Positions 1-64,000 of a stretch of DNA of 64,000 nt are shown one piece after another. Position numbers and translations under genes: made by a program. The stretch's first letter is position 1, and every line of letters starts with the position of its first letter. Under the pieces are notes generated by a model. That model ran no database searches. It saw only the letters and a list, made by a program, of their open reading frames with translations, and was not told where the DNA came from. This stretch comes from Provencibacterium sp. (GTDB taxonomy: Bacteria > Bacillota > Clostridia > Oscillospirales > Ruminococcaceae), in NCBI GenBank assembly GCA_022793895.1, contig JAAWDS010000010.1:62001-126000 (forward strand). Reading direction: 5' to 3'.

Positions 1-560
1 GCGCGCACATAGCTCTGCTCGACATAGATCTTCACCGGATCCAACCCCGTCGGGTAGTAGGGGCCGGAGGGGGAGAGCAGCACCATGTAAAGATAGCTGT
101 CCGACGGCTTTACGCCGAGCTTCGGCTCGGTGGCGATGATGAAAGGGCGGATGTAGAGCGAGGAATCCTTGGCGTGGGGGATCCAATCGCGATCGAGCTC
201 GACGAGCTGCTTGAGGCTCTCCAGCAGCAGCTCCTCATCGAGCGGCGGAATGCACATCCGCTCGCAGGAGGCGTTGAGCCGCTTAAAGTTTTCCTGCGGC
301 CGGAAGAGATAAACCCCGCCGTCATCCCCGCGATAGGCTTTGAGGCCCTCAAAGATCTCCTGGCCGTAGTGCAGGCACATGGCCGAGGGCTCCATCGGGA
401 TGGGGCCGTAGGGTACGATGCGGGCGGAGTGCCAGCCCTGGCCCTTATCATAATTCATGATCAGCATGTGATCGGTAAAGATGGTTCCGAAGCCCAGCTT
501 CGATTCATCCGCCGGCTTTGCCTTTGGAGCGGCGGTGCGCTCCACTTTGATTTCATACAT
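1..560 (-). CDS. ilvE: Branched-chain amino acid aminotransferase, C-terminus cut by window edge
   Basis: Reverse-strand translation from ATG at 560 reads MYEIKVERTAAPKAKPADESKLGFGTIFTDHMLIMNYDKGQGWHSARIVPYGPIPMEPSAMCLHYGQEIFEGLKAYRGDDGGVYLFRPQENFKRLN, typical of class IV BCAT; runs off the left edge, so absent from the ORF track. Confidence 0.9.
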   Translation of the reverse strand, partial: MYEIKVERTAAPKAKPADESKLGFGTIFTDHMLIMNYDKGQGWHSARIVPYGPIPMEPSAMCLHYGQEIFEGLKAYRGDDGGVYLFRPQENFKRLNASCERMCIPPLDEELLLESLKQLVELDRDWIPHAKDSSLYIRPFIIATEPKLGVKPSDSYLYMVLLSPSGPYYPTGLDPVKIYVEQSYVR

Positions 561-851
561 CACGCTCACCCTTTACTCTAGTATATAAAACCGCCCGCCA
601 ACCGGCCGGCAGCTTTTTGCAGGAACGAAAGCTGCCCATTGCACATTCGCTTTTTTGCATTTTATCACCTTGAAGCGAAAAATGCAACCGGCGGCCGGTA
701 TCTTGCGGCCGGCTGCGCCGTTTTCAGACGGCCGCAAAAAAGAAAAGAAACGGTGCGGGCCGCTCCTCCGGTTTGTAGAAAAAGGACGCGCTGAAAAAAT
801 TTCATTTTGCAGCGCGTCCTTTCGCGCACTGGGAAAATTTTGCCACAGCAT

Positions 852-880
852 CTTGACTTCCAGATGGGAATATGGTCTAA
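852..880 (+). promoter_or_regulatory. Putative sigma-A promoter: TTGACT, 17-nt spacer, TCTAAT
   Basis: TTGACT followed by 17 nt and TCTAAT, immediately upstream of the riboswitch-like leader. Confidence 0.55.
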
Positions 881-900
881 TAAGGGAAACAAAATAAACC

Positions 901-986
901 CGTGAGGGAGTAGCAGGCGTCTTTGGCGCAGCAAGTCAACATCCTGGCCGTTTCGGTCTGGCTTGCTTTCATTTGCGAGACTCATG
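901..986 (+). ncRNA. Putative yybP-ykoY (Mn2+) riboswitch aptamer
   Basis: CGTGAG(901-906)/CTCATG(981-986) can form P1. It encloses GGAGTAGC at its 5' side and GCGAGA at its 3' side, with an internal AGTCAACAT, all hallmarks of yybP-ykoY; lies upstream of a cation exchanger gene. Confidence 0.72.
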
Positions 987-1000
987 TATGGCTTTGGCAG

Positions 1001-1069
1001 TACATGGGGCAGGCTCTCCCCCGTTTGGAGGACCCATGTATGGCTTATCCGGCTATACTTGGGTCTTTT
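1001..1069 (+). promoter_or_regulatory. Expression platform: antiterminator TACATGGG/CCCATGTA versus intrinsic terminator GACCCATGTATGGC...GGCTATACTTGGGTCTTTT
   Basis: The two helices share 1033-1040 and are mutually exclusive; the terminator is followed by TTTT. Confidence 0.7.
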
Positions 1070-1097
1070 GTTATTCTAAAAACGGGAGGAAACGGAA

Positions 1098-2060
1098 ATG
1101 GAACTGGCTGTGACTGTTCTGCTGTTCGCTGCGGGCGCGGCGCTCGTCATCAAAGGAGGGGATCTCTTCGTGGATGCCGCCTCATGGATTGCCGAAAGGA
1201 GCGGGATCCCCAAGCTGATTGTCGGGGCCACCATCGTCAGCCTGGCGACGACCATGCCGGAAATGCTGGTGTCCGTCATGGCGGCCGTACAAGGAAAGGT
1301 GGATATGTCGATCGGGAACGCCGTAGGCAGCGTTACGGCGAACCTGGGGCTTATCATGGCGCTGGCGCTTATCTGCATGCCGGGAACGATCCGCCGGAGC
1401 GATTACCTGCTGAAAACCGTCCTGATGCTCGCCGCCGCTGCGCTCATAGCGGCCTGCGGGGTGGCAGGGGCGGTCCCCCTGCCGGTTTCGCTGATGCTGA
1501 TCGCCGTCTTCGCCGTGTTTCTGTGGGAAAATATCCGCGGGGCGCGAAAGTCGGCGGTCCTCCGGCAGCAGGAGCCGGGCAGCAGAAGCCCTCTTTCGCG
1601 GAAAACCGCACTTCTCTATGGGCTGAAATTTGCCGCGGGCGCGGCGGGAATTATCGTTGGCGCGCAGCTTTTGGTGGATAACGGCAGCGAATTGGCGCGC
1701 TTGGCAGGGATCCCGGAGCGGGTCATTGGGATAACGCTGGTAGCGGTCGGAACTTCTCTGCCGGAATTGATTACGACGGTGACGGCCATCGTTAAAAAAC
1801 AGTCCGCCCTGTCGGTGGGAAATATCCTGGGGGCCAACATCATGGATTTGGCCCTCATCATGCCCCTGTCGTCGCTGCTTTCAGGACAAGCGCTGCCTAT
1901 TTCACCCGCCTTTGCCTTTGTGGATCTGCCTGTCTGTCTGCTCATTGGGCTGCTTGCCATGGTTCCCGCTCTCATCCGTTCGCGGTTCAGCCGCTGGCAG
2001 GGCATCCTTCTTCTGGCGGTTTACGGGAGCTACGTGTTGTTTACCTGCATAGCGGTTTAG
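1098..2060 (+). CDS. Calcium/sodium antiporter family (CaCA) membrane protein
   Basis: 320 aa, two repeated alpha motifs (GGDLFVDAASWIAERSGIPKLIVGATIVSLATTMPEMLVS; GAQLLVDNGSELARLAGIPERVIGITLVAVGTSLPELITT); RBS gggagga. Confidence 0.92.
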   Translation: MELAVTVLLFAAGAALVIKGGDLFVDAASWIAERSGIPKLIVGATIVSLATTMPEMLVSVMAAVQGKVDMSIGNAVGSVTANLGLIMALALICMPGTIRRSDYLLKTVLMLAAAALIAACGVAGAVPLPVSLMLIAVFAVFLWENIRGARKSAVLRQQEPGSRSPLSRKTALLYGLKFAAGAAGIIVGAQLLVDNGSELARLAGIPERVIGITLVAVGTSLPELITTVTAIVKKQSALSVGNILGANIMDLALIMPLSSLLSGQALPISPAFAFVDLPVCLLIGLLAMVPALIRSRFSRWQGILLLAVYGSYVLFTCIAV

Positions 2061-2381
2061 CCGGACTTCCGCGCTTTATTATGTCCCGGAAACGGCGGGG
2101 TCCCTGAAAACGCTGCGGGAAGCCTTCCCGGAGAGGCCGCTTCCTGCGTGGGATCCGTCCGCTTGTTGTCATTTTTCGCATAAAACGACAGGCTGCATCA
2201 AGAAGCGCCGAAATTCACAAATTCTTTCTGGTTCTTTCCGGCCGGATATGGTACGATAAAGACGGCTTTTATAGCCGCGTCCGGTTCCCGTCCCCTCACA
2301 GGGCGAGCGCATGCCGGGCGGGGAAGGGCCCGCTTTCAGGCGGCTGCCTTATCCGTTTATCTACCGATTGGGAGGGTATAC

Positions 2382-4169
2382 ATGCACAAGCAAACGTCCA
2401 AAGGATGGAGAAGAAAGACGGCGGCCCTTCTTGCGGCGGCAGGGCTTTTTGCCTGCGTGCCGGTACCGGCTGCGGCCTATGATGATTTTGAAACCGTCAC
2501 CGCACAGGTGGATCTGCCTCTTTTGCAGGAGCTGGCCGTCACCCGGCCGGAGGGGAAGGCTTCCACCAGCGCGGCCAACTATTACTTGACCGGTTCCTCC
2601 AATCCGGAAGAGGAGCTGACGCTGAACGGCGAACCGGTATCCGGCCGCGGCGCGCTGGGCAGTTGGGGCGCATGGGTCGCTCTCTCTCCGGGGGAGAACA
2701 CCTTTACGCTGCGCAACGGCGCGGCGGAGGAAACCGTTTCGATTCTAAAGAGCGCAGGAGCCGGAGAGGTGGAAACCACCACCGTCCTCACCTCGCAGAC
2801 GCCGCTCTATGATGTGGCGGCCCTGGCGGGGGAGAAGGCGGTTTTCCGCTGCGTGGCCCCCGCCGGCGCGCAGGTGTCCGTTCAGGTGGATGGAGAAACC
2901 GTCCCGCTGCGTCAGAAGGTTGCGGCGGCGGTGGAGGGCGTGCCCGCGGTCTTTACCGGGGAGTGGACCGTTCCGGACGGCGGCGGCGTCCGCAGCCTGG
3001 GTCCTGTGGAATATACGCTGCGCTACCGGGGGGAGACGAGCGTCTATCCTTCGGAGGGCGCGCTCTATGCGGTGGGATCCGGGGAAACGCTGCTCGTTCA
3101 GATGAAGGATACCTCCTCTACCGTTTTTAGAGAAAGCTCCACCTCCAGTAACTTCATGGCGACGGCCAAGGCGGGCGCCGTCGATTATGTGCAGGCCATT
3201 GAAGGCAATATGTATCAGCTCGGCATGGGCGGCTGGGTGCTGCAACAGAATGCGCAGCCGCTGACCGAAGCGGCCGGTTATCAGAACCGGGTTTCGGACG
3301 TTTGGTTCGAATCGGATGAGAAAGCGGAGCGCTTCATTTTTAACGGGACCGGCCAGCCGGTTTTCACCGCCTATCAGGATGCGGAACGGCTGCACATCTT
3401 TTTCCCACACACCTCCGGGATCGACGCGGTGCCTACCGGCAGCAGCCGGCTGTTCGATTCGGTGCGCGTTTCCCGGCAGGAGGACGGCGTCAGCCTGGAT
3501 TTCATGCTGTCCGAAGGGCAGACGCTCTGGGGCTATGTCGTGGAGTACGACGGCGAGGGATCCACCATCCTTACTTGCAAGTTCCCTCCGCGGCGGGCGA
3601 AGGGCTCTCAGCCGCTGGCGGGCGTAACCGTCGCCATTGATCCGGGCCATGGCGGGGAGGACAGCGGCGCGCTGGGCATTACGGCTACCCGCGGGGCGAC
3701 CGAGAAGCAGATCACCCTGGCGACCGCGCTGGCGGTGGAAAAGCGGCTGCAATCGCTGGGCGCTTCGGTCGTCATGACCCGCCGGGATGATAGCGCCGTC
3801 TCCCTCAGCGAGCGCCAGCGCATTGCCGAGCAGGCGAAGGCGGATTTCTTCATTGCGCTGCACGCCAACGCCCCGGCCGCCGGTTCCAACGGCCTGAAGC
3901 CGAACGGCGTGGAGGTCTATTATTATGAGGACATCTCCGCCTCCTTTGCCGGAACCCTGCTGGAGCGGATGGTCTCCGAAACGGGGCGCAGCGCGCGCTG
4001 GGCCCGTTACTCCAATTTTAAGGTAACGCTCAATTCCTATGCGCCCTCGGTTTTGCTCGAAATGGGATTTTTGCAGAACCCTGCGGAATATGATGACATG
4101 TGCAGCCGCCGCGGCATTTTCCGCACGGCCAACGCGGTAGCGGACAGCATCTTGGCCGCGCTTGACTGA
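2382..4169 (+). CDS. Secreted N-acetylmuramoyl-L-alanine amidase (Amidase_3)
   Basis: Signal peptide; C-terminal VAIDPGHGGEDSGALG, FFIALHANA and LLEMGFLQNPAEYD motifs. Confidence 0.9.
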   Translation: MHKQTSKGWRRKTAALLAAAGLFACVPVPAAAYDDFETVTAQVDLPLLQELAVTRPEGKASTSAANYYLTGSSNPEEELTLNGEPVSGRGALGSWGAWVALSPGENTFTLRNGAAEETVSILKSAGAGEVETTTVLTSQTPLYDVAALAGEKAVFRCVAPAGAQVSVQVDGETVPLRQKVAAAVEGVPAVFTGEWTVPDGGGVRSLGPVEYTLRYRGETSVYPSEGALYAVGSGETLLVQMKDTSSTVFRESSTSSNFMATAKAGAVDYVQAIEGNMYQLGMGGWVLQQNAQPLTEAAGYQNRVSDVWFESDEKAERFIFNGTGQPVFTAYQDAERLHIFFPHTSGIDAVPTGSSRLFDSVRVSRQEDGVSLDFMLSEGQTLWGYVVEYDGEGSTILTCKFPPRRAKGSQPLAGVTVAIDPGHGGEDSGALGITATRGATEKQITLATALAVEKRLQSLGASVVMTRRDDSAVSLSERQRIAEQAKADFFIALHANAPAAGSNGLKPNGVEVYYYEDISASFAGTLLERMVSETGRSARWARYSNFKVTLNSYAPSVLLEMGFLQNPAEYDDMCSRRGIFRTANAVADSILAALD

Positions 4170-4257
4170 AAGAATGCGCCCGGACAGGCGAGCTTGCCAA
4201 TTTTGCACCGCCGGAATGGGCCGGATTGCACAAACTGCTAAAACGTATTCCGCCCTA

Positions 4258-4286
4258 TTGACACCCGATTCGGGGCGTGCTATAGT
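4258..4286 (+). promoter_or_regulatory. adhE promoter: TTGACA, 17 nt, TATAGT
   Basis: Near-consensus -35/-10 with 17-nt spacing. Confidence 0.75.
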
Positions 4287-4287
4287 A

Positions 4288-4305
4288 TTGACAAAGAATT
4301 AACAA
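4288..4305 (+). promoter_or_regulatory. Rex-like operator TTGACAAAGAATTAACAA
   Basis: Close match to TTGTTAA-N4-TTAACAA, positioned just after the -10 of the adhE promoter. Confidence 0.6.
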
Positions 4306-4476
4306 TCTTTGCGGATGAAACGTTTTCTCCTGGGGAAAGCTAAGAGAAAGGCCCATCCGCCGGATCGATACCGTCCGTGCGCTTGGAGAAGCGCAAGCCC
4401 GCTTTTTTACCCGGAGGGCCGCCGGCCCGCCGGACGGAAACCGAAATATGCAGCAGAAAGAAAGGAAGGAACCGCC

Positions 4477-7104
4477 ATGGCAGAGAAGAAGGCCCCGGAA
4501 GCCGCCAAGGTTGAAACGCAGGAGATGATCGATACCCTGGTGCGCAACGCGAACAAAGCGCTCGAAGCCTACATGCACATGACCCAAGAGCAGATGGATG
4601 AGATTGTTCATGCAATGGCGCTCGCCGGCCTGGATAATCACCAGCGGCTGGCGAAGCTCGCCGTAGACGAGACGAAGCGCGGCGTTTTTGAAGACAAGGT
4701 GATTAAGAACATTTTTGCAACCGAATATATCTGGCACTCGATTAAGTATCAAAAGACGGTCGGCATTGTGGACGAGAACGATATGGAGGGCTATGTCGAG
4801 GTAGCCGAGCCGGTGGGCGTCGTCGCGGGCGTCACCCCGGTTACCAACCCGACCTCCACCACGATGTTCAAATCGCTCATTTGCACCAAGACCCGCAACC
4901 CGGTCATCTTCGGCTTCCATCCCTCGGCGCAGAAGTGCTCGGTCGAAGCGGCCAAGGTGCTGCGGGACGCAGCCATTGCCCATGGCGCTCCGGAATACTG
5001 CATTCAGTGGATTGAGTTTCCCTCGATTGAGGCGACCAACGCGCTGATGAATCATCCCGGCGTTTCGATGATTTTGGCCACCGGCGGCTCCGGCATGGTG
5101 CGCAGCGCCTATTCCTGCGGCAAGCCTGCGCTCGGCGTCGGCCCCGGCAACGTGCCCTGCTATATCAATAAAAATGTGGATGTCGCCCGTGCCTGCAACG
5201 ACCTCATCCTCTCCAAGACCTTTGATAACGGCATGATCTGCGCCAGCGAGCAGGCCGCCATTGTCGATGAGGCCATCAGCGCTGAGTTTGAGAAGATTAT
5301 GAGCGGCTATGGCTGCTACTTCCTGCGCGGCGACGAGATCAAAAAGGTTTCGGATTATGTCATCAGCGCGGAAAAGCAGTCGGTCAACCCGGTCGTGGTC
5401 GGCCAGCCGGCTTGGTGGATTGCCGAGCAGGCGGGCGTGAAGGTCCCGGCGGGCACCAAGATTTTGTTGGCGCGGCTGGAGGGCGTCGGTCCTGCGTTCC
5501 CGCTTTCCCGCGAAAAGCTCTCCCCCGTGCTCGCCTATTTTGTGGTGAAGAATGAGGCGGAAGGCTTCCGCATAGCCCGCGAAATGCTGGAGTTCGGCGG
5601 CCTCGGCCATTCGGCGGTTATCCACTCGAACGATGCGGAGCTCTGCAACCGGTATGGCGAAGAGATGAAGGTTGGGCGCATCATTGTCAATTCCCCGTCC
5701 AGCCAGGGCGCGATCGGCGATATTTACAACACCAACACCCCCTCGCTCACCTTGGGCTGCGGATCCTTCGGCCACAACTCGACCACCTCCAACGTGTCTT
5801 CGGTGAACCTGGTCAACAAGAAGCGCATCGCCAAGAGGAGGGTCAACATGCAGTGGTTCAAAATCCCGCCGAAGATCTACTTTGAAAAAGATTCCATTCA
5901 GTACCTGGAGAAGATGCCGGACATCTCCCGCGCTTTCATCGTCACCGATCCGACGATGGTGAAGCTCGGCAATGTCGACAAGATCCTTTACTACCTGCGC
6001 AAGCGCACCGAGTACTGCCACGCCGAGATCTTCTCGGAGGTAGAGCCGGATCCCTCCAAGACCACCATCATGCGGGGCGTTGCGGCGATGAACCAGTTCC
6101 AGCCGGACGTTATCATCGCGCTCGGCGGCGGCTCGGCGATGGATGCGGCGAAGGGCATGTGGCTGTTCTATGAGCACCCCGATACCGATTTTGACGGGCT
6201 GCGCCTCAAGTTCTTAGATATCCGCAAGCGCACCTACCACTTCCCGCACCTAGGCGAAAAGTGCCAGATGGTCTGCATTCCCACCACCTCCGGCACCGGC
6301 AGCGAGGTGACCTCCTTCTCGGTCATTACCGATAAGGAAAACGGAAACATCAAATACCCGCTCGCCGACTATGAGCTCACCCCCGACGTGGCGATCATCG
6401 ATCCGCAGTTTGTCATGTCGCTGCCCAAGAGCGCGACCTGCTTCACCGGCCTGGACGTGCTGACCCACGCGATTGAAGCCTATGTTTCGATCCTCTCCTC
6501 CGATTATACCGACGGCCTGGCAATGCAGGCGATCGAGATGGTCTTTGAGTACCTGCCGCGCGCCTATCACAACGGGGCGACCGACGAGGAGGCCCGTGAG
6601 AAGATGCACAACGCCTCCTGCATTGCGGGCATGGCCTTCACCAACGCCTTCCTCGGCCTGAACCACTCGATGGCGCACAAGCTCGGCGGCGAGTACCACA
6701 TCCCGCACGGCCTGGCCAACGCGGTTCTGCTGCCCTGGGTTGTGGAGTACAACGGCGGCAAGCCCTCGAAGTTCGCCACCTGGCCGAAATACGGCAAGTT
6801 TATCGCTGACCGCAAGTACCAGAAGATTGCCAAGCACCTGGGGCTCAAGGCCGCGACCCCGGAGGAGGGCGTCCGCGCTCTGGCCGACGCTATCCGCGCT
6901 TTGATGAAGGATATCGAGTGCCCGATGAGCATTCAGGAGTGCGGGGTCGAAGAAGGGGTATTCTTCAGCGGGCTGGAGAAGCTCAGCTACCGTGCCTTTG
7001 AGGATCAGTGCACCACCGCCAACCCGCGTTATCCGCTCGTGACCGAGATCGAGGAGGTCTATACCAAGGCCTTCTATGGCAACCGGGACGCGAAAAAGAA
7101 ATAA
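4477..7104 (+). CDS. adhE: Bifunctional acetaldehyde-CoA/alcohol dehydrogenase
   Basis: ALDH domain (GMICASEQAAIVDE) fused to Fe-ADH domain (ALGGGSAMDAAKG, GLNHSMAHKLGGEYHIPHGLANA); ATG at 4477 preceded by aaggaagg. Confidence 0.95.
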   Translation: MAEKKAPEAAKVETQEMIDTLVRNANKALEAYMHMTQEQMDEIVHAMALAGLDNHQRLAKLAVDETKRGVFEDKVIKNIFATEYIWHSIKYQKTVGIVDENDMEGYVEVAEPVGVVAGVTPVTNPTSTTMFKSLICTKTRNPVIFGFHPSAQKCSVEAAKVLRDAAIAHGAPEYCIQWIEFPSIEATNALMNHPGVSMILATGGSGMVRSAYSCGKPALGVGPGNVPCYINKNVDVARACNDLILSKTFDNGMICASEQAAIVDEAISAEFEKIMSGYGCYFLRGDEIKKVSDYVISAEKQSVNPVVVGQPAWWIAEQAGVKVPAGTKILLARLEGVGPAFPLSREKLSPVLAYFVVKNEAEGFRIAREMLEFGGLGHSAVIHSNDAELCNRYGEEMKVGRIIVNSPSSQGAIGDIYNTNTPSLTLGCGSFGHNSTTSNVSSVNLVNKKRIAKRRVNMQWFKIPPKIYFEKDSIQYLEKMPDISRAFIVTDPTMVKLGNVDKILYYLRKRTEYCHAEIFSEVEPDPSKTTIMRGVAAMNQFQPDVIIALGGGSAMDAAKGMWLFYEHPDTDFDGLRLKFLDIRKRTYHFPHLGEKCQMVCIPTTSGTGSEVTSFSVITDKENGNIKYPLADYELTPDVAIIDPQFVMSLPKSATCFTGLDVLTHAIEAYVSILSSDYTDGLAMQAIEMVFEYLPRAYHNGATDEEAREKMHNASCIAGMAFTNAFLGLNHSMAHKLGGEYHIPHGLANAVLLPWVVEYNGGKPSKFATWPKYGKFIADRKYQKIAKHLGLKAATPEEGVRALADAIRALMKDIECPMSIQECGVEEGVFFSGLEKLSYRAFEDQCTTANPRYPLVTEIEEVYTKAFYGNRDAKKK

Positions 7105-7126
7105 GCTCCTCATTTTGAAAAGGGTG

Positions 7127-7163
7127 AAACCCGGAGGCTGCGCTGAAAGCAGCCTCCGGGTTT
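7127..7163 (+). terminator. Hairpin terminator after adhE
   Basis: AAACCCGGAGGCTGC / GCAGCCTCCGGGTTT perfect stem. Confidence 0.75.
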
Positions 7164-7232
7164 ATCGTTTATGGGAATGGACAACCGGTTCCGTTTTGCC
7201 GGAAAGCTGCTGTTACAAACCTTCTAAAAAGG

Positions 7233-7249
7233 ATGACAAAATAATTACA
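7233..7249 (-). promoter_or_regulatory. WalR-like direct repeat (TGTAAT-N5-TGTCAT) upstream of secreted paralog 1
   Basis: Minus-strand reading TGTAAT TATTT TGTCAT; equivalent box at 8612-8628. Confidence 0.4.
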
Positions 7250-7267
7250 AAAAATTTAAAAACCTGC

Positions 7268-7296
7268 TTGCAATTTTTTCCGGTTTCAGTTATACT
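7268..7296 (+). promoter_or_regulatory. Promoter TTGCAA-N17-TATACT for secreted paralog 1
   Basis: Same -35, spacing and -10 as paralog 2. Confidence 0.7.
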
Positions 7297-7371
7297 AAGA
7301 TTGTAAAGCAAGCGGGGAAGGGAGAGCTCTTCGCTGCACAATACAAGCAATTGCAGAGGGGGCATTTTAGA

Positions 7372-8280
7372 ATGAAAAAGATTTTAGCAGCGGTTTTGGC
7401 AGTAGCCATGTCGTTGAGCATGGCGTCGGTAGCGTTTGCAACGAATACGGCTGTTATTAAGGAATCGGATAGCGGCGTGATCGATCCGTCGAAGGACTAC
7501 TTTACGGCGGAAGAGGGAAAATTGCTGACGAGCTATCCGAGTAAAACGGAGTTCGACGTGGAGGATTATCAGATTTACACCAAAAAATCGGATGATATGG
7601 TGTTTAAATTCAAAGTAAAGTCTGGCGAGAAGCTCCGCGCCGATGTTGTGGATGGGAAGGTTTCCGTTTCCGCTAAGCGGGAAAGCAACAATGTTTATAA
7701 AATCACGATTAAGCCGAAATACGGCGTTCGCGATTTTGAGCTCAAAAAGTGGAAAGTAGAGCTTGATGTTGGGAACAGCATCTATTTCATCAAAGGCAAG
7801 GGCGCTTATTCCGATACCCAGAACGTATCCTCCGGCGATCGTCTGACTGTCCGCGACTCCAAGATGGGAGCGGATGACGGCAGCACCGGATCCATCTTCG
7901 AGTTTGACGAGGTGCTGGATGAAGAAACCCGCATCCGCTGCCACGATTACGTAGATGTGTTATTTAAGGGCAACTATGGCACCGATAAAGAAAACATGCG
8001 TGTGGATGACGGCGAGATCGCTGAGGTTTCCAAGTTCTTTGGGGACAGCGACCTGGATTTCTACGATTTCATTGGTACGCCCAAGTTTGCCACCAAGGTA
8101 AAAGTAGTAATCGATGGCGATAAAAATGCCGTTCTTTATGAGTACGATAAAAAGACGGGCGATCTGACCCGTGTAGATGCGAACTATGAGTCTGACGGCT
8201 GGGCCTTCACCACCAAGAACCTGGGTACCTATGTCCTGGCCGAAGAAGATTATGAGGCTGGGAATGCGAAAGCAGAGTAA
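7372..8280 (+). CDS. Secreted protein of unknown function, paralog 1 (no C-terminal anchor)
   Basis: Signal peptide MKKILAAVLAVAMSLSMASVAFA; extensive similarity to 8759-9844 (EETRIRCHDYVDV.FKGNYGTDKEN; KNLGTY.LAEE.YE.GN). Confidence 0.9.
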   Translation: MKKILAAVLAVAMSLSMASVAFATNTAVIKESDSGVIDPSKDYFTAEEGKLLTSYPSKTEFDVEDYQIYTKKSDDMVFKFKVKSGEKLRADVVDGKVSVSAKRESNNVYKITIKPKYGVRDFELKKWKVELDVGNSIYFIKGKGAYSDTQNVSSGDRLTVRDSKMGADDGSTGSIFEFDEVLDEETRIRCHDYVDVLFKGNYGTDKENMRVDDGEIAEVSKFFGDSDLDFYDFIGTPKFATKVKVVIDGDKNAVLYEYDKKTGDLTRVDANYESDGWAFTTKNLGTYVLAEEDYEAGNAKAE

Positions 8281-8300
8281 TTAGAATCTCAATAACAATT

Positions 8301-8336
8301 GATAGGGCCAGCCTTCTCTCCAGGGCTGGCCCTATC
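8301..8336 (+). terminator. 13-bp hairpin after paralog 1
   Basis: GATAGGGCCAGCC-TTCTCTCCAG-GGCTGGCCCTATC perfect stem; no strong T tract. Confidence 0.6.
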
Positions 8337-8611
8337 TCTATATCGGAGCGCTGCTTCCTTTTTACCCATGGTGCCTTCCCTTAAAGATCCGTTTCTTATA
8401 TCTCCCATCGCTTTGCGCATGACGGCAACCTCTACCTTACTTTCTTTTTTGAAAAATCGTACCCGCTTGGCCAGAACGCCGTACATAGATACCGCTGGGA
8501 CGGATACAGGAAGCAGGCATCCCTTTCGAGACAGAAAGCCGCGGTTTTCTCAGCGCTCATTTCCCTTTGAAAAGACCCGGTTAACAAACGGTGAAAGCGT
8601 TCCTGAATATG

Positions 8612-8628
8612 GTAACAAAATAATTACA
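8612..8628 (-). promoter_or_regulatory. WalR-like direct repeat TGTAAT-N5-TGTTAC upstream of secreted paralog 2
   Basis: Minus-strand reading fits TGTWAH-N5-TGTWAH fully. Confidence 0.45.
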
Positions 8629-8647
8629 AAAAAATTTCAAAAACCCC

Positions 8648-8676
8648 TTGCAATTTCCGAAAGGATACGCTATACT
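8648..8676 (+). promoter_or_regulatory. Promoter TTGCAA-N17-TATACT for secreted paralog 2
   Basis: Exact -35/-10 hexamers and spacing as paralog 1. Confidence 0.72.
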
Positions 8677-8758
8677 ATAACCATGCTGAGGGGAGGAAAT
8701 GGAGAGCCCTCTCCCAGTGAGATTTCAAAAGTTTAATCTTCAAGAGGAGGAAATACCA

Positions 8759-9844
8759 ATGAAAAAGGTACTTGCAGCGGTTTTGGCCGCGGCTATGTCC
8801 CTGAGCATGGCGTCTGTCGCTTTTGCTGTGACGGTTGCTCCTGTCAATCCGGTTGGTACCGGCGCTACTGGTGATGATTTCGTGCTCGGCGACAATGTTC
8901 TGCTGACTGACCTCAACCACAAGGACGAGATCGACGTTGAGGATCATAGAATCTACACCTTCGGCACTGGCGCTGCGGAAGACATGACTTTCGTGTTTGA
9001 CGTTGCGAAGAAGACCAAGCTTCGCGCTGACGTAGCTGACGGAAAGATCTCTGTTTCGACCAAGAAGATCGGCACCTATGGCGAGGGCGATGCCCAGTAC
9101 ACCACCTATGAGATCACTGTTAAGCCGAAGTGGGGCGTGCGTGATTTCAAGAACGACAACAAGTGGAAAGTTGAACTCGATATCGGCGGCGACGGCGATA
9201 AGGTTGTTTACATCAAGGGTAAGGGCGGCTATTCCGACACCCAGGTTGTTACTTCCGGCGATCGTTTCGCGGTTCGCAAGAGCGGCGACACCACCGATGG
9301 CACCAGCGGCTCCATCTTTGACTTCAGCGAAGTCATTGACGAAGAGACCCGCATCCGCTGCCACGACTATGTGGACGTTTACTTCAAGGGCAACTACGGC
9401 ACTGACAAAGAGAACCTGAGAGTTGTCACCGACAATATCTCCGACGTTGAGAAGTACTTCGATGATTCCGATATCGATTGCTACGACTTTGTTGGCACCC
9501 CGAAGTTCGCCACCAAGGTAAGAGTTATCATCGACGGCGACTCGAATGCTTACCTCTACGAGTACAACAAGAACACCGGCGACATCACTGCGGTTGACGC
9601 TGAGTACACCTCTGACGGCTGGTCCTTCACCACCAAGAACCTCGGCACCTACATCCTCGCTGAGGAAGAGTACGAGGGTGGCAACGTGAAGAAGGAAGAA
9701 GTTGAGGACAAAGAGCCCGTCTCCGCTCCTGACAAGACCAACCCTGGCACCGGCGCTAACGACATGGTCGGCGTTGCCGCTGCTCTGGCTGTTGTTTCTC
9801 TCGTAGCTGCCGGCGCTGTTGCGTTCAAGAAGGCTTCTAAGTAA
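8759..9844 (+). CDS. Secreted protein of unknown function, paralog 2, with C-terminal NPGTG-type motif, hydrophobic segment and basic tail
   Basis: Signal peptide; C-terminus TNPGTGANDMVGVAAALAVVSLVAAGAVAFKKASK. Confidence 0.9.
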   Translation: MKKVLAAVLAAAMSLSMASVAFAVTVAPVNPVGTGATGDDFVLGDNVLLTDLNHKDEIDVEDHRIYTFGTGAAEDMTFVFDVAKKTKLRADVADGKISVSTKKIGTYGEGDAQYTTYEITVKPKWGVRDFKNDNKWKVELDIGGDGDKVVYIKGKGGYSDTQVVTSGDRFAVRKSGDTTDGTSGSIFDFSEVIDEETRIRCHDYVDVYFKGNYGTDKENLRVVTDNISDVEKYFDDSDIDCYDFVGTPKFATKVRVIIDGDSNAYLYEYNKNTGDITAVDAEYTSDGWSFTTKNLGTYILAEEEYEGGNVKKEEVEDKEPVSAPDKTNPGTGANDMVGVAAALAVVSLVAAGAVAFKKASK

Positions 9845-9878
9845 GTTTATTCCTGTAACGTTTCGCTGACACACATCT

Positions 9879-9918
9879 AAAAAGCCCCCAGCCTTCTCTC
9901 CAGGGCTGGGGGCTTTTT
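9879..9918 (+). terminator. Intrinsic terminator after paralog 2
   Basis: AAAAAGCCCCCAGCC-TTCTCTCCAG-GGCTGGGGGCTTTTT. Confidence 0.85.
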
Positions 9919-10046
9919 GCGCGTTTTATTGAGAGCCCAGTGAAAAGGAAGAATAGGACGGTTATAAAAACTGTTTAATCGGATATTTCTTGGGGAAGTA
10001 TCATTTTTAGATATTTTAGAGTACCGTTCAGAAAGAACTGGGCATT

Positions 10047-10386
10047 TTAAATTTGTGATTCGAGCTCTTCTTTGGAAAGGATATAGTAATCATCGTAATC
10101 GGATCCTGTCCGCACTTCAAAGGCTTCCATTAGAATTTTCGAATATTCTCTATGGAAGATACCTGTTTATATATTTTTTTTAAAAATAGGCCATAACGCC
10201 TGCATGCTTTGAAAAACCGATGCCTTCCAGCGCTAAGATGCTTCGAATACAATGAAAAACGTCATAATAGGATCGATTGGCTGCGCTGCAATAATCTTCG
10301 GATTCCTTCAATATCCTTGCAGATTCCAAACAGAGTTTTGCCTTCTTTAAGCAGTAAAGACAGAGTCTTTTATTTTTATCCTCCAT
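10047..10386 (-). pseudogene. HepT-like HEPN-domain protein, disrupted
   Basis: Frame MEDKNKRLCLYCLKKAKLCLESARILKESEDYCSAANRSYYDVFHCIRSILALEGIGFSKHAGVMAYF then in-frame TAA. KKYIN follows, then after a frameshift REYSKILMEAFEVRTGSDYDDYYILSKEELESQI*, the expected C-terminal half. Confidence 0.8.
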
Positions 10387-10754
10387 AGACGGCTACGCCC
10401 TCTCTCTTTATATTCTGATAAACGGGGAGAAAATTCACGTTTTTTCAAAATGTTCCCGATTTCTCAGAAGGACAGCTAAAAAACCTCTCGCTCCAGAGAA
10501 ATATCACTCGCCATTTCTGCGGTTTGGCTTCTGAATTTTTTGATTTCGAAGACGTTGCCGTTTAGAAGGAGCATGATATCAATATCGGATTCCTGTGTAT
10601 TGTCTCCACGGGCATAAGAGCCATAGAGGATAATTTTCTCCAGTCTATTTCCATAGAGCTTTTCGGATGCCGTTCTAACTTGATTCAGAACGGTGATCAG
10701 CTCAGATTTCGTACACACGTGTCCTGTCCCCCTCTGCTGGAAATATACGTTCAA
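10376..10754 (-). pseudogene. MNT-type minimal nucleotidyltransferase, disrupted
   Basis: GSYARGDNTQESDID (GSX10DXD) in ORF 10476-10754. The C-terminus continues in shifted frames as LAVLLRNREHFEKT then NFLPVYQNIKREGVAVYGG*, overlapping the HEPN start. Confidence 0.8.
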
Positions 10755-10856
10755 ATCAGAATTTAACGGTTTAAAACACGCGAGGTTCTAAGATTATTAT
10801 ATCATTAATATAGGAGCGCTTTCACAATCATAATCCCCAATTTTGAGAGAGGACCA

Positions 10857-10893
10857 AATGGAGCGGCAGACGTTTTCGTCTGCCGCTCCATTT
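10857..10893 (-). terminator. Terminator of ppdK
   Basis: TGGAGCGGCAGACG-TTTT-CGTCTGCCGCTCCA stem flanked by A and T runs. Confidence 0.75.
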
Positions 10894-10920
10894 ATGAACC
10901 CATTCTGTTTTTTCCGCTTT

Positions 10921-13548
<2,628 letters not shown>

Positions 13549-14017
13549 TGGAATTACCTCCTGTTTTTTAAAATACACTTTATCTTCTGAAAATCTGCCT
13601 TATCGCACCGCCGAGCGGCGCGAACGGTCCCGACAGTTCGGAAGGGCCGGGGCGCGGCAGGATTTCCCGCTTCAAAAAGCCCCCGAAAATGTGCGCTCTG
13701 CCTATGGCAAAGGGGAGCTTTCTTCAATTATAACAAACCTGCCGTTTTTTTACCATATTTTAGCCCAAAAAAACCGGGAAATGTTACGATTTGAAAGAAA
13801 CGTAAAATTTAGGGAGAGGGGACTTGCAAACTATCATAAAAAAAGCCATAATAATGAAGTGCTGGCCGCGTTTTTGGGACGCGCGGAGGGGCCGGGTTCT
13901 TAAAAACGCCGGTGAAATTTTATGCGCCGCGCTGCGCGCCGCCCCTTTTCTTAACAGAAGGATGGGCGGCTTTCACTGAAAATATGCCGCCGGCGCAGGA
14001 ATAGAGAGGTGCTCTTG

Positions 14018-15421
14018 ATGAACGAAACACAGGGCGCGGGCCTGGCCGCGCTGATTCTGGCGGCGGGAAACGGGAAACGGATGCACTCCCAAAAGCCCAA
14101 GGTTCTTTGCGAGGTGCTCTTTAAGCCGATGATTGCTTGGATCCGGGACTGGTGCTCCCGCGCGGGCATTATGGAGCAATGCGTGGTTATCTCGCCGGAG
14201 GGGGAGGAAATCCGGAGCTATTTCCCGGAGGGAACGGCCTTCGCTGTCCAGCAGGAGCGGCGCGGCACCGGGCACACCGTGATGCAGGCGATGGATTTCC
14301 TGCGCGCGCATGCCGGAGGGGATATCCTGGTGCTGAACGGCGACGCGCCTTTTATCGATGACGAAACCATCCGGCAGGCGCTCCGGCTGCACCGGCAGGA
14401 GCAGGCGGCAGTTACCATCGTCACCGCCGAGGTGGAGGACCCTACGGGGTATGGGCGGATCGTCCGCAGCCGCAAGAACGTTTCGGCCATTGTGGAGCAC
14501 GCCGATGCGGACGATGCGGTACGCGATATCCGCGAAATCAACTCCGGCGCCTTCTGGTTCCGGACGGACTTTTTAATTGATGCGCTCGCCAGCATCGGCT
14601 GCGACAATGCGCAGGGGGAATATTACCTGACCGATACGGTGAAGGTGGCGACGGGCAGGGGGGAGCGGGTGCGGGCCTACTGCTCGGAGAACCGGGACAT
14701 CGTTTTGGGCGCGAACGACCGCCGGGGGCTTTTAAAGCTGAACGAGATTGCCCGCCGCCGGGTCTTTGACCAGCTTTTGGAGAAGGGGGTCAACCTGCTC
14801 TGTACCGATGGGCTCATCGTCTCGCCCGATGCCTGCATCGAGCCGGACGCCACCCTCTATCCGGGGGTCATTATCAAGGGAAATACCCGGATCGGCGCGG
14901 GCTGCGTCATTACCAGCGGCTCGGTCGTCGAGGACAGCGTTTTGGGCGAAGGGGTGACGGTGAACGCCTCGCAGATCTACCGCTCCACCGTGGGAGATGG
15001 GGCGCGCATCGGGCCGTTTTCCCATCTGCGGCCGGATTCCCACCTGGCGGCCGGGGTCAAGCTCGGCGATTTTGTCGAGGTGAAAAACTCCTCCATCGGC
15101 GAAAAAACGAGCGTCGCCCACCTGACTTATGTGGGGGATTCGGACGTCGGCGCGCGCTGCAACTTCGGCTGCGGCGTGGTGACGGTGAACTACGACGGGC
15201 TGAAGAAAAGCCGCAACACCATCGGGGACGATGTGTTCATTGGCTGCAACACCAACCTGGTCGCGCCGGTGACGCTTGGGGACGGCGCTTACACCGCCGC
15301 CGGCTCCACCATCACCGAGGATGTGCCGGGCGATGCGCTCGCTATCGCCAGGGCCAGGCAGGTGAACAAGCCGGAGTGGTCGGCCCGCTTCCGGGGAAGC
15401 AAACAGAAGCCGGGCGAATAA
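14018..15421 (+). CDS. glmU: Bifunctional UDP-N-acetylglucosamine pyrophosphorylase / glucosamine-1-phosphate N-acetyltransferase
   Basis: LILAAGNGKRMHSQKPKVL N-terminus and left-handed beta-helix C-terminus (IGEKTSVAHLTYVGDSDVGARCNFGCGVVTVNYDG). Confidence 0.95.
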   Translation: MNETQGAGLAALILAAGNGKRMHSQKPKVLCEVLFKPMIAWIRDWCSRAGIMEQCVVISPEGEEIRSYFPEGTAFAVQQERRGTGHTVMQAMDFLRAHAGGDILVLNGDAPFIDDETIRQALRLHRQEQAAVTIVTAEVEDPTGYGRIVRSRKNVSAIVEHADADDAVRDIREINSGAFWFRTDFLIDALASIGCDNAQGEYYLTDTVKVATGRGERVRAYCSENRDIVLGANDRRGLLKLNEIARRRVFDQLLEKGVNLLCTDGLIVSPDACIEPDATLYPGVIIKGNTRIGAGCVITSGSVVEDSVLGEGVTVNASQIYRSTVGDGARIGPFSHLRPDSHLAAGVKLGDFVEVKNSSIGEKTSVAHLTYVGDSDVGARCNFGCGVVTVNYDGLKKSRNTIGDDVFIGCNTNLVAPVTLGDGAYTAAGSTITEDVPGDALAIARARQVNKPEWSARFRGSKQKPGE

Positions 15422-15440
15422 ATCTCCGCTTTCCCAGCCA

Positions 15441-15471
15441 CCCCTAACGCCCTATCCGGGGGCGTTAGGGG
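15441..15471 (+). terminator. Hairpin after glmU
   Basis: CCCCTAACGCC / GGCGTTAGGGG. Confidence 0.5.
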
Positions 15472-15631
15472 CGTTGCCGCGTCGGCGCGCTCAGAGATCG
15501 GGGAAACAAAGCCGCCTGCGCGGCGGGCAGAGGGTCCCGCCGCTTTCGAGGCCGCGCCGGGCGCGGCTTCGATAACAGTCGGCCTCAAATAATAGTGAAA
15601 AGGAGCGCCGGGAGTTTCCGGCTGGAATGCT

Positions 15632-16249
15632 ATGCTTCATAAAATCAAGGGTTTTTTCGCGGAATACCAGCCCTCCGGGCCGGTGGAATACATGATAGTC
15701 GGCCTGGGAAATCCCGGCCCTAAATATGAGGGCACCCGCCACAACGCCGGGTTTATGGCGCTGGACCGGATTGCACAGCAGGCCGGCGCGCGGGTGGACC
15801 GGTTAAAGTTCCGTTCGTCGGTCGGGGACTGCATGCTCTCCGGGAAACGGACGCTGCTCTTAAAGCCCTCTACCTTTATGAACAGCTCCGGCGAGGCGGT
15901 GCGCGACGCCATGCAGTTTTACAAGCTGCCGCCGGAACGGGTGCTGATCCTTTTGGACGACATCAGCTTGGATGTGGGGCGCATTCGCATCCGGCGCAAG
16001 GGGAGCGACGGCGGGCAGAACGGGATGAAAAGCATTCTGTATCTGTGCGGATCCGACCGGTTTCCGCGGGTAAAGATCGGGATAGGGGGCAAGCCCCATC
16101 CGGACTATGACTTGGCCGCCTGGGTACTCAGCCGGTTTACCGATGCGGAACGCGCCCCGCTCTCCGAGGCGCTGGAGCATGCCGCCGGGGCGGCCGCTCT
16201 CATAGCCGGAGGGCAGATCGATGAGGCGATGAACCGCTTCAACAGCTAA
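15632..16249 (+). CDS. pth: Peptidyl-tRNA hydrolase
   Basis: MIVGLGNPGPKYEGTRHNAGFMALD; KPSTFMNSSGEAV; DDISLDVGRIRIRRKGSDGGQNGMKSI. Confidence 0.95.
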   Translation: MLHKIKGFFAEYQPSGPVEYMIVGLGNPGPKYEGTRHNAGFMALDRIAQQAGARVDRLKFRSSVGDCMLSGKRTLLLKPSTFMNSSGEAVRDAMQFYKLPPERVLILLDDISLDVGRIRIRRKGSDGGQNGMKSILYLCGSDRFPRVKIGIGGKPHPDYDLAAWVLSRFTDAERAPLSEALEHAAGAAALIAGGQIDEAMNRFNS

Positions 16250-16437
16250 TTTCCCTTAAAATTTCCCTGGGAGCCAGCTATAATAGCTTTATATCTTAGC
16301 CGCTATGGGAAAATCCGGTCCCGCCTCGCCCCCAGCCGCCCTTTAGGGGAGTCCGGCGCCGGCGTCCGGGACAGCCTTTTCCCTCCGGGAGCGTTTCCGT
16401 CCTTCATCCGCACGACGAATTGCAAAGGAGCGATTTT

Positions 16438-19400
16438 GTGTCCACCTTCCTCGAGGGCAGCCTTCTTGAGAGGCTGGAAGCCTTCCGCACTCTGCGCGAG
16501 GCGATTGAATATGGGAACTATCCAGCCTGCGCCGTCGGGCTGTCCGGTATCCACAAGGCGCATTTTATCAGCGCGCTTTCCGGCGGGGAGGGCGCTTCCC
16601 CCGCCGTTGTGCTGACTGCCGATGAAGCGGGCGCAACCCGGCTGTGCGAGGATATCAACGCCTTCTGCGGCGGCCAGGCCGCCGCCGTTTTCCCAGCGCG
16701 GGAGCTGACGCTGCGGGAGGTGGAGGGCGCGTCGCTGGAATATGAGCATGCGCGGCTTTCGGTGCTCTCCGCCATCCAGGCCGGGCAGGTGCGCATTGTG
16801 GTTTCCTCGGTGGAGGCGGCGCTGCTGCACACCCTGCCGCCCGGCGAGCTGCGCCGGCGGACCATCGAGCTGCGCTGCGGCGAACGCTATGATATTGCCG
16901 GGCTGACCGACCGGCTGATAGCCTCCGGCTATGTGCGCGCCGAGCAGGTGGAGGGCGTCTGTCAGTTCTCGGTGCGCGGCGGTATCCTGGATCTCTATGC
17001 GCCGCTCTACCCCGACCCGGTGCGCATCGAGTTTTGGGATGACGAGGTGGACAGCATCTGGACCTTCAAGGTGGAGACCCAGCGCCGTGAAACGCCGCTG
17101 GAGAGCATCTCCGTCACCCCGGCGCGCGAAGCGCTACTGATCGATCCCACCGGGCTGACCGCCAAGCTGCTAGGGGCCGCCAAGGGCCTGCGCGGCAAAT
17201 ATGCCCCCCGCCAGAAGGAGCAGCTTGCCGCCGTCGCCGAGAAGATCGGCGCGGGCGCGGTCCCCCCCTTCCTGGATCGCTATCTTTCGCTGATCTATCC
17301 GGAGAACGCAACGCTGTTCGAATATTTCAACCATCCGGCGATCTTTCTGTGCGAGCCGGTGGGCTGCGCCCAGGTGCTGAAAAACGCCCTCTGGCAGCAT
17401 AACGAGGATGTGAACGCCTTGCTGGAGGAGGGGCTCCTCTATCCGGCGCTGTGCGGCTTCTATGACGATTTCCCCGCGCTCATTGCGCGCCTGACCGCCT
17501 CCCCATCGGTGCTCATGGATACCTTCGCCCGTTCGGCCGCGGATATCCCGCTGCGCGAGCTGCAAAATATAAACGCCATCCAGCTCTCCAGCTGGGGCGG
17601 GGAGAATGAGGTGCTGCTCGACGATCTGCGCTCCTACCTACAGGCGGGCTACTATGTGCAGATCTATGCTGGGACCGAACGCGCCGCCCGGACGCTCAGC
17701 GCCGACTTAGAGAAGGAGGGGATCCGGGCGGCCTTTGCGCTCTCGCCTCGCGAATACCAGAGCGGGAGCGTCACCGTCATGCCCGGAAGCCTGTCGGCGG
17801 GGCTGGATTATCCGGAAATCAAGCTGTGCATTCTGACCCACCAGAAGCACCGGCAGGCGCAGCCCAAGAAGAAAGCGCGCCACAAAAAAGGGGAATCGCT
17901 CAAGTCCATTTCCGACCTGACGCCGGGGGATTATGTGGTGCACGTCTCCCATGGCATCGGTGTGTTTGAGGGGATCATCAAGCGGGAGATCCATGGCGTG
18001 ACCAAGGATTACATTAAAATCCGCTATGCGGGGACCGACACCCTTTTTGTGCCGGTCAACCAATTGGACATGGTTTCGCGCTACGTCGCCGGTTCGGAGG
18101 ATAAGGCGGTGCGGCTCAACAAGCTCAACTCGGTCGAGTGGCAGAAAACCCGACAGCGCGTGAAAAAAGCGGTGGACGAGATGGCGGGCGAGCTCATCAA
18201 GCTCTATTCCGAGCGCATGCACACCAAGGGCTACGCCTTCTCGGAGGACGACGACCTCATGCGCGACTTTGAAGAGCGCTTCGAATATGAGGAGACCGAC
18301 GACCAGTTGCGCTGCATTCAGGAGATCAAGGAGGATATGATGCGTCCCGCGCCGATGGACCGCCTGCTCTGCGGCGACGTTGGCTTTGGGAAAACCGAGG
18401 TGGCGCTGCGCGCCGCCTTCAAATGCGTTGAGGAGGGCAAGCAGGTGGCCGTGCTGGTGCCGACCACCATCCTCGCTTGGCAGCACTACCAAACTATCCG
18501 CCGCCGCTTCGAGGGGTTCCCGGTGAAAACCGAGCTCCTCTCCCGCTTCCGAAACGCGAAGCAGCAGCAGGAGATCGTTGGCGAGCTGCGCCGGGGGCTG
18601 GTGGATATCGTGGTCGGCACCCACCGGGTGGTGCAGAAGGATGTGCAGTTTAAAGACCTGGGGTTGGTGATTATCGATGAGGAGCAGCGCTTCGGCGTGG
18701 CCCACAAGGAGCGCTTCAAGCAGCTGCGCGCCAACGTCGATGTGCTGACCCTGTCGGCCACCCCCATCCCCCGCACGCTCAACATGGCCATGAGCGGGAT
18801 ACGCGACATGTCCACCATTGAGGAGGCGCCGGTGGACCGGCGGCCGGTGCAGACCTATGTGCTGGAGCACGATTGGGGGGTAATTGCCGAAGCGGTAAAG
18901 CGGGAGCTGCGCCGGGATGGGCAGGTCTTTTACCTGCACAACCGGATCGATTCCATCCACTCGACCGCCGCAAAGCTGCGCGATCTGCTGCCGGAGGCGC
19001 GCATCACCATTGCGCACGGGCGGATGAACGAGGAGGAGCTCTCCCGCATTTGGGGGCAGCTCATCGACCATGAGATCGATATCCTGGTCTGTACCACCAT
19101 CATTGAAACCGGGGTGGATGTGGCCAACTGCAACACGCTGATCATCGAGGACGCCGATTACATGGGCCTGAGCCAGCTCTATCAGCTCCGCGGCCGGGTG
19201 GGCCGCAGCAGCCGCCGGGCTTACGCCTATTTCACCTTCCGCCCCGGCCGGGAGCTGACCGACGTGGCCCAGAAGCGGCTCTCCGCCATTCGGGAATTCA
19301 CCGCCTTCGGCTCCGGCTTCCGGATCGCAATGCGCGACCTGGAGATCCGCGGCGCAGGCAACATCCTTGGATCCGCCCAGCATGGGCATATGGAAGCGGT

Positions 19401-19905
19401 CGGCTATGAGATGTATCTCAAGCTGCTGTCGGATGCCGTCGCCGAGCAGCGCGGCGAGAAGCCGGACGGCCGCAGCGAGGAGTGTATGGTGGATCTGCGC
19501 ATCTCCGCCCATATCCCGGAGGACTACATCGGGAACCTCTCCCAGCGCATTGACATCTATAAAAAGATTGCCGCTATCGGCGGGGACGAGGATGCGCGCG
19601 ACGTTACGGACGAGCTCATCGACCGCTTCGGCGAGCCGCCGCGGGCGGTGCTCGGCCTGATTGATGTTTCGCTGCTGCGCGGCATGGCGGCGAACCTGGG
19701 GATTGGCGAAATCCAGCAGAGGGATGAGGCGGTGCTGCTTTACCAGGATCCGCCCAATATGCAAGCGGTCAGCCTGCTCGCCAGCCGCATGAAGGGGCGG
19801 GTGATGGTTTCGGGCGGCAAGCGGCCCTATATCACCGTCCGGCTGAAGGGGAAGGAGGATCCTATCGAGCTCATCCGGCAGGTGCTGCACGACATGCAGG
19901 AATGA
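16438..19905 (+). CDS. mfd: Transcription-repair coupling factor
   Basis: UvrB-like N-terminus, CarD-like domain (LKSISDLTPGDYVVHVSHGIGVFEGI), SF2 helicase motifs (RLLCGDVGFGKTEVALRAAF, DEEQRFG, QLRGRVGRS). GTG start at 16438 after aaaggag. Confidence 0.95.
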   Translation: MSTFLEGSLLERLEAFRTLREAIEYGNYPACAVGLSGIHKAHFISALSGGEGASPAVVLTADEAGATRLCEDINAFCGGQAAAVFPARELTLREVEGASLEYEHARLSVLSAIQAGQVRIVVSSVEAALLHTLPPGELRRRTIELRCGERYDIAGLTDRLIASGYVRAEQVEGVCQFSVRGGILDLYAPLYPDPVRIEFWDDEVDSIWTFKVETQRRETPLESISVTPAREALLIDPTGLTAKLLGAAKGLRGKYAPRQKEQLAAVAEKIGAGAVPPFLDRYLSLIYPENATLFEYFNHPAIFLCEPVGCAQVLKNALWQHNEDVNALLEEGLLYPALCGFYDDFPALIARLTASPSVLMDTFARSAADIPLRELQNINAIQLSSWGGENEVLLDDLRSYLQAGYYVQIYAGTERAARTLSADLEKEGIRAAFALSPREYQSGSVTVMPGSLSAGLDYPEIKLCILTHQKHRQAQPKKKARHKKGESLKSISDLTPGDYVVHVSHGIGVFEGIIKREIHGVTKDYIKIRYAGTDTLFVPVNQLDMVSRYVAGSEDKAVRLNKLNSVEWQKTRQRVKKAVDEMAGELIKLYSERMHTKGYAFSEDDDLMRDFEERFEYEETDDQLRCIQEIKEDMMRPAPMDRLLCGDVGFGKTEVALRAAFKCVEEGKQVAVLVPTTILAWQHYQTIRRRFEGFPVKTELLSRFRNAKQQQEIVGELRRGLVDIVVGTHRVVQKDVQFKDLGLVIIDEEQRFGVAHKERFKQLRANVDVLTLSATPIPRTLNMAMSGIRDMSTIEEAPVDRRPVQTYVLEHDWGVIAEAVKRELRRDGQVFYLHNRIDSIHSTAAKLRDLLPEARITIAHGRMNEEELSRIWGQLIDHEIDILVCTTIIETGVDVANCNTLIIEDADYMGLSQLYQLRGRVGRSSRRAYAYFTFRPGRELTDVAQKRLSAIREFTAFGSGFRIAMRDLEIRGAGNILGSAQHGHMEAVGYEMYLKLLSDAVAEQRGEKPDGRSEECMVDLRISAHIPEDYIGNLSQRIDIYKKIAAIGGDEDARDVTDELIDRFGEPPRAVLGLIDVSLLRGMAANLGIGEIQQRDEAVLLYQDPPNMQAVSLLASRMKGRVMVSGGKRPYITVRLKGKEDPIELIRQVLHDMQE

Positions 19906-19948
19906 AAGGATGTGTTGCAAGACTTTCGTTTTGCAACACATCCTTTTT
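19905..19948 (+). terminator. mfd terminator
   Basis: AAAGGATGTGTTGCAA / TTGCAACACATCCTTTTT. Confidence 0.85.
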
Positions 19949-20026
19949 CTGCAAGGCGGAGGATCGCTCGACCAGGGGCTTTTTTCCATTTGCGGGCGCG
20001 CCCTTTTTCGGGTTTCTGCCATACGG

Positions 20027-20080
20027 AAAAATCCCTGGCCTGCACCCATGAAGGGGCACAGGCCAGGGATCTATTTTTAA
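20027..20080. terminator. Terminator between mfd and pckG (pckG side, possibly bidirectional)
   Basis: AAAAATCCCTGGCCTG ... CAGGCCAGGGATCTATTTTT. Confidence 0.7.
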
Positions 20081-20099
20081 AAGGAGGGAGCGGAAAAAC

Positions 20100-21869
20100 T
20101 TACTTCAGGTTCGCCTTAAGGGTTTCGAGCTCGGCCTTCAGCTCTGCCGGCAGACGGTCGCCGAACTGCTTATAGAAGTCCTCGATGCCCGCGGCCTCTT
20201 CCTGCCATAGCGCCTTGTCCACATCCAACAGGCCCTTGACGGTATCAACCGTGATGTCGCTGAGGCCCTCGATGTTGATGTCCTCCGCCTTCGGCTCATA
20301 GCCGATAGCGGTTTCAACCGCATCCACCTTGCCCTCGCAGCGGTCGAGGATCCACATCAGGACGCGCATGTTGTCGCCGAAGCCCGGCCAGATGAAGTGG
20401 CCTTCGTCGTCGGTACGGAACCAGTTGACGTTGAAGATCTTCGGAGCCTTGTCGCCGAGCTTCTTGCCCATTTCGAGCCAGTGGCCGAAGTAGTCGCCCA
20501 TGTGGTAGCCGCAGAAGGGACGCATGGCCATGGGGTCGCGGCGGACAACGCCGACGGCGCCGGTCGCGGCGGCGGTGGTCTCGGAGGCCATAATCGAGCC
20601 TACGAATACGCCGTGCTGCCAGCTGCGGGACTGGTAGACCAGCGGAGCGGTCTTGGCGCGGCGGCCGCCAAAGACGATGGCGGAGATCGGAACGCCGAGC
20701 GGATCGTTGAACTTATCGCTGATGCAGGGGCAGTTCTTGGCCGGAGCGGTGAAACGGCTGTTGGGGTTGGCGCCCTTCTCGGAGGAGGTTTTGCCGTTCC
20801 AGGGGTTGCCCTTCCAGTCGATAGCGTTCTCAGGCGGATTCTTGTCGAGACCTTCCCACCAAACGGTGTTGTCGTCCAGGTTATGCGCAACGTTGGTGAA
20901 GATGGTGCCGCGCTTGGTGGTCGCCAGCGCGTTGGGGTTGGACTTGTCGTTGGTGCCGGGGGCAACGCCGAAGAAGCCGGCTTCGGGGTTGATAGCCCAG
21001 AGCCTGCCGTCCGTGCCGATGCGCATCCAGGCAATGTCGTCGCCGACCGTCCAAACCTTGTAGCCCTGCTTCTTGTAGACCTCCGGCGGGATGAGCATGG
21101 CCAGGTTGGTCTTGCCGCAGGCGGAGGGGAAGGCGGCCGCAATGTATTTAGTTTCGCCCGAAGGGGTCTCTACGCCGAGAATGAGCATGTGCTCGGCCAT
21201 CCAGCCCTCGTTCTTGCCCTGGTAGGAGGCGATGCGCAGCGCAAAGCACTTTTTGCCCAGCAGAACGTTCCCGCCGTAACCGGAGTTGATGCTCCAGATA
21301 GCGTTGTCTTCGGGGAAGTGAACGATATAGCGCTTCTCCTCGTCCACATCCGCCTTGGAGTGCAGGCCGCGCACAAAATCGTTGGACTCGTCGCCGAGCT
21401 GTTCGAGCGCGCACTTGCCCATGCGGGTCATGATGTCCATGTTGAGCACAACATAGATCGAGTCGGTCAGCTCAACGCCAACCTTCGAGAGCTTGGAGCC
21501 GATGGGGCCCATGCAGTAGGGGATGACGTACATGGTGCGGCCCTTCATAACGCCGTCGTACATCTTGGTGAGGCGATCATACATCACAACCGGATCTTCC
21601 CAGTTGTTGATGGGGCCCGCATCCTCTTTCTTGCGGGTGCAGATGAAGGTGCGGTGCTCTACGCGCGCCACATCGTTGACCGCCGTGCGGTGGAGGTAGC
21701 AGCCGGGGAGCTTCTCCTCGTTGAGCTTGATCATTTCGCCGGTCGAGCAGGCCTCGTCGCGCAGAGCCTGGAGCTGCTCCTCGCTTCCATCCAGCCAGAC
21801 TACTTTATCCGGCTTGCACAGCTTGATCATTTCGTCCACCCAGGACAATACATTCTGGTTTTTGGTCAT
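20100..21869 (-). CDS. pckG: Phosphoenolpyruvate carboxykinase (GTP)
   Basis: AAAFPSACGKTNLAML kinase loop; ANNWF-like NVNWFRTDDEGHFIWPGFGDNMRVL; GTP-type family sequence. Confidence 0.95.
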   Translation of the reverse strand: MTKNQNVLSWVDEMIKLCKPDKVVWLDGSEEQLQALRDEACSTGEMIKLNEEKLPGCYLHRTAVNDVARVEHRTFICTRKKEDAGPINNWEDPVVMYDRLTKMYDGVMKGRTMYVIPYCMGPIGSKLSKVGVELTDSIYVVLNMDIMTRMGKCALEQLGDESNDFVRGLHSKADVDEEKRYIVHFPEDNAIWSINSGYGGNVLLGKKCFALRIASYQGKNEGWMAEHMLILGVETPSGETKYIAAAFPSACGKTNLAMLIPPEVYKKQGYKVWTVGDDIAWMRIGTDGRLWAINPEAGFFGVAPGTNDKSNPNALATTKRGTIFTNVAHNLDDNTVWWEGLDKNPPENAIDWKGNPWNGKTSSEKGANPNSRFTAPAKNCPCISDKFNDPLGVPISAIVFGGRRAKTAPLVYQSRSWQHGVFVGSIMASETTAAATGAVGVVRRDPMAMRPFCGYHMGDYFGHWLEMGKKLGDKAPKIFNVNWFRTDDEGHFIWPGFGDNMRVLMWILDRCEGKVDAVETAIGYEPKAEDINIEGLSDITVDTVKGLLDVDKALWQEEAAGIEDFYKQFGDRLPAELKAELETLKANLK

Positions 21870-22168
21870 CTTGTGCCTCCCATTCCGCCGGACGCATCCG
21901 GCTGTATTCTTCCACCCTTACTGGGCGTGGTTTCAACCAGCGTGGGAGATCGAAAATTCCCACATCTACCATTATAGTCCGATTAGGCCGCCTTTTCAAG
22001 CGTTTCGTTAATTTTTGAGCAATTTAATGGAAAGTTCACACGGCGTCGTTTTCCGGGGAAATTTTCCGGTTTGGGCGGTTCCCAGCAAACCTTACCGGAT
22101 GGACGGGCTGCGCGCGCTGTGGTAAAATAAAAGACACGCAGCCTTATTTCATGAAGGGGGGCGGGCAG

Positions 22169-22774
22169 ATGGCGCTCAACACCGGAAGAAGGTTTGAGGA
22201 TGAGGTCTATGCCGTTGTGGAACGGCTGGTGAGCTCCCGTCAGTTTTTACTTTCAGAGCCCTATGTAAAAATCCGCAGGCGGGCGAAGTATTATTCCAGG
22301 GACAGGGAAGCGCCCATCGAGTGCGACATTGCCGTTGAGAAATATCTGAGGGATCCCGATGCGGAGAGCTGGCTGCATCCGGCCTTAATCGTCGTCATAG
22401 AATGTAAGGACTACCGGGGGCCGGTTCCGGTGGACGACGTGGAGGAATTTCACGCCAAGCTGCAACAGATCGGGGCGGACAACACCAAGGGGATTTTAAT
22501 TGCTCATGAGGGAGCCTTCCAAAAGAGCGCTTTGCGGTATGCGCAGTCCAAAGGAATCGGGCTGGCCAGAATATTACCGGACAGTCAGGTTCATTATATC
22601 CTAGAGTGCAGGGATCCCATTGGGTTCTATGGTCCCATGGCCGCCCAGCGGGTTATGGCGGAACGGATCCGGGCGCTGACCGGGGCGGATTATATTTCAG
22701 AGGACGGCGATCGCTTTTTCTCCCTGACCGGGGAAAGCAGCCTACCGGAGCTGGTGCGCAGCCGGCTCCGGTAG
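22169..22774 (+). CDS. Restriction-endonuclease-like (PD-(D/E)XK / Mrr-type) protein
   Basis: RFEDEVY...ECDIAVEKY...ALIVVIECKDY, consistent with the D-(X)n-ExK fold; KGILIAHEGAFQKSALRYAQSKGIGLARIL. Confidence 0.65.
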   Translation: MALNTGRRFEDEVYAVVERLVSSRQFLLSEPYVKIRRRAKYYSRDREAPIECDIAVEKYLRDPDAESWLHPALIVVIECKDYRGPVPVDDVEEFHAKLQQIGADNTKGILIAHEGAFQKSALRYAQSKGIGLARILPDSQVHYILECRDPIGFYGPMAAQRVMAERIRALTGADYISEDGDRFFSLTGESSLPELVRSRLR

Positions 22775-22834
22775 GCCGGGCCGTATCCTTTGATAGCGAC
22801 CGCCCTTAAAAGGAACGCGAAAGGAGCAGAACGA

Positions 22835-23824
22835 ATGTGTACGGCAGCAACCTATAGGACCAAGGACTTCTACTTCGGACGGACGCTGGACAATGAGCGG
22901 TCCTTCGGGGAAGAGGTGACGGTGACGCCGCGGAATTTCCCGCTGCATTTTATCGAAGCGATGGACCTTCCCGCTCATTATGCGCTGATCGGCATGGCCT
23001 GCGTGCTGGAAAACTACCCGCTGTATTACGACGCGGTCAATGAAAAGGGCCTGAGCATGGCGGGGCTCAACTTTGTGGGCAACGCCGTTTACCACAGCAG
23101 CAGGAAAGGCCGGGACAACATCGCGCAGTTTGAGCTTATCCCTTGGCTGTTGAGCCAGTGCGCCACCGTGGGGGAGGCGCGGCTGCTTTTGGAAAAGCTC
23201 AACCTGCTGGATACGCCGTTCAGCCCCGGCCTGCCGCCGGCGCAGCTGCATTGGCTGATTGCAGACCGGGAGTCTGCTATCACGGTGGAGCCGGTGGCGG
23301 AGGGGCTGAAAATTTATGAAAACCCGGTTGGGGTTCTGACCAACAACCCGCCCTTTGATATGCAGATGTTTGCGCTGAACAATTACCGGGCGCTCTCCGC
23401 GAAGCTCACCCCCGACACCTTTGCGCCGGGCCTTCCGCTGCGCGCCTATAGCCTTGGGCTGGGCGGGTTGGGGCTGCCGGGGGATCTCTCCTCTCAATCC
23501 CGTTTTGTGCGGGCGGTCTTTACCAAGCTGAACGCCGTTTCCGGCCAGGGTGAAACGGAAAGCGTCAGCCAGTTTTTCCACATTATGGGCGCGGTGGACC
23601 AGCCGCGGGGCTGTTCCGAGCTGGAAAACGGCGGATATGAGACCACCCTTTACACCTCCTGCTGCAACGCGGATAGGGGCGTCTACTATTACACCAGCTA
23701 CAGTAACCGCCAGATCACCGCCGTTGAGCTTCACCGGGAAAACCTGGAAGGCAGAACGCTGGCGCGCTATCCGCTCATTCTGGAGGAGCAAATCCGGGTG
23801 CAGAATGCAGAAGCGGGCGGCTGA
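22835..23824 (+). CDS. bsh: Choloylglycine hydrolase family protein, bile-salt-hydrolase-like
   Basis: MCTAATYRTKDFYFGRTLDNE (Ntn Cys2, Arg, Asp), GLSMAGLNF, VGVLTNNPPFDMQ, SSQSRFVRAVF. Confidence 0.88.
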   Translation: MCTAATYRTKDFYFGRTLDNERSFGEEVTVTPRNFPLHFIEAMDLPAHYALIGMACVLENYPLYYDAVNEKGLSMAGLNFVGNAVYHSSRKGRDNIAQFELIPWLLSQCATVGEARLLLEKLNLLDTPFSPGLPPAQLHWLIADRESAITVEPVAEGLKIYENPVGVLTNNPPFDMQMFALNNYRALSAKLTPDTFAPGLPLRAYSLGLGGLGLPGDLSSQSRFVRAVFTKLNAVSGQGETESVSQFFHIMGAVDQPRGCSELENGGYETTLYTSCCNADRGVYYYTSYSNRQITAVELHRENLEGRTLARYPLILEEQIRVQNAEAGG

Positions 23825-23908
23825 GGAGCCGGCTGATTCTGTTGGAAGGCTGTTCTTTCAGGGAAGGACGCCTTTCGTTCATAGCCCGTTTTTGAAGCGG
23901 CGCCATAA

Positions 23909-23957
23909 CCCGCGCCGCCCCGAATACCAGAGATTTTCGGGGCGGCGCGGGCCTTTT
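23909..23957 (+). terminator. Terminator after choloylglycine hydrolase gene
   Basis: CCGCGCCGCCCCGAA...TTCGGGGCGGCGCGGGCCTTTTT. Confidence 0.8.
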
Positions 23958-24030
23958 TCTGTCTTATTTTTTTAATCCCTCCGGCTGTGCAAAACCGGTG
24001 CGGGAAGAACCCTTTTCCGTTCTCCGGCGG

Positions 24031-25914
24031 CTACCGGTCAATCCGCTCTAAACCTTGGTGATCCAAAATAGCGGTGCTGCCGCCGCAGCGGATCTCCAGC
24101 CTTTCGGTGTTGAACTCCGCCGTGCAGTAAGGGTTGTCATAGCGCGGGTAGCCGTGCAGCGGGACCGGCTCCCCAGCGACGGTCAGCGGCTTCACCCATC
24201 CGAAGCGCATCTCTCCCTGGGAAGGGGACTGGTATTGGAAAGAGAGGGTGTCGCCCGTCAGCGCTTCGGCGCTAAAACGGGAACAGAAATCCTGAAAGCT
24301 GCCGTTCTGCGCCTTGGAACCCAGCTCCGTTACCCAGACGTTCGCATGCCCCGGTGCCATGTAATCAAACGGCTGCCGGACCTCGATATCGGGGAACACG
24401 CTGGAAAAAGCCTCGCCGGCCGGCTTCCAGCGCGCGGGCAGCAGCGAACGCAGGGCAATATAGGCGTCGCCCTTGCGGCCGAATACCCAGCCGTCCCGCT
24501 CCATCGTTTCATCAAACTGGTCGCGCGGGAAGTAGGCGTGGCTATAAAGATAGTCCACAAAATCCGGTTCGATCCGGTAGATGCACAGCAGAACGTTTTC
24601 ATGCGCCGCCGCGCGGGGCAGGTTGAGGTTGCCGGCGAGCTGGTTGGGCCGGGCGGTGTAATCGTCCGATGCCGGGCTGGTGGTAAAGACCTGAACCCCG
24701 CCGCCCAGATGGGCCGCCCAGGGATGCTGCTGATAGCCCATGCGCCCCTTGCGGAAATCCTGGGCGCAGCTGAGCAGGTAATCCGGCGTTTTGTAGGTAT
24801 AGATGTTGACCTCGGTCATCGCCGTGTAATCCGGCGTGCCCTCCGGGCAGGGGAGGCCCGCCTCGTCGCTGCGGTCATAGCGTTCCTTGTAGGCGCGCAC
24901 CCGGTTTACCATCCAGTTCCAATAGGGGTAGACCTTGAGCGAGTTCTCTATCACAAGGCGATCGGAGTAGGCTTGAATGCCCCAGAACAGCATAATGTTA
25001 TCAAAATCAGCGGGATCAACGCCGTAGTATTTCGCGTCCGCCACATCGATGCTCATCCGCTCCCGGTTGATCATGACGGCCGGTTTATCCAGCGCCGCCT
25101 TGCGGATCGCCTCCGGGAGCCGGTAGTCATAGAGAGCGAGCAGCGCCGCCGCGTCGGAGAACTGATCGCCGCAGCCCTCGCCCCAGTAGAGCGCGCAGAC
25201 GGGGGAGACGCCCTGCCCCTTCGGAGAAACGAGCGACGGCGCATAGATCCGGCCGTGGGTGCCGCACAAGAAGCCGTCCTGTGCGTTGACGGCGACGTCA
25301 AACATCAGCATGTCAACGAGCATGAGGCAGCGCAGGCGGATATCCTCCTCATCCGCGCAATAGGCCAGCCCCAAAAGCGCCTCGATGTCCTCGCAGTAAT
25401 AGCCGTCGGTCAGCCATTCCGAGAAGCCGAAGCGGGTCCGCCAATCGATCCAGCGCCGGATATAGGCGAGGGCGTGCTCCTTATGCCAGGCGCCGGTTTC
25501 CCCGTTGGAGGAGAACACCCGATCGGGGAGGAGCTGGCCAACCAGATATTCCGCGCTGTGGAAAAGGATCTGATGGTTTTCGGTAAAGAAACAGGCGTGT
25601 ACCTCGCCGGGCTCATCCAGCCAGTATTTGAAGCCGGCGAGGCTTTCTTCGATCTTTTGAGCATAGCCCTCCGGCAGCAAGGAACGGTGCCGGCGCAGCA
25701 TGAGCTGGAGCGCGGGAATGTAGAAGTCGGCGCAGTCGTTGCGCGCATCTACCCATTGGAGCGTAGCGTCCAGGCATTCGGTGTTCAGCGCAGGCGCGCT
25801 CTCGCCGCGGGCCATGAGCTCCAGCTTGACGAGCTCTTGAAAAGGGCTCCCCTTCAGCCGGCGATCCTTCACGGGCAAACGGACAGATTGACGCAGATAT
25901 TCCAAGTTGGTCAT
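24031..25914 (-). CDS. Uncharacterised 627-aa protein, possibly (alpha/alpha) toroid carbohydrate-active enzyme (heparinase/lyase-like)
   Basis: Aromatic-rich helical N-terminal half, C-terminal beta-rich segment; divergent from a carbohydrate ABC transporter. Family assignment is by gestalt only. Confidence 0.45.
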   Translation of the reverse strand: MTNLEYLRQSVRLPVKDRRLKGSPFQELVKLELMARGESAPALNTECLDATLQWVDARNDCADFYIPALQLMLRRHRSLLPEGYAQKIEESLAGFKYWLDEPGEVHACFFTENHQILFHSAEYLVGQLLPDRVFSSNGETGAWHKEHALAYIRRWIDWRTRFGFSEWLTDGYYCEDIEALLGLAYCADEEDIRLRCLMLVDMLMFDVAVNAQDGFLCGTHGRIYAPSLVSPKGQGVSPVCALYWGEGCGDQFSDAAALLALYDYRLPEAIRKAALDKPAVMINRERMSIDVADAKYYGVDPADFDNIMLFWGIQAYSDRLVIENSLKVYPYWNWMVNRVRAYKERYDRSDEAGLPCPEGTPDYTAMTEVNIYTYKTPDYLLSCAQDFRKGRMGYQQHPWAAHLGGGVQVFTTSPASDDYTARPNQLAGNLNLPRAAAHENVLLCIYRIEPDFVDYLYSHAYFPRDQFDETMERDGWVFGRKGDAYIALRSLLPARWKPAGEAFSSVFPDIEVRQPFDYMAPGHANVWVTELGSKAQNGSFQDFCSRFSAEALTGDTLSFQYQSPSQGEMRFGWVKPLTVAGEPVPLHGYPRYDNPYCTAEFNTERLEIRCGGSTAILDHQGLERIDR

Positions 25915-26191
25915 TTGAAATCTTCCTTCCTAAATAGGTGATGATTTTGGAATATCCGGTGTTGTGTGCAGCAGAAAATGTTCGGAAGCCTGCCGCTTTT
26001 CAAAAATAACATAAATCCCCTTCATTGCATCCCTTATATTAACAAAAACGCCGGTAAAATACAAGGCTTCCGGCAGCAGAATTTTTCGGCCCGGCATTCT
26101 ATCCATTCCTCTTAAAAAAGACATATCTCCTAAAAATATAAAGCAAAATTCGTGTGTTCATACATATATACCGATAAAATTTAAATATCTC

Positions 26192-26220
26192 TTGTGTTTT
26201 TTTGTCCTTTGTACTATAAT
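26192..26220 (+). promoter_or_regulatory. Promoter TTGTGT-N17-TATAAT upstream of structured leader
   Basis: 17-nt spacing, perfect -10. Confidence 0.6.
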
Positions 26221-26273
26221 GCACTTGCAAGAGAGCGGGTGGCCGTCCGTTTCATCCGTTTGAAGCATAAATC

Positions 26274-26313
26274 GTCCGGTGTTGTTAAAACTATAGGTTT
26301 AACAACACCGGAC
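26274..26313 (+). repeat. Perfect 16-bp inverted repeat
   Basis: GTCCGGTGTTGTTAAA-ACTATAGG-TTTAACAACACCGGAC. Confidence 0.9.
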
Positions 26314-26351
26314 TATCTGCAATTAGGGGATTTAACGGGTTAAAATATTGT

Positions 26352-26381
26352 GCAGCTTGCAAAGTGCAAGCTGCTTTTTTT
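26352..26381 (+). terminator. Intrinsic terminator within leader upstream of ABC permease genes
   Basis: GCAGCTTGCA-AAG-TGCAAGCTGC-TTTTTTT. Confidence 0.85.
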
Positions 26382-26441
26382 GTACATATATACAAGCCAT
26401 AGATTATTATCGAAACCTATAAATAGGAGGAATGCGTTGAT

Positions 26442-27383
26442 ATGATTGCGGAAGCCCGTGCGGGCAACAAGCTCAAAAAGAAGGGGGTTTTTTACTATCT
26501 CAAAAGGGATTTTGAACTCTATCTGCTTCTGCTTCTGCCCGTTGTTTATTATGTGGTGTTTAAGTATGTACCCATGTACGGCGTAACCATTGCCTTCAAG
26601 GATTACAACATGTTCAAGGGGATCTTAGCCAGCGACTGGGTGGGGCTGGATGTCTTTAAAGAAATTTTCCAAATGAAAAATTTCTACACGGTTGTCCGCA
26701 ATACCTTCTTAATCAACGGCTTCGACCTGCTGCTCGGCTTCCCTGCGCCGGTTCTGCTGGCGATTCTCCTCAATGAAATCCGCAGCGTTCATTTCAAAAA
26801 AATTTCCCAAACGGTGCTCTACCTTCCCCATTTCCTTTCCTGGGTCATCATCGGCGGCATTGCCTACCAGATTTTTGCCACGCAGTCGGGCATGATCAAC
26901 ACCACCCTGCGGCAGATGGGCTTTGAATCCATCCCCTTTTTGACCGAGAAATGGCACTGGCTCTTTACCTATGTAGGGATTGGCATCTGGCAGAGCATGG
27001 GCTGGGGAACGATCATCTATCTGGCGGCGATCACAGGCATCAACAGCGAGCTTTATGAGGCGGCGGAGGTGGATGGCGCGAGCCGCCTGCAAAAAATCTG
27101 GCACATCACCATCCCCGGCATTATGTCCACCATTGTGATCATGTTGATCCTGCGCATGGGGCAGATCATTACCATCGGCTTTGACCGGCCCTATGTTCTC
27201 GGGAACCCGCTGGTTACAGATTTTTCGGAGGTTATCAGTACCTTTACCTACCACTATGGCTTGAAAGCCGCCCGGTATTCGCTGGCGACCGCCGTGGGGC
27301 TGTTCCAGTCGGTGATCGGCATTATCTTCTTAACGAGCACCAACGCGATCGCCAAGAAGTGCGGTGAAACCGGAATCTGGTAA
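26442..27383 (+). CDS. Carbohydrate ABC transporter permease (LplB family)
   Basis: DFELYLLLLLPVVYYVVFKYVPMYGVTIAFKDY; EAAEVDGASRLQKIWHITIPGI EAA loop. Confidence 0.92.
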   Translation: MIAEARAGNKLKKKGVFYYLKRDFELYLLLLLPVVYYVVFKYVPMYGVTIAFKDYNMFKGILASDWVGLDVFKEIFQMKNFYTVVRNTFLINGFDLLLGFPAPVLLAILLNEIRSVHFKKISQTVLYLPHFLSWVIIGGIAYQIFATQSGMINTTLRQMGFESIPFLTEKWHWLFTYVGIGIWQSMGWGTIIYLAAITGINSELYEAAEVDGASRLQKIWHITIPGIMSTIVIMLILRMGQIITIGFDRPYVLGNPLVTDFSEVISTFTYHYGLKAARYSLATAVGLFQSVIGIIFLTSTNAIAKKCGETGIW

Positions 27384-27415
27384 AACAGCTATCCCTTAAA
27401 GGAGATGAGAAGGAT

Positions 27416-28294
27416 TTGCACGCTTTAAAAAAGGTTTCCGCGGGAACGGTTTTCATCTATGCGCTGGTAACGGTAATTGTGCTGGTTTGCTTGTTTCCGT
27501 TCCTGCACATCTTCGCCATGTCTTTCAGCTCCAATCATGCGATTATGTCCAACCTGGTTGGAATCTGGCCGGTGGAATTCAGCCTGAACGCCTATCAGGT
27601 GGTATTCCGGGATAACACCATGATCCATTCGCTGCTTTATACCATCCTGATGACGGTGACGTACACGGCGATTTCGGTTCTGCTGACGATTTTTACCGCC
27701 TATCCGCTGAGCAAGAAGGAGCTGAAGGGCCGGAACGTGCTGCTGGCGTTCTTTATTTTCACCATGTATTTCTCAGGCGGCATGATACCGGACTATCTGC
27801 TTGTGCGCAACCTTGGGCTGATCAACAGCGTTTGGGCGCTGATTCTGCCGGGGGCTATCAGCACCTACAACATGATTATCATGAAGACCTTTTTCGGCAG
27901 CATCCCGGACAGCATCAAGGAATCGGCGCGGCTGGACGGCTGTTCGGAGATCCGGCTGCTGTTCACCATCGTCCTCCCGCTTTCGACCGCCTCGATTGCA
28001 ACCATCAGCCTGTTCTATGCGGTCGGAAAATGGAACGCCTTCCAGGACGCCCTGTTTTACATCTCGGACCAGGCCCTCTATCCGTTGCAGCTCAAGCTCT
28101 ATAACATTGTTTTTAACAGCATGAGCGTTGAGATTACCGCGCAGGAGGGGATGACGGACGTTTTCAGCAACATAACCGCAGAGAGCCTCAAGGCGGCCTG
28201 CATTATGTTCGCCACCCTTCCCATCATCCTGGTTTATCCCTGGCTGCAAAAGTATTTCATTCATGGCGTCATGATCGGAGCCGTGAAGGAATAA
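27416..28294 (+). CDS. Carbohydrate ABC transporter permease (YtcP/UgpE-type)
   Basis: KESARLDGCSEIRLLFTIVLPLSTASIATISLFYAVGKWN; likely TTG start. Confidence 0.9.
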   Translation: MHALKKVSAGTVFIYALVTVIVLVCLFPFLHIFAMSFSSNHAIMSNLVGIWPVEFSLNAYQVVFRDNTMIHSLLYTILMTVTYTAISVLLTIFTAYPLSKKELKGRNVLLAFFIFTMYFSGGMIPDYLLVRNLGLINSVWALILPGAISTYNMIIMKTFFGSIPDSIKESARLDGCSEIRLLFTIVLPLSTASIATISLFYAVGKWNAFQDALFYISDQALYPLQLKLYNIVFNSMSVEITAQEGMTDVFSNITAESLKAACIMFATLPIILVYPWLQKYFIHGVMIGAVKE

Positions 28295-28356
28295 CCCCAT
28301 TTTGTGATTCGTGGAAGAGATCCATGATGATACTTGAAGCAAAAGGAGAGAGATTC

Positions 28357-30018
28357 ATGAAAAAGACCAGAATGCCGGCCGTTCTGCTTGCGGCAGCCCT
28401 GCTGTTCAGCGCCTGCCAGAGCGGGGGCCCGTCCGCATCCTCCAACGCAGCCCCCTCCAGCAGCGCGCCGGCTTCCAGCGCACCCGCCTCTTCCAGCGCG
28501 GCGGAGTCCAGCTCCCAACCGGACGAATCCGGTGCTCCCACACTGGAAGGGGAGCACGAGCTGACGGTTGAGATCTTTGAGCGCGGCGTCGCCGGACAGC
28601 TCCCGGCCGACAAGAGCTTCCACACCGATTGGATCCGGGAGAACTTTGCCAAAGAGCATCCCAATATCAAGCTCAATTACATGCCTGTTCCCCGTGCGCA
28701 GGAGCTGGAAAAGCTGAATATCCTTATGGCCTCCAAGGAAGCGCCGGATATCTGCGTGCTCTACAACACCGAAACGCTTTACAGCTATGTTGATCAGGGC
28801 GGCGTTGCCGAGCTGGGCGAGGCGATTGAAAAATATGGCCCGAACCTTCAGGCCTATCTGGGCGATTCGATGGAATACGGCATCTTTAACGGTAAGCAAT
28901 ATGCCCTTTCCGCCAAGCGCGTGAACCAGGCGAAGCATGGCTCCTACATCCGGAAGGATTGGCTGGATAAGCTGGGGCTCTCGGTTCCCGCCAACATGGA
29001 GGAGTTCCATGAAGCGCTGCTCGCTTTTAAAGAGAAGGATCCCGGCGGATTGGGCAGCGAAACCATCCCCTTCGCCATGAACGCCGATTTCTCCGAATCG
29101 ACCTGGCCGATCTCGCCCATCCTGGATTCCTTCACCGAAGAGATGAGCGACGAAGATTTCTATTGCCTGCCCCGGTATATGTGGCCCGGCGTGAAAGAGG
29201 GCGTCCGCTTTGTGAACCAGCTGTTCAATGAGGGGCTTATCAACGTGGACTTCCCGTTGGACAACGATAAGGCGGTCTATAAAGAGTTGATCGCGCAGGG
29301 GAAGGTGGGCGCCTTCATTAACAATACCGCTTTCCCTCTGGGCAACGGTACCGACGCGGCGATCACCAACCTACAAAAGAACGTCCCCGGCGCGGAGCTG
29401 ATCCCGATGGATCCATTTATCAACGAAGCGCGCGGCGGAAAGACCTGGAAGCAGGTTTATGACCCGACGGGCATCTACATCTTTGTCCCCAGCTTTTCTA
29501 AGAGCGTGGATGCCGCGGTCGTTTATCTCGATTGGATTACGCGCAGCGATAACCTGTTCTTCCTCCACAACGGCGTTGAGGGCGAGCACTATGAAATGAA
29601 GGACGGCATTCCGGTTCCGCTCGTCGTGCCGGATGATAACCCCCGCAAGATGTCCCCCGCTACCATAGATGTTACCCTGACCACCAACGGGCAGGATCTG
29701 GGAGATCCGGAGCTGAACCGGAAGCTGTTCAGCCTTTCCTACACCGATCCGGCGCAGCAAGCGCTTTATGAGCAGGAATATGTGCTTTCCACCAAGGATG
29801 GCTACCTGCTGCCGCGCTTTGACCGCCCGATCCAGTCGCAGCTTAAATACAACAGCGTTTTGAAGAATTTTGAAACCGAGATCCTGGTCAAGTCGGTGAC
29901 GGCTCCTGCCGATCAGTTTGACGCCACCTTTGACGGGCTCATCCAGGAATACCTGACGCTGGGCGCGCAGGAGGTCATTGACGAAAAGCGCGTCGCCTAC
30001 CAGGAAATGAAGGGCTGA
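28357..30018 (+). CDS. Extracellular solute-binding lipoprotein (LipO-like)
   Basis: MKKTRMPAVLLAAALLFSACQSGG lipobox plus Ser/Ala-rich linker. Confidence 0.92.
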   Translation: MKKTRMPAVLLAAALLFSACQSGGPSASSNAAPSSSAPASSAPASSSAAESSSQPDESGAPTLEGEHELTVEIFERGVAGQLPADKSFHTDWIRENFAKEHPNIKLNYMPVPRAQELEKLNILMASKEAPDICVLYNTETLYSYVDQGGVAELGEAIEKYGPNLQAYLGDSMEYGIFNGKQYALSAKRVNQAKHGSYIRKDWLDKLGLSVPANMEEFHEALLAFKEKDPGGLGSETIPFAMNADFSESTWPISPILDSFTEEMSDEDFYCLPRYMWPGVKEGVRFVNQLFNEGLINVDFPLDNDKAVYKELIAQGKVGAFINNTAFPLGNGTDAAITNLQKNVPGAELIPMDPFINEARGGKTWKQVYDPTGIYIFVPSFSKSVDAAVVYLDWITRSDNLFFLHNGVEGEHYEMKDGIPVPLVVPDDNPRKMSPATIDVTLTTNGQDLGDPELNRKLFSLSYTDPAQQALYEQEYVLSTKDGYLLPRFDRPIQSQLKYNSVLKNFETEILVKSVTAPADQFDATFDGLIQEYLTLGAQEVIDEKRVAYQEMKG

Positions 30019-30044
30019 ACCCTCTAAAAATTGGATAGTCCTCC

Positions 30045-30079
30045 GGACAGGCTGCTTCCCTTGGGGGAGCAGCCTGTCC
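30045..30079 (+). terminator. Strong hairpin in 3' UTR of binding-protein gene (no T tract)
   Basis: GGACAGGCTGCTTCCC-TTG-GGGGAGCAGCCTGTCC. Confidence 0.5.
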
Positions 30080-30429
30080 ATATCCCGGCCAAACGGCAGG
30101 CGAGAGGCTGCCCATGAACAGATCCGTTCCTTTGAGCATTTGGAACGGGATTTTTTGGGGGAGATAGAGACAAGCCGCTGAAAAAGCAGAAGTTTTCTTA
30201 CAAGTTTTTGCAGCGGGGAAAGGAAAAAAGTGATAAAATAGAAGGGGATCAACGGAAATGCGGGAAAAGGCTGTAGGAAATCGGAAGACGGTAAAAATTT
30301 GAGCCTACAGCAGCCGCGGGGCTTCGTCTGTAGATATATGGGGATGGATGCTAAACGGCCTGCGCGGCGCCGGCATTGTGCGGCTGGCGGGAATTAAGAC
30401 GGGGAAATTTTCTCAGGAGGTGCAGTCAA

Positions 30430-31359
30430 TTGAGATGTTTTGAGAGCGGGCTGCTGGACGGGTTCCGCCTGCGGGTGGCTGAGAAGCAGCTGGGGGTCTA
30501 TGGGATTCATCTTTATAAGGAGGGCTATGCGCCGCTCCAATTCCGGTTCCGGAGCGATGACCGGACACACCTTTTCTCCGGCTCCAAGGCGTTTACCTCG
30601 GTGGCGGTGGGGATCGCTATCGGGGAGGGGCGGATTTCTATGGCGGACGCCGTTCTCTCCTTCTTCCCTGAATTTGCGGGGGAGGCAGCGCAGGGGGCGG
30701 AGAAGATAACCGTGCGCGACCTGCTGCAAATGCGGGCCGGGCATGGCGGTATGCTGTATACCACCCATGAGCAGAGCCAATATACGGGAGGGGACTGGGC
30801 AAAGCGGTTTTTGTCGATGCCGGCAGTCCATCCGGCCGGTACCCGGTTCCTGTATGATAACGGATGCAGCTATATGCTTTCGCGCGTTTTAGAGAAAGCG
30901 ACGGGGGAGACGCTCAAGGAGTATCTGGTCCCCCGGCTGTTCGATCCGCTGGGCATCCCGAACCCGCAATGGCATACCTGCCCGGACGGGCACACCTTGG
31001 GAGCGACGGGCCTGTTCCTTTCGACGGAGGAGTTTTCCCGGCTGGGACGGCTGCTGCTTTTCCAGGGGGAATGGGAAGGGAAAGAGCTTGTGCCTGCGGA
31101 TTACATCCGGCAGGCGGCCGAGGATACCGTTACGGTCGAAGGCTTCGGCGATCCGGAAAACCAAGCAGGTTACGGCTATCAGCTCTGGGGCTGCACCTGC
31201 GGGAACGCCTACCGCGCAGATGGAAAGTTCGGACAGTATTCGGTGGTCTTTCCGCAGCAGCGCGCCGTTGTCACCATAACGGCTCACAATGAAGGGGTTG
31301 CCAACGATATCCTACGCGCGATTTATGACGAGGTAATCCCGCGCCTGCCCGATTGCTGA
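30430..31359 (+). CDS. Serine hydrolase, class C beta-lactamase/penicillin-binding-like
   Basis: FSGSKAFTS (SxxK), YDNGCSYM (YxN), GYGYQLWG; RBS aggaggtg before TTG at 30430. Confidence 0.85.
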   Translation: MRCFESGLLDGFRLRVAEKQLGVYGIHLYKEGYAPLQFRFRSDDRTHLFSGSKAFTSVAVGIAIGEGRISMADAVLSFFPEFAGEAAQGAEKITVRDLLQMRAGHGGMLYTTHEQSQYTGGDWAKRFLSMPAVHPAGTRFLYDNGCSYMLSRVLEKATGETLKEYLVPRLFDPLGIPNPQWHTCPDGHTLGATGLFLSTEEFSRLGRLLLFQGEWEGKELVPADYIRQAAEDTVTVEGFGDPENQAGYGYQLWGCTCGNAYRADGKFGQYSVVFPQQRAVVTITAHNEGVANDILRAIYDEVIPRLPDC

Positions 31360-31827
31360 GATTGTAAGGTTCCCTAAGGATGGGACGCGATCGGCATGCC
31401 CGGCAAAAACAGAGTCCGATCTCCTGTTGTAGACAGTGAAGGGCGCGTCTGGACGTTGGTTTATAAACGATACGTCCAGACGGGGCTTTGGCGAAGTGGG
31501 GAAGGGAATATCAAACGGAACCCCACAGCGTTTGGAGCGTCTGTTTCCAGCGGAGTCTGATCGGGGAGGCCAGCATAATGCAACAGAAAGCCGCCCTGCG
31601 CGCGGGGGGAGCGCCCTGGCGCCTCCTGGCCGCAGGCAGATTTCCGGCGTGGGCTATCATTAACCAACAGCTACAGAAGGCGAAAAACGATATGGCCTCC
31701 AGCGCCAAGGAGTGGAAGACTCCGGACGATAGAACTGCCGCCGGTAGCGGTCGCCCGGATGCAAAATTATTATAATACCCTCGCTGTAAAGGATAAATGA
31801 AAGGGTCAAACCCCAAAAATGGACAGC

Positions 31828-31864
31828 AAAAAACCCCGCAAACACGCATGTTTACGAGGTTTTC
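31828..31864 (-). terminator. Terminator of tRNA-Ser(GGA)
   Basis: AAAACCCCGCAAAC...GTTTACGAGGTTTTC; T-run on the minus strand. Confidence 0.7.
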
Positions 31865-31871
31865 TTTTGGC

Positions 31872-31960
31872 GGAGAAGGAGGGATTCGAACCCTCGAGGA
31901 GTTTTTGGCCCCTACACGATTTCCAGTCGTGCGCCCTCGACCAAGCTAGGCGACTTCTCC
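31872..31960 (-). tRNA. tRNA-Ser (GGA)
   Basis: GGAGAAGTCGCCTAGCTTGGTCGAGGGCGCACGACTGGAAATCGTGTAGGGG...GGTTCGAATCCCTCCTTCTCC; class II long variable arm; anticodon GGA. Confidence 0.95.
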
Positions 31961-32041
31961 AAACGATGGGATAAAAATATACCAGCGCTTATCACGCCTA
32001 ACTAGTATACCCGATTCGTGAGAAAAAATCAATCCCTATTT

Positions 32042-32767
32042 TCAAATTTTATCCTTTTCCGCCGCAAAATGTTCGAGCAGGCGGCTCGCGCTACAGGCGG
32101 CCAATTCTAATGTGCGTACCGGTTCGGCAATGTCCCAAAGATAGTGCGCATCAGAATTGGTGATCACCTGGCAGCCGGCAATTTTTCCCCGGTTTTCTTC
32201 CTCCGCTAAAAAACGCTCCGGCTCTTTGACCTCCACGACGGTAAAGCCGCACTCCGGCGGCAGAAAGCCCAGGTTGGAGAGCGCGCTGTAAGCGCTCTTG
32301 TCCACATGGGCGGGAAAAGCAAAGCCGCCGTATTTGCGCGCAAGAAGGGGAGCCTCGGCGATCGGAATGGTCGAAGCATTGATGAGCAGCCGGGGCTCCG
32401 ATCGGAGTACGGCGTCGTTCTCATCCATCACCCACTGTTCCCCGAAGATTTCCGGCCGGTTCTCAATGGCAGGAACGCGGCTGTATACCTCTTCATCAAA
32501 CGCCATGGCCGCCTCCAATTCGGGGAACAGACAGACCACGTGGATTTCTTCCGCCGTGCACAGCTCCATCCCAGCGATCGCCAAAATACCGCTGCGGCGG
32601 GCAACCTCTAAAAAAGCCGGACAGTTTTTACAACTGTTGTGATCGGTTAAAGCAACAACCTGCAACCCGTTGAGGATCGCCATGTTGATCATGTTGTTCG
32701 GCGTCATGTCCGCGTCGCCGCAAGGGGAGAGGCAGGAGTGCATGTGCAGGTCATAGCTAAGTTTCAT
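32042..32767 (-). CDS. PHP-domain phosphoesterase
   Basis: YDLHMHSCLSPCGDADMTP; VVALTDHNSCKNCPA; GMELCTAEEIHVVCLFPE; NSDAHYLWDI. Confidence 0.9.
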   Translation of the reverse strand: MKLSYDLHMHSCLSPCGDADMTPNNMINMAILNGLQVVALTDHNSCKNCPAFLEVARRSGILAIAGMELCTAEEIHVVCLFPELEAAMAFDEEVYSRVPAIENRPEIFGEQWVMDENDAVLRSEPRLLINASTIPIAEAPLLARKYGGFAFPAHVDKSAYSALSNLGFLPPECGFTVVEVKEPERFLAEEENRGKIAGCQVITNSDAHYLWDIAEPVRTLELAACSASRLLEHFAAEKDKI

Positions 32768-33104
32768 CGCCGGTTACCTTCCCGATCGCGACCGCCGTAT
32801 CATAAACCGGGCGTTCGCTGAAGAGCAGCACAACCTCTTGCTCGCGCGCCTTCTGGCGGGTCGCTTCGTCAATGGCCATCCCCTCGGCAATTACAACGCA
32901 GCTCAAATCGCAGAGCACCGCCACCGCTATCGCATTGAGGTTCGCCATGACCGTTACCCACACGCCGCCCGCCGGCGCGCGGCCCATCACAATCGAAAGC
33001 AGGTCGCAGCAGTAGACCCCGCCGCTGATTTCCCTGGAAAGGCCGTCGCCGCCTTCTATTACCGTTAAACCAAGCTCCCGCGCCATCTCCTCCACCGTTT
33101 TCAT
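32757..33104 (-). CDS. DRTGG-domain-like protein
   Basis: IEGGDGLSREISGGVYCCDLLSIVMGRAPAGGVWVTVMANLNAIAVA; overlaps neighbours. Confidence 0.75.
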   Translation of the reverse strand: MKTVEEMARELGLTVIEGGDGLSREISGGVYCCDLLSIVMGRAPAGGVWVTVMANLNAIAVAVLCDLSCVVIAEGMAIDEATRQKAREQEVVLLFSERPVYDTAVAIGKVTGDET

Positions 33105-34402
33105 TACTTCACGCCCTCCTTCTCGTTCGCCGCGTCCCGCCGGGCGGCGTCCTCCGCCAACGTCGCCAGGTTTTCTTTGATGCGGAAGATGCAGTCGTCC
33201 GCTGCCGCGAAGCCGCGCACGATATCCTCCGCCAACGCCCGGCAGGTGGGCGCGCCGCAGGAACCGCAGTCTAAGCCCGGCAGGCTGTCCTCCAGCTCCT
33301 GCATGCGCCGCATCTTCTCCATGGCGGCGGAAAGGTTGGAATCCAGCTCCATGACCGGCTCATAATCGATAACGCTGTCGTATTTGACCGCCCGCGGAAC
33401 CTCGTCCTCAATGTGGTTGCAGCTAACCGGACGGTATTTGCGGATGCGCTTGAGCTTCGCTTTGGCTACATAGGGGTTTTCGACGTTGAGAACGCCGCCG
33501 ACGCACCCGGCGCTGCATGCGTTGAGCTCGACAAAGTCCAGATCGGTAAACTTATCGTCCTCCAGATCCTCCAGCACCTTGATGACGTTTTCAATCCCGT
33601 CCGCCGCAAGATACCGGTCGTTGAGCAGCGCGGCCGCTTCGCCGCCTGAGGATCCCCAGCCCATCCCCATCCGGCCGGCGGAAGACTGCTCCGCCGTGAC
33701 CGAGACCTCTTTCATCAGGCGGATGAGCTTCGGGTATACGTCCCGAATGGCCAGAACGCCATCCACCGCCGACTGCTTGGAGCCGAGCGGGCGTTTGACC
33801 GCCGTCACCTTGGCCGGGCAGGGAGAGATAAAGAACACCCCAATCTCTTCGGGTGTGCGTCCCGTCCGCTCCACCGCCTCTTTTTTGGCCATGCGCGCCG
33901 CGACCTCGATGGGCGCGCGCAGCGGCAGAATGTTCGGGATAAGTTCGGGAAAGCGCACCCGGATGAGCCGCAGCACTGCCGGACAGGCCGAGGAGATCAC
34001 CGGCCGCTGCAACATCCCGCTGCTCATCAGGCGGCGGGTGGAATCGGAAACGATCTCGGCGGCGCGCGCCACCTCGAACACCTCGTTGAAGCCGAGCATA
34101 TGCAGCGCTTCCAACAGAATATCGACGTCATCCAGATTGTTGAACTGCCCGTAAAGCGCGGGGGCGGGCAGCGCGATTCTATAAGGAAAGCTCTCCATGC
34201 TCTCCAGCGGATCGAAAATCGCCTGTTTCGCGTGATGCGGGCAAATGCGGATACATTCCCCACAGTCGATGCAGCGCTCTTTAATAATCTTTGCCTTCCC
34301 ATCCCGCACCCGGATCGCCTCGGTCGGGCAGCGCTTGACACAGTGGGTGCAGCCCTTGCAGGCATCCCGATCCAACGTTACCGAGTGGAAATATTCCGCC
34401 AT
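33104..34402 (-). CDS. FeFe-hydrogenase-like iron-sulfur protein with degenerate L1 motif, putative sensory/regulatory
   Basis: 2x[4Fe-4S] (CKGCTHCVKRCP, CIDCGECIRICP). H-cluster region SSACPAVL / SPCPAKVTAVK / ELNACSAGCVGG. C-terminal CGSCGAPTCRALAEDI 4Fe-4S domain. Confidence 0.85.
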   Translation of the reverse strand: MAEYFHSVTLDRDACKGCTHCVKRCPTEAIRVRDGKAKIIKERCIDCGECIRICPHHAKQAIFDPLESMESFPYRIALPAPALYGQFNNLDDVDILLEALHMLGFNEVFEVARAAEIVSDSTRRLMSSGMLQRPVISSACPAVLRLIRVRFPELIPNILPLRAPIEVAARMAKKEAVERTGRTPEEIGVFFISPCPAKVTAVKRPLGSKQSAVDGVLAIRDVYPKLIRLMKEVSVTAEQSSAGRMGMGWGSSGGEAAALLNDRYLAADGIENVIKVLEDLEDDKFTDLDFVELNACSAGCVGGVLNVENPYVAKAKLKRIRKYRPVSCNHIEDEVPRAVKYDSVIDYEPVMELDSNLSAAMEKMRRMQELEDSLPGLDCGSCGAPTCRALAEDIVRGFAAADDCIFRIKENLATLAEDAARRDAANEKEGVK

Positions 34403-34514
34403 GGTCCTGATCCTTCCTTTCCCAGCCGCCCCGCCGGCCCGGCAGGGCCGGATTCCTGTCTAAAGGGAGAGGGGCGTAAAAATCCGCTCTGCGCGGCAGG
34501 GAGCGCCTTTGGCT

Positions 34515-34955
34515 TTACGCGGGGTTGCGTACCGTCATGCTCACGGTCGTGCCGACGCCCGGCGTGCTTTCCAAGCGCATCTCATCGGTATATTTCTTCA
34601 TGTTGGGCAGGCCCATCCCTGCGCCGAAGCCCAGGTTGCGCACCTCTTCGGGCGCGGTGGAATAGCCGGCCTGCATGGCCAGATTGATATCCTTAATTCC
34701 CGGTCCGCGGTCGGCCAGCACCATTTCTACCCGGTCGGGATGGATCTCAACGGTGATTTCTCCGCCCTGGGCATGGATCACCATGTTGATTTCGCCCTCA
34801 TACATCGCAATGGCGACCCGCCGGACAACGTCCGGATGGATCCCCAGCTTTTTCAGCGTTTTTTTAACGGCGCTCGACGCCTCGCCCGCCCGCGTAAAAT
34901 CGTCGGGAGGCACGGTATAGCGCAGCTTCACCGGCTCAGCCACTAGACATTGCAC
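34515..34955 (-). CDS. RsbW-like ATP-binding anti-sigma/serine kinase-type regulator
   Basis: HATPase motifs EGEINMVIHA, LADRGPGIKDI, GFGAGMGLPNMKKYTDEM. Confidence 0.88.
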   Translation of the reverse strand: MQCLVAEPVKLRYTVPPDDFTRAGEASSAVKKTLKKLGIHPDVVRRVAIAMYEGEINMVIHAQGGEITVEIHPDRVEMVLADRGPGIKDINLAMQAGYSTAPEEVRNLGFGAGMGLPNMKKYTDEMRLESTPGVGTTVSMTVRNPA

Positions 34956-35293
34956 CCGCCTTTCAGCCCGTTTTCATAGAGCAGCCCGCAGGCGGTAAAC
35001 ATGCGGAATTCGGTGCTCATCATGACGATCGAGCGCTCTTCGGCCAGCGCAATCATCTGTGCGTCCGGCTGCTTGCCGCGCACAAAGACGATGCACACCA
35101 TGTCCATCATCTCGGCGGTGCGGATGACCTGGGAATTGACCAGCCCGGTCAGAAGGACCGATTGATCCTTGACATAGGCCAGAACGTCGCTCATCATGTC
35201 GCTCCCGCAGGCGGTATGTACCTCGCGGTCAAGGAATTCCTCCCCACAGTAGATTTTCGCTTTTAATATGTTGTGGATATCCCGGACGTTCAT
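34943..35293 (-). CDS. DRTGG-domain protein
   Basis: MNVRDIHNILKAKIYCGEEFLDREVHTACGSDMMSDVLAYVKDQSVLLTGLVNSQVIRTAEMMD. Confidence 0.82.
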   Translation of the reverse strand: MNVRDIHNILKAKIYCGEEFLDREVHTACGSDMMSDVLAYVKDQSVLLTGLVNSQVIRTAEMMDMVCIVFVRGKQPDAQMIALAEERSIVMMSTEFRMFTACGLLYENGLKGGCNV

Positions 35294-35324
35294 GCTTCGA
35301 AGCCTCCCCAACCTGTTTTGTTAA

Positions 35325-35338
35325 AATCAAACTTGATT
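35325..35338. promoter_or_regulatory. Palindrome AATCAA-AC-TTGATT downstream of promoter
   Basis: Perfect 6-bp arms just after the inferred transcription start of the sensory-hydrogenase operon. Confidence 0.4.
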
Positions 35339-35348
35339 ATCTGGGTGT

Positions 35349-35377
35349 ATTATAACATTTTTAGTGGGTACGCTCAA
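35349..35377 (-). promoter_or_regulatory. Promoter TTGAGC-N17-TATAAT (minus strand)
   Basis: Minus-strand TTGAGC GTACCCACTAAAAATGT TATAAT upstream of the DRTGG gene. Confidence 0.65.
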
Positions 35378-35460
35378 GAGGGGAAGGGCGTTTCGGAAGA
35401 ATTTGTTAAGGGGCGCCAAAAGCCGGCCGTCTGTTTTTAGAGATTCCACTCCTCTTCTTT

Positions 35461-36348
35461 CTATGAAAATAAGCTGAGCTGGGCCGCATATCCCTGCTGA
35501 TAGGCGCGGATGATCTCCGGCATTTGGTAGAGCAGCCCCAGTCGGCTGCACGCGGCGGTAAAGGACCTCCAGAGCCTGTCCGCCTGCGGCACGGCGCAGT
35601 AGTACCGCCCTCCATACCGGCTCTCGTAACGAGCCGCCAGCCCCTTGCCTGGGAAATATTCCTCCAGCTTTTGGTAGAACCATTCCCGCTGTCCGGCGCG
35701 CATCGTCATGCCGAGGGCCGGATAGACGAAGCGGGCCCCGCAGGCGGCGGCCCGCCGCAGCAGTTCGAGAACATCCGCCTCGTTGTCCTCCAAAAAGGGG
35801 AGCACCGGCATAAGCAAAACGCCGCAGAAGACGCCCGCCTTCGCCAGCTTTTCCAGCGCCATAAAGCGTTCGGAGGGCGGCGGGGCGCCCGGCTCGATTT
35901 TGGCGGCCAGCGCATCGCTGGTGCAGGTAATCGTGAGCTTTACCAGCACCGGCGCACGTTCGCGGATCGACTGCAAAATATCGGTATCCCGCGTCACCAG
36001 CGTCCCTTTGGTGGCAATGGCCGCGCCGAAGCCGTAGGCGTCCAGCAGTTCGAGCGCATGCCGGGTAAGCTGTTCCTTCGCTTCGAACGGGTTATAAGGG
36101 TCGCTCATCGATCCCGTTGCCACCACGCCGGTTTTCACCTTCCGGCGCAGATCGTCCCGGATAATCCGCAGCGCGTCCGCCTTAGCGCGTACCCGGCCGA
36201 AATCCTCGATGCGGTAGCAGTCGCTGCGGCTGTCGCAGTAAATGCACCCATGGCAGCAGCCGCGGTAGATATTCATCGTATAATCCGAACCGAACCATTC
36301 GCTGGTTTGGTTGCGGGTGACAATGGTTTTAGCTGGGATAAGCTCCAT
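35461..36348 (-). CDS. Radical SAM protein, spore photoproduct lyase-like family
   Basis: NIYRGCCHGCIYCDSRSDCY; MSDPYNPFEAKEQLTRHALELL. Confidence 0.85.
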   Translation of the reverse strand: MELIPAKTIVTRNQTSEWFGSDYTMNIYRGCCHGCIYCDSRSDCYRIEDFGRVRAKADALRIIRDDLRRKVKTGVVATGSMSDPYNPFEAKEQLTRHALELLDAYGFGAAIATKGTLVTRDTDILQSIRERAPVLVKLTITCTSDALAAKIEPGAPPPSERFMALEKLAKAGVFCGVLLMPVLPFLEDNEADVLELLRRAAACGARFVYPALGMTMRAGQREWFYQKLEEYFPGKGLAARYESRYGGRYYCAVPQADRLWRSFTAACSRLGLLYQMPEIIRAYQQGYAAQLSLFS

Positions 36349-36423
36349 TCTGACACCCCCCTAAGGAAAATCGCGGTTTCCTCCCCCAAGCCGCACAGGC
36401 GGCAGATTTCGGGATAGAAAAAT

Positions 36424-36450
36424 GGCGATCGATGGTTTCCATCGATCGCC
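36424..36450 (-). terminator. Terminator of tRNA-Ser(CGA)
   Basis: GGCGATCGATGG-TTT-CCATCGATCGCC with T-run on the minus strand. Confidence 0.8.
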
Positions 36451-36460
36451 GGTTTTTGGC

Positions 36461-36547
36461 GGAGCGGGTGGGATTCGAACCCACGGGACCCGTAAAGGCC
36501 CAACTGATTTCGAGTCAGTCCCGTTATGACCACTTCGATACCGCTCC
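36461..36547 (-). tRNA. tRNA-Ser (CGA)
   Basis: GGAGCGGTATCGAAGTGGTCATAACGGGACTGACTCGAAATCAG...GTGGGTTCGAATCCCACCCGCTCC; anticodon CGA; long variable arm. Confidence 0.95.
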
Positions 36548-36901
36548 CTATAAATCCTCTCCGCCCGGTAAGTCCAGGCAAGATTCTTTAGTATTATAGC
36601 AGGTTCCGCTGCGGTTTGCAAGAGCCTACACCTCTTTTTTATCATTCACAGTTCGGAAAGAAGGGGGGGCTCTTTCGAGGCTTTGCGCGCGGAGTCCTAT
36701 TTCAGCTGAAAAAAGGAAGATAGGAACGTCCGCCAAGATGCGGAAAGGAACCGAAAGCTCCCCAAAGCCTCCGATTCCTTTCGCATCTTCGCAGACGGCC
36801 CCTGCCGCTGCAAACCGGACCGTTACTTTATAGCAGCCCTTCTAAAAAATGGACTTCGGCTCTGCTTAAAAGCCCTGCTTAAAAGCCCTGCCGGCCGTTC
36901 T

Positions 36902-37741
36902 CTATTCCAGATTGAGCTTTTTCCCCAGCAGCCAGTTGGCGAGAGCGAAGCAGGCGGCTCCCATCAGCGCGCCCCAGAGAAGGACCATCCAGATCCCGGC
37001 GTGCATAACGGTGAGGATATGCTGATCCCCCCACCTGGCGGGGAGGGAAATCATATCGGTCAGCTTATCGAATACCCATACAGCGGAAAAGGTAATGATC
37101 TGGAAAGCCGTATTGAGCACGATAAAGGCCCCAAAGGCGCCCAACAGCTTATGCGCGCTCCAGAGCTGGCCGACGGCAATAGCCGCATAAACCAGCAGAA
37201 TGAAGTAGAAGAGGTAGACGAGCATTAACAGGCACACCTCAAAGGAAAGCAGCACGCCATGCAGCGCCGATTGGGGAGTCAGGTTCCGGAAGGACATGGG
37301 AAGGCCCGCGAAAATATCAATGATATCCCCAAGGCTTGCCATCATCAGCAGGCAGGCGAGCAGGGTGACGAGCCCGCTCACCACCAGCCACATGCAGGAG
37401 ACGGCGGCCTTGCTGGTAATCAGCTGCCAGGGCCGCACGGGGAGAGTAAACATCAAATACCCCTCGTCCCCCAAAAGGTTCTTATAAAAGCGCTGGATCA
37501 TCACAATCGCGGCCAGCATAAAGATGGCGCAGATTAAGAAGATGAAGAGCGCCATGCTGATGACGCGGGTAATCTCGATGGGCAGGCCCTTGCCGTTTTG
37601 GCGCAGCGTGCGCATCATGTTCTCGGCCCTGTTGCTGTAAAAGAGCTTGTTGAGCAGCGAAAGCACGATCAGCGCGCCGAAAAAGGGGAGAAAGATGCGC
37701 CCGGTCGCGCGCAATTCATACTTCATTAATTTTCTCAGCAT
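36902..37741 (-). CDS. ABC transporter permease (ABC-2-like)
   Basis: MLRKLMKYELRATGRIFLPFFGALIVLSLLNKLF; multiple TM segments. The upstream extension of the ORF to 38173 overlaps the ATPase and is spurious. Confidence 0.8.
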   Translation of the reverse strand: MLRKLMKYELRATGRIFLPFFGALIVLSLLNKLFYSNRAENMMRTLRQNGKGLPIEITRVISMALFIFLICAIFMLAAIVMIQRFYKNLLGDEGYLMFTLPVRPWQLITSKAAVSCMWLVVSGLVTLLACLLMMASLGDIIDIFAGLPMSFRNLTPQSALHGVLLSFEVCLLMLVYLFYFILLVYAAIAVGQLWSAHKLLGAFGAFIVLNTAFQIITFSAVWVFDKLTDMISLPARWGDQHILTVMHAGIWMVLLWGALMGAACFALANWLLGKKLNLE

Positions 37742-38433
37742 TTGAAAACCTCCCTGAAAAGCGCATCGACGCTCATCCCCCGTTCCTCCCGGATACCATC
37801 GACCGAGGAGGAGAGCGCAATCCGTCCATGTTCGATAAAAATCACATCGTCGAGCACCCGTTCCACATCGGCGATCAGGTGGGTAGAGATGATCACCGCC
37901 GCGTTCTCCGAATAGTTGCCGATAATGGTCGAGAGAATATAATCCCTCGTCGCAGGATCCACGCCGCCAATCGGCTCGTCGAGCAGATAGAGCTCCGCGT
38001 TCCGGCTCATGACCAAAATGAGCTGCACCTTCTCCTTGGTGCCCTTCGACATCGTTTTTAACCGGTCGGACGGATTGATATTCAACCGGTTGAGCATTTC
38101 CAACGCCTTCATGCGGTCGAACCCGCGGTAAAAATCTGAAAACAGGTCGATGATGTCGTTCACCCGCATCCAATCCCCAAGATAAGGGCGATCCGGCAGA
38201 TAGCTGACCATCTCCTTGGTTTCCACGCCGATGGGCTTCCCGGCGATCCGGATCTCTCCGAGCGTGGGGGAGAGCAGGCCGCTGGCAATCTTAATGAGGG
38301 TGGTCTTCCCGCTCCCGTTCGGACCGAGCAGCCCGATGATCCGCCCGCGCTGCACCGTAAGATCCACCGATGAAAGCGCTTCTTTCGATCCATACCGCTT
38401 GGTAAGCACCTTGCATTCCAATATAGGTTCCAT
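37735..38433 (-). CDS. ABC transporter ATP-binding protein
   Basis: GLLGPNGSGKTTLIKIASG Walker A, LLDEPIGGVD Walker B; start MEPILECKVLTKRYG. Confidence 0.93.
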   Translation of the reverse strand: MEPILECKVLTKRYGSKEALSSVDLTVQRGRIIGLLGPNGSGKTTLIKIASGLLSPTLGEIRIAGKPIGVETKEMVSYLPDRPYLGDWMRVNDIIDLFSDFYRGFDRMKALEMLNRLNINPSDRLKTMSKGTKEKVQLILVMSRNAELYLLDEPIGGVDPATRDYILSTIIGNYSENAAVIISTHLIADVERVLDDVIFIEHGRIALSSSVDGIREERGMSVDALFREVFKC

Positions 38434-38500
38434 CTGTCCCCTTCCTTTCTTAACCAACCCTTGCCGCCCCTCAAAAAAAACCGGGCGGACGAAAATGCCT

Positions 38501-38890
38501 CTATGCGCTCTCTTTTTCCGGCTTTTTCGGTTCTGCGTCCGCGGTTTGGAGCAGCCGGAGCGTTTCCTCGCGGCTGATGCCGAGCTGTCCCATCTTCTCA
38601 AAGAAGAGCGCCACCTGCTCGCGCGCTAGCTTTTCCCGAATGCTTCTAATCATCTCATGATCCTCCGTGATAAATCTTCCGGCCGTCCGCTGGGTATGCA
38701 CCAATCCATCCCGCTCCAACTCGGCCAGAGCCTTCTGCATGGTGTTCGGATTTACCGACGCCTCCGCCGCCAGGTCGCGCACGGCGGGCAGCTTACTGCC
38801 TGCCGGATACTGCCCGGACACGATCCGCATTTGGATCTGCTCAATCAGTTGTATATAGATCGGGCGATCGCCTTTGAACTCCCATGTCAT
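38501..38890 (-). CDS. GntR family regulator (YtrA-like)
   Basis: PIYIQLIEQIQMRIVSGQYPAGSKLPAVRDLAAEASVNPNTMQKALAELERDGLVHTQRTAGRFI. Confidence 0.93.
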   Translation of the reverse strand: MTWEFKGDRPIYIQLIEQIQMRIVSGQYPAGSKLPAVRDLAAEASVNPNTMQKALAELERDGLVHTQRTAGRFITEDHEMIRSIREKLAREQVALFFEKMGQLGISREETLRLLQTADAEPKKPEKESA

Positions 38891-38903
38891 CTCCTTGCCT
38901 CCC

Positions 38904-38941
38904 TTGTACTATTGTATTAATAACGTAATACAATAGTACAA
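38904..38941. promoter_or_regulatory. Perfect 16-bp-arm palindrome, probable GntR/YtrA operator
   Basis: TTGTACTATTGTATTA-ATAACG-TAATACAATAGTACAA, directly upstream of the GntR gene. Confidence 0.8.
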
Positions 38942-39321
38942 CGCAAAATCCATTTTGTCAAGAGGGAAAATCAAAATGAAGAAAACATTCTGGAAATACA
39001 TACAGCTAAAACGCAAAGCACCCTGCGAATATTTCTCAAGGTCATTCCCAAGGGAAGAATCTCTTCCCAATCTTTTTAATAATATAGAATATACTTCCAA
39101 GGAATCCGGGAAAGAATTCCCCCTAATCGCCCCACATTGTAGAAAATTTAACAATATCTCCCCCTTTTGGGGAGAATTTACGAAAAAAAACAGGCGATTT
39201 CTCTTTCTGACCATAGACGTAGAAGGCCAGTTTCTGATATAATGAATAACAATGAGGCAGGTTGCTCGTTAATTTTTTGACATGAGCAGCCTGTTATTCT
39301 CGCAAGGAGGTAGTCACAAAC

Positions 39322-39822
39322 ATGGCAAATACCATCAGCTCTCTGAAGTTCTCCGGAACAAAAGAGCAAGAAGCGCAGCTCATGGCCGTGATTGACGAGC
39401 TGCGTTCCCAGAAGGGCGCGCTCATGCCGATCATGCAGAAGGCGCAGGAGATCTACGGCTATCTGCCCATTGAGGTGCAGCAGATGATTGCCGACGGGCT
39501 CGGCATCCCGCTTGAAGAGGTATACGGCGTAGCCACCTTCTATGCGCAGTTTGCGCTCAACCCGAAGGGACGCTACAAAATTTCGGTTTGCCTGGGAACC
39601 GCCTGCTACGTAAAGGGATCGGGCGAGGTCTATGAGCGCCTGATGGAAACGCTCGGCATCAAGGGCGGCGAATGCACGCCGGACGGGAAGTTCTCGCTGG
39701 AGGCCTGCCGCTGCGTCGGCGCATGCGGCCTGGCGCCGGTCATGATGATCAACGATGAGGTTTACGGGCGGCTGAAGCCGGAGGATATCGACGACGTTCT
39801 CGCCAAATATAAAAACCGGTAA
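39322..39822 (+). CDS. NuoE-like [2Fe-2S] subunit of NAD(P)-linked hydrogenase (HndA-like)
   Basis: KAQEIYGYLPIEVQQMIADGLGIPLEEVYGVATFYAQF; CLGTACYVKGS; EACRCVGACGLAPVMMINDEVYG. Confidence 0.92.
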   Translation: MANTISSLKFSGTKEQEAQLMAVIDELRSQKGALMPIMQKAQEIYGYLPIEVQQMIADGLGIPLEEVYGVATFYAQFALNPKGRYKISVCLGTACYVKGSGEVYERLMETLGIKGGECTPDGKFSLEACRCVGACGLAPVMMINDEVYGRLKPEDIDDVLAKYKNR

Positions 39823-39827
39823 AGGCC

Positions 39828-40382
39828 ATGATGCAGGAGCTTTCGCTGAATATCCTGGATGTGGCGCAAAATTCGGTAAAAGCGCGCGCAACGCTGATTG
39901 CGATTTCGGTGGAGGAGGATGCGGCGGCGGACTTGCTGCGCATTACGATTGCGGACAACGGCTGCGGGATGACGCCGCAGGTGCTTTCCCGGGTGACGGA
40001 CCCCTTTTATACCACCCGCACCACCCGCAAGGTGGGCTTAGGCGTGCCGCTGCTCAAGATGGGCTGCGAGATGACGGACGGCCGTTTTTCCATTGAATCC
40101 GAGCCGGGAAAGGGGACAACCGTTCTCGCCGCGCTGGGACTCCGGCACATTGACCGATCGCCGCTGGGGGACATTGGCTCCACCGTCGTTTCGCTGATCC
40201 AGTGCAATCCGGACATCGATTTTGTCTACACCCACCGGACGGAAAAAGGCGAGTTTTCCGCCGATACGCGCGAATTTCGCGCCGTGCTGGAGGGGATCCC
40301 CCTTTCTTCCCCTGAGGTCGTGGCGTTTATCCGCGCATATATCGGCGAGCATTTGAACGAAATTGAAGGCGGAAGGGTATAA
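39828..40382 (+). CDS. GHKL ATPase-domain protein (no HisKA seen)
   Basis: LNILDVAQNSVKARAT; ITIADNGCGM; KVGLGVPLLKMGCEMTDG. Confidence 0.85.
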   Translation: MMQELSLNILDVAQNSVKARATLIAISVEEDAAADLLRITIADNGCGMTPQVLSRVTDPFYTTRTTRKVGLGVPLLKMGCEMTDGRFSIESEPGKGTTVLAALGLRHIDRSPLGDIGSTVVSLIQCNPDIDFVYTHRTEKGEFSADTREFRAVLEGIPLSSPEVVAFIRAYIGEHLNEIEGGRV

Positions 40383-40425
40383 GCCCTAGGGAGCCCTTCC
40401 CCGCATAGAAAGGAATCGGTTACTC

Positions 40426-40797
40426 ATGAAAAGTTTAGCGGAGTTACAGGCCCTGCGCGATAAAATGAAGAGCAGCATCGGTATCCGGGACGACGATCAG
40501 GCTTCTATCCGCGTGGTGGTAGGCATGGCCACCTGCGGCATTGCCGCAGGCGCGCGCCCGGTGCTCGCCGCGTTCACCGAGGAGGTTGCCAAGAGGCAGC
40601 TCAACAACGTCGCCGTCGGACAGACGGGCTGCATCGGCATCTGCCAATACGAGCCGGTGGTGGAGGTCTTTATGCCCGGCCAGGAGAAGGTCACTTATGT
40701 AAAAATGACCGCCGAGAAGGCGGCGCGCGTGGTCAGCGACCACCTGGTCAACGGCAACGTCGTGACCGAATACACCATCGGCGCGAACGCGAAGTAA
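40426..40797 (+). CDS. Thioredoxin-like [2Fe-2S] ferredoxin subunit (HndB-like)
   Basis: VVVGMATCGIAAGARPVLAAF; VGQTGCIGICQYEPVVEVFMP. Confidence 0.88.
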   Translation: MKSLAELQALRDKMKSSIGIRDDDQASIRVVVGMATCGIAAGARPVLAAFTEEVAKRQLNNVAVGQTGCIGICQYEPVVEVFMPGQEKVTYVKMTAEKAARVVSDHLVNGNVVTEYTIGANAK

Positions 40798-40809
40798 GGA
40801 GGAAACGCA

Positions 40810-42597
40810 ATGTATCGTTCACATGTGCTGGTCTGCGGCGGCACCGGCTGTACCTCTTCGGGCAGCGCGCAGATCATTGATACACTGGAAAAGGAGCTCA
40901 AGCGCAACGGCCTGGAAAATGAAATCAAGGTCATTAAAACCGGCTGCTTCGGCCTGTGCGCGCTGGGCCCCATCATGGTGGTCTATCCGGAGGGCGCCTT
41001 CTATTCGATGGTCCGCCCGGAGGATATCCCCGAAATCGTTTCGGAGCACCTGCTCAAAGGCCGCATCGTCACCCGGCTGCTCTATCAGGAGACGGTGGAA
41101 GCCGATACCATCAAGAGCCTGAACCACACCGATTTCTACCGCAAGCAGATGCGCGTTGCGCTCAAGAACTGCGGCGTTATCGATCCGGAGAATATCAACG
41201 AGTACATAGCCTACGACGGTTATCAGGCGCTCGGCAAGGTCCTCACCGAGATGGCCCCCGCCGAGGTCATTGAAGAGATTAAGAAGAGCGGGCTGCGCGG
41301 CCGCGGCGGCGCGGGCTTCCCGACCGGCCTCAAGTGGAGCTTTGCCGCTAAATATGAGGACGATCAAAAATATGTTTGCTGCAACGCCGACGAGGGCGAC
41401 CCCGGCGCGTTCATGGACCGCTCCATTCTGGAAGGCGATCCGAACGTGGTCATTGAAGCAATGGCCATTGCAGGCTACGCCATTGGCGCCAGCCAAGGCT
41501 ACGTCTACATCCGCGCCGAATACCCCATTGCCGTTAAGCGCCTGACCATCGCCATCAACGAGGCGCGCGAGATGGGCTTCTTGGGCAAGGATATTTTCGG
41601 CACCGGCTTTGACTTCGACTTGGATATCCGCCTGGGCGCAGGCGCGTTCGTCTGCGGCGAGGAAACCGCGCTGATGACCTCGATCGAAGGCCACCGCGGC
41701 GAGCCGCGTCCCCGCCCGCCGTTCCCGGCCGAGAAGGGCCTCTTCCAGAAGCCCTCGGTCCTCAACAATGTCGAGACCTATGCGAATATCCCCCAGATCA
41801 TCCTCAAGGGCGCGGACTGGTTCAACCAGATCGGCACCGAGAAGAGCAAGGGAACCAAGGTCTTTGCTCTCGGCGGCAAGATCAACAACACCGGCCTGGT
41901 GGAAGTCCCGATGGGCACCACCCTGCGCACCATCGTCGAGGAGATCGGCGGCGGCATCCCCGGCGGCAAGAAGTTTAAAGCCGCGCAGACCGGCGGCCCC
42001 TCCGGCGGCTGCATCCCGGCCGAGCATCTCGACGTTCCGATCGATTATGATAACCTCCTGGCCATTGGCTCGATGATGGGCTCCGGCGGCCTGATCGTTA
42101 TGGACGAGGACACCTGCATGGTGGATATCGCCAAGTTCTTCTTAGAGTTCACGGTGGACGAGAGCTGCGGCAAGTGCACCCCCTGCCGCATCGGCACCAA
42201 GCGGATGTATGAAATCCTCGACAAGATCTCCAAGGGCAAGGCCCACGTGGAGGATCTCGACCGGCTCGATAAGCTCGCCCAGTATATTAAGGATAACGCG
42301 CTGTGCGGCCTCGGCCAGACGGCCCCGAACCCGGTGCTTTCGACCATCCGCTACTTCCGCGACGAGTATTTGGCTCACATCGTGGATAAGCGCTGCCCGG
42401 CCGGCGTTTGCAAAGAGCTGATGAACTACTACATCGACGAGCAGAAATGTAAGGGCTGTACCCTCTGCGCCCGCAACTGCCCGGTCGGCGCAATCAGCGG
42501 CAACATCAAGGAGCCGCATATCATCGACCGCAGCAAGTGCATCAAGTGCGGCGCCTGCATGGAGAAGTGCAAGTTCGGCGCAATCGAGAAGCATTAA
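40810..42597 (+). CDS. NuoF-like FMN/NAD(P)-binding subunit (HndC-like)
   Basis: LRGRGGAGFPTGLKWSF, CNADEGDPGAFMDRS, ESCGKCTPCRIGTKRM, C-terminal 2x[4Fe-4S]. Confidence 0.93.
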   Translation: MYRSHVLVCGGTGCTSSGSAQIIDTLEKELKRNGLENEIKVIKTGCFGLCALGPIMVVYPEGAFYSMVRPEDIPEIVSEHLLKGRIVTRLLYQETVEADTIKSLNHTDFYRKQMRVALKNCGVIDPENINEYIAYDGYQALGKVLTEMAPAEVIEEIKKSGLRGRGGAGFPTGLKWSFAAKYEDDQKYVCCNADEGDPGAFMDRSILEGDPNVVIEAMAIAGYAIGASQGYVYIRAEYPIAVKRLTIAINEAREMGFLGKDIFGTGFDFDLDIRLGAGAFVCGEETALMTSIEGHRGEPRPRPPFPAEKGLFQKPSVLNNVETYANIPQIILKGADWFNQIGTEKSKGTKVFALGGKINNTGLVEVPMGTTLRTIVEEIGGGIPGGKKFKAAQTGGPSGGCIPAEHLDVPIDYDNLLAIGSMMGSGGLIVMDEDTCMVDIAKFFLEFTVDESCGKCTPCRIGTKRMYEILDKISKGKAHVEDLDRLDKLAQYIKDNALCGLGQTAPNPVLSTIRYFRDEYLAHIVDKRCPAGVCKELMNYYIDEQKCKGCTLCARNCPVGAISGNIKEPHIIDRSKCIKCGACMEKCKFGAIEKH

Positions 42598-42762
42598 GCC
42601 CCTTCCCCGCCGCCCGCCGGGCTGCGCGGTTTTTCCCAAACAAGCTCCGGCAGGCAACCCGTTTCGCGCCTGTCCTCGCCGAAGGCGGCAAGGGCATGGC
42701 TGCGCCGGACAGGGCGCCCAACGCGCGCCTTGCACAAATCCCCAGAAAGGAATGGTCGTTTA

Positions 42763-44511
42763 ATGGAAATGGTCAATATCAAGATAAACGGGCTTCCCCT
42801 GAGCGTACCGAAGGGAAGCACCATCCTCGAAGCGGCCCGTCAGGCCGGTATCGAGATCCCTACATTGTGTTTCCTGCGTGATATCAATGAGATCGGCGCT
42901 TGCCGCATCTGCGTGGTCGAGGTAAAGGGCGCCCGCTCGCTGGTCGCCTCCTGCGTCTACCCGGTCAACGAGGGCATGGAGGTCTTTACCAACTCCGCCC
43001 GCGTTCAGGAGTCCCGTAAAACCACGCTGGAGCTGATTCTCTCGGACCACGAGAAAAACTGCCTGTTCTGCGTGCGCAGCGGGAACTGCGAGCTGCAAAA
43101 GCTCGCGCAGGAATATGGGCTCAGCGACCCGACGGCCTGGGCGGGCGAGACCAACCGGTATGAGATTGACGACTCGGCTACCCACATGTGGCGCAACAAC
43201 AACAAGTGCATCCTCTGCCGGCGGTGCGCGGCCGTCTGCGAGAAGAACCAGGCGGTCGGCGTTATCGGCGCGAACGATCGCGGCTTTAAGACCCACATCG
43301 GCTGTGCGTTCGAGCTCGACCTGGCGCAGACGCCCTGCGTTAGCTGCGGACAGTGCATCACCGTCTGCCCGGTCGGCGCTATCGGCGAAAAGGACGACGG
43401 GCCGAAGGTCACCGCCGCCCTGCGCGATCCGGAGAAATATGTGGTGGTGCAGGCTGCGCCTTCCATCCGCGCCACGCTCGGCGAGGAGTTCGGCCTGCCG
43501 GTCGGCTCCAATGTGGAGGGCAAGATGGCGGCCGCTCTGCGCCGCCTCGGCTTCGATAAGGTGTTCGATACCGACTTCGGCGCCGATCTCACCATCATGG
43601 AGGAGGCCAACGAGCTGGTAGAACGGGTCCAGAACGGCGGCAAGCTGCCGATGATTACCTCCTGCTCGCCCGGCTGGATCAACTTCTGTGAAATGTATTA
43701 CCCCGATATGCTCGATAACCTTTCGAGCTGCAAGAGCCCGCAGCAGATGTTCGGCGCAGTGATCAAGACCTGGTATGCAAAGAAGGAGAACCTCGATCCG
43801 AAGAATATCGTCAGCGTGTCAGTCATGCCCTGCACGGCGAAGAAGTATGAAATCGGCCGTGAGGATCAGAGCGCGGCGGGCGTGCCGGATCTCGACATCA
43901 CCATCACCACCCGCGAGCTGGCGCGGCTCATCCGCGCGGCGGGCATTGACTTCGCCAACCTGCCGGATGAGGAGTTCGATACCCCGCTCGGCATCGCTTC
44001 GGGCGCCGGGCACATCTTCGGCGCGACCGGCGGCGTGATGGAGGCGGCGCTGCGCACCGCTTACGAAACGATCACCGGTGAGAAGGCCGGTTCGCTCGAA
44101 TGGAAAGAGGTCCGCGGGACCGAGGGCGTCAAGGAAGCCAGCTACAAGGTGGGTGCGCTCACCGTGAACGTAGCGGTTGCCAGCGGCCTCTCCAACGCCC
44201 GCAAGGTGCTCGATGCGGTCAAGAGCGGCGAGAAGGACTATACCTTCATCGAGATCATGGCCTGCCCAGGCGGTTGCGTCAACGGCGGCGGCCAGCCCAT
44301 TCAGCCCGCTTCGGTGCGCAACTTCACCGATCTCAAGGCGTTGCGCGCCAAGGCCCTCTACGAAGAGGATGCCGGTATGGATCTGCGCAAGAGCCATGAG
44401 AACCCCGCCATTCAGGAGCTCTATCGGGACTTCCTCGAAAAGCCGGGCAGCCATGTAGCCCACGAGGTCCTGCACACCTCTTATAAGGCGAGAAAGCGCT
44501 ATACCGTTTAA
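42763..44511 (+). CDS. FeFe hydrogenase catalytic subunit (HndD/HydA-like)
   Basis: N-terminal [2Fe-2S], HEKNCLFCVRSGNCELQ, 2x[4Fe-4S], TSCSPGW / MPCTAKKYE / MACPGGCVNGGGQP, C-terminal SSU-like domain. Confidence 0.93.
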   Translation: MEMVNIKINGLPLSVPKGSTILEAARQAGIEIPTLCFLRDINEIGACRICVVEVKGARSLVASCVYPVNEGMEVFTNSARVQESRKTTLELILSDHEKNCLFCVRSGNCELQKLAQEYGLSDPTAWAGETNRYEIDDSATHMWRNNNKCILCRRCAAVCEKNQAVGVIGANDRGFKTHIGCAFELDLAQTPCVSCGQCITVCPVGAIGEKDDGPKVTAALRDPEKYVVVQAAPSIRATLGEEFGLPVGSNVEGKMAAALRRLGFDKVFDTDFGADLTIMEEANELVERVQNGGKLPMITSCSPGWINFCEMYYPDMLDNLSSCKSPQQMFGAVIKTWYAKKENLDPKNIVSVSVMPCTAKKYEIGREDQSAAGVPDLDITITTRELARLIRAAGIDFANLPDEEFDTPLGIASGAGHIFGATGGVMEAALRTAYETITGEKAGSLEWKEVRGTEGVKEASYKVGALTVNVAVASGLSNARKVLDAVKSGEKDYTFIEIMACPGGCVNGGGQPIQPASVRNFTDLKALRAKALYEEDAGMDLRKSHENPAIQELYRDFLEKPGSHVAHEVLHTSYKARKRYTV

Positions 44512-44579
44512 AAGGGCGGTTTTGTCCGCAGATAGAGGGCAAAATCCCGCTCAGGTAGAGATAAAGGATCTTTTTTAGA

Positions 44580-44623
44580 GGGGCCGCTGCAAAATACAAT
44601 GTATTTTGCAGCGGCCCCTTTTT
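44580..44623 (+). terminator. Terminator of hydrogenase operon
   Basis: GGGGCCGCTGCAAAATAC-AAT-GTATTTTGCAGCGGCCCC-TTTTT (18-bp perfect stem). Confidence 0.92.
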
Positions 44624-44810
44624 GTTTAACCGGATTTCCGTTTTCTCCTTTCCGGAGGATCCGATCAACTTTTTAAACGGCAGGCGGATAACCGGCGCGG
44701 ATGTCCGGGAATACTAACCCCAGCCCTTTTGGAAGCGCACATAACCTTTTTAAAAATTTGTGCAAAAAAACGAAGGCTTTCGACAAGAGAAAAGGCTTAT
44801 AATAAGAGTT

Positions 44811-44939
44811 CCCGAATCCATAGCCTCTATTTATTCGGGAGATAAGCGGTGTTCAAAGGACCGTGATTAGCTATTTTAATAAAATTACACATCATTAATT
44901 GGTTATCTTTTTGGAAGCAACCGGGATTGCTTTTGTCAT
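44811..44939 (+). ncRNA. Candidate small/leader RNA between hydrogenase and glycogen operons
   Basis: TATAAT ~10 nt upstream; CCCGAAT...ATTCGGG hairpin near the 5' end; terminator-like AAGCAA-CCGGGA-TTGCTTTTG near the 3' end. Confidence 0.35.
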
Positions 44940-44975
44940 TTTTTACAATAATTCCTTATCTCCTTATTTTCTACC

Positions 44976-45038
44976 AATATAGTGGAAATAATTCTGTGCA
45001 GTAGAGACAAATGAGCCTTTTAATTTTACCACTATATT
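44976..45038. repeat. 10-bp inverted repeat upstream of glgB promoter
   Basis: AATATAGTGG ... CCACTATATT separated by 43 nt. Confidence 0.7.
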
Positions 45039-45059
45039 TACGATATTGACGAAAAACAG

Positions 45060-45088
45060 TTGAATCTACCGGCAAAAAATGTTATGAT
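45060..45088 (+). promoter_or_regulatory. glgB promoter TTGAAT-N17-TATGAT
   Basis: 17-nt spacing upstream of the glgB ATG at 45121. Confidence 0.6.
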
Positions 45089-45120
45089 ATGGATAAAGTA
45101 AAAAAGAGGACGGGATTGGG

Positions 45121-47058
45121 ATGTGCGCTAAAAAGAATGCGGAACAGCTTTACCTATTTCACCAGGGCACCTTCTACAACGCGTTCGAATTTATGGGCGC
45201 GCACCGCGCAAAAAAGCGCGGGATAGAGGGATGGATTTTCCGCGTATGGGCCCCGAACGCAAAGGCGGTTTCGGTGACAGGCGATTTCAATGGCTGGGAT
45301 CCTCTCAAAAACCCCATGAAAAAGTTGAGCGGCGAAGGGGTTTATGAAGCCTTTATTCCGGGAGGGGAATCGGGCCAAAATTATAAATACTGCATCACAA
45401 CCGCCGGCGGGGAGCAGCGCTATAAGGCCGATCCCTATGGCTTCTGTTTCGAAAACGCTTTGGAGCGTTCCTCCCGGCTCTGGGATCTGGAGGGCTACCG
45501 CTGGCGCGACAGCAAGTGGATGTCCGCGCGCGGGGATGGAAACCCCACGCAGAAGCCGATGAACATCTATGAGGTGCACCTGGGTTCCTTCACCCGCAAG
45601 GAGGACGGCAGCCCCTATTCCTACCGGGAGCTGGCCGGACAGCTGACGCGCTACGCGGTGGAGATGGGCTATACCCACATCGAGCTCATGCCCATTACCG
45701 AATACCCTTACGACGGAAGCTGGGGCTACCAGGTCACCGGGTATTACGCGCCCACCTCCCGCTATGGATCCCCGCAGGACTTCATGTATTTTGTGGATGA
45801 GTGCCACCGCAAGGGCTTGGGCGTGATCATGGATTGGGTCCCCGCTCATTTCCCCAAGGATGCCTGCGGCCTTTACCGCTTTGACGGAGATTGCTGCTAT
45901 GAATACGCGGACGAGCTCAAGCAGGAGCACAAGGCCTGGGGAACGATGGTATTTGATTATGGCCGCACCGAGGTCATGAGCTTTCTCATCTCCAACGTGC
46001 AGTTCTGGGTGAAGCATTACCATATCGACGGGATCCGGGTGGACGCCGTGGCCTCGATGCTCTATCTGGACTATGACCGCGGGGCGGGTCAATGGCGTCC
46101 CAACAAAAACGGCGGACATGAGAATCTGGAGGCGGTCGCTTTCTTACGAAAGCTCAACGAGACGGTGCTCTCCGATAATCCGGGCGTGCTGATGATCGCC
46201 GAGGAATCGACGGCCTGGCCGCTTGTCACCCGTCCGCCGCAGGCGGGAGGGCTCGGCTTCAACTTCAAGTGGAACATGGGGTGGATGAACGACATCCTGC
46301 AATATTTTTCGCTGGACCCGCTGGCGCGCAGCTACCACCACGACAAGCTGACCTTCCCGATGTTTTATGCGTTCAGCGAGAACTTTATCCTGCCCATCTC
46401 CCACGATGAGGTGGTGCACGGCAAGTGCTCGATGATGGGCAAGATGCCCGGCGAATACCTGCAAAAGTTTGCCGCCCTGCGCGCCTTCTTCGGCTATATG
46501 ATCTCCTTCCCAGGCAAAAAGCTGACCTTTATGGGGCAGGAGTTCGGCCAGTTCACCGAGTGGAACTATGAGAAGGGGTTGGATTGGCTGCTCTTGAATT
46601 ATGAAAACCACCGCGGCCTGCGGGATTATGTGCGCGAAGCGAACCGCTTCTACCTCAAGAACAAGGCGTTTTGGCAGGTGGAGGATTCCTGGGAGGGCTT
46701 CCGGTGGACGGTGGCGGATGATTCGAGCAATTCGGTTATCAGCTACCGGCGCATCGATGAAAAGGAGAACGAGGTTCTCGTGGTTTGCAATTTCACACCG
46801 GTCCTGCGCGAGCATTACCGCATCGGCGTGCCGAAGGCCAGGGCCTATCAGGAGCTGCTTAATTCCGATGAGACCCGCTTTGGCGGGAGCGGGGCGGGCA
46901 ACGCGGGCGTCATCCTGGTAGAGAGCGAGCCGATGCACGGCTCGGACTACTCGATTGAGCTCACGCTGCCGCCGCTGTCCACCCTCTATCTGCGCGGCCT
47001 AAAGCGGCTGCCAAAGGAAAAACCTGTATCAAATACCTCGAAGGGGGATTGCATATGA
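45121..47058 (+). CDS. glgB: 1,4-alpha-glucan branching enzyme
   Basis: [69 protein letters not shown]. Confidence 0.95.
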
Positions 47059-48272
47059 ATATCAAAAAGGAATGGATCGCCATGCTGCTTGCAGGCGGCC
47101 AGGGGAGCCGGCTCTATTCGCTGACCCGCCGTCTGGCCAAGCCGGCGGTGCCATTCGGGGGAAAGTACCGCATTATCGATTTCCCGCTCTCCAACTGCGT
47201 AAATTCGGGCATCGATACGGTGGGCGTGCTGACCCAATACCAACCGCTGATCCTGAATGAGTATATCGGCAACGGCCAGCCCTGGGATCTCGACCGGATT
47301 AACGGCGGCGTTTTCGTGTTGCCGCCTTACCAGAAGAGCTCGGGGTCGGACTGGTATACCGGTACGGCGAACGCCATCTACCAGAATATCGCGTTCATCG
47401 AGCGCTATGATCCGGAATATGTGGTTATCCTCTCAGGCGACCACATCTATAAGATGGATTATTCCAAGATGCTCGCTTACCACAAGGAGAAGGATGCGGA
47501 CGCCACCATCGCCGTCATCAAGGTCCCGATGGAGGAGGCCAGCCGCTTCGGCATCATGAACGCCTACCCAGACGGAAAGATCTATGAGTTCCAGGAAAAG
47601 CCGCCGGAACCGAAGAGCGACCTGGCTTCTATGGGTATTTACATATTTACCTGGAAGAAGCTGAAAAAATATCTGGAAGATGACGAGCTGGATCCCATCT
47701 CCCAGAAGGACTTTGGAAAGAACATCATCCCCGCCATGCTCGATGCAGGGGAGAAGATGTTTGCCTATCCCTTCGAGGGCTATTGGAAGGATGTCGGAAC
47801 GATCGACAGCCTCTGGGAAGCGAACATGGATTTGCTGGACCCGAAGGTGCCGCTGGAGCTCTACGATCCCCAGTGGAAGATCTATGCGCGCAACCCGGTG
47901 ATGCCGCCGCACTATGTTTCCCCCTCCTCCAGCGTGCAGAACTCGATGATCACCGAGGGCTGCTTTGTGGAAGGGCTCATCGATTTCTCTATCCTCTTTG
48001 CCGGCGTCACCGTTGAGGAGGGCGCTGTGGTGCGCGACAGCATCGTAATGCCCGGAACGGTGATCAAGAAGGGGGCCAAGGTGGAATACTCCATCATTGC
48101 GGAGAACTGTGTGATCGGCGAAAACGCCCGCATCGGCGCGCGCCCTGAGGATATTGCCGATAAGGACACCTGGGGCGTGACGGTACTCGGCGAATCGGTC
48201 GAGGTGGCGGCGGGGCAGGTTGTGCCGCCCAAGGCGATGCTGGAGTCCGGCCCGAAGGAGGGGAAGGCTTGA
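47055..48272 (+). CDS. glgC: Glucose-1-phosphate adenylyltransferase
   Basis: [48 protein letters not shown] overlap with glgB. Confidence 0.96.
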
Positions 48273-48332
48273 GGACCTTTCAGCCTGGAGGTTGAAAACG
48301 GTTTTCGAGCTTTTAGAAAGGAAGGATTTCAT

Positions 48333-49457
48333 TTGATTAGTGAAAAGACGCTGGGAATTATCTTTTCCAATATGCACGACCACATGCTCTCCGAAATCAC
48401 CGAGCCGCGCACGATGGGCAGCGTGCCGCTGGGGGGCCGTTACCGGCTCATCGACTTCGTGCTCTCCAACATGGTCAATTCCGGAATATCGGATGTCGGC
48501 GTGATTACCAAGAGCAACTATCAATCGCTGATTGACCACCTGGGCACCGGGCGCGAGTGGGACTTGACCCGCAAGCGCGGCGGGCTTTCGATCCTCCCTC
48601 CCTTCGGCCATGCCTCCGCGGGCATCTACCGTGGGCGGCTGGAGGCGCTCAGCGGGGTCATCTCCTTTATCCATCATTCCGATGCGAAGTACGTATTGAT
48701 GGCGGACTGCGATATCGTGGCCAATATCGATTTTACCGAGATTTATAAAACACATATCGAGAAAAAGGCGGATATTACCATCGCCTATAAGCGCGATACC
48801 ATCGGCGATGATCAGACGGCGGACAGCACCGTTCTCCGGTTTGACGAGCATGGCATGGTCAACGAGGTGCTCATTCATCCCAACAACATTCAGGGGGAGG
48901 ATAATGTTTACCTCAATTTCTGCCTCATCTCGAAGGAATTGTTGGAAAAGGAGATCCATGAAGGGACCAGCCGCAATATCTATAGCTTTATGAAGGGCGT
49001 ATTGCAGGCCAAATGCAACCGCCTGCATATCGCCGGCTGGGAATTTAAGGGCTACAGCAAAAAGGTCAACAGCATCCGCAAATACTACCGTGCCAATATG
49101 GCGATGCTGGATCCGGAGGTGCGCGCCGAGCTCTTCCCGCGCGAACGCCCCATTTATACCAAGGTGCGCGATGAAGTGCCGGCCAAATATGGCCTCAATG
49201 CCCAGGCGGCCGGCAGCATGGTGGCCGACGGCGCCATCATTGAGGGGACGCTGGAAAACTCCATTGTTTTCCGCGGCGCGCATATCGGGAAAAATGCGGT
49301 GGTGAAAAACTGCATCATCATGCAGGATACTGTGGTTTCCGAGAACGTGACGCTCGATCATGTCATTACCGATAAAAACGTTGTCATCCGTGAGGGCCGC
49401 ACGCTGGTGGGCTATGAAACCTATCCGCTGGTCATCTCGAAAAACAGCATTGTATAG
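48333..49457 (+). CDS. glgD: GlgD-type regulatory ADP-glucose pyrophosphorylase homologue
   Basis: GIIFSNMHDHMLSEITEPRTMGSVPLGGRYRLIDFVLSNMVNSGI; altered N-terminal catalytic loop; TTG start. Confidence 0.92.
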   Translation: MISEKTLGIIFSNMHDHMLSEITEPRTMGSVPLGGRYRLIDFVLSNMVNSGISDVGVITKSNYQSLIDHLGTGREWDLTRKRGGLSILPPFGHASAGIYRGRLEALSGVISFIHHSDAKYVLMADCDIVANIDFTEIYKTHIEKKADITIAYKRDTIGDDQTADSTVLRFDEHGMVNEVLIHPNNIQGEDNVYLNFCLISKELLEKEIHEGTSRNIYSFMKGVLQAKCNRLHIAGWEFKGYSKKVNSIRKYYRANMAMLDPEVRAELFPRERPIYTKVRDEVPAKYGLNAQAAGSMVADGAIIEGTLENSIVFRGAHIGKNAVVKNCIIMQDTVVSENVTLDHVITDKNVVIREGRTLVGYETYPLVISKNSIV

Positions 49458-49473
49458 CTGAGTTAGGGAGATT

Positions 49474-51135
49474 ATGAAAAAAGAAAATCAGTTGGAAAAG
49501 CAGACCCCCGCTCCGGCCGCGCCGGAAAAGGGGAAGAAGTCCGGCAAGGCGAAGGCGGAGACGGTAAAAAAAGCGGCGGCTAAAGCGCCGGCCGTCAAAG
49601 CGGCCGCGGCAGAACCGGCTGCGGCGCAGCCGGCCGCCTTGCAGAAGCCGGAAACGCAGGCTATGCGCGAAACCGCCGCCGGAGCCGGGGAACGGAAAGC
49701 CGGGAAGGGAGGAAAAGGGTTGAAAATCCTGTTTGCCGCCAGCGAAGGGCTTCCCTTTATCGCTTCAGGCGGTTTAGGCGACGTAGCGGGCTCGCTGCCC
49801 AAGGCGCTCTGCGGGGAAAAGCAGGACTGCCGCGTTGTGCTGCCGCTGTATGGCGACATCAAACCGGAGATGCGCGCGAAGATGCGCTTTATCTGCGATT
49901 TCACGGTAGAGCTGGCCTGGCGGCGTCAATACTGCGGGGTTTTTGAAGCGGCCGCAGACGGCGTTACCTATTATTTCATTGATAATGAGTATTATTTCCG
50001 GCGGGGCGGTCTCTATGGCTTCTTTGACGATGGGGAGCGCTTTGCCTTCTTCTCCAAGGCGATTGTGGATATGCTGCGGTATATCGATTTTAAACCAGAC
50101 ATCCTGCATTGCAACGATTGGCAGACGGCGCTGGTCCCGGTATATCTCAACTGCTATTACCGCGGCTATGAGCTTTACCGCGATATCCGGACGGTATTCA
50201 CCATCCATAACATCCAATATCAAGGCCAGTACAGCCCGGATATCATCGGCGATGTGCTGGGGCTCCCGCAGGGATATGTGGAATATGAGGACTGCTGCAA
50301 TCTCATGAAAGGGGCTATCGTGCAGTCCGACATCGTTTCCACCGTAAGCCCGACCTATGCGCACGAGATTTTAGACGAGTGGTATGCGCACGGGATGGAC
50401 CGGCTGCTGCGGGAAAACAATTGGAAGCTGCGCGGCATCCTGAACGGAATCGACACGGTAGGCTATGATCCGGCGGTTGACAAGAGCCTTTATAAAAACT
50501 ATTCCGCGGCCAACCCGCAGGACAAGGCGATTAACAAGCAAAACCTTCAGCGGGATATGGGCCTGTGTCAATCCGGGGATATCATGGTGATCGGAGTCGT
50601 CTCGCGATTGGTGTCGCACAAGGGGCTGGATCTCATCAAATATATCTTCCCGAAGATCATCGAGGAAGGAATGGCGGTGGTGATCCTCGGCTCCGGCGAT
50701 TATATCTATGAGAACTTTTTCCAGGAAATGGCCTCCATCTATCCGGATAAGGTGGCTGTCCGGCTGGGCTTCATCCCGGACCTGGCGCGCAAAATCTATG
50801 CGGGAGCGGACGTTCTGCTCATGCCCTCGAAGAGCGAGCCCTGCGGTCTGGCCCAGATGGTAGCCTGCCGGTATGGGACGATTCCGGTGGTCCGCAAAAC
50901 GGGCGGTTTGGCGGATTCCATCATCGATCTGGGCGATCCGGGCGGCTGCGGCTACACCTTCCAATCCTACAATGCGCACGACATGTTTGGCGCTATCAAG
51001 CGCGCCCAAGGGCTCTATTACAACAAGCCCGCCTGGGAGAGCGCCGTCAAGCACGCGATGGAGATGGACTTCAGTTGGAGCAAATCAGCGGCCGCATACA
51101 TCCAGATGTATGAAGAATTGGCCGCACGCAGGTAA
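49474..51135 (+). CDS. glgA: Glycogen synthase (GT5) with Lys/Ala/Pro-rich N-terminal extension
   Basis: LKILFAASEGLPFIASGGLGDVAGSLPKAL...VVRKTGGLADSIIDL; about 82-aa KAAAKAPAVKAAAAEPAAAQ extension. Confidence 0.93.
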   Translation: MKKENQLEKQTPAPAAPEKGKKSGKAKAETVKKAAAKAPAVKAAAAEPAAAQPAALQKPETQAMRETAAGAGERKAGKGGKGLKILFAASEGLPFIASGGLGDVAGSLPKALCGEKQDCRVVLPLYGDIKPEMRAKMRFICDFTVELAWRRQYCGVFEAAADGVTYYFIDNEYYFRRGGLYGFFDDGERFAFFSKAIVDMLRYIDFKPDILHCNDWQTALVPVYLNCYYRGYELYRDIRTVFTIHNIQYQGQYSPDIIGDVLGLPQGYVEYEDCCNLMKGAIVQSDIVSTVSPTYAHEILDEWYAHGMDRLLRENNWKLRGILNGIDTVGYDPAVDKSLYKNYSAANPQDKAINKQNLQRDMGLCQSGDIMVIGVVSRLVSHKGLDLIKYIFPKIIEEGMAVVILGSGDYIYENFFQEMASIYPDKVAVRLGFIPDLARKIYAGADVLLMPSKSEPCGLAQMVACRYGTIPVVRKTGGLADSIIDLGDPGGCGYTFQSYNAHDMFGAIKRAQGLYYNKPAWESAVKHAMEMDFSWSKSAAAYIQMYEELAARR

Positions 51136-51230
51136 AAAAGCAAGGTCTGCAAGCCGGAGGAGCGGCCCCTTTTTTACGGCCGGTTCTATTCTATGGGCGC
51201 GCTCTTTTTTACAGAGCGGGAAAGAAATCT

Positions 51231-51271
51231 AAAACGCCCCCTTTTCGCTTTCCCTGCGAAAAGGGGGCGTT
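51231..51271. terminator. Bidirectional terminator between glgA and CofE-like gene
   Basis: AACGCCCCCTTTTCGC...GCGAAAAGGGGGCGTT. Confidence 0.8.
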
Positions 51272-51286
51272 GCCGTTTCTGATTTC

Positions 51287-52477
51287 TTAGTCGGTGTAGT
51301 TATCAAAATACCCTTGGATCAGGATGATGGGCGTCCCCTTGTCGCCGCTGCCTGAGGTCAGGTCACAGAGCGAACCGATCAGGTCGGTCAAGCGGCGGGG
51401 GGTAGTGCCTTCCGAGGCCATATCCCCGACGAGATCCTTCTTTTTGTGGGCGATGCGATCGGCAATCGCCTCTTTCAGCGCCTCGCCGTTCAGCCCGGCA
51501 AAATCATTATCCGCCAGATATTTGATTTTGAGCTCGTTCGGCGTTCCTACTAAGCCCGCCGTATGGCCGGGGGAGACCACCGGATCGGCCAGCTCCCAGA
51601 TCTTTCCGACCGGGTCCTTGAAAGCGCCGTCGCCATAAACGAGCACCTCAATGTGCTTGCCGGTCTCGGCCAGGAAACGCTGCTGCACCTCGTTTACAAA
51701 CGCGTCGCATCCGCGCGGGAAGAGCTTCACGCTCTGTTCGGTGGATTTGTTGGATCCGAGCAGGCCATAATCCGCGTTGAAGCCGCTGCCGTCGACCGGG
51801 GCGGTCATCAGCTCGTCGAGCCCAATGGCGGTCTTTGCCCCGGCGGCCTTCAGCAGCCGCTTGGTGCGCGCGCGGGTGTGGATGTCGCAGCAGAGCACCC
51901 GATCGGCATAGGGGAGGATCGCTTCGGGGCGGTTGGCAAAGATAACCTCCAGCTCCGCCCCTTCCTCGCGGATGAGCTGGCTGTAGTATTCCACATAGTC
52001 CACGCCGGTGAAGCGGTGCTTCTCATAGCCGAACACCGCGCGGTAACGCTCCAGGCTCAGCACGTCGGTATAGGGATCGATGCCGCTGCTGTCGAGCGCA
52101 TCCTCCTCAATGAGATGGTTGCCCACCTCGTCGGCCGGGTAACTGAGCATTAAAACGATCTTCTTAGCGCCCGCCGCGATGCCCCGCAGGCAGATAGCAA
52201 ACCGGTTACGGCTCAGAATGGGGAACAACACGCCTACCGTGCCGCCGCCCAGCTTTTCACGCACATCCGCCGCAATCTGCTGGACGCTGGCGTAATTCCC
52301 TTGGGCGCGGGCTACCACCGCCTCCGTTACCCCTACTACATCACGGTCGCGCAGGGCGAACCCTTCGCTTTTGGCTGCCTCCAGCACCGAGCGGACCGTA
52401 ATGGCGGCCATATCGTCCCCTTCGCGGATGATGGGGGCGCGGATACCGCGGGAAACCGTTCCTACCATTCTCGCCAT
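51287..52477 (-). CDS. Coenzyme F420-0:L-glutamate ligase-like (CofE-like) protein
   Basis: GTVSRGIRAPIIREGDD; DRDVVGVTEAVVARAQGNY; LVYGDGAFKDPVGKIWELADPVVSPGHTAGL. Confidence 0.75.
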   Translation of the reverse strand: MARMVGTVSRGIRAPIIREGDDMAAITVRSVLEAAKSEGFALRDRDVVGVTEAVVARAQGNYASVQQIAADVREKLGGGTVGVLFPILSRNRFAICLRGIAAGAKKIVLMLSYPADEVGNHLIEEDALDSSGIDPYTDVLSLERYRAVFGYEKHRFTGVDYVEYYSQLIREEGAELEVIFANRPEAILPYADRVLCCDIHTRARTKRLLKAAGAKTAIGLDELMTAPVDGSGFNADYGLLGSNKSTEQSVKLFPRGCDAFVNEVQQRFLAETGKHIEVLVYGDGAFKDPVGKIWELADPVVSPGHTAGLVGTPNELKIKYLADNDFAGLNGEALKEAIADRIAHKKKDLVGDMASEGTTPRRLTDLIGSLCDLTSGSGDKGTPIILIQGYFDNYTD

Positions 52478-52806
52478 GTTCTAATCCCTCTTTCTTGTTT
52501 GTCAAACCGGAACGGAGCCGTTCTCGGTTTACAGGTTCATAGGGAGGGTATCCCCACCGGATTATTATATACGAAACCGGGAGATAAGTAAAGCCTCGAT
52601 TTTGCGGGAGCTTCCGGATGGATGCGGCAGGGGCCCGGATGCTTTGCACTTTCCGGCCGTCTTGATTGCTGCCGCCGGGGGATGGGACCATCCCAGCGCT
52701 TTTTGCAGCGTCCTTTTAAAAAATCGCGGATATCTCTTGATTTCTGTTCGTGTCCGTGCTATAATATAAAAGCTAGCCTGGAGGGAGATGTTTCTCCAGT
52801 TGATGT

Positions 52807-52882
52807 CTGGGTGTGGCGCAGATGGTAGCGCGCTACCTTGGGGTGGTAGAGGCCGTGGGTTCAAATCCCGCCACTCAGACCA
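52807..52882 (+). tRNA. tRNA-Pro (GGG)
   Basis: CTGGGTGTGGCGCAGATGGTAGCGCGCTACCTTGGGGTGGTAGAGGCCGTGGGTTCAAATCCCGCCACTCAGACCA; anticodon loop TTGGGGT; encoded CCA. Confidence 0.94.
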
Positions 52883-52922
52883 AAAATCCGAAGCCTGTGT
52901 GTTATGCGGGCTTCGGATTTTT
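52883..52922 (+). terminator. Terminator of tRNA-Pro
   Basis: AAAATCCGAAGCC...GGCTTCGGATTTTT. Confidence 0.8.
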
Positions 52923-53115
52923 CTTTGGTTGGTATGGATTTTAACGCTAAATGAAAATAAGGCCGCCTATCGGTAAGCGGAGCTTCCGCCTGAGAAACCA
53001 GGCCGGAGGCTCCGCTTTTTTGGGGACGGCAATCTCTTATCCATGGACGCGGGGATGGGGCCTTCCGTCTGTTTCAGCAAAGATCCGGTGAAAATCCCCT
53101 GGACTTTCTTGCCCT

Positions 53116-53877
53116 TTAAAGCTCGCAGGTAAACAGGCGGATCTCCTCTGCATCCTCTCCGTAAGCCAAGGACGCCGTCTTTTTTCCGCGGTTCCCGATA
53201 GCTATTGAATTTCCAATACAGCTCCATCCCTTCCAATTCCCATCCGCTATCGGGCCGACGTTGCTGACCGATAGGATATCGATACCATATTTTCGGGACA
53301 GATAGGTAAACGGTTCCGTCCATTCCTCGCCATAGGCATGGTTGAGTCTTTCAGGAGAAACTGCCCAGGAGGAGGGGGCGAGTATCAGCCGGGCCCCCAT
53401 CTTTGCCATGCTTTCCCCAATCATAATGGCGGGCATCAGGTTGTCCGCGCAGATATCGATCCCGATCTTTCCCATGGGGGTATCGTAAACCCTGATTCGA
53501 TCGCCGGTTTCATACATCGGTTCTACGTTTTGTACAAGGTTGATTTTACGGTATTTTCCCAGAAGCTCTCCGGTTTTTGAGATAAAGACGGCGGTATTGA
53601 AAATTTTATCCCCTTCTCTTTCGGTAATCCCCGCTACAAGATAGATATGGAACTGCTTGGCTAACCCCTGCATAAATTGAACGGTGGACCCTCCCGGAAC
53701 GGGCTGCGCAAATTTATTTGCAGAGGCGCTGGCCCATCCGAGATCGCAGCACTCTGGAAATAGCGCTATGTCGGCGTCCTGCACGCGTTTTAAGGTCTGC
53801 TGCATGTGTTCCAGGTTGGTTTCCAAGGCGTTTGGAACAACGCGAATCTGCATCATTGCCACTGTACATGTCGGCAT
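53116..53877 (-). CDS. Carbon-nitrogen hydrolase (nitrilase superfamily)
   Basis: E-K-C triad: ALFPECCDLGW, GKYRKINL, GIDICADN. Confidence 0.9.
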   Translation of the reverse strand: MPTCTVAMMQIRVVPNALETNLEHMQQTLKRVQDADIALFPECCDLGWASASANKFAQPVPGGSTVQFMQGLAKQFHIYLVAGITEREGDKIFNTAVFISKTGELLGKYRKINLVQNVEPMYETGDRIRVYDTPMGKIGIDICADNLMPAIMIGESMAKMGARLILAPSSWAVSPERLNHAYGEEWTEPFTYLSRKYGIDILSVSNVGPIADGNWKGWSCIGNSIAIGNRGKKTASLAYGEDAEEIRLFTCEL

Positions 53878-53904
53878 TCGGTCTATCCCCTTTTCTGAAA
53901 TGTT

Positions 53905-54738
53905 TTAAGATTTTACGGCTCCGTCCGTTAGGCCGCCGATGATGTGCCGCTGCAAGAACGCATAAACAATCATAATGGGCAGCATCGATATTAAGAACGA
54001 GGCGAAGGCTAGATTATAATCAAAGCTGTATTGCCCTTTGAAATTGTATTGGAATAACGGCAGCGTCCACTGTTCCGAGGAACGGTTGAGCATGATCAGC
54101 GGTAATTGGAAGTCGTTCCAAATCCATAGGGCGTCCATAATGAAGAGCGTTACCAAAATCGGCTTCATTAAGGGGAAAACCACAGAGAAGAACGTCCGGA
54201 AAGCAGAACAGCCGTCGATATGCGCGGCCTCTTCCATCTCCATTGGAATTGATTTTAAATAATTTACACACAGGAAAACCCCCTGCGCGTTCGCTAAGGT
54301 GATGTATAGAAGAATAATCCCCGTCTGGTTCGTCAGATTCATACGGCTCATGAATTTTACCAACGGAAGCATGATAACTTGGAACGGCACAAAAATCCCC
54401 GCCAAGAAATAGATATGTAAAAATCGAAAATAACGGCTGTCCTTGTTCCGCGAGATCGCGTAGGAGCTTAAGGAAACGAAACATAGAATGACCGCCAGAG
54501 AGACGGCGGTAATCACGACGGAATTCACCAGAAAATAGAGGAAGTTTTCTGCGCGCACAACCGTTTTTAAATTATCTAAATAGAGCTGTCTGGGGAAAGA
54601 AAAAAAGTTTTCTGCGGATTCGGCAGGCGTTTTAAAGGCTACGATGACCGTTAAATACATCGGAAAAAGAATAAGCAATAGCCCTAAAACCAGGAAAGCA
54701 TAAATCAGAATCTTTAAAGACAATCTCTTCTTGTTCAT
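53905..54738 (-). CDS. CUT1-type sugar ABC transporter permease (MalG/UgpE-like)
   Basis: EMEEAAHIDGCSAFRTFFSVVFPLMKPILVTLFIMDALWIWNDFQLPLIM. Confidence 0.92.
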   Translation of the reverse strand: MNKKRLSLKILIYAFLVLGLLLILFPMYLTVIVAFKTPAESAENFFSFPRQLYLDNLKTVVRAENFLYFLVNSVVITAVSLAVILCFVSLSSYAISRNKDSRYFRFLHIYFLAGIFVPFQVIMLPLVKFMSRMNLTNQTGIILLYITLANAQGVFLCVNYLKSIPMEMEEAAHIDGCSAFRTFFSVVFPLMKPILVTLFIMDALWIWNDFQLPLIMLNRSSEQWTLPLFQYNFKGQYSFDYNLAFASFLISMLPIMIVYAFLQRHIIGGLTDGAVKS

Positions 54739-55619
54739 TGCTGCCCGACCTCTTTTCTGCTGAGAAGTTTCGTTTGAATCACCGAGAGGAAGACGATGAT
54801 GATCAGCAAGATAATGGACTGGGCTACGCCATAAGCAAATTGATATTGCCGGAAGCCTTGCTGATAGATGATGTAAGCGATGGATTCGGTCGCTCTCCCC
54901 GGCCCGCCGTCGGTCATCGCAACGATATAGTCAAAGACGGTCAACCCGGATTTTACGACTAAAACAAGATTGATGCTTAGCATGGGAATTAAAAACGGAA
55001 TGGTAATAAACCGGAATTTCTGAATCCCATTTGCCCCGTCGATGGTGGCCGCCTCATAAAGATCCTTTGGAACGCTCTGCAATCCCGCCAAAAAGACAAT
55101 GGCGGGCATAGCGGCCCCTTGCCAGATATTTGTAATCAAAATTCCCCAAATCGCTAATTGGGGATTTCCCAACAGATTGCTTTGCAAACATTCGATGCCG
55201 AACCGCTCCCCCAATTGAGGGACCGCCCGATAGAAAATTTGATTGAAGATTAGCCCTACCGTAATTAAACTTAATACGGCCGGAAAGAAATAAACGGAAC
55301 GGAAAAACCCCTTGGCTTTTATCTCAGCGTTGAGCAAAAGGGCTATCGCCAGTGAAATAACGATCACCGCGGCGACAAGAATGAAGGTGTATTGGAAGGT
55401 AAACCGGAAGGAGTTCCAAAACCGGCCGTCTTGGAAGCTGTTCAGATAGTTATCCAGCCCGATAAAGCGGTAGCTTTTGGACATTCCATCCCAATCGGTC
55501 AGGCTATAGTAAACCCCGGAGACGACAGGGATACCGAAAAAGAAGCTGTAGAGAACCAACGACGGTAAGCTCATGATGTAAAAAGGCATTTTTTTGTTGG
55601 GGGATTTTGGTTTGCGCAT
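54735..55619 (-). CDS. CUT1-type sugar ABC transporter permease (MalF/UgpA-like)
   Basis: LYEAATIDGANGIQKFRFITIPFLIPML; 4-nt overlap with the downstream permease gene. Confidence 0.92.
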   Translation of the reverse strand: MRKPKSPNKKMPFYIMSLPSLVLYSFFFGIPVVSGVYYSLTDWDGMSKSYRFIGLDNYLNSFQDGRFWNSFRFTFQYTFILVAAVIVISLAIALLLNAEIKAKGFFRSVYFFPAVLSLITVGLIFNQIFYRAVPQLGERFGIECLQSNLLGNPQLAIWGILITNIWQGAAMPAIVFLAGLQSVPKDLYEAATIDGANGIQKFRFITIPFLIPMLSINLVLVVKSGLTVFDYIVAMTDGGPGRATESIAYIIYQQGFRQYQFAYGVAQSIILLIIIVFLSVIQTKLLSRKEVGQQ

Positions 55620-55641
55620 GATGAAATACCTCCTTAGGAAA

Positions 55642-55673
55642 GTAATAAAGAGCCCCTAAGGGCTCCCTATTAC
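55642..55673 (-). promoter_or_regulatory. Intercistronic hairpin after binding-protein stop codon
   Basis: GTAATA-AA-GAGCCC-CTAA-GGGCTC-CC-TATTAC overlapping the SBP stop codon. Confidence 0.7.
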
Positions 55674-56935
55674 TTTGCCGTATTGGCCCATAAATCGTTC
55701 ATGGCTGTTTTAAACGCATCCACATCCTGGGATACAATCAACTGTTGGCATAAAGCCGGTTCATTCGCGGCAATATCCGTCGTGTGCAGGCCCATGAGCT
55801 GCGGGAAGGTCTTTCCTGCCTCCACATATTGAACCAGCGGGGCAATGGCTTCCAGCGCCGCATTCCCGCCCTCAATGGCGGTTGGAACCTGGATGGCTTC
55901 CGAATAGAGCTTTGCCGTTTCGGGCGTCATCATATACCGGACAAATTCTAAGGCCGCTTGTTTGTTTTCAGAATCCTTCGTGACGTCAAAGGCCAGATCG
56001 ACTCCAATTTCAACCCTGGTTTCCTCAGCCGTGTTTCCCGGTACTGCAAACACGCCGAACTCAAATTCCGGATTTGCCTGCTTAATCGGGTCCAACGCCC
56101 AAATGCCCTGCATGAATAGGCTGCTTTTTCCGGTGGCAAAGCTGCTGATGGCATCGTCGTAGCTGGTGCCTAGGGAGTCCTTCTGCCCAAAACGGTTGCG
56201 CAGATCCAGCATCCTGGAGGCGGTCTGTTGGATGCCGGCGTCTTCCGTCAGGTTGACCGAGCCTTCCTTACAGCCTTGATAGGCGTCTAAAAAGCCGGTA
56301 TCCCAAACGCCGGTATTAAACATAAATTCCTGTTCCACCGTCCAGGAATCCTTATCAGGGAACATGAAGGGAGTTTTCCCCGCGGAAAGCAGCTTTTCGC
56401 AAACCGAAATCAATTCGTCATAGGTGGCCGGAACCTTCAGGTTTAATTCTTCAAAATCTTTGACGGAGTAAAAGATCCCGTAGGTGTTTAACGCCAACGG
56501 CGCCGTATAGATCTTTCCGTCGGGCCGGGTGCTGATTTCCAGGGCCGTTTGGTTGACCGTTTCCATGTAGGGCTCGTTCGTTAAATCCTCCAGCAGCCCG
56601 CTATCCACATACTGCCCATAATTTGCCTGCATCGGCCAGTCGGTAAAAACTTCCGGCAAATCCCCCGAAGCGGCTCTGGTGGCGATGACCGTTGTGGCCT
56701 CCGCCGGGCTGTTCAATTGAACGGTTACTTTATCTTGCGATTCATTGTATTGACTCACAATTTTTGTCAGTACGTCGATGCTCTCCCTTTTCTGATTGAG
56801 GAGTTCAATGGTAACGGCCTTTTGGGGGTCCGCAGCCGGCGCGCCGTCTTTTGTATCGGACCGGCAAGCCGTAGCCATGACAGCCATTGAAGATGCAAGC
56901 AGCATAGATAACAGAACACGCATGGATCGTTTCAT
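55670..56935 (-). CDS. Extracellular sugar-binding lipoprotein
   Basis: MKRSMRVLLSMLLASSMAVMATACRSD; family 1 SBP features. Confidence 0.92.
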   Translation of the reverse strand: MKRSMRVLLSMLLASSMAVMATACRSDTKDGAPAADPQKAVTIELLNQKRESIDVLTKIVSQYNESQDKVTVQLNSPAEATTVIATRAASGDLPEVFTDWPMQANYGQYVDSGLLEDLTNEPYMETVNQTALEISTRPDGKIYTAPLALNTYGIFYSVKDFEELNLKVPATYDELISVCEKLLSAGKTPFMFPDKDSWTVEQEFMFNTGVWDTGFLDAYQGCKEGSVNLTEDAGIQQTASRMLDLRNRFGQKDSLGTSYDDAISSFATGKSSLFMQGIWALDPIKQANPEFEFGVFAVPGNTAEETRVEIGVDLAFDVTKDSENKQAALEFVRYMMTPETAKLYSEAIQVPTAIEGGNAALEAIAPLVQYVEAGKTFPQLMGLHTTDIAANEPALCQQLIVSQDVDAFKTAMNDLWANTAK

Positions 56936-57090
56936 TTTTTCCTCCGTTTCCGTTCATCGAAGTGAGTGTTCGAGCTTTACAAAGATATCCTTGTTATAGT
57001 AATATAATAATGTCATGGCGGGATTTTATCTTATACTATTTTGATGAAAATTAACAATATTCTGTCCTTTGACGGGGGAGGGGCGATAGG

Positions 57091-57969
57091 TTGTATTTAC
57101 GAAGCAGCGGATTGAAGGAAGGCGTTCAGCACGGCAGCCCTTCGCTGCCGGTGGTCGTATATACCCCCTCTCTGGACAGGTTCTGCACACGGCTGGCCGC
57201 CCATTGGCACGAGGAGATGGAGGTTAGCTTGGTCCAAAAGGGGGAGGCGGTCTATTCCATCGATGCGGTTGAATATCCGGTGAAGCAAGGGGATATTTTA
57301 ATCATTCCTCCCCGTTCGCTGCATTCCGGTCATTTTGTTGCCGGAAAGGACAGCCAAAATATAACGGTTCTTTTTAATCCCTCTATTTTGGTCTCTTCCT
57401 CCAAGGATATCTGCAACAGTCAATACATCCTGCCGCTTCAAGAGTGCCAGCTCCCGATTTCCAACCACATTTCGGCGGATACGGAAGCGGCGTATAGAAT
57501 TTCGGAAAGCATAAGAAGCATTTCCAACGCTATTGAAAAGCAAGCGGAAGCGTTCGTCTTAAAAATGAAAGCCTCTTTATTCGATTTGCTTTATGAAATT
57601 ATACTCGCTTCTCCCAAGGAAAAAACGGTTCCCGCCGCCAATATTGCCATTGAAAAAATCAAGCTGGCCTTAGAATATATCCAAATGAATTATATGAAAA
57701 AGATATATATCAAGGAGCTAGCGGATCTTACGAATTATAGCGAATCCTATTTTTCTAAGATTTTTAAACAGGCAGCGCAATGCTCCTGCACCGATTACAT
57801 CAACCAATATCGGATTATGGTGGCGCAGGATCAACTGATTCAAACCTCAAAGCCCATTACAGAGATTGCATTGGATGTAGGCTTTGAAAATATTTCCTAT
57901 TTCTGTAAGGAATTTTTGCAGCTGAACCAGATGACGGCGCGGCAATACCGGGACGCATATAAAAATTAA
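57091..57969 (+). CDS. AraC family transcriptional regulator
   Basis: Cupin-like N-terminus; C-terminal double HTH (IYIKELADLTNYSESYFSKIFKQAAQCSCTDYINQYRIMVAQDQLIQTSKPITEIALDVGFENISYFCKEF). Confidence 0.93.
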   Translation: MYLRSSGLKEGVQHGSPSLPVVVYTPSLDRFCTRLAAHWHEEMEVSLVQKGEAVYSIDAVEYPVKQGDILIIPPRSLHSGHFVAGKDSQNITVLFNPSILVSSSKDICNSQYILPLQECQLPISNHISADTEAAYRISESIRSISNAIEKQAEAFVLKMKASLFDLLYEIILASPKEKTVPAANIAIEKIKLALEYIQMNYMKKIYIKELADLTNYSESYFSKIFKQAAQCSCTDYINQYRIMVAQDQLIQTSKPITEIALDVGFENISYFCKEFLQLNQMTARQYRDAYKN

Positions 57970-58027
57970 ACAAAGGACGGAATTTGAAGTCCCCGAAAGG
58001 GGACAGAACAAATTCCGGCCTTTGTTT
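57968..58027 (+). terminator. Nested hairpin/terminator after araC-type gene
   Basis: AAACAAAGG.CGGAATTT ... inner GTCCCC-GAAA-GGGGAC ... AAATTCCG.CCTTTGTTT. Confidence 0.7.
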
Positions 58028-58121
58028 GTTATGCGGCGGGTCCAACGCCCCGGCGTTTTTTGAGCGCCTGCGCTTATGTATCACAAGGGGAGGTTTATGC
58101 GGGGGCCGCAAGCGGAGACGC

Positions 58122-61100
58122 TCATTCCAGCGTTTTATCCAAGGTATCGATCAGGTTGTCGATATCGATGGGCTTGGAAATGTGCCCGTTCATGCCGCTG
58201 CGAATCGCCTCCCTCTTGTCCTCCCCAAAGGCGTTGGCGGTCATGGCCAAGATGGGAATCGATGCAAGCTCCTTATCCTCCAGCTTTCGGATCGCCTTGG
58301 TCGCTTCATACCCGTTCATCACCGGCATCTGAACATCCATCAGGATCAATTGATAATAGCCGGGCTGGGAGGCTTTGAGCATATCCACGGCTATCTGTCC
58401 GTTCTCTGCGATCTCGGTGGAAAATCCCGCTTCCTCCAGGATAGCTTCGGCGATTTCCTGGTTCAACTCGTTGTCCTCCACCAGAAGAATGCGCCCCGTG
58501 CGGAGGGCTTTTCGCATGCCGCCGCTCAATTCGCTCTTTTTATCGGCATGTACAATGGCGCGCAGGCATCCTTGCAGCTCCGATAAAAACAGGGGCTTGC
58601 TGCAAAAGGCGGTCACGCCCGCCTGCCGTGCCTCGTCCTCGATGTCCGACCAGTCGTAGGCGGTCAGGACGATGATCGGCACCTCCTTCCCCACCTCCTG
58701 CCGGATCCGGCGGGCGACCTCGACGCCGTTCATATCGGGCAGCAGCCAATCGATGATATAGACCGAATAATGATCGTCCCGCATCACGGCCTGCCGGGTG
58801 CGCAGAACAGCCTCCTTGCCGGACAGCGTCCACTCCGCCCGCAGCCCGATCTGCTGGAGCATATAGGATACATTGTCGCAGGTGTTAAAGTCGTCGTCCA
58901 CCACCAGCGCCCGGAGGTTTTTCAGCTCCGGAATGGCCGGCGACTCCTTCTTTCCGGTGTGCAGGCGGAAGGTGAACGAGACAATACATTCCGTACCGAC
59001 GCCCTGCTTACTCTTTACTTCGATGGAGCCGTTCATCATATCAACGATATTTTTGGTAATGGCCATACCCAGGCCGGTCCCCTGAATGCCGCTGATGGTG
59101 GAGTTGCGTTCCCGCTCAAACGGCTCGAAGATATGCGAGACAAACTCCTCGTCCATGCCGATCCCTGTGTCTTTGACATGGAACTCATAGTGGGCATGGC
59201 CGGCCGGAGCCCCTGCCTTTTCAATCACCTTGATGCTGACCATGCCGCCCGCGCCGGTGTACTTAATCGCATTGCTTAACAGATTGAGAAGCACTTGATT
59301 GAGGCGCAGCCGGTCGCAGCAGATCTGCTCGTTCCGGATATCGACGGCATCCAGATAGAGATCCAGCTGTTTGGCGTGAATATCGGCCTGGATAATGTTG
59401 CGCAGCTCATGCAGAATATCGGGCAGGCTGCACGGCTGCTCATCCAGCCGCATCTTTCCGCTTTCGATGCGGCTCATGTCCAAAACATCGTTGATAAGGC
59501 TTAACAGGTGGTTCCCCGACGTCATGATCTTTTTGAGATAATCTTCCACCTGCTCCTTTTGCTGAATGTGTGTGAGCGCCAGCGCTGTGAACCCAATGAT
59601 GGCGTTCATCGGCGTGCGGATGTCGTGAGACATATTGGATAAGAACGCGCTTTTCGCCTTACTGGCCCGGTTGGCCTGGGAGAGCGCATCCTCTAATATG
59701 GCTTTTTTCTCTCTTTCGCCGCGCGTCTCTTCATCGACGCTGCGCAGGCCCAGAACGATACCGCGGCTTCCGTTCCATTCTCCGGCGCGGACGGCCTTCA
59801 TCTGAAAATACCGGGTTTCACCGCAGCAGGTGGTGCGGTAATTGAAATGACAGAAGGGCTTCTCTGAAAGCTCCTTCTCTAAATTTTCCCGCGTAATCGC
59901 CTGTAACAGCGAAGCCCGGTCTTCGGGATGGACGCCCCTCTCTATATAGCGCCCCACACAGGCTTCTAAGGATAATTCGCCGGCGAAGATCGCGTCCAAT
60001 ATATGGTTTTTGCAGCCGTCGATCCGAAGCGGCCGCCCTATCCCGGTCTCCAGGTCGAAGTAGCAGACCAAATTGTAGTCTAAGCTCAGCGCATGGATGA
60101 GCTCCATCTGCCGCCGTTTGTCCTCCAGCCGCTTTTTTTCCTCCTGTAGCTTTTGATCGGTGCAGTCTAAGAGGAAGCGCTGGTAATAGCGTTCCCCATC
60201 CTCCTCCACCAATTTAAAACTGCCCATGATGTGCAGGATTTTTCCGTCCGCGTGCCGGATGCGGTACTCGGTACTGACGGTATCGCCCACATTTTTCAGC
60301 GACTGGATACCTTCCCGCAGCCGGGGCTTATCCTCCTCCACGACAGAGTGCGCGACCAGTGAAAATCCATTCTGAACCAGCTCCTCCTGTGACGTATAGC
60401 CCAGGATTTGAAGCGCCGCCTTGTTCACGCTGATGACACGGGAGCCGTCCAGCGTGTGGCAGATGATCCCGCAATCCATGCTGGTAAAGATCGCCTCCAG
60501 CATCTGGTTCTTCCGAATGATTTCCTGGGCGTAAGCGCGCTCTACCGTCACGTCAATAGCCACGCCGACCGTTCCCATAACGCTTCCGTCCAAATCGTAC
60601 AGCGGGGATTTATAAGTCTTGAGCGTTTTCGTCTCTTTACCGGTCTGAATCGTTTCATCCGAAACGCGCGTCTCCCGGCTCTCCATGACGATGCGCTCCG
60701 ACTCGATACAGGCGGGGTCGTCCTGCTCGACATCCCAAATATAGGCATGGCCGCGGCCCTCTACCTGCTCTTTGGTTTTGCCGACGGTTTTGCAAAAGCT
60801 ATCGTTTACCTTTTCATGGATACCGTTTTTGTCCTTATACCAGATGAGATTGGGAGAGCCGTTGATGCTGGCGTCCAGATACTGGCGGACCTGCCAAAAG
60901 TCCTTGCTGGTTTTCTGAGCCTGCCGCCATTTTTCCAGGCGGAAGCTCCACTCGGCGCCGGACATAGGCAGCGCCCATATATCTGCAATTTGAGAGGCGG
61001 CGTCCGCCAGGCGGTCCAACAGGTCCGGCACGCCTGTCCCTTCCATCAGAAGAATGAGATCCGCCGCCGGTTTTTTCCATGCGGCCAAGCTGCGCGCCGT

Positions 61101-61286
61101 TTTTTCCGCATCGGTATCCCGCAGGTCGGCAAAAATGACGTCGGCTTTGGACGCCAGCGGCTCCATAGGTTCATCGCTTTCCAAAAATTCATGGGTAAAC
61201 GCTTCGAGCGGGGGCGTTTCCCGAACCGTCTTAAACAGCTCGTGCTGGCGGCCTATGAAATAAAACCGGATGTGACAGTGATACAT
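58122..61286 (-). CDS. Hybrid sensor histidine kinase with PAS repeats and two receiver domains
   Basis: FLSNMSHDIRTPMNAIIGF H-box, HATPase, receivers VVDDDF...IIDWLLPDMNG and LLVEDNELN...LMDVQMPVMNG. Confidence 0.93.
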   Translation of the reverse strand: MYHCHIRFYFIGRQHELFKTVRETPPLEAFTHEFLESDEPMEPLASKADVIFADLRDTDAEKTARSLAAWKKPAADLILLMEGTGVPDLLDRLADAASQIADIWALPMSGAEWSFRLEKWRQAQKTSKDFWQVRQYLDASINGSPNLIWYKDKNGIHEKVNDSFCKTVGKTKEQVEGRGHAYIWDVEQDDPACIESERIVMESRETRVSDETIQTGKETKTLKTYKSPLYDLDGSVMGTVGVAIDVTVERAYAQEIIRKNQMLEAIFTSMDCGIICHTLDGSRVISVNKAALQILGYTSQEELVQNGFSLVAHSVVEEDKPRLREGIQSLKNVGDTVSTEYRIRHADGKILHIMGSFKLVEEDGERYYQRFLLDCTDQKLQEEKKRLEDKRRQMELIHALSLDYNLVCYFDLETGIGRPLRIDGCKNHILDAIFAGELSLEACVGRYIERGVHPEDRASLLQAITRENLEKELSEKPFCHFNYRTTCCGETRYFQMKAVRAGEWNGSRGIVLGLRSVDEETRGEREKKAILEDALSQANRASKAKSAFLSNMSHDIRTPMNAIIGFTALALTHIQQKEQVEDYLKKIMTSGNHLLSLINDVLDMSRIESGKMRLDEQPCSLPDILHELRNIIQADIHAKQLDLYLDAVDIRNEQICCDRLRLNQVLLNLLSNAIKYTGAGGMVSIKVIEKAGAPAGHAHYEFHVKDTGIGMDEEFVSHIFEPFERERNSTISGIQGTGLGMAITKNIVDMMNGSIEVKSKQGVGTECIVSFTFRLHTGKKESPAIPELKNLRALVVDDDFNTCDNVSYMLQQIGLRAEWTLSGKEAVLRTRQAVMRDDHYSVYIIDWLLPDMNGVEVARRIRQEVGKEVPIIVLTAYDWSDIEDEARQAGVTAFCSKPLFLSELQGCLRAIVHADKKSELSGGMRKALRTGRILLVEDNELNQEIAEAILEEAGFSTEIAENGQIAVDMLKASQPGYYQLILMDVQMPVMNGYEATKAIRKLEDKELASIPILAMTANAFGEDKREAIRSGMNGHISKPIDIDNLIDTLDKTLE

Positions 61287-61736
61287 ATGAATATCTCCCT
61301 CAGTCTGCGGCGTTTTAATAGGGGACGCAGTTCAGCCAGCTTCTCAAAAAAGCAGCTTGCATTTTGAATAGGTCTATTTAGTTTATTCTAACAACCGCAT
61401 GAATTTATGTCAATATTCAGCCGCTTCAGAAAAGGAAAAAAGCCGCCTTTTCTTGACCGCCGAAGGGATAAGAGACCGGCTGCGCGCAAAAGGAAGCCCC
61501 TCGGTTGTCGAAAAGGCCGCAGCGGGAAATAGTTAAGAGGAAACGATCAAGCGCAGGGGAGATTCTGGTACAAAGAGGAGAGAAAATAGATGGGAGCCGT
61601 TTTCAGCGTCCGTCCTTTTCCGATAAGGGAAACGGCTTGCCTTGGAAAAGGGAAGATGCCGTTCTCTTAAACCCAGCCATTTGATAAGAAAATACCCCAT
61701 ACAATTATGGATCTCCCTACAATATTTATGAATCGC

Positions 61737-61764
61737 TTGAGAATCCGCTGCTAACCCTTATAAT
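61737..61764 (+). promoter_or_regulatory. Promoter TTGAGA-N16-TATAAT
   Basis: Located 38 nt upstream of the ATG at 61802. Confidence 0.55.
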
Positions 61765-61801
61765 ATGAAAGAGCGGAATACGGAAACAGGAGGGGTCAGC
61801 A

Positions 61802-63958
61802 ATGGAGAATCAACCATGGTACCAAAGAGCGAGGCGGTGGTGCCAGGCGAATTTGACCGAGATCGACGGCCGGGATTGTGATGTCGCGCTTTGGAGGGAA
61901 TTCTGGCGCAAAAACCATATCGAAGGTACGATCGTAAACGCAGGGGGAACGGTGGCCTACTACCCCAGCGAGAATCCGGACCAGTACCGCGCCGCCTACC
62001 TGGGAAGCCGGGACCTGCTTCGGGAGTTTATCGATGCCGCTAAGGAGGAGGGCGTCGCCGTCATGGCCCGGATGGACACCAACCAGGCGCCCGCTTTCCT
62101 GCTGGACCGCCATCCGGAGTGGTTCATGTGCGACCGCGAGGGAAAGCCCATCCCCGCCGGTCCGCGTTATTTAACCTGTGTGAACGGGGGCTATTACCGG
62201 GAGCACATCCCGAAGGTGATGGAGGAGATTGTCCGGAAGTATGCCCCCGACGTCTTCGGGGACAACTCCTGGACGGGCAACCAGGCGGCCATCTGTTACT
62301 GTGAAAACTGCAAAGAAAGATTCCGGAGGGATACCGGGCTGGAGCTGCCGGAGAAGAAGGATGACAACGATCCGGTATACCGGAAATGGCTGCAATGGAG
62401 TATCGGCCTGCGTACCGAGATTTGGGATCTCTATAACCAGGTAACGACCCGCGCGGGCGGCCCGGATTGCTTGTGGTTGGGGATGGTGCAGCCGGAGTTC
62501 TACCCCTCCGGCGCTATCCGCCAGCTCTATGACGATGCGCGGCTGAGCCGGTTCACCGGCCGGGCGCACATGGTCGATTCGCAGGGCCGGTCCCCGGCAA
62601 CGGGGTTTGAGCAGAACCTGCTGCAAGGGCTGACGATGCACCAGCTCTATGGGGAGGAGGCGCTCATTATCGAGAGCGTCGCCTCCTACCGCCGGTCGAA
62701 CCGCACCTGGCGCAAGGCGGCCTCCGCCAAAACCGAGATGGAGGCTTGGATGCTTACAGGGATAGCCGGAGGCATCTCCCCCTCGGCGCACTTTATCGGC
62801 GGGACGCAGGAGGATACCCGGACGCTTGAAAATGGCAGCGATGTCATGGACTGGCACCGCCGGAATGAGGATTATCTGTATCACCGCGCGCTCTGCGCCA
62901 ACATCGGGATCGCCTGGAGTAAGGAGAACGCCGTCTTTTACGGCCGCGAGCAGCCGGACGTAAATTGCCAGCAGCCCTATCAGGGGTTCGTGCAGGCCTG
63001 CCTGCGGGGACGGCTGGGGTTCTTCCCCGTCCATGCCAAGGATTTGGAGAAGGCGTCGGATAAAATGGATCTGCTGATTCTTCCCGATCTGGCCGTTATG
63101 AGCGACGAACAGATCGAGGCGGCCGTCCGGCTGATTCAAAGGGGGAAAAGCGTAATTGTGTCGGGCAATACGGGCATGCTCGATGAAAAAGGGGAACCGC
63201 GCGCCCGCAACCTGTTGGAGGAGCTGTTCGGCATACGGCGCAGGGCTCTCACGGAGGATTCCGCCCCGCTGTCTACCGGGAGCGGCGTCTTGGGCGATTT
63301 TTCCAAGCACAGCTATCTGCGCCTGCCGCCGGAGGGGCGGCCGCGCCATGCGATCCTCCGCGGCTTTGAGGGGACTGGCATTCTCCCCTTCGGCGGGAGC
63401 TGCGCGGATCTCTCTTCCGTCCGGCTGGAGCCGGCCGCTACCTATATCCCGCCCTTCCCCATTTACCCGCCGGAATTTAGCTATATGCCGGATAACGCGC
63501 GGGATTCGGGCAGGCCGGTGATTCTCGCAGGCGAGACGGGCTTTGGCGGGAAGGCCGTCTGGCTGGCGGGCGATATCGATAGGGCCTATGGCGATTCCCG
63601 CGCCAGCGACCTGGGCGATCTGTTGGTCAACGCCATGCGGTGGGCGCTGGATGGGAAGCTGCCCTTCACCGTCGAGGGGCCGGGCCGGTTGGCCTGCGCG
63701 CTCTACCGCCGGCAGGATGCCTATATCCTGCACCTCGTCAATCTCTCCGGCCTCAACGAGTGGCCGGCGCAGCCGGAAATGTTTTATCCCGTGGGGCCTG
63801 TTACCGTCCGGGTAGATACCGGCGGCCGGGCTGCCGGGCAGGTGCGGCTGACGGTGGCGGAGAAGGACGCTTCCTTTACCGAGGAGGGATCGGCCGTTGT
63901 TTGTACGATTGAGCGTATCGAGAGCCATGAGATGGTTGTGATCAAAATGAAGGGATAG
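61802..63958 (+). CDS. Putative glycoside hydrolase (GHL6/beta-galactosidase-like with trimerisation-like domain)
   Basis: TIM-barrel-like N-terminus (AAKEEGVAVMARMDTNQAP, HPEWFMCDREGKP, YLTCVNGGYYREHIPKVMEEIV, CYCENCKERFRRDTG); C-terminal ILPDLAVMSDEQIEAAVRLIQRGKSVIVSGNTGMLDEKGEPR. Confidence 0.65.
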   Translation: MENQPWYQRARRWCQANLTEIDGRDCDVALWREFWRKNHIEGTIVNAGGTVAYYPSENPDQYRAAYLGSRDLLREFIDAAKEEGVAVMARMDTNQAPAFLLDRHPEWFMCDREGKPIPAGPRYLTCVNGGYYREHIPKVMEEIVRKYAPDVFGDNSWTGNQAAICYCENCKERFRRDTGLELPEKKDDNDPVYRKWLQWSIGLRTEIWDLYNQVTTRAGGPDCLWLGMVQPEFYPSGAIRQLYDDARLSRFTGRAHMVDSQGRSPATGFEQNLLQGLTMHQLYGEEALIIESVASYRRSNRTWRKAASAKTEMEAWMLTGIAGGISPSAHFIGGTQEDTRTLENGSDVMDWHRRNEDYLYHRALCANIGIAWSKENAVFYGREQPDVNCQQPYQGFVQACLRGRLGFFPVHAKDLEKASDKMDLLILPDLAVMSDEQIEAAVRLIQRGKSVIVSGNTGMLDEKGEPRARNLLEELFGIRRRALTEDSAPLSTGSGVLGDFSKHSYLRLPPEGRPRHAILRGFEGTGILPFGGSCADLSSVRLEPAATYIPPFPIYPPEFSYMPDNARDSGRPVILAGETGFGGKAVWLAGDIDRAYGDSRASDLGDLLVNAMRWALDGKLPFTVEGPGRLACALYRRQDAYILHLVNLSGLNEWPAQPEMFYPVGPVTVRVDTGGRAAGQVRLTVAEKDASFTEEGSAVVCTIERIESHEMVVIKMKG

Positions 63959-64000
63959 CCGGGGGATAGCCTTCGAAAGATTTCTTCACGTGTTTTTTTC

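Follow-up and report, generated by a model that had tools for sequence, protein, structure and literature searches.

What controls the gene for a CaCA-family exchanger that lies behind a strongly folded leader in the window, the whole 64 kb stretch of DNA analysed here? An earlier note on this DNA had proposed a yybP-ykoY-like riboswitch in which three competing helices turn the gene on when metal is present. Our analysis indicates that the leader is very probably a P4-less yybP-ykoY-family Mn2+ riboswitch that turns ON the CaCA exchanger by antitermination. The RNA of 893-1075 has a folding energy of -75.3 kcal/mol compared to -58.0 +/- 4.3 kcal/mol for shuffled sequences (z -4.0). Transcription from the putative promoter would be expected to start at ~888; this promoter is missing from the list of our consensus scan because position 2 of its -10 element is C. 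The features of the locus are collected in Table 1, of which P2, P3/L3, the absence of P4 and the likely promoter go beyond the earlier note. A strong inverted repeat at 781-822 (AAAGGACGCGCTG...CAGCGCGTCCTTT) separates the riboswitch from a class IV aminotransferase gene that runs divergently on the minus strand (start ~560). It is the source of spurious miRNA-family matches, and the miRNA and snoRNA matches of a relaxed Rfam scan were set aside as chance look-alikes arising from it.

Table 1. Features of the exchanger gene and its leader, numbered along the window
Feature	Position	Partner or parts	Strand	Basis
Putative sigma-70-type promoter	853-881	TTGACT (853-858), 17-base spacer, TCTAAT (876-881)	+	sequence reading
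yybP-ykoY-type aptamer, P4-less (three-way junction)	899-987		+	model R2, 92.4 bits, E 7.3e-20; compensatory changes
P1.1 switch helix, 5' strand CGTGAG	901-906	981-986	+	sequence; covariation
L1, 5' side GGAGUA	907-912	3' side GAGA, 977-980	+	invariant in 43/43
P1, 5' strand	913-915	974-976	+	U-A/C-G exchange covaries
P2 hairpin	917-929	917-921/925-929	+	covariation
P3, L3 and P3.1	931-966	P3 931-938/959-966; L3 ACAUCCU 939-945; P3.1 946-949/955-958	+	Rfam partial match, alignment, R2, PMC6754395
7-base linker UUUCAUU where helix P4 would stand	967-973		+	comparison with E. coli mntP and RF00080 members above cut-off
P1.1 switch helix, 3' strand CTCATG	981-986	901-906	+	sequence; covariation
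Hairpin 1 (anti-P1.1)	981-1008	CUCAUGUA / UACAUGGG	+	-11.4 kcal/mol; mutually exclusive with P1.1
Direct repeat CATGTATGGCTT, copy 1	983-994		+	
Antiterminator	996-1045	1001-1008/1033-1040, extendable by 996-998/1043-1045	+	-20.5 kcal/mol for 994-1046
Intrinsic terminator (hairpin 2) and U-run	1031-1069	hairpin 1031-1065	+	-20.1 kcal/mol
Direct repeat, copy 2, in terminator 5' arm	1035-1046		+	
Ribosome binding site GGGAGGA	1084-1090		+	sequence reading
CaCA-family exchanger, YrbG-like, 320 aa	1098-2060		+	PF01699 E 3.4e-53; TIGR00367 209 bits

Assignment of the leader to the yybP-ykoY family

A significant match to the Rfam yybP-ykoY model (RF00080) had been named as the check on the family assignment, and this check formally failed. 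At the gathering cut-off, which is 45 bits for RF00080 (Rfam 15), the scan of the window returned no riboswitch, and the relaxed scan gave RF00080 at 16.5 bits (E 0.015), covering P3/L3 only. The gathering scan of 20 relatives returned no riboswitch except an unrelated THF element, so that neither the window nor the CaCA-linked relatives have a gathering-level Mn2+ riboswitch match, and the RF00080 cut-off was passed by 0 of 199 relatives. The RF00080 model is without P1/P1.1 pairs, and the validated E. coli mntP riboswitch (L161) scores only 41.6 bits with it. Because this member also fails, the silence of RF00080 is uninformative and its gathering score is a poor criterion of membership; a new riboswitch class, which could have been read out of the failure, was dropped for the same reason.

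We trained an independent covariance model, R2, on 17 leaders, most of them of mntP and P-type ATPase genes; the window was excluded and leaders of the CaCA family were left out to avoid circularity. In all 64 kb, R2 matched the aptamer and nothing else, and none of the modelled pairs was non-standard. The closest relatives of the leader DNA in the same order, which include mntP and P-type ATPase leaders, are 81-86% identical to it (E ~1e-21). R2 also detects RF00080 members that pass the cut-off (L217, L219-L221), and our first custom model, R1, and RF00080 find overlapping loci in a sample of the phylum (G553, G701, G534, G587, G542). Since the custom models and RF00080 detect the same loci, the group to which the window belongs is a branch of the yybP-ykoY family, and the identity given in the earlier note holds on these grounds.

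The features expected of the family were then compared with the window. A loop of the L1 GGGGAGUAGC type is present (GGGAGUAGC at 906-914) and faces GAGAC at 977-981, which is of the [GA]AGAC type. The alignment of 43 sequences that underlies our invariance and pairing statistics has the L1 sequence GGGAGUAG, CAACA on the 5' side of L3 (A941 included) and AGAC without exception. A941, found in 43/43, aligns with the Mn2+ discriminator adenosine A41/A48 (ACA(941)UCCU in the window and ACA48UACU in X. oryzae; PMC6754395), and A909 is the counterpart of the A-minor adenosine A10 of L. lactis and X. oryzae, whose role is described in the same paper. P1.1 competes with a downstream hairpin, 981-986 being shared by P1.1 and hairpin 1. 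The four-way junction with P4 is absent and the linker stands in its place. P4 is not strictly defining for the family, the three-way form being reported for S. pneumoniae mgtA in a review (PMC9495176); given that report, the three-way junction was dropped as a point of novelty.

The fold is borne out by covariation. In the 43-sequence alignment, 90.4% of cells are paired compared to 80.9% after shuffling and at most 47.5% when the strands are slid, and 17 of 26 pairs show compensatory change, with 104 two-sided cells against 31 in the shuffled control. An independent leader set gave two-sided changes in 14 of 25 pairs. All five helices (P1.1, P1, P2, P3 and P3.1) are backed by compensatory changes; in P1.1 (L. 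lactis naming), which the earlier note had called P1 and had placed correctly, five of the six pairs change on both sides and 96% of cells are paired. L3 appears to be one base longer than in the window and X. oryzae in a P4-less subset (L036, L042-L045, L053, L054, L065-L067 and others). These comparisons of sequence give good support to the leader as a genuine yybP-ykoY Mn2+ riboswitch of the three-way-junction form, placed before a CaCA exchanger.

Proposed switch and a simpler platform

The strands of the proposed switch are present in the window. The antiterminator strands TACATGGG (1001-1008) and CCCATGTA (1033-1040) are perfectly complementary, the anti-antiterminator pairs CATGTA (983-988) with TACATG (1001-1006), and the terminator GACCCATGTATGGCTTATCCGGCTATACTTGGGTC is followed by TTTT (1066-1069), all exactly as had been described; 1001-1008 is thus able to pair with either 981-988 or 1033-1040. 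Copy 1 of the direct repeat was also placed correctly, and copy 2 starts at 1035 rather than at 1034. When 967-1080 was shuffled 2000 times with its dinucleotides preserved, a 12-base direct repeat arose twice.

The analysis shows the aptamer fold, the homology to mntP and P-type ATPase leaders, the conservation of the metal-site nucleotides and a platform whose strands exclude each other; we infer the steps of Mn2+ locking, strand capture and readthrough. At high intracellular Mn2+, the metal would bridge L1 and L3 and lock P1.1, which would deny 981-988 to hairpin 1 and leave 1001-1008 free. The free strand would then capture the emerging 1033-1040 before the terminator 3' arm (1051-1065) is made, resulting in readthrough. 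When Mn2+ is absent, hairpin 1 would open P1.1 and use up 1001-1008, the terminator would fold and the gene would be off.

Comparisons among relatives favour this switch. We looked at 126 leader entries, in which the window counts twice (once by itself and once among the 125 loci). A hairpin on the P1.1 3' strand is present in 124 of these, and a second, terminator hairpin was detectable in 54. For 49 non-redundant tandem leaders, hairpin 1 and hairpin 2 of the same locus pair at -8.8 kcal/mol compared to -7.05 +/- 0.38 kcal/mol when permuted, a value reached in 0 of 5000 permutations and in 1 of 5000 when the window was left out. The 5' arms of hairpins 1 and 2 also share longer words than permuted arms (8/3000), as would be expected if the terminator hairpin had been duplicated in some lineages. 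One leader, L060, carries two near-identical hairpin copies.

When the aptamer was locked in constrained folding, the antiterminator formed in transcripts ending at 1040-1060. Even with the aptamer locked, the full-length RNA favoured the terminator (-64.3 kcal/mol) over the antiterminator (-57.5 kcal/mol) by ~7 kcal/mol. Because the terminator wins at equilibrium, the ON state must depend on co-transcriptional kinetics, unless the thermodynamic model is wrong. The three-helix ON switch of the earlier note is supported by its strands, by the frequency of tandem hairpins and by the excess of own-locus pairing, and is plausible as a model for the window leader.

The same equilibrium result would suit a platform in which the aptamer is real and P1.1 simply exchanges with hairpin 1. 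Hairpin 2 would then be a separate terminator, and the pairing of the antiterminator strands a side effect of the similarity between the repeats. Many relatives do use one hairpin with the P1.1 3' strand as its 5' arm (no second hairpin was detected in 70/126). However, an uncoupled second terminator would keep the gene off with or without metal, and pairing within the same locus exceeds that of permuted loci. Hairpin 1 of the window has no U-run and is for that reason unable to terminate alone. We consider simple exchange unlikely and favour antitermination through 1001-1008.

Ligand, distribution and downstream genes

PMC6754395 and PMC11087558 describe the discriminator adenosine of L3 and the switching of P1.1. 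The adenosines A41/A48 touch the Mn2+, and stable docking depends on them (PMC6754395). Among 94 leaders sampled independently of CaCA, ~56 precede Mntp genes, 15 P-type ATPase, 7 CaCA, 2 GDT1 and 2 Na/Pi genes; classes were assigned by phmmer to seeds with Pfam checks on representatives, a few ORFs that are short or frameless have no class, and some loci entered twice through separate searches. Known yybP-ykoY targets include GDT1/UPF0016 genes (PMC7380456). Because L1, the 5' side of L3 and AGAC do not vary, and because the leaders lie mainly before Mntp and P-type ATPase genes, the association with Mn2+ export genes expected of the family, Mn2+ is the likeliest ligand and ON the likeliest sign of the switch. 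The same aptamer type was also seen before genes for a Na/Pi cotransporter, a DUF47/PhoU-like protein and an oxaloacetate-decarboxylase beta subunit (L026, L191, L139, L145), which are unexpected targets for a Mn2+ switch.

The element occurs in 227 of 396 genomes of the order (E <= 0.01), and 43 of 299 genomes in the phylum sample have a match (E <= 0.001), some of these being canonical members. It accompanies 40 of 80 CaCA loci gathered by protein similarity, always on the coding strand and just upstream of the gene. The genome of the window has one copy of the aptamer. Both the aptamer and this CaCA gene are missing from two further genomes of the genus, which hints that the two may be gained or lost as one unit. 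Outside the window, the leader of mntP in this genome (L205, G000:C38, mntP at 5269) has kept a promoter, GTGAGGGAG, GCATGGAGTC and a hairpin resembling a terminator, but no aptamer core, and looks like a riboswitch relic left by internal deletion; the aptamer is absent from mntP leaders of the same genus as well.

The CaCA gene announced downstream by the earlier note was confirmed, the TIGR00367 score of its product being 209.3 bits with a curated cut-off of 179.65. Its first metal-site motif is ATTxPE and its second GTSLPE, as in L031-L110. Classical CaCA exchangers have GTSxPE as the first metal-site motif. A difference in this motif specific to riboswitch-linked CaCA proteins was considered and dropped, ATTxPE being found in linked and unlinked proteins. 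Under the Mn2+ reading, the most likely role of the protein would be to export Mn2+, alone or together with Ca2+.

Since the annotation of the gene is calcium/sodium antiporter, the same aptamer could, where it precedes CaCA genes, respond mainly to Ca2+ (or to Ca2+ and Mn2+) and govern the efflux of calcium. Such P4-less aptamers would be suspected yybP variants with a shifted ion preference, and a calcium exchanger would here be under an RNA switch that answers to calcium. PMC7266159 expects the family to have variants for other divalent ions, and the review PMC9495176 states that the three-way aptamer of S. pneumoniae mgtA binds Ca2+ tighter than Mn2+, though Mn2+ activates better. Against this, L1 and the 5' side of L3, discriminator adenosine included, are of the Mn2+ type, the aptamer is closely similar to those before mntP genes, and the core showed no CaCA-specific change. 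We regard calcium sensing as improbable, whether alone or with Mn2+. Chance hairpins or an unrelated attenuator with no metal aptamer would agree with the Rfam match under the cut-off and the lack of gathering-level Mn2+ riboswitch matches in the window and CaCA-linked relatives, but this reading is refuted by the independent model (E 7e-20), the covariation and the occurrence in 227/396 genomes, and its probability is negligible.

Comparison with known systems

The riboswitch of the window is real but a largely expected member of a known Mn2+-switch family. The three-way-junction form is already known; what makes the element interesting is how large the unannotated branch is, that the target is a CaCA gene and that the platform has two hairpins in tandem. 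The compact P4-less branch is common in the order (227/396) yet invisible at the Rfam cut-off (0/199). CaCA exchangers are pointed to as candidate Mn2+ exporters; our literature search, whose scope stopped short of the target lists of primary riboswitch papers, returned no paper naming a yybP-ykoY/CaCA pairing. The tandem hairpins suggest a simple evolutionary route in which a duplicated terminator hairpin provides the complementarity that the antiterminator needs, and the switch keeps its sign.

With canonical yybP-ykoY elements (RF00080; L. lactis yoaB, X. oryzae yebN, E. coli mntP) the window leader shares P1.1/L1/P1, P2 and P3/L3/P3.1, the GGGAGUAG, CAACA and [GA]AGAC signatures, the L3 discriminator adenosine, and a P1.1 3' strand that also builds a downstream hairpin, with metal expected to mean ON. 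It differs in falling under the Rfam cut-off and in preceding a CaCA gene. Canonical members (E. coli mntP, L217, L219-L221) have P4, whereas the branch of the window has a UUAAAU-like linker. In L. lactis, the P1.1 3' strand partitions between P1.1 and a single terminator, and Mn2+ turns the switch ON (PMC11087558); the window has two tandem hairpins instead. The S. pneumoniae mgtA element (Martin et al. 2019, as covered in PMC9495176) shares the three-way junction, transcriptional ON control and a cation export gene, and its aptamer is described there as responding to Mn2+ and binding Ca2+. That gene encodes a P-type ATPase rather than a CaCA exchanger. Closest are the P4-less mntP and P-type ATPase leaders of the same order (e.g. 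L002, L003), whose aptamer DNA is 81-86% identical and has the same fold, although they precede other genes and many, unlike the window, have a single-hairpin platform.
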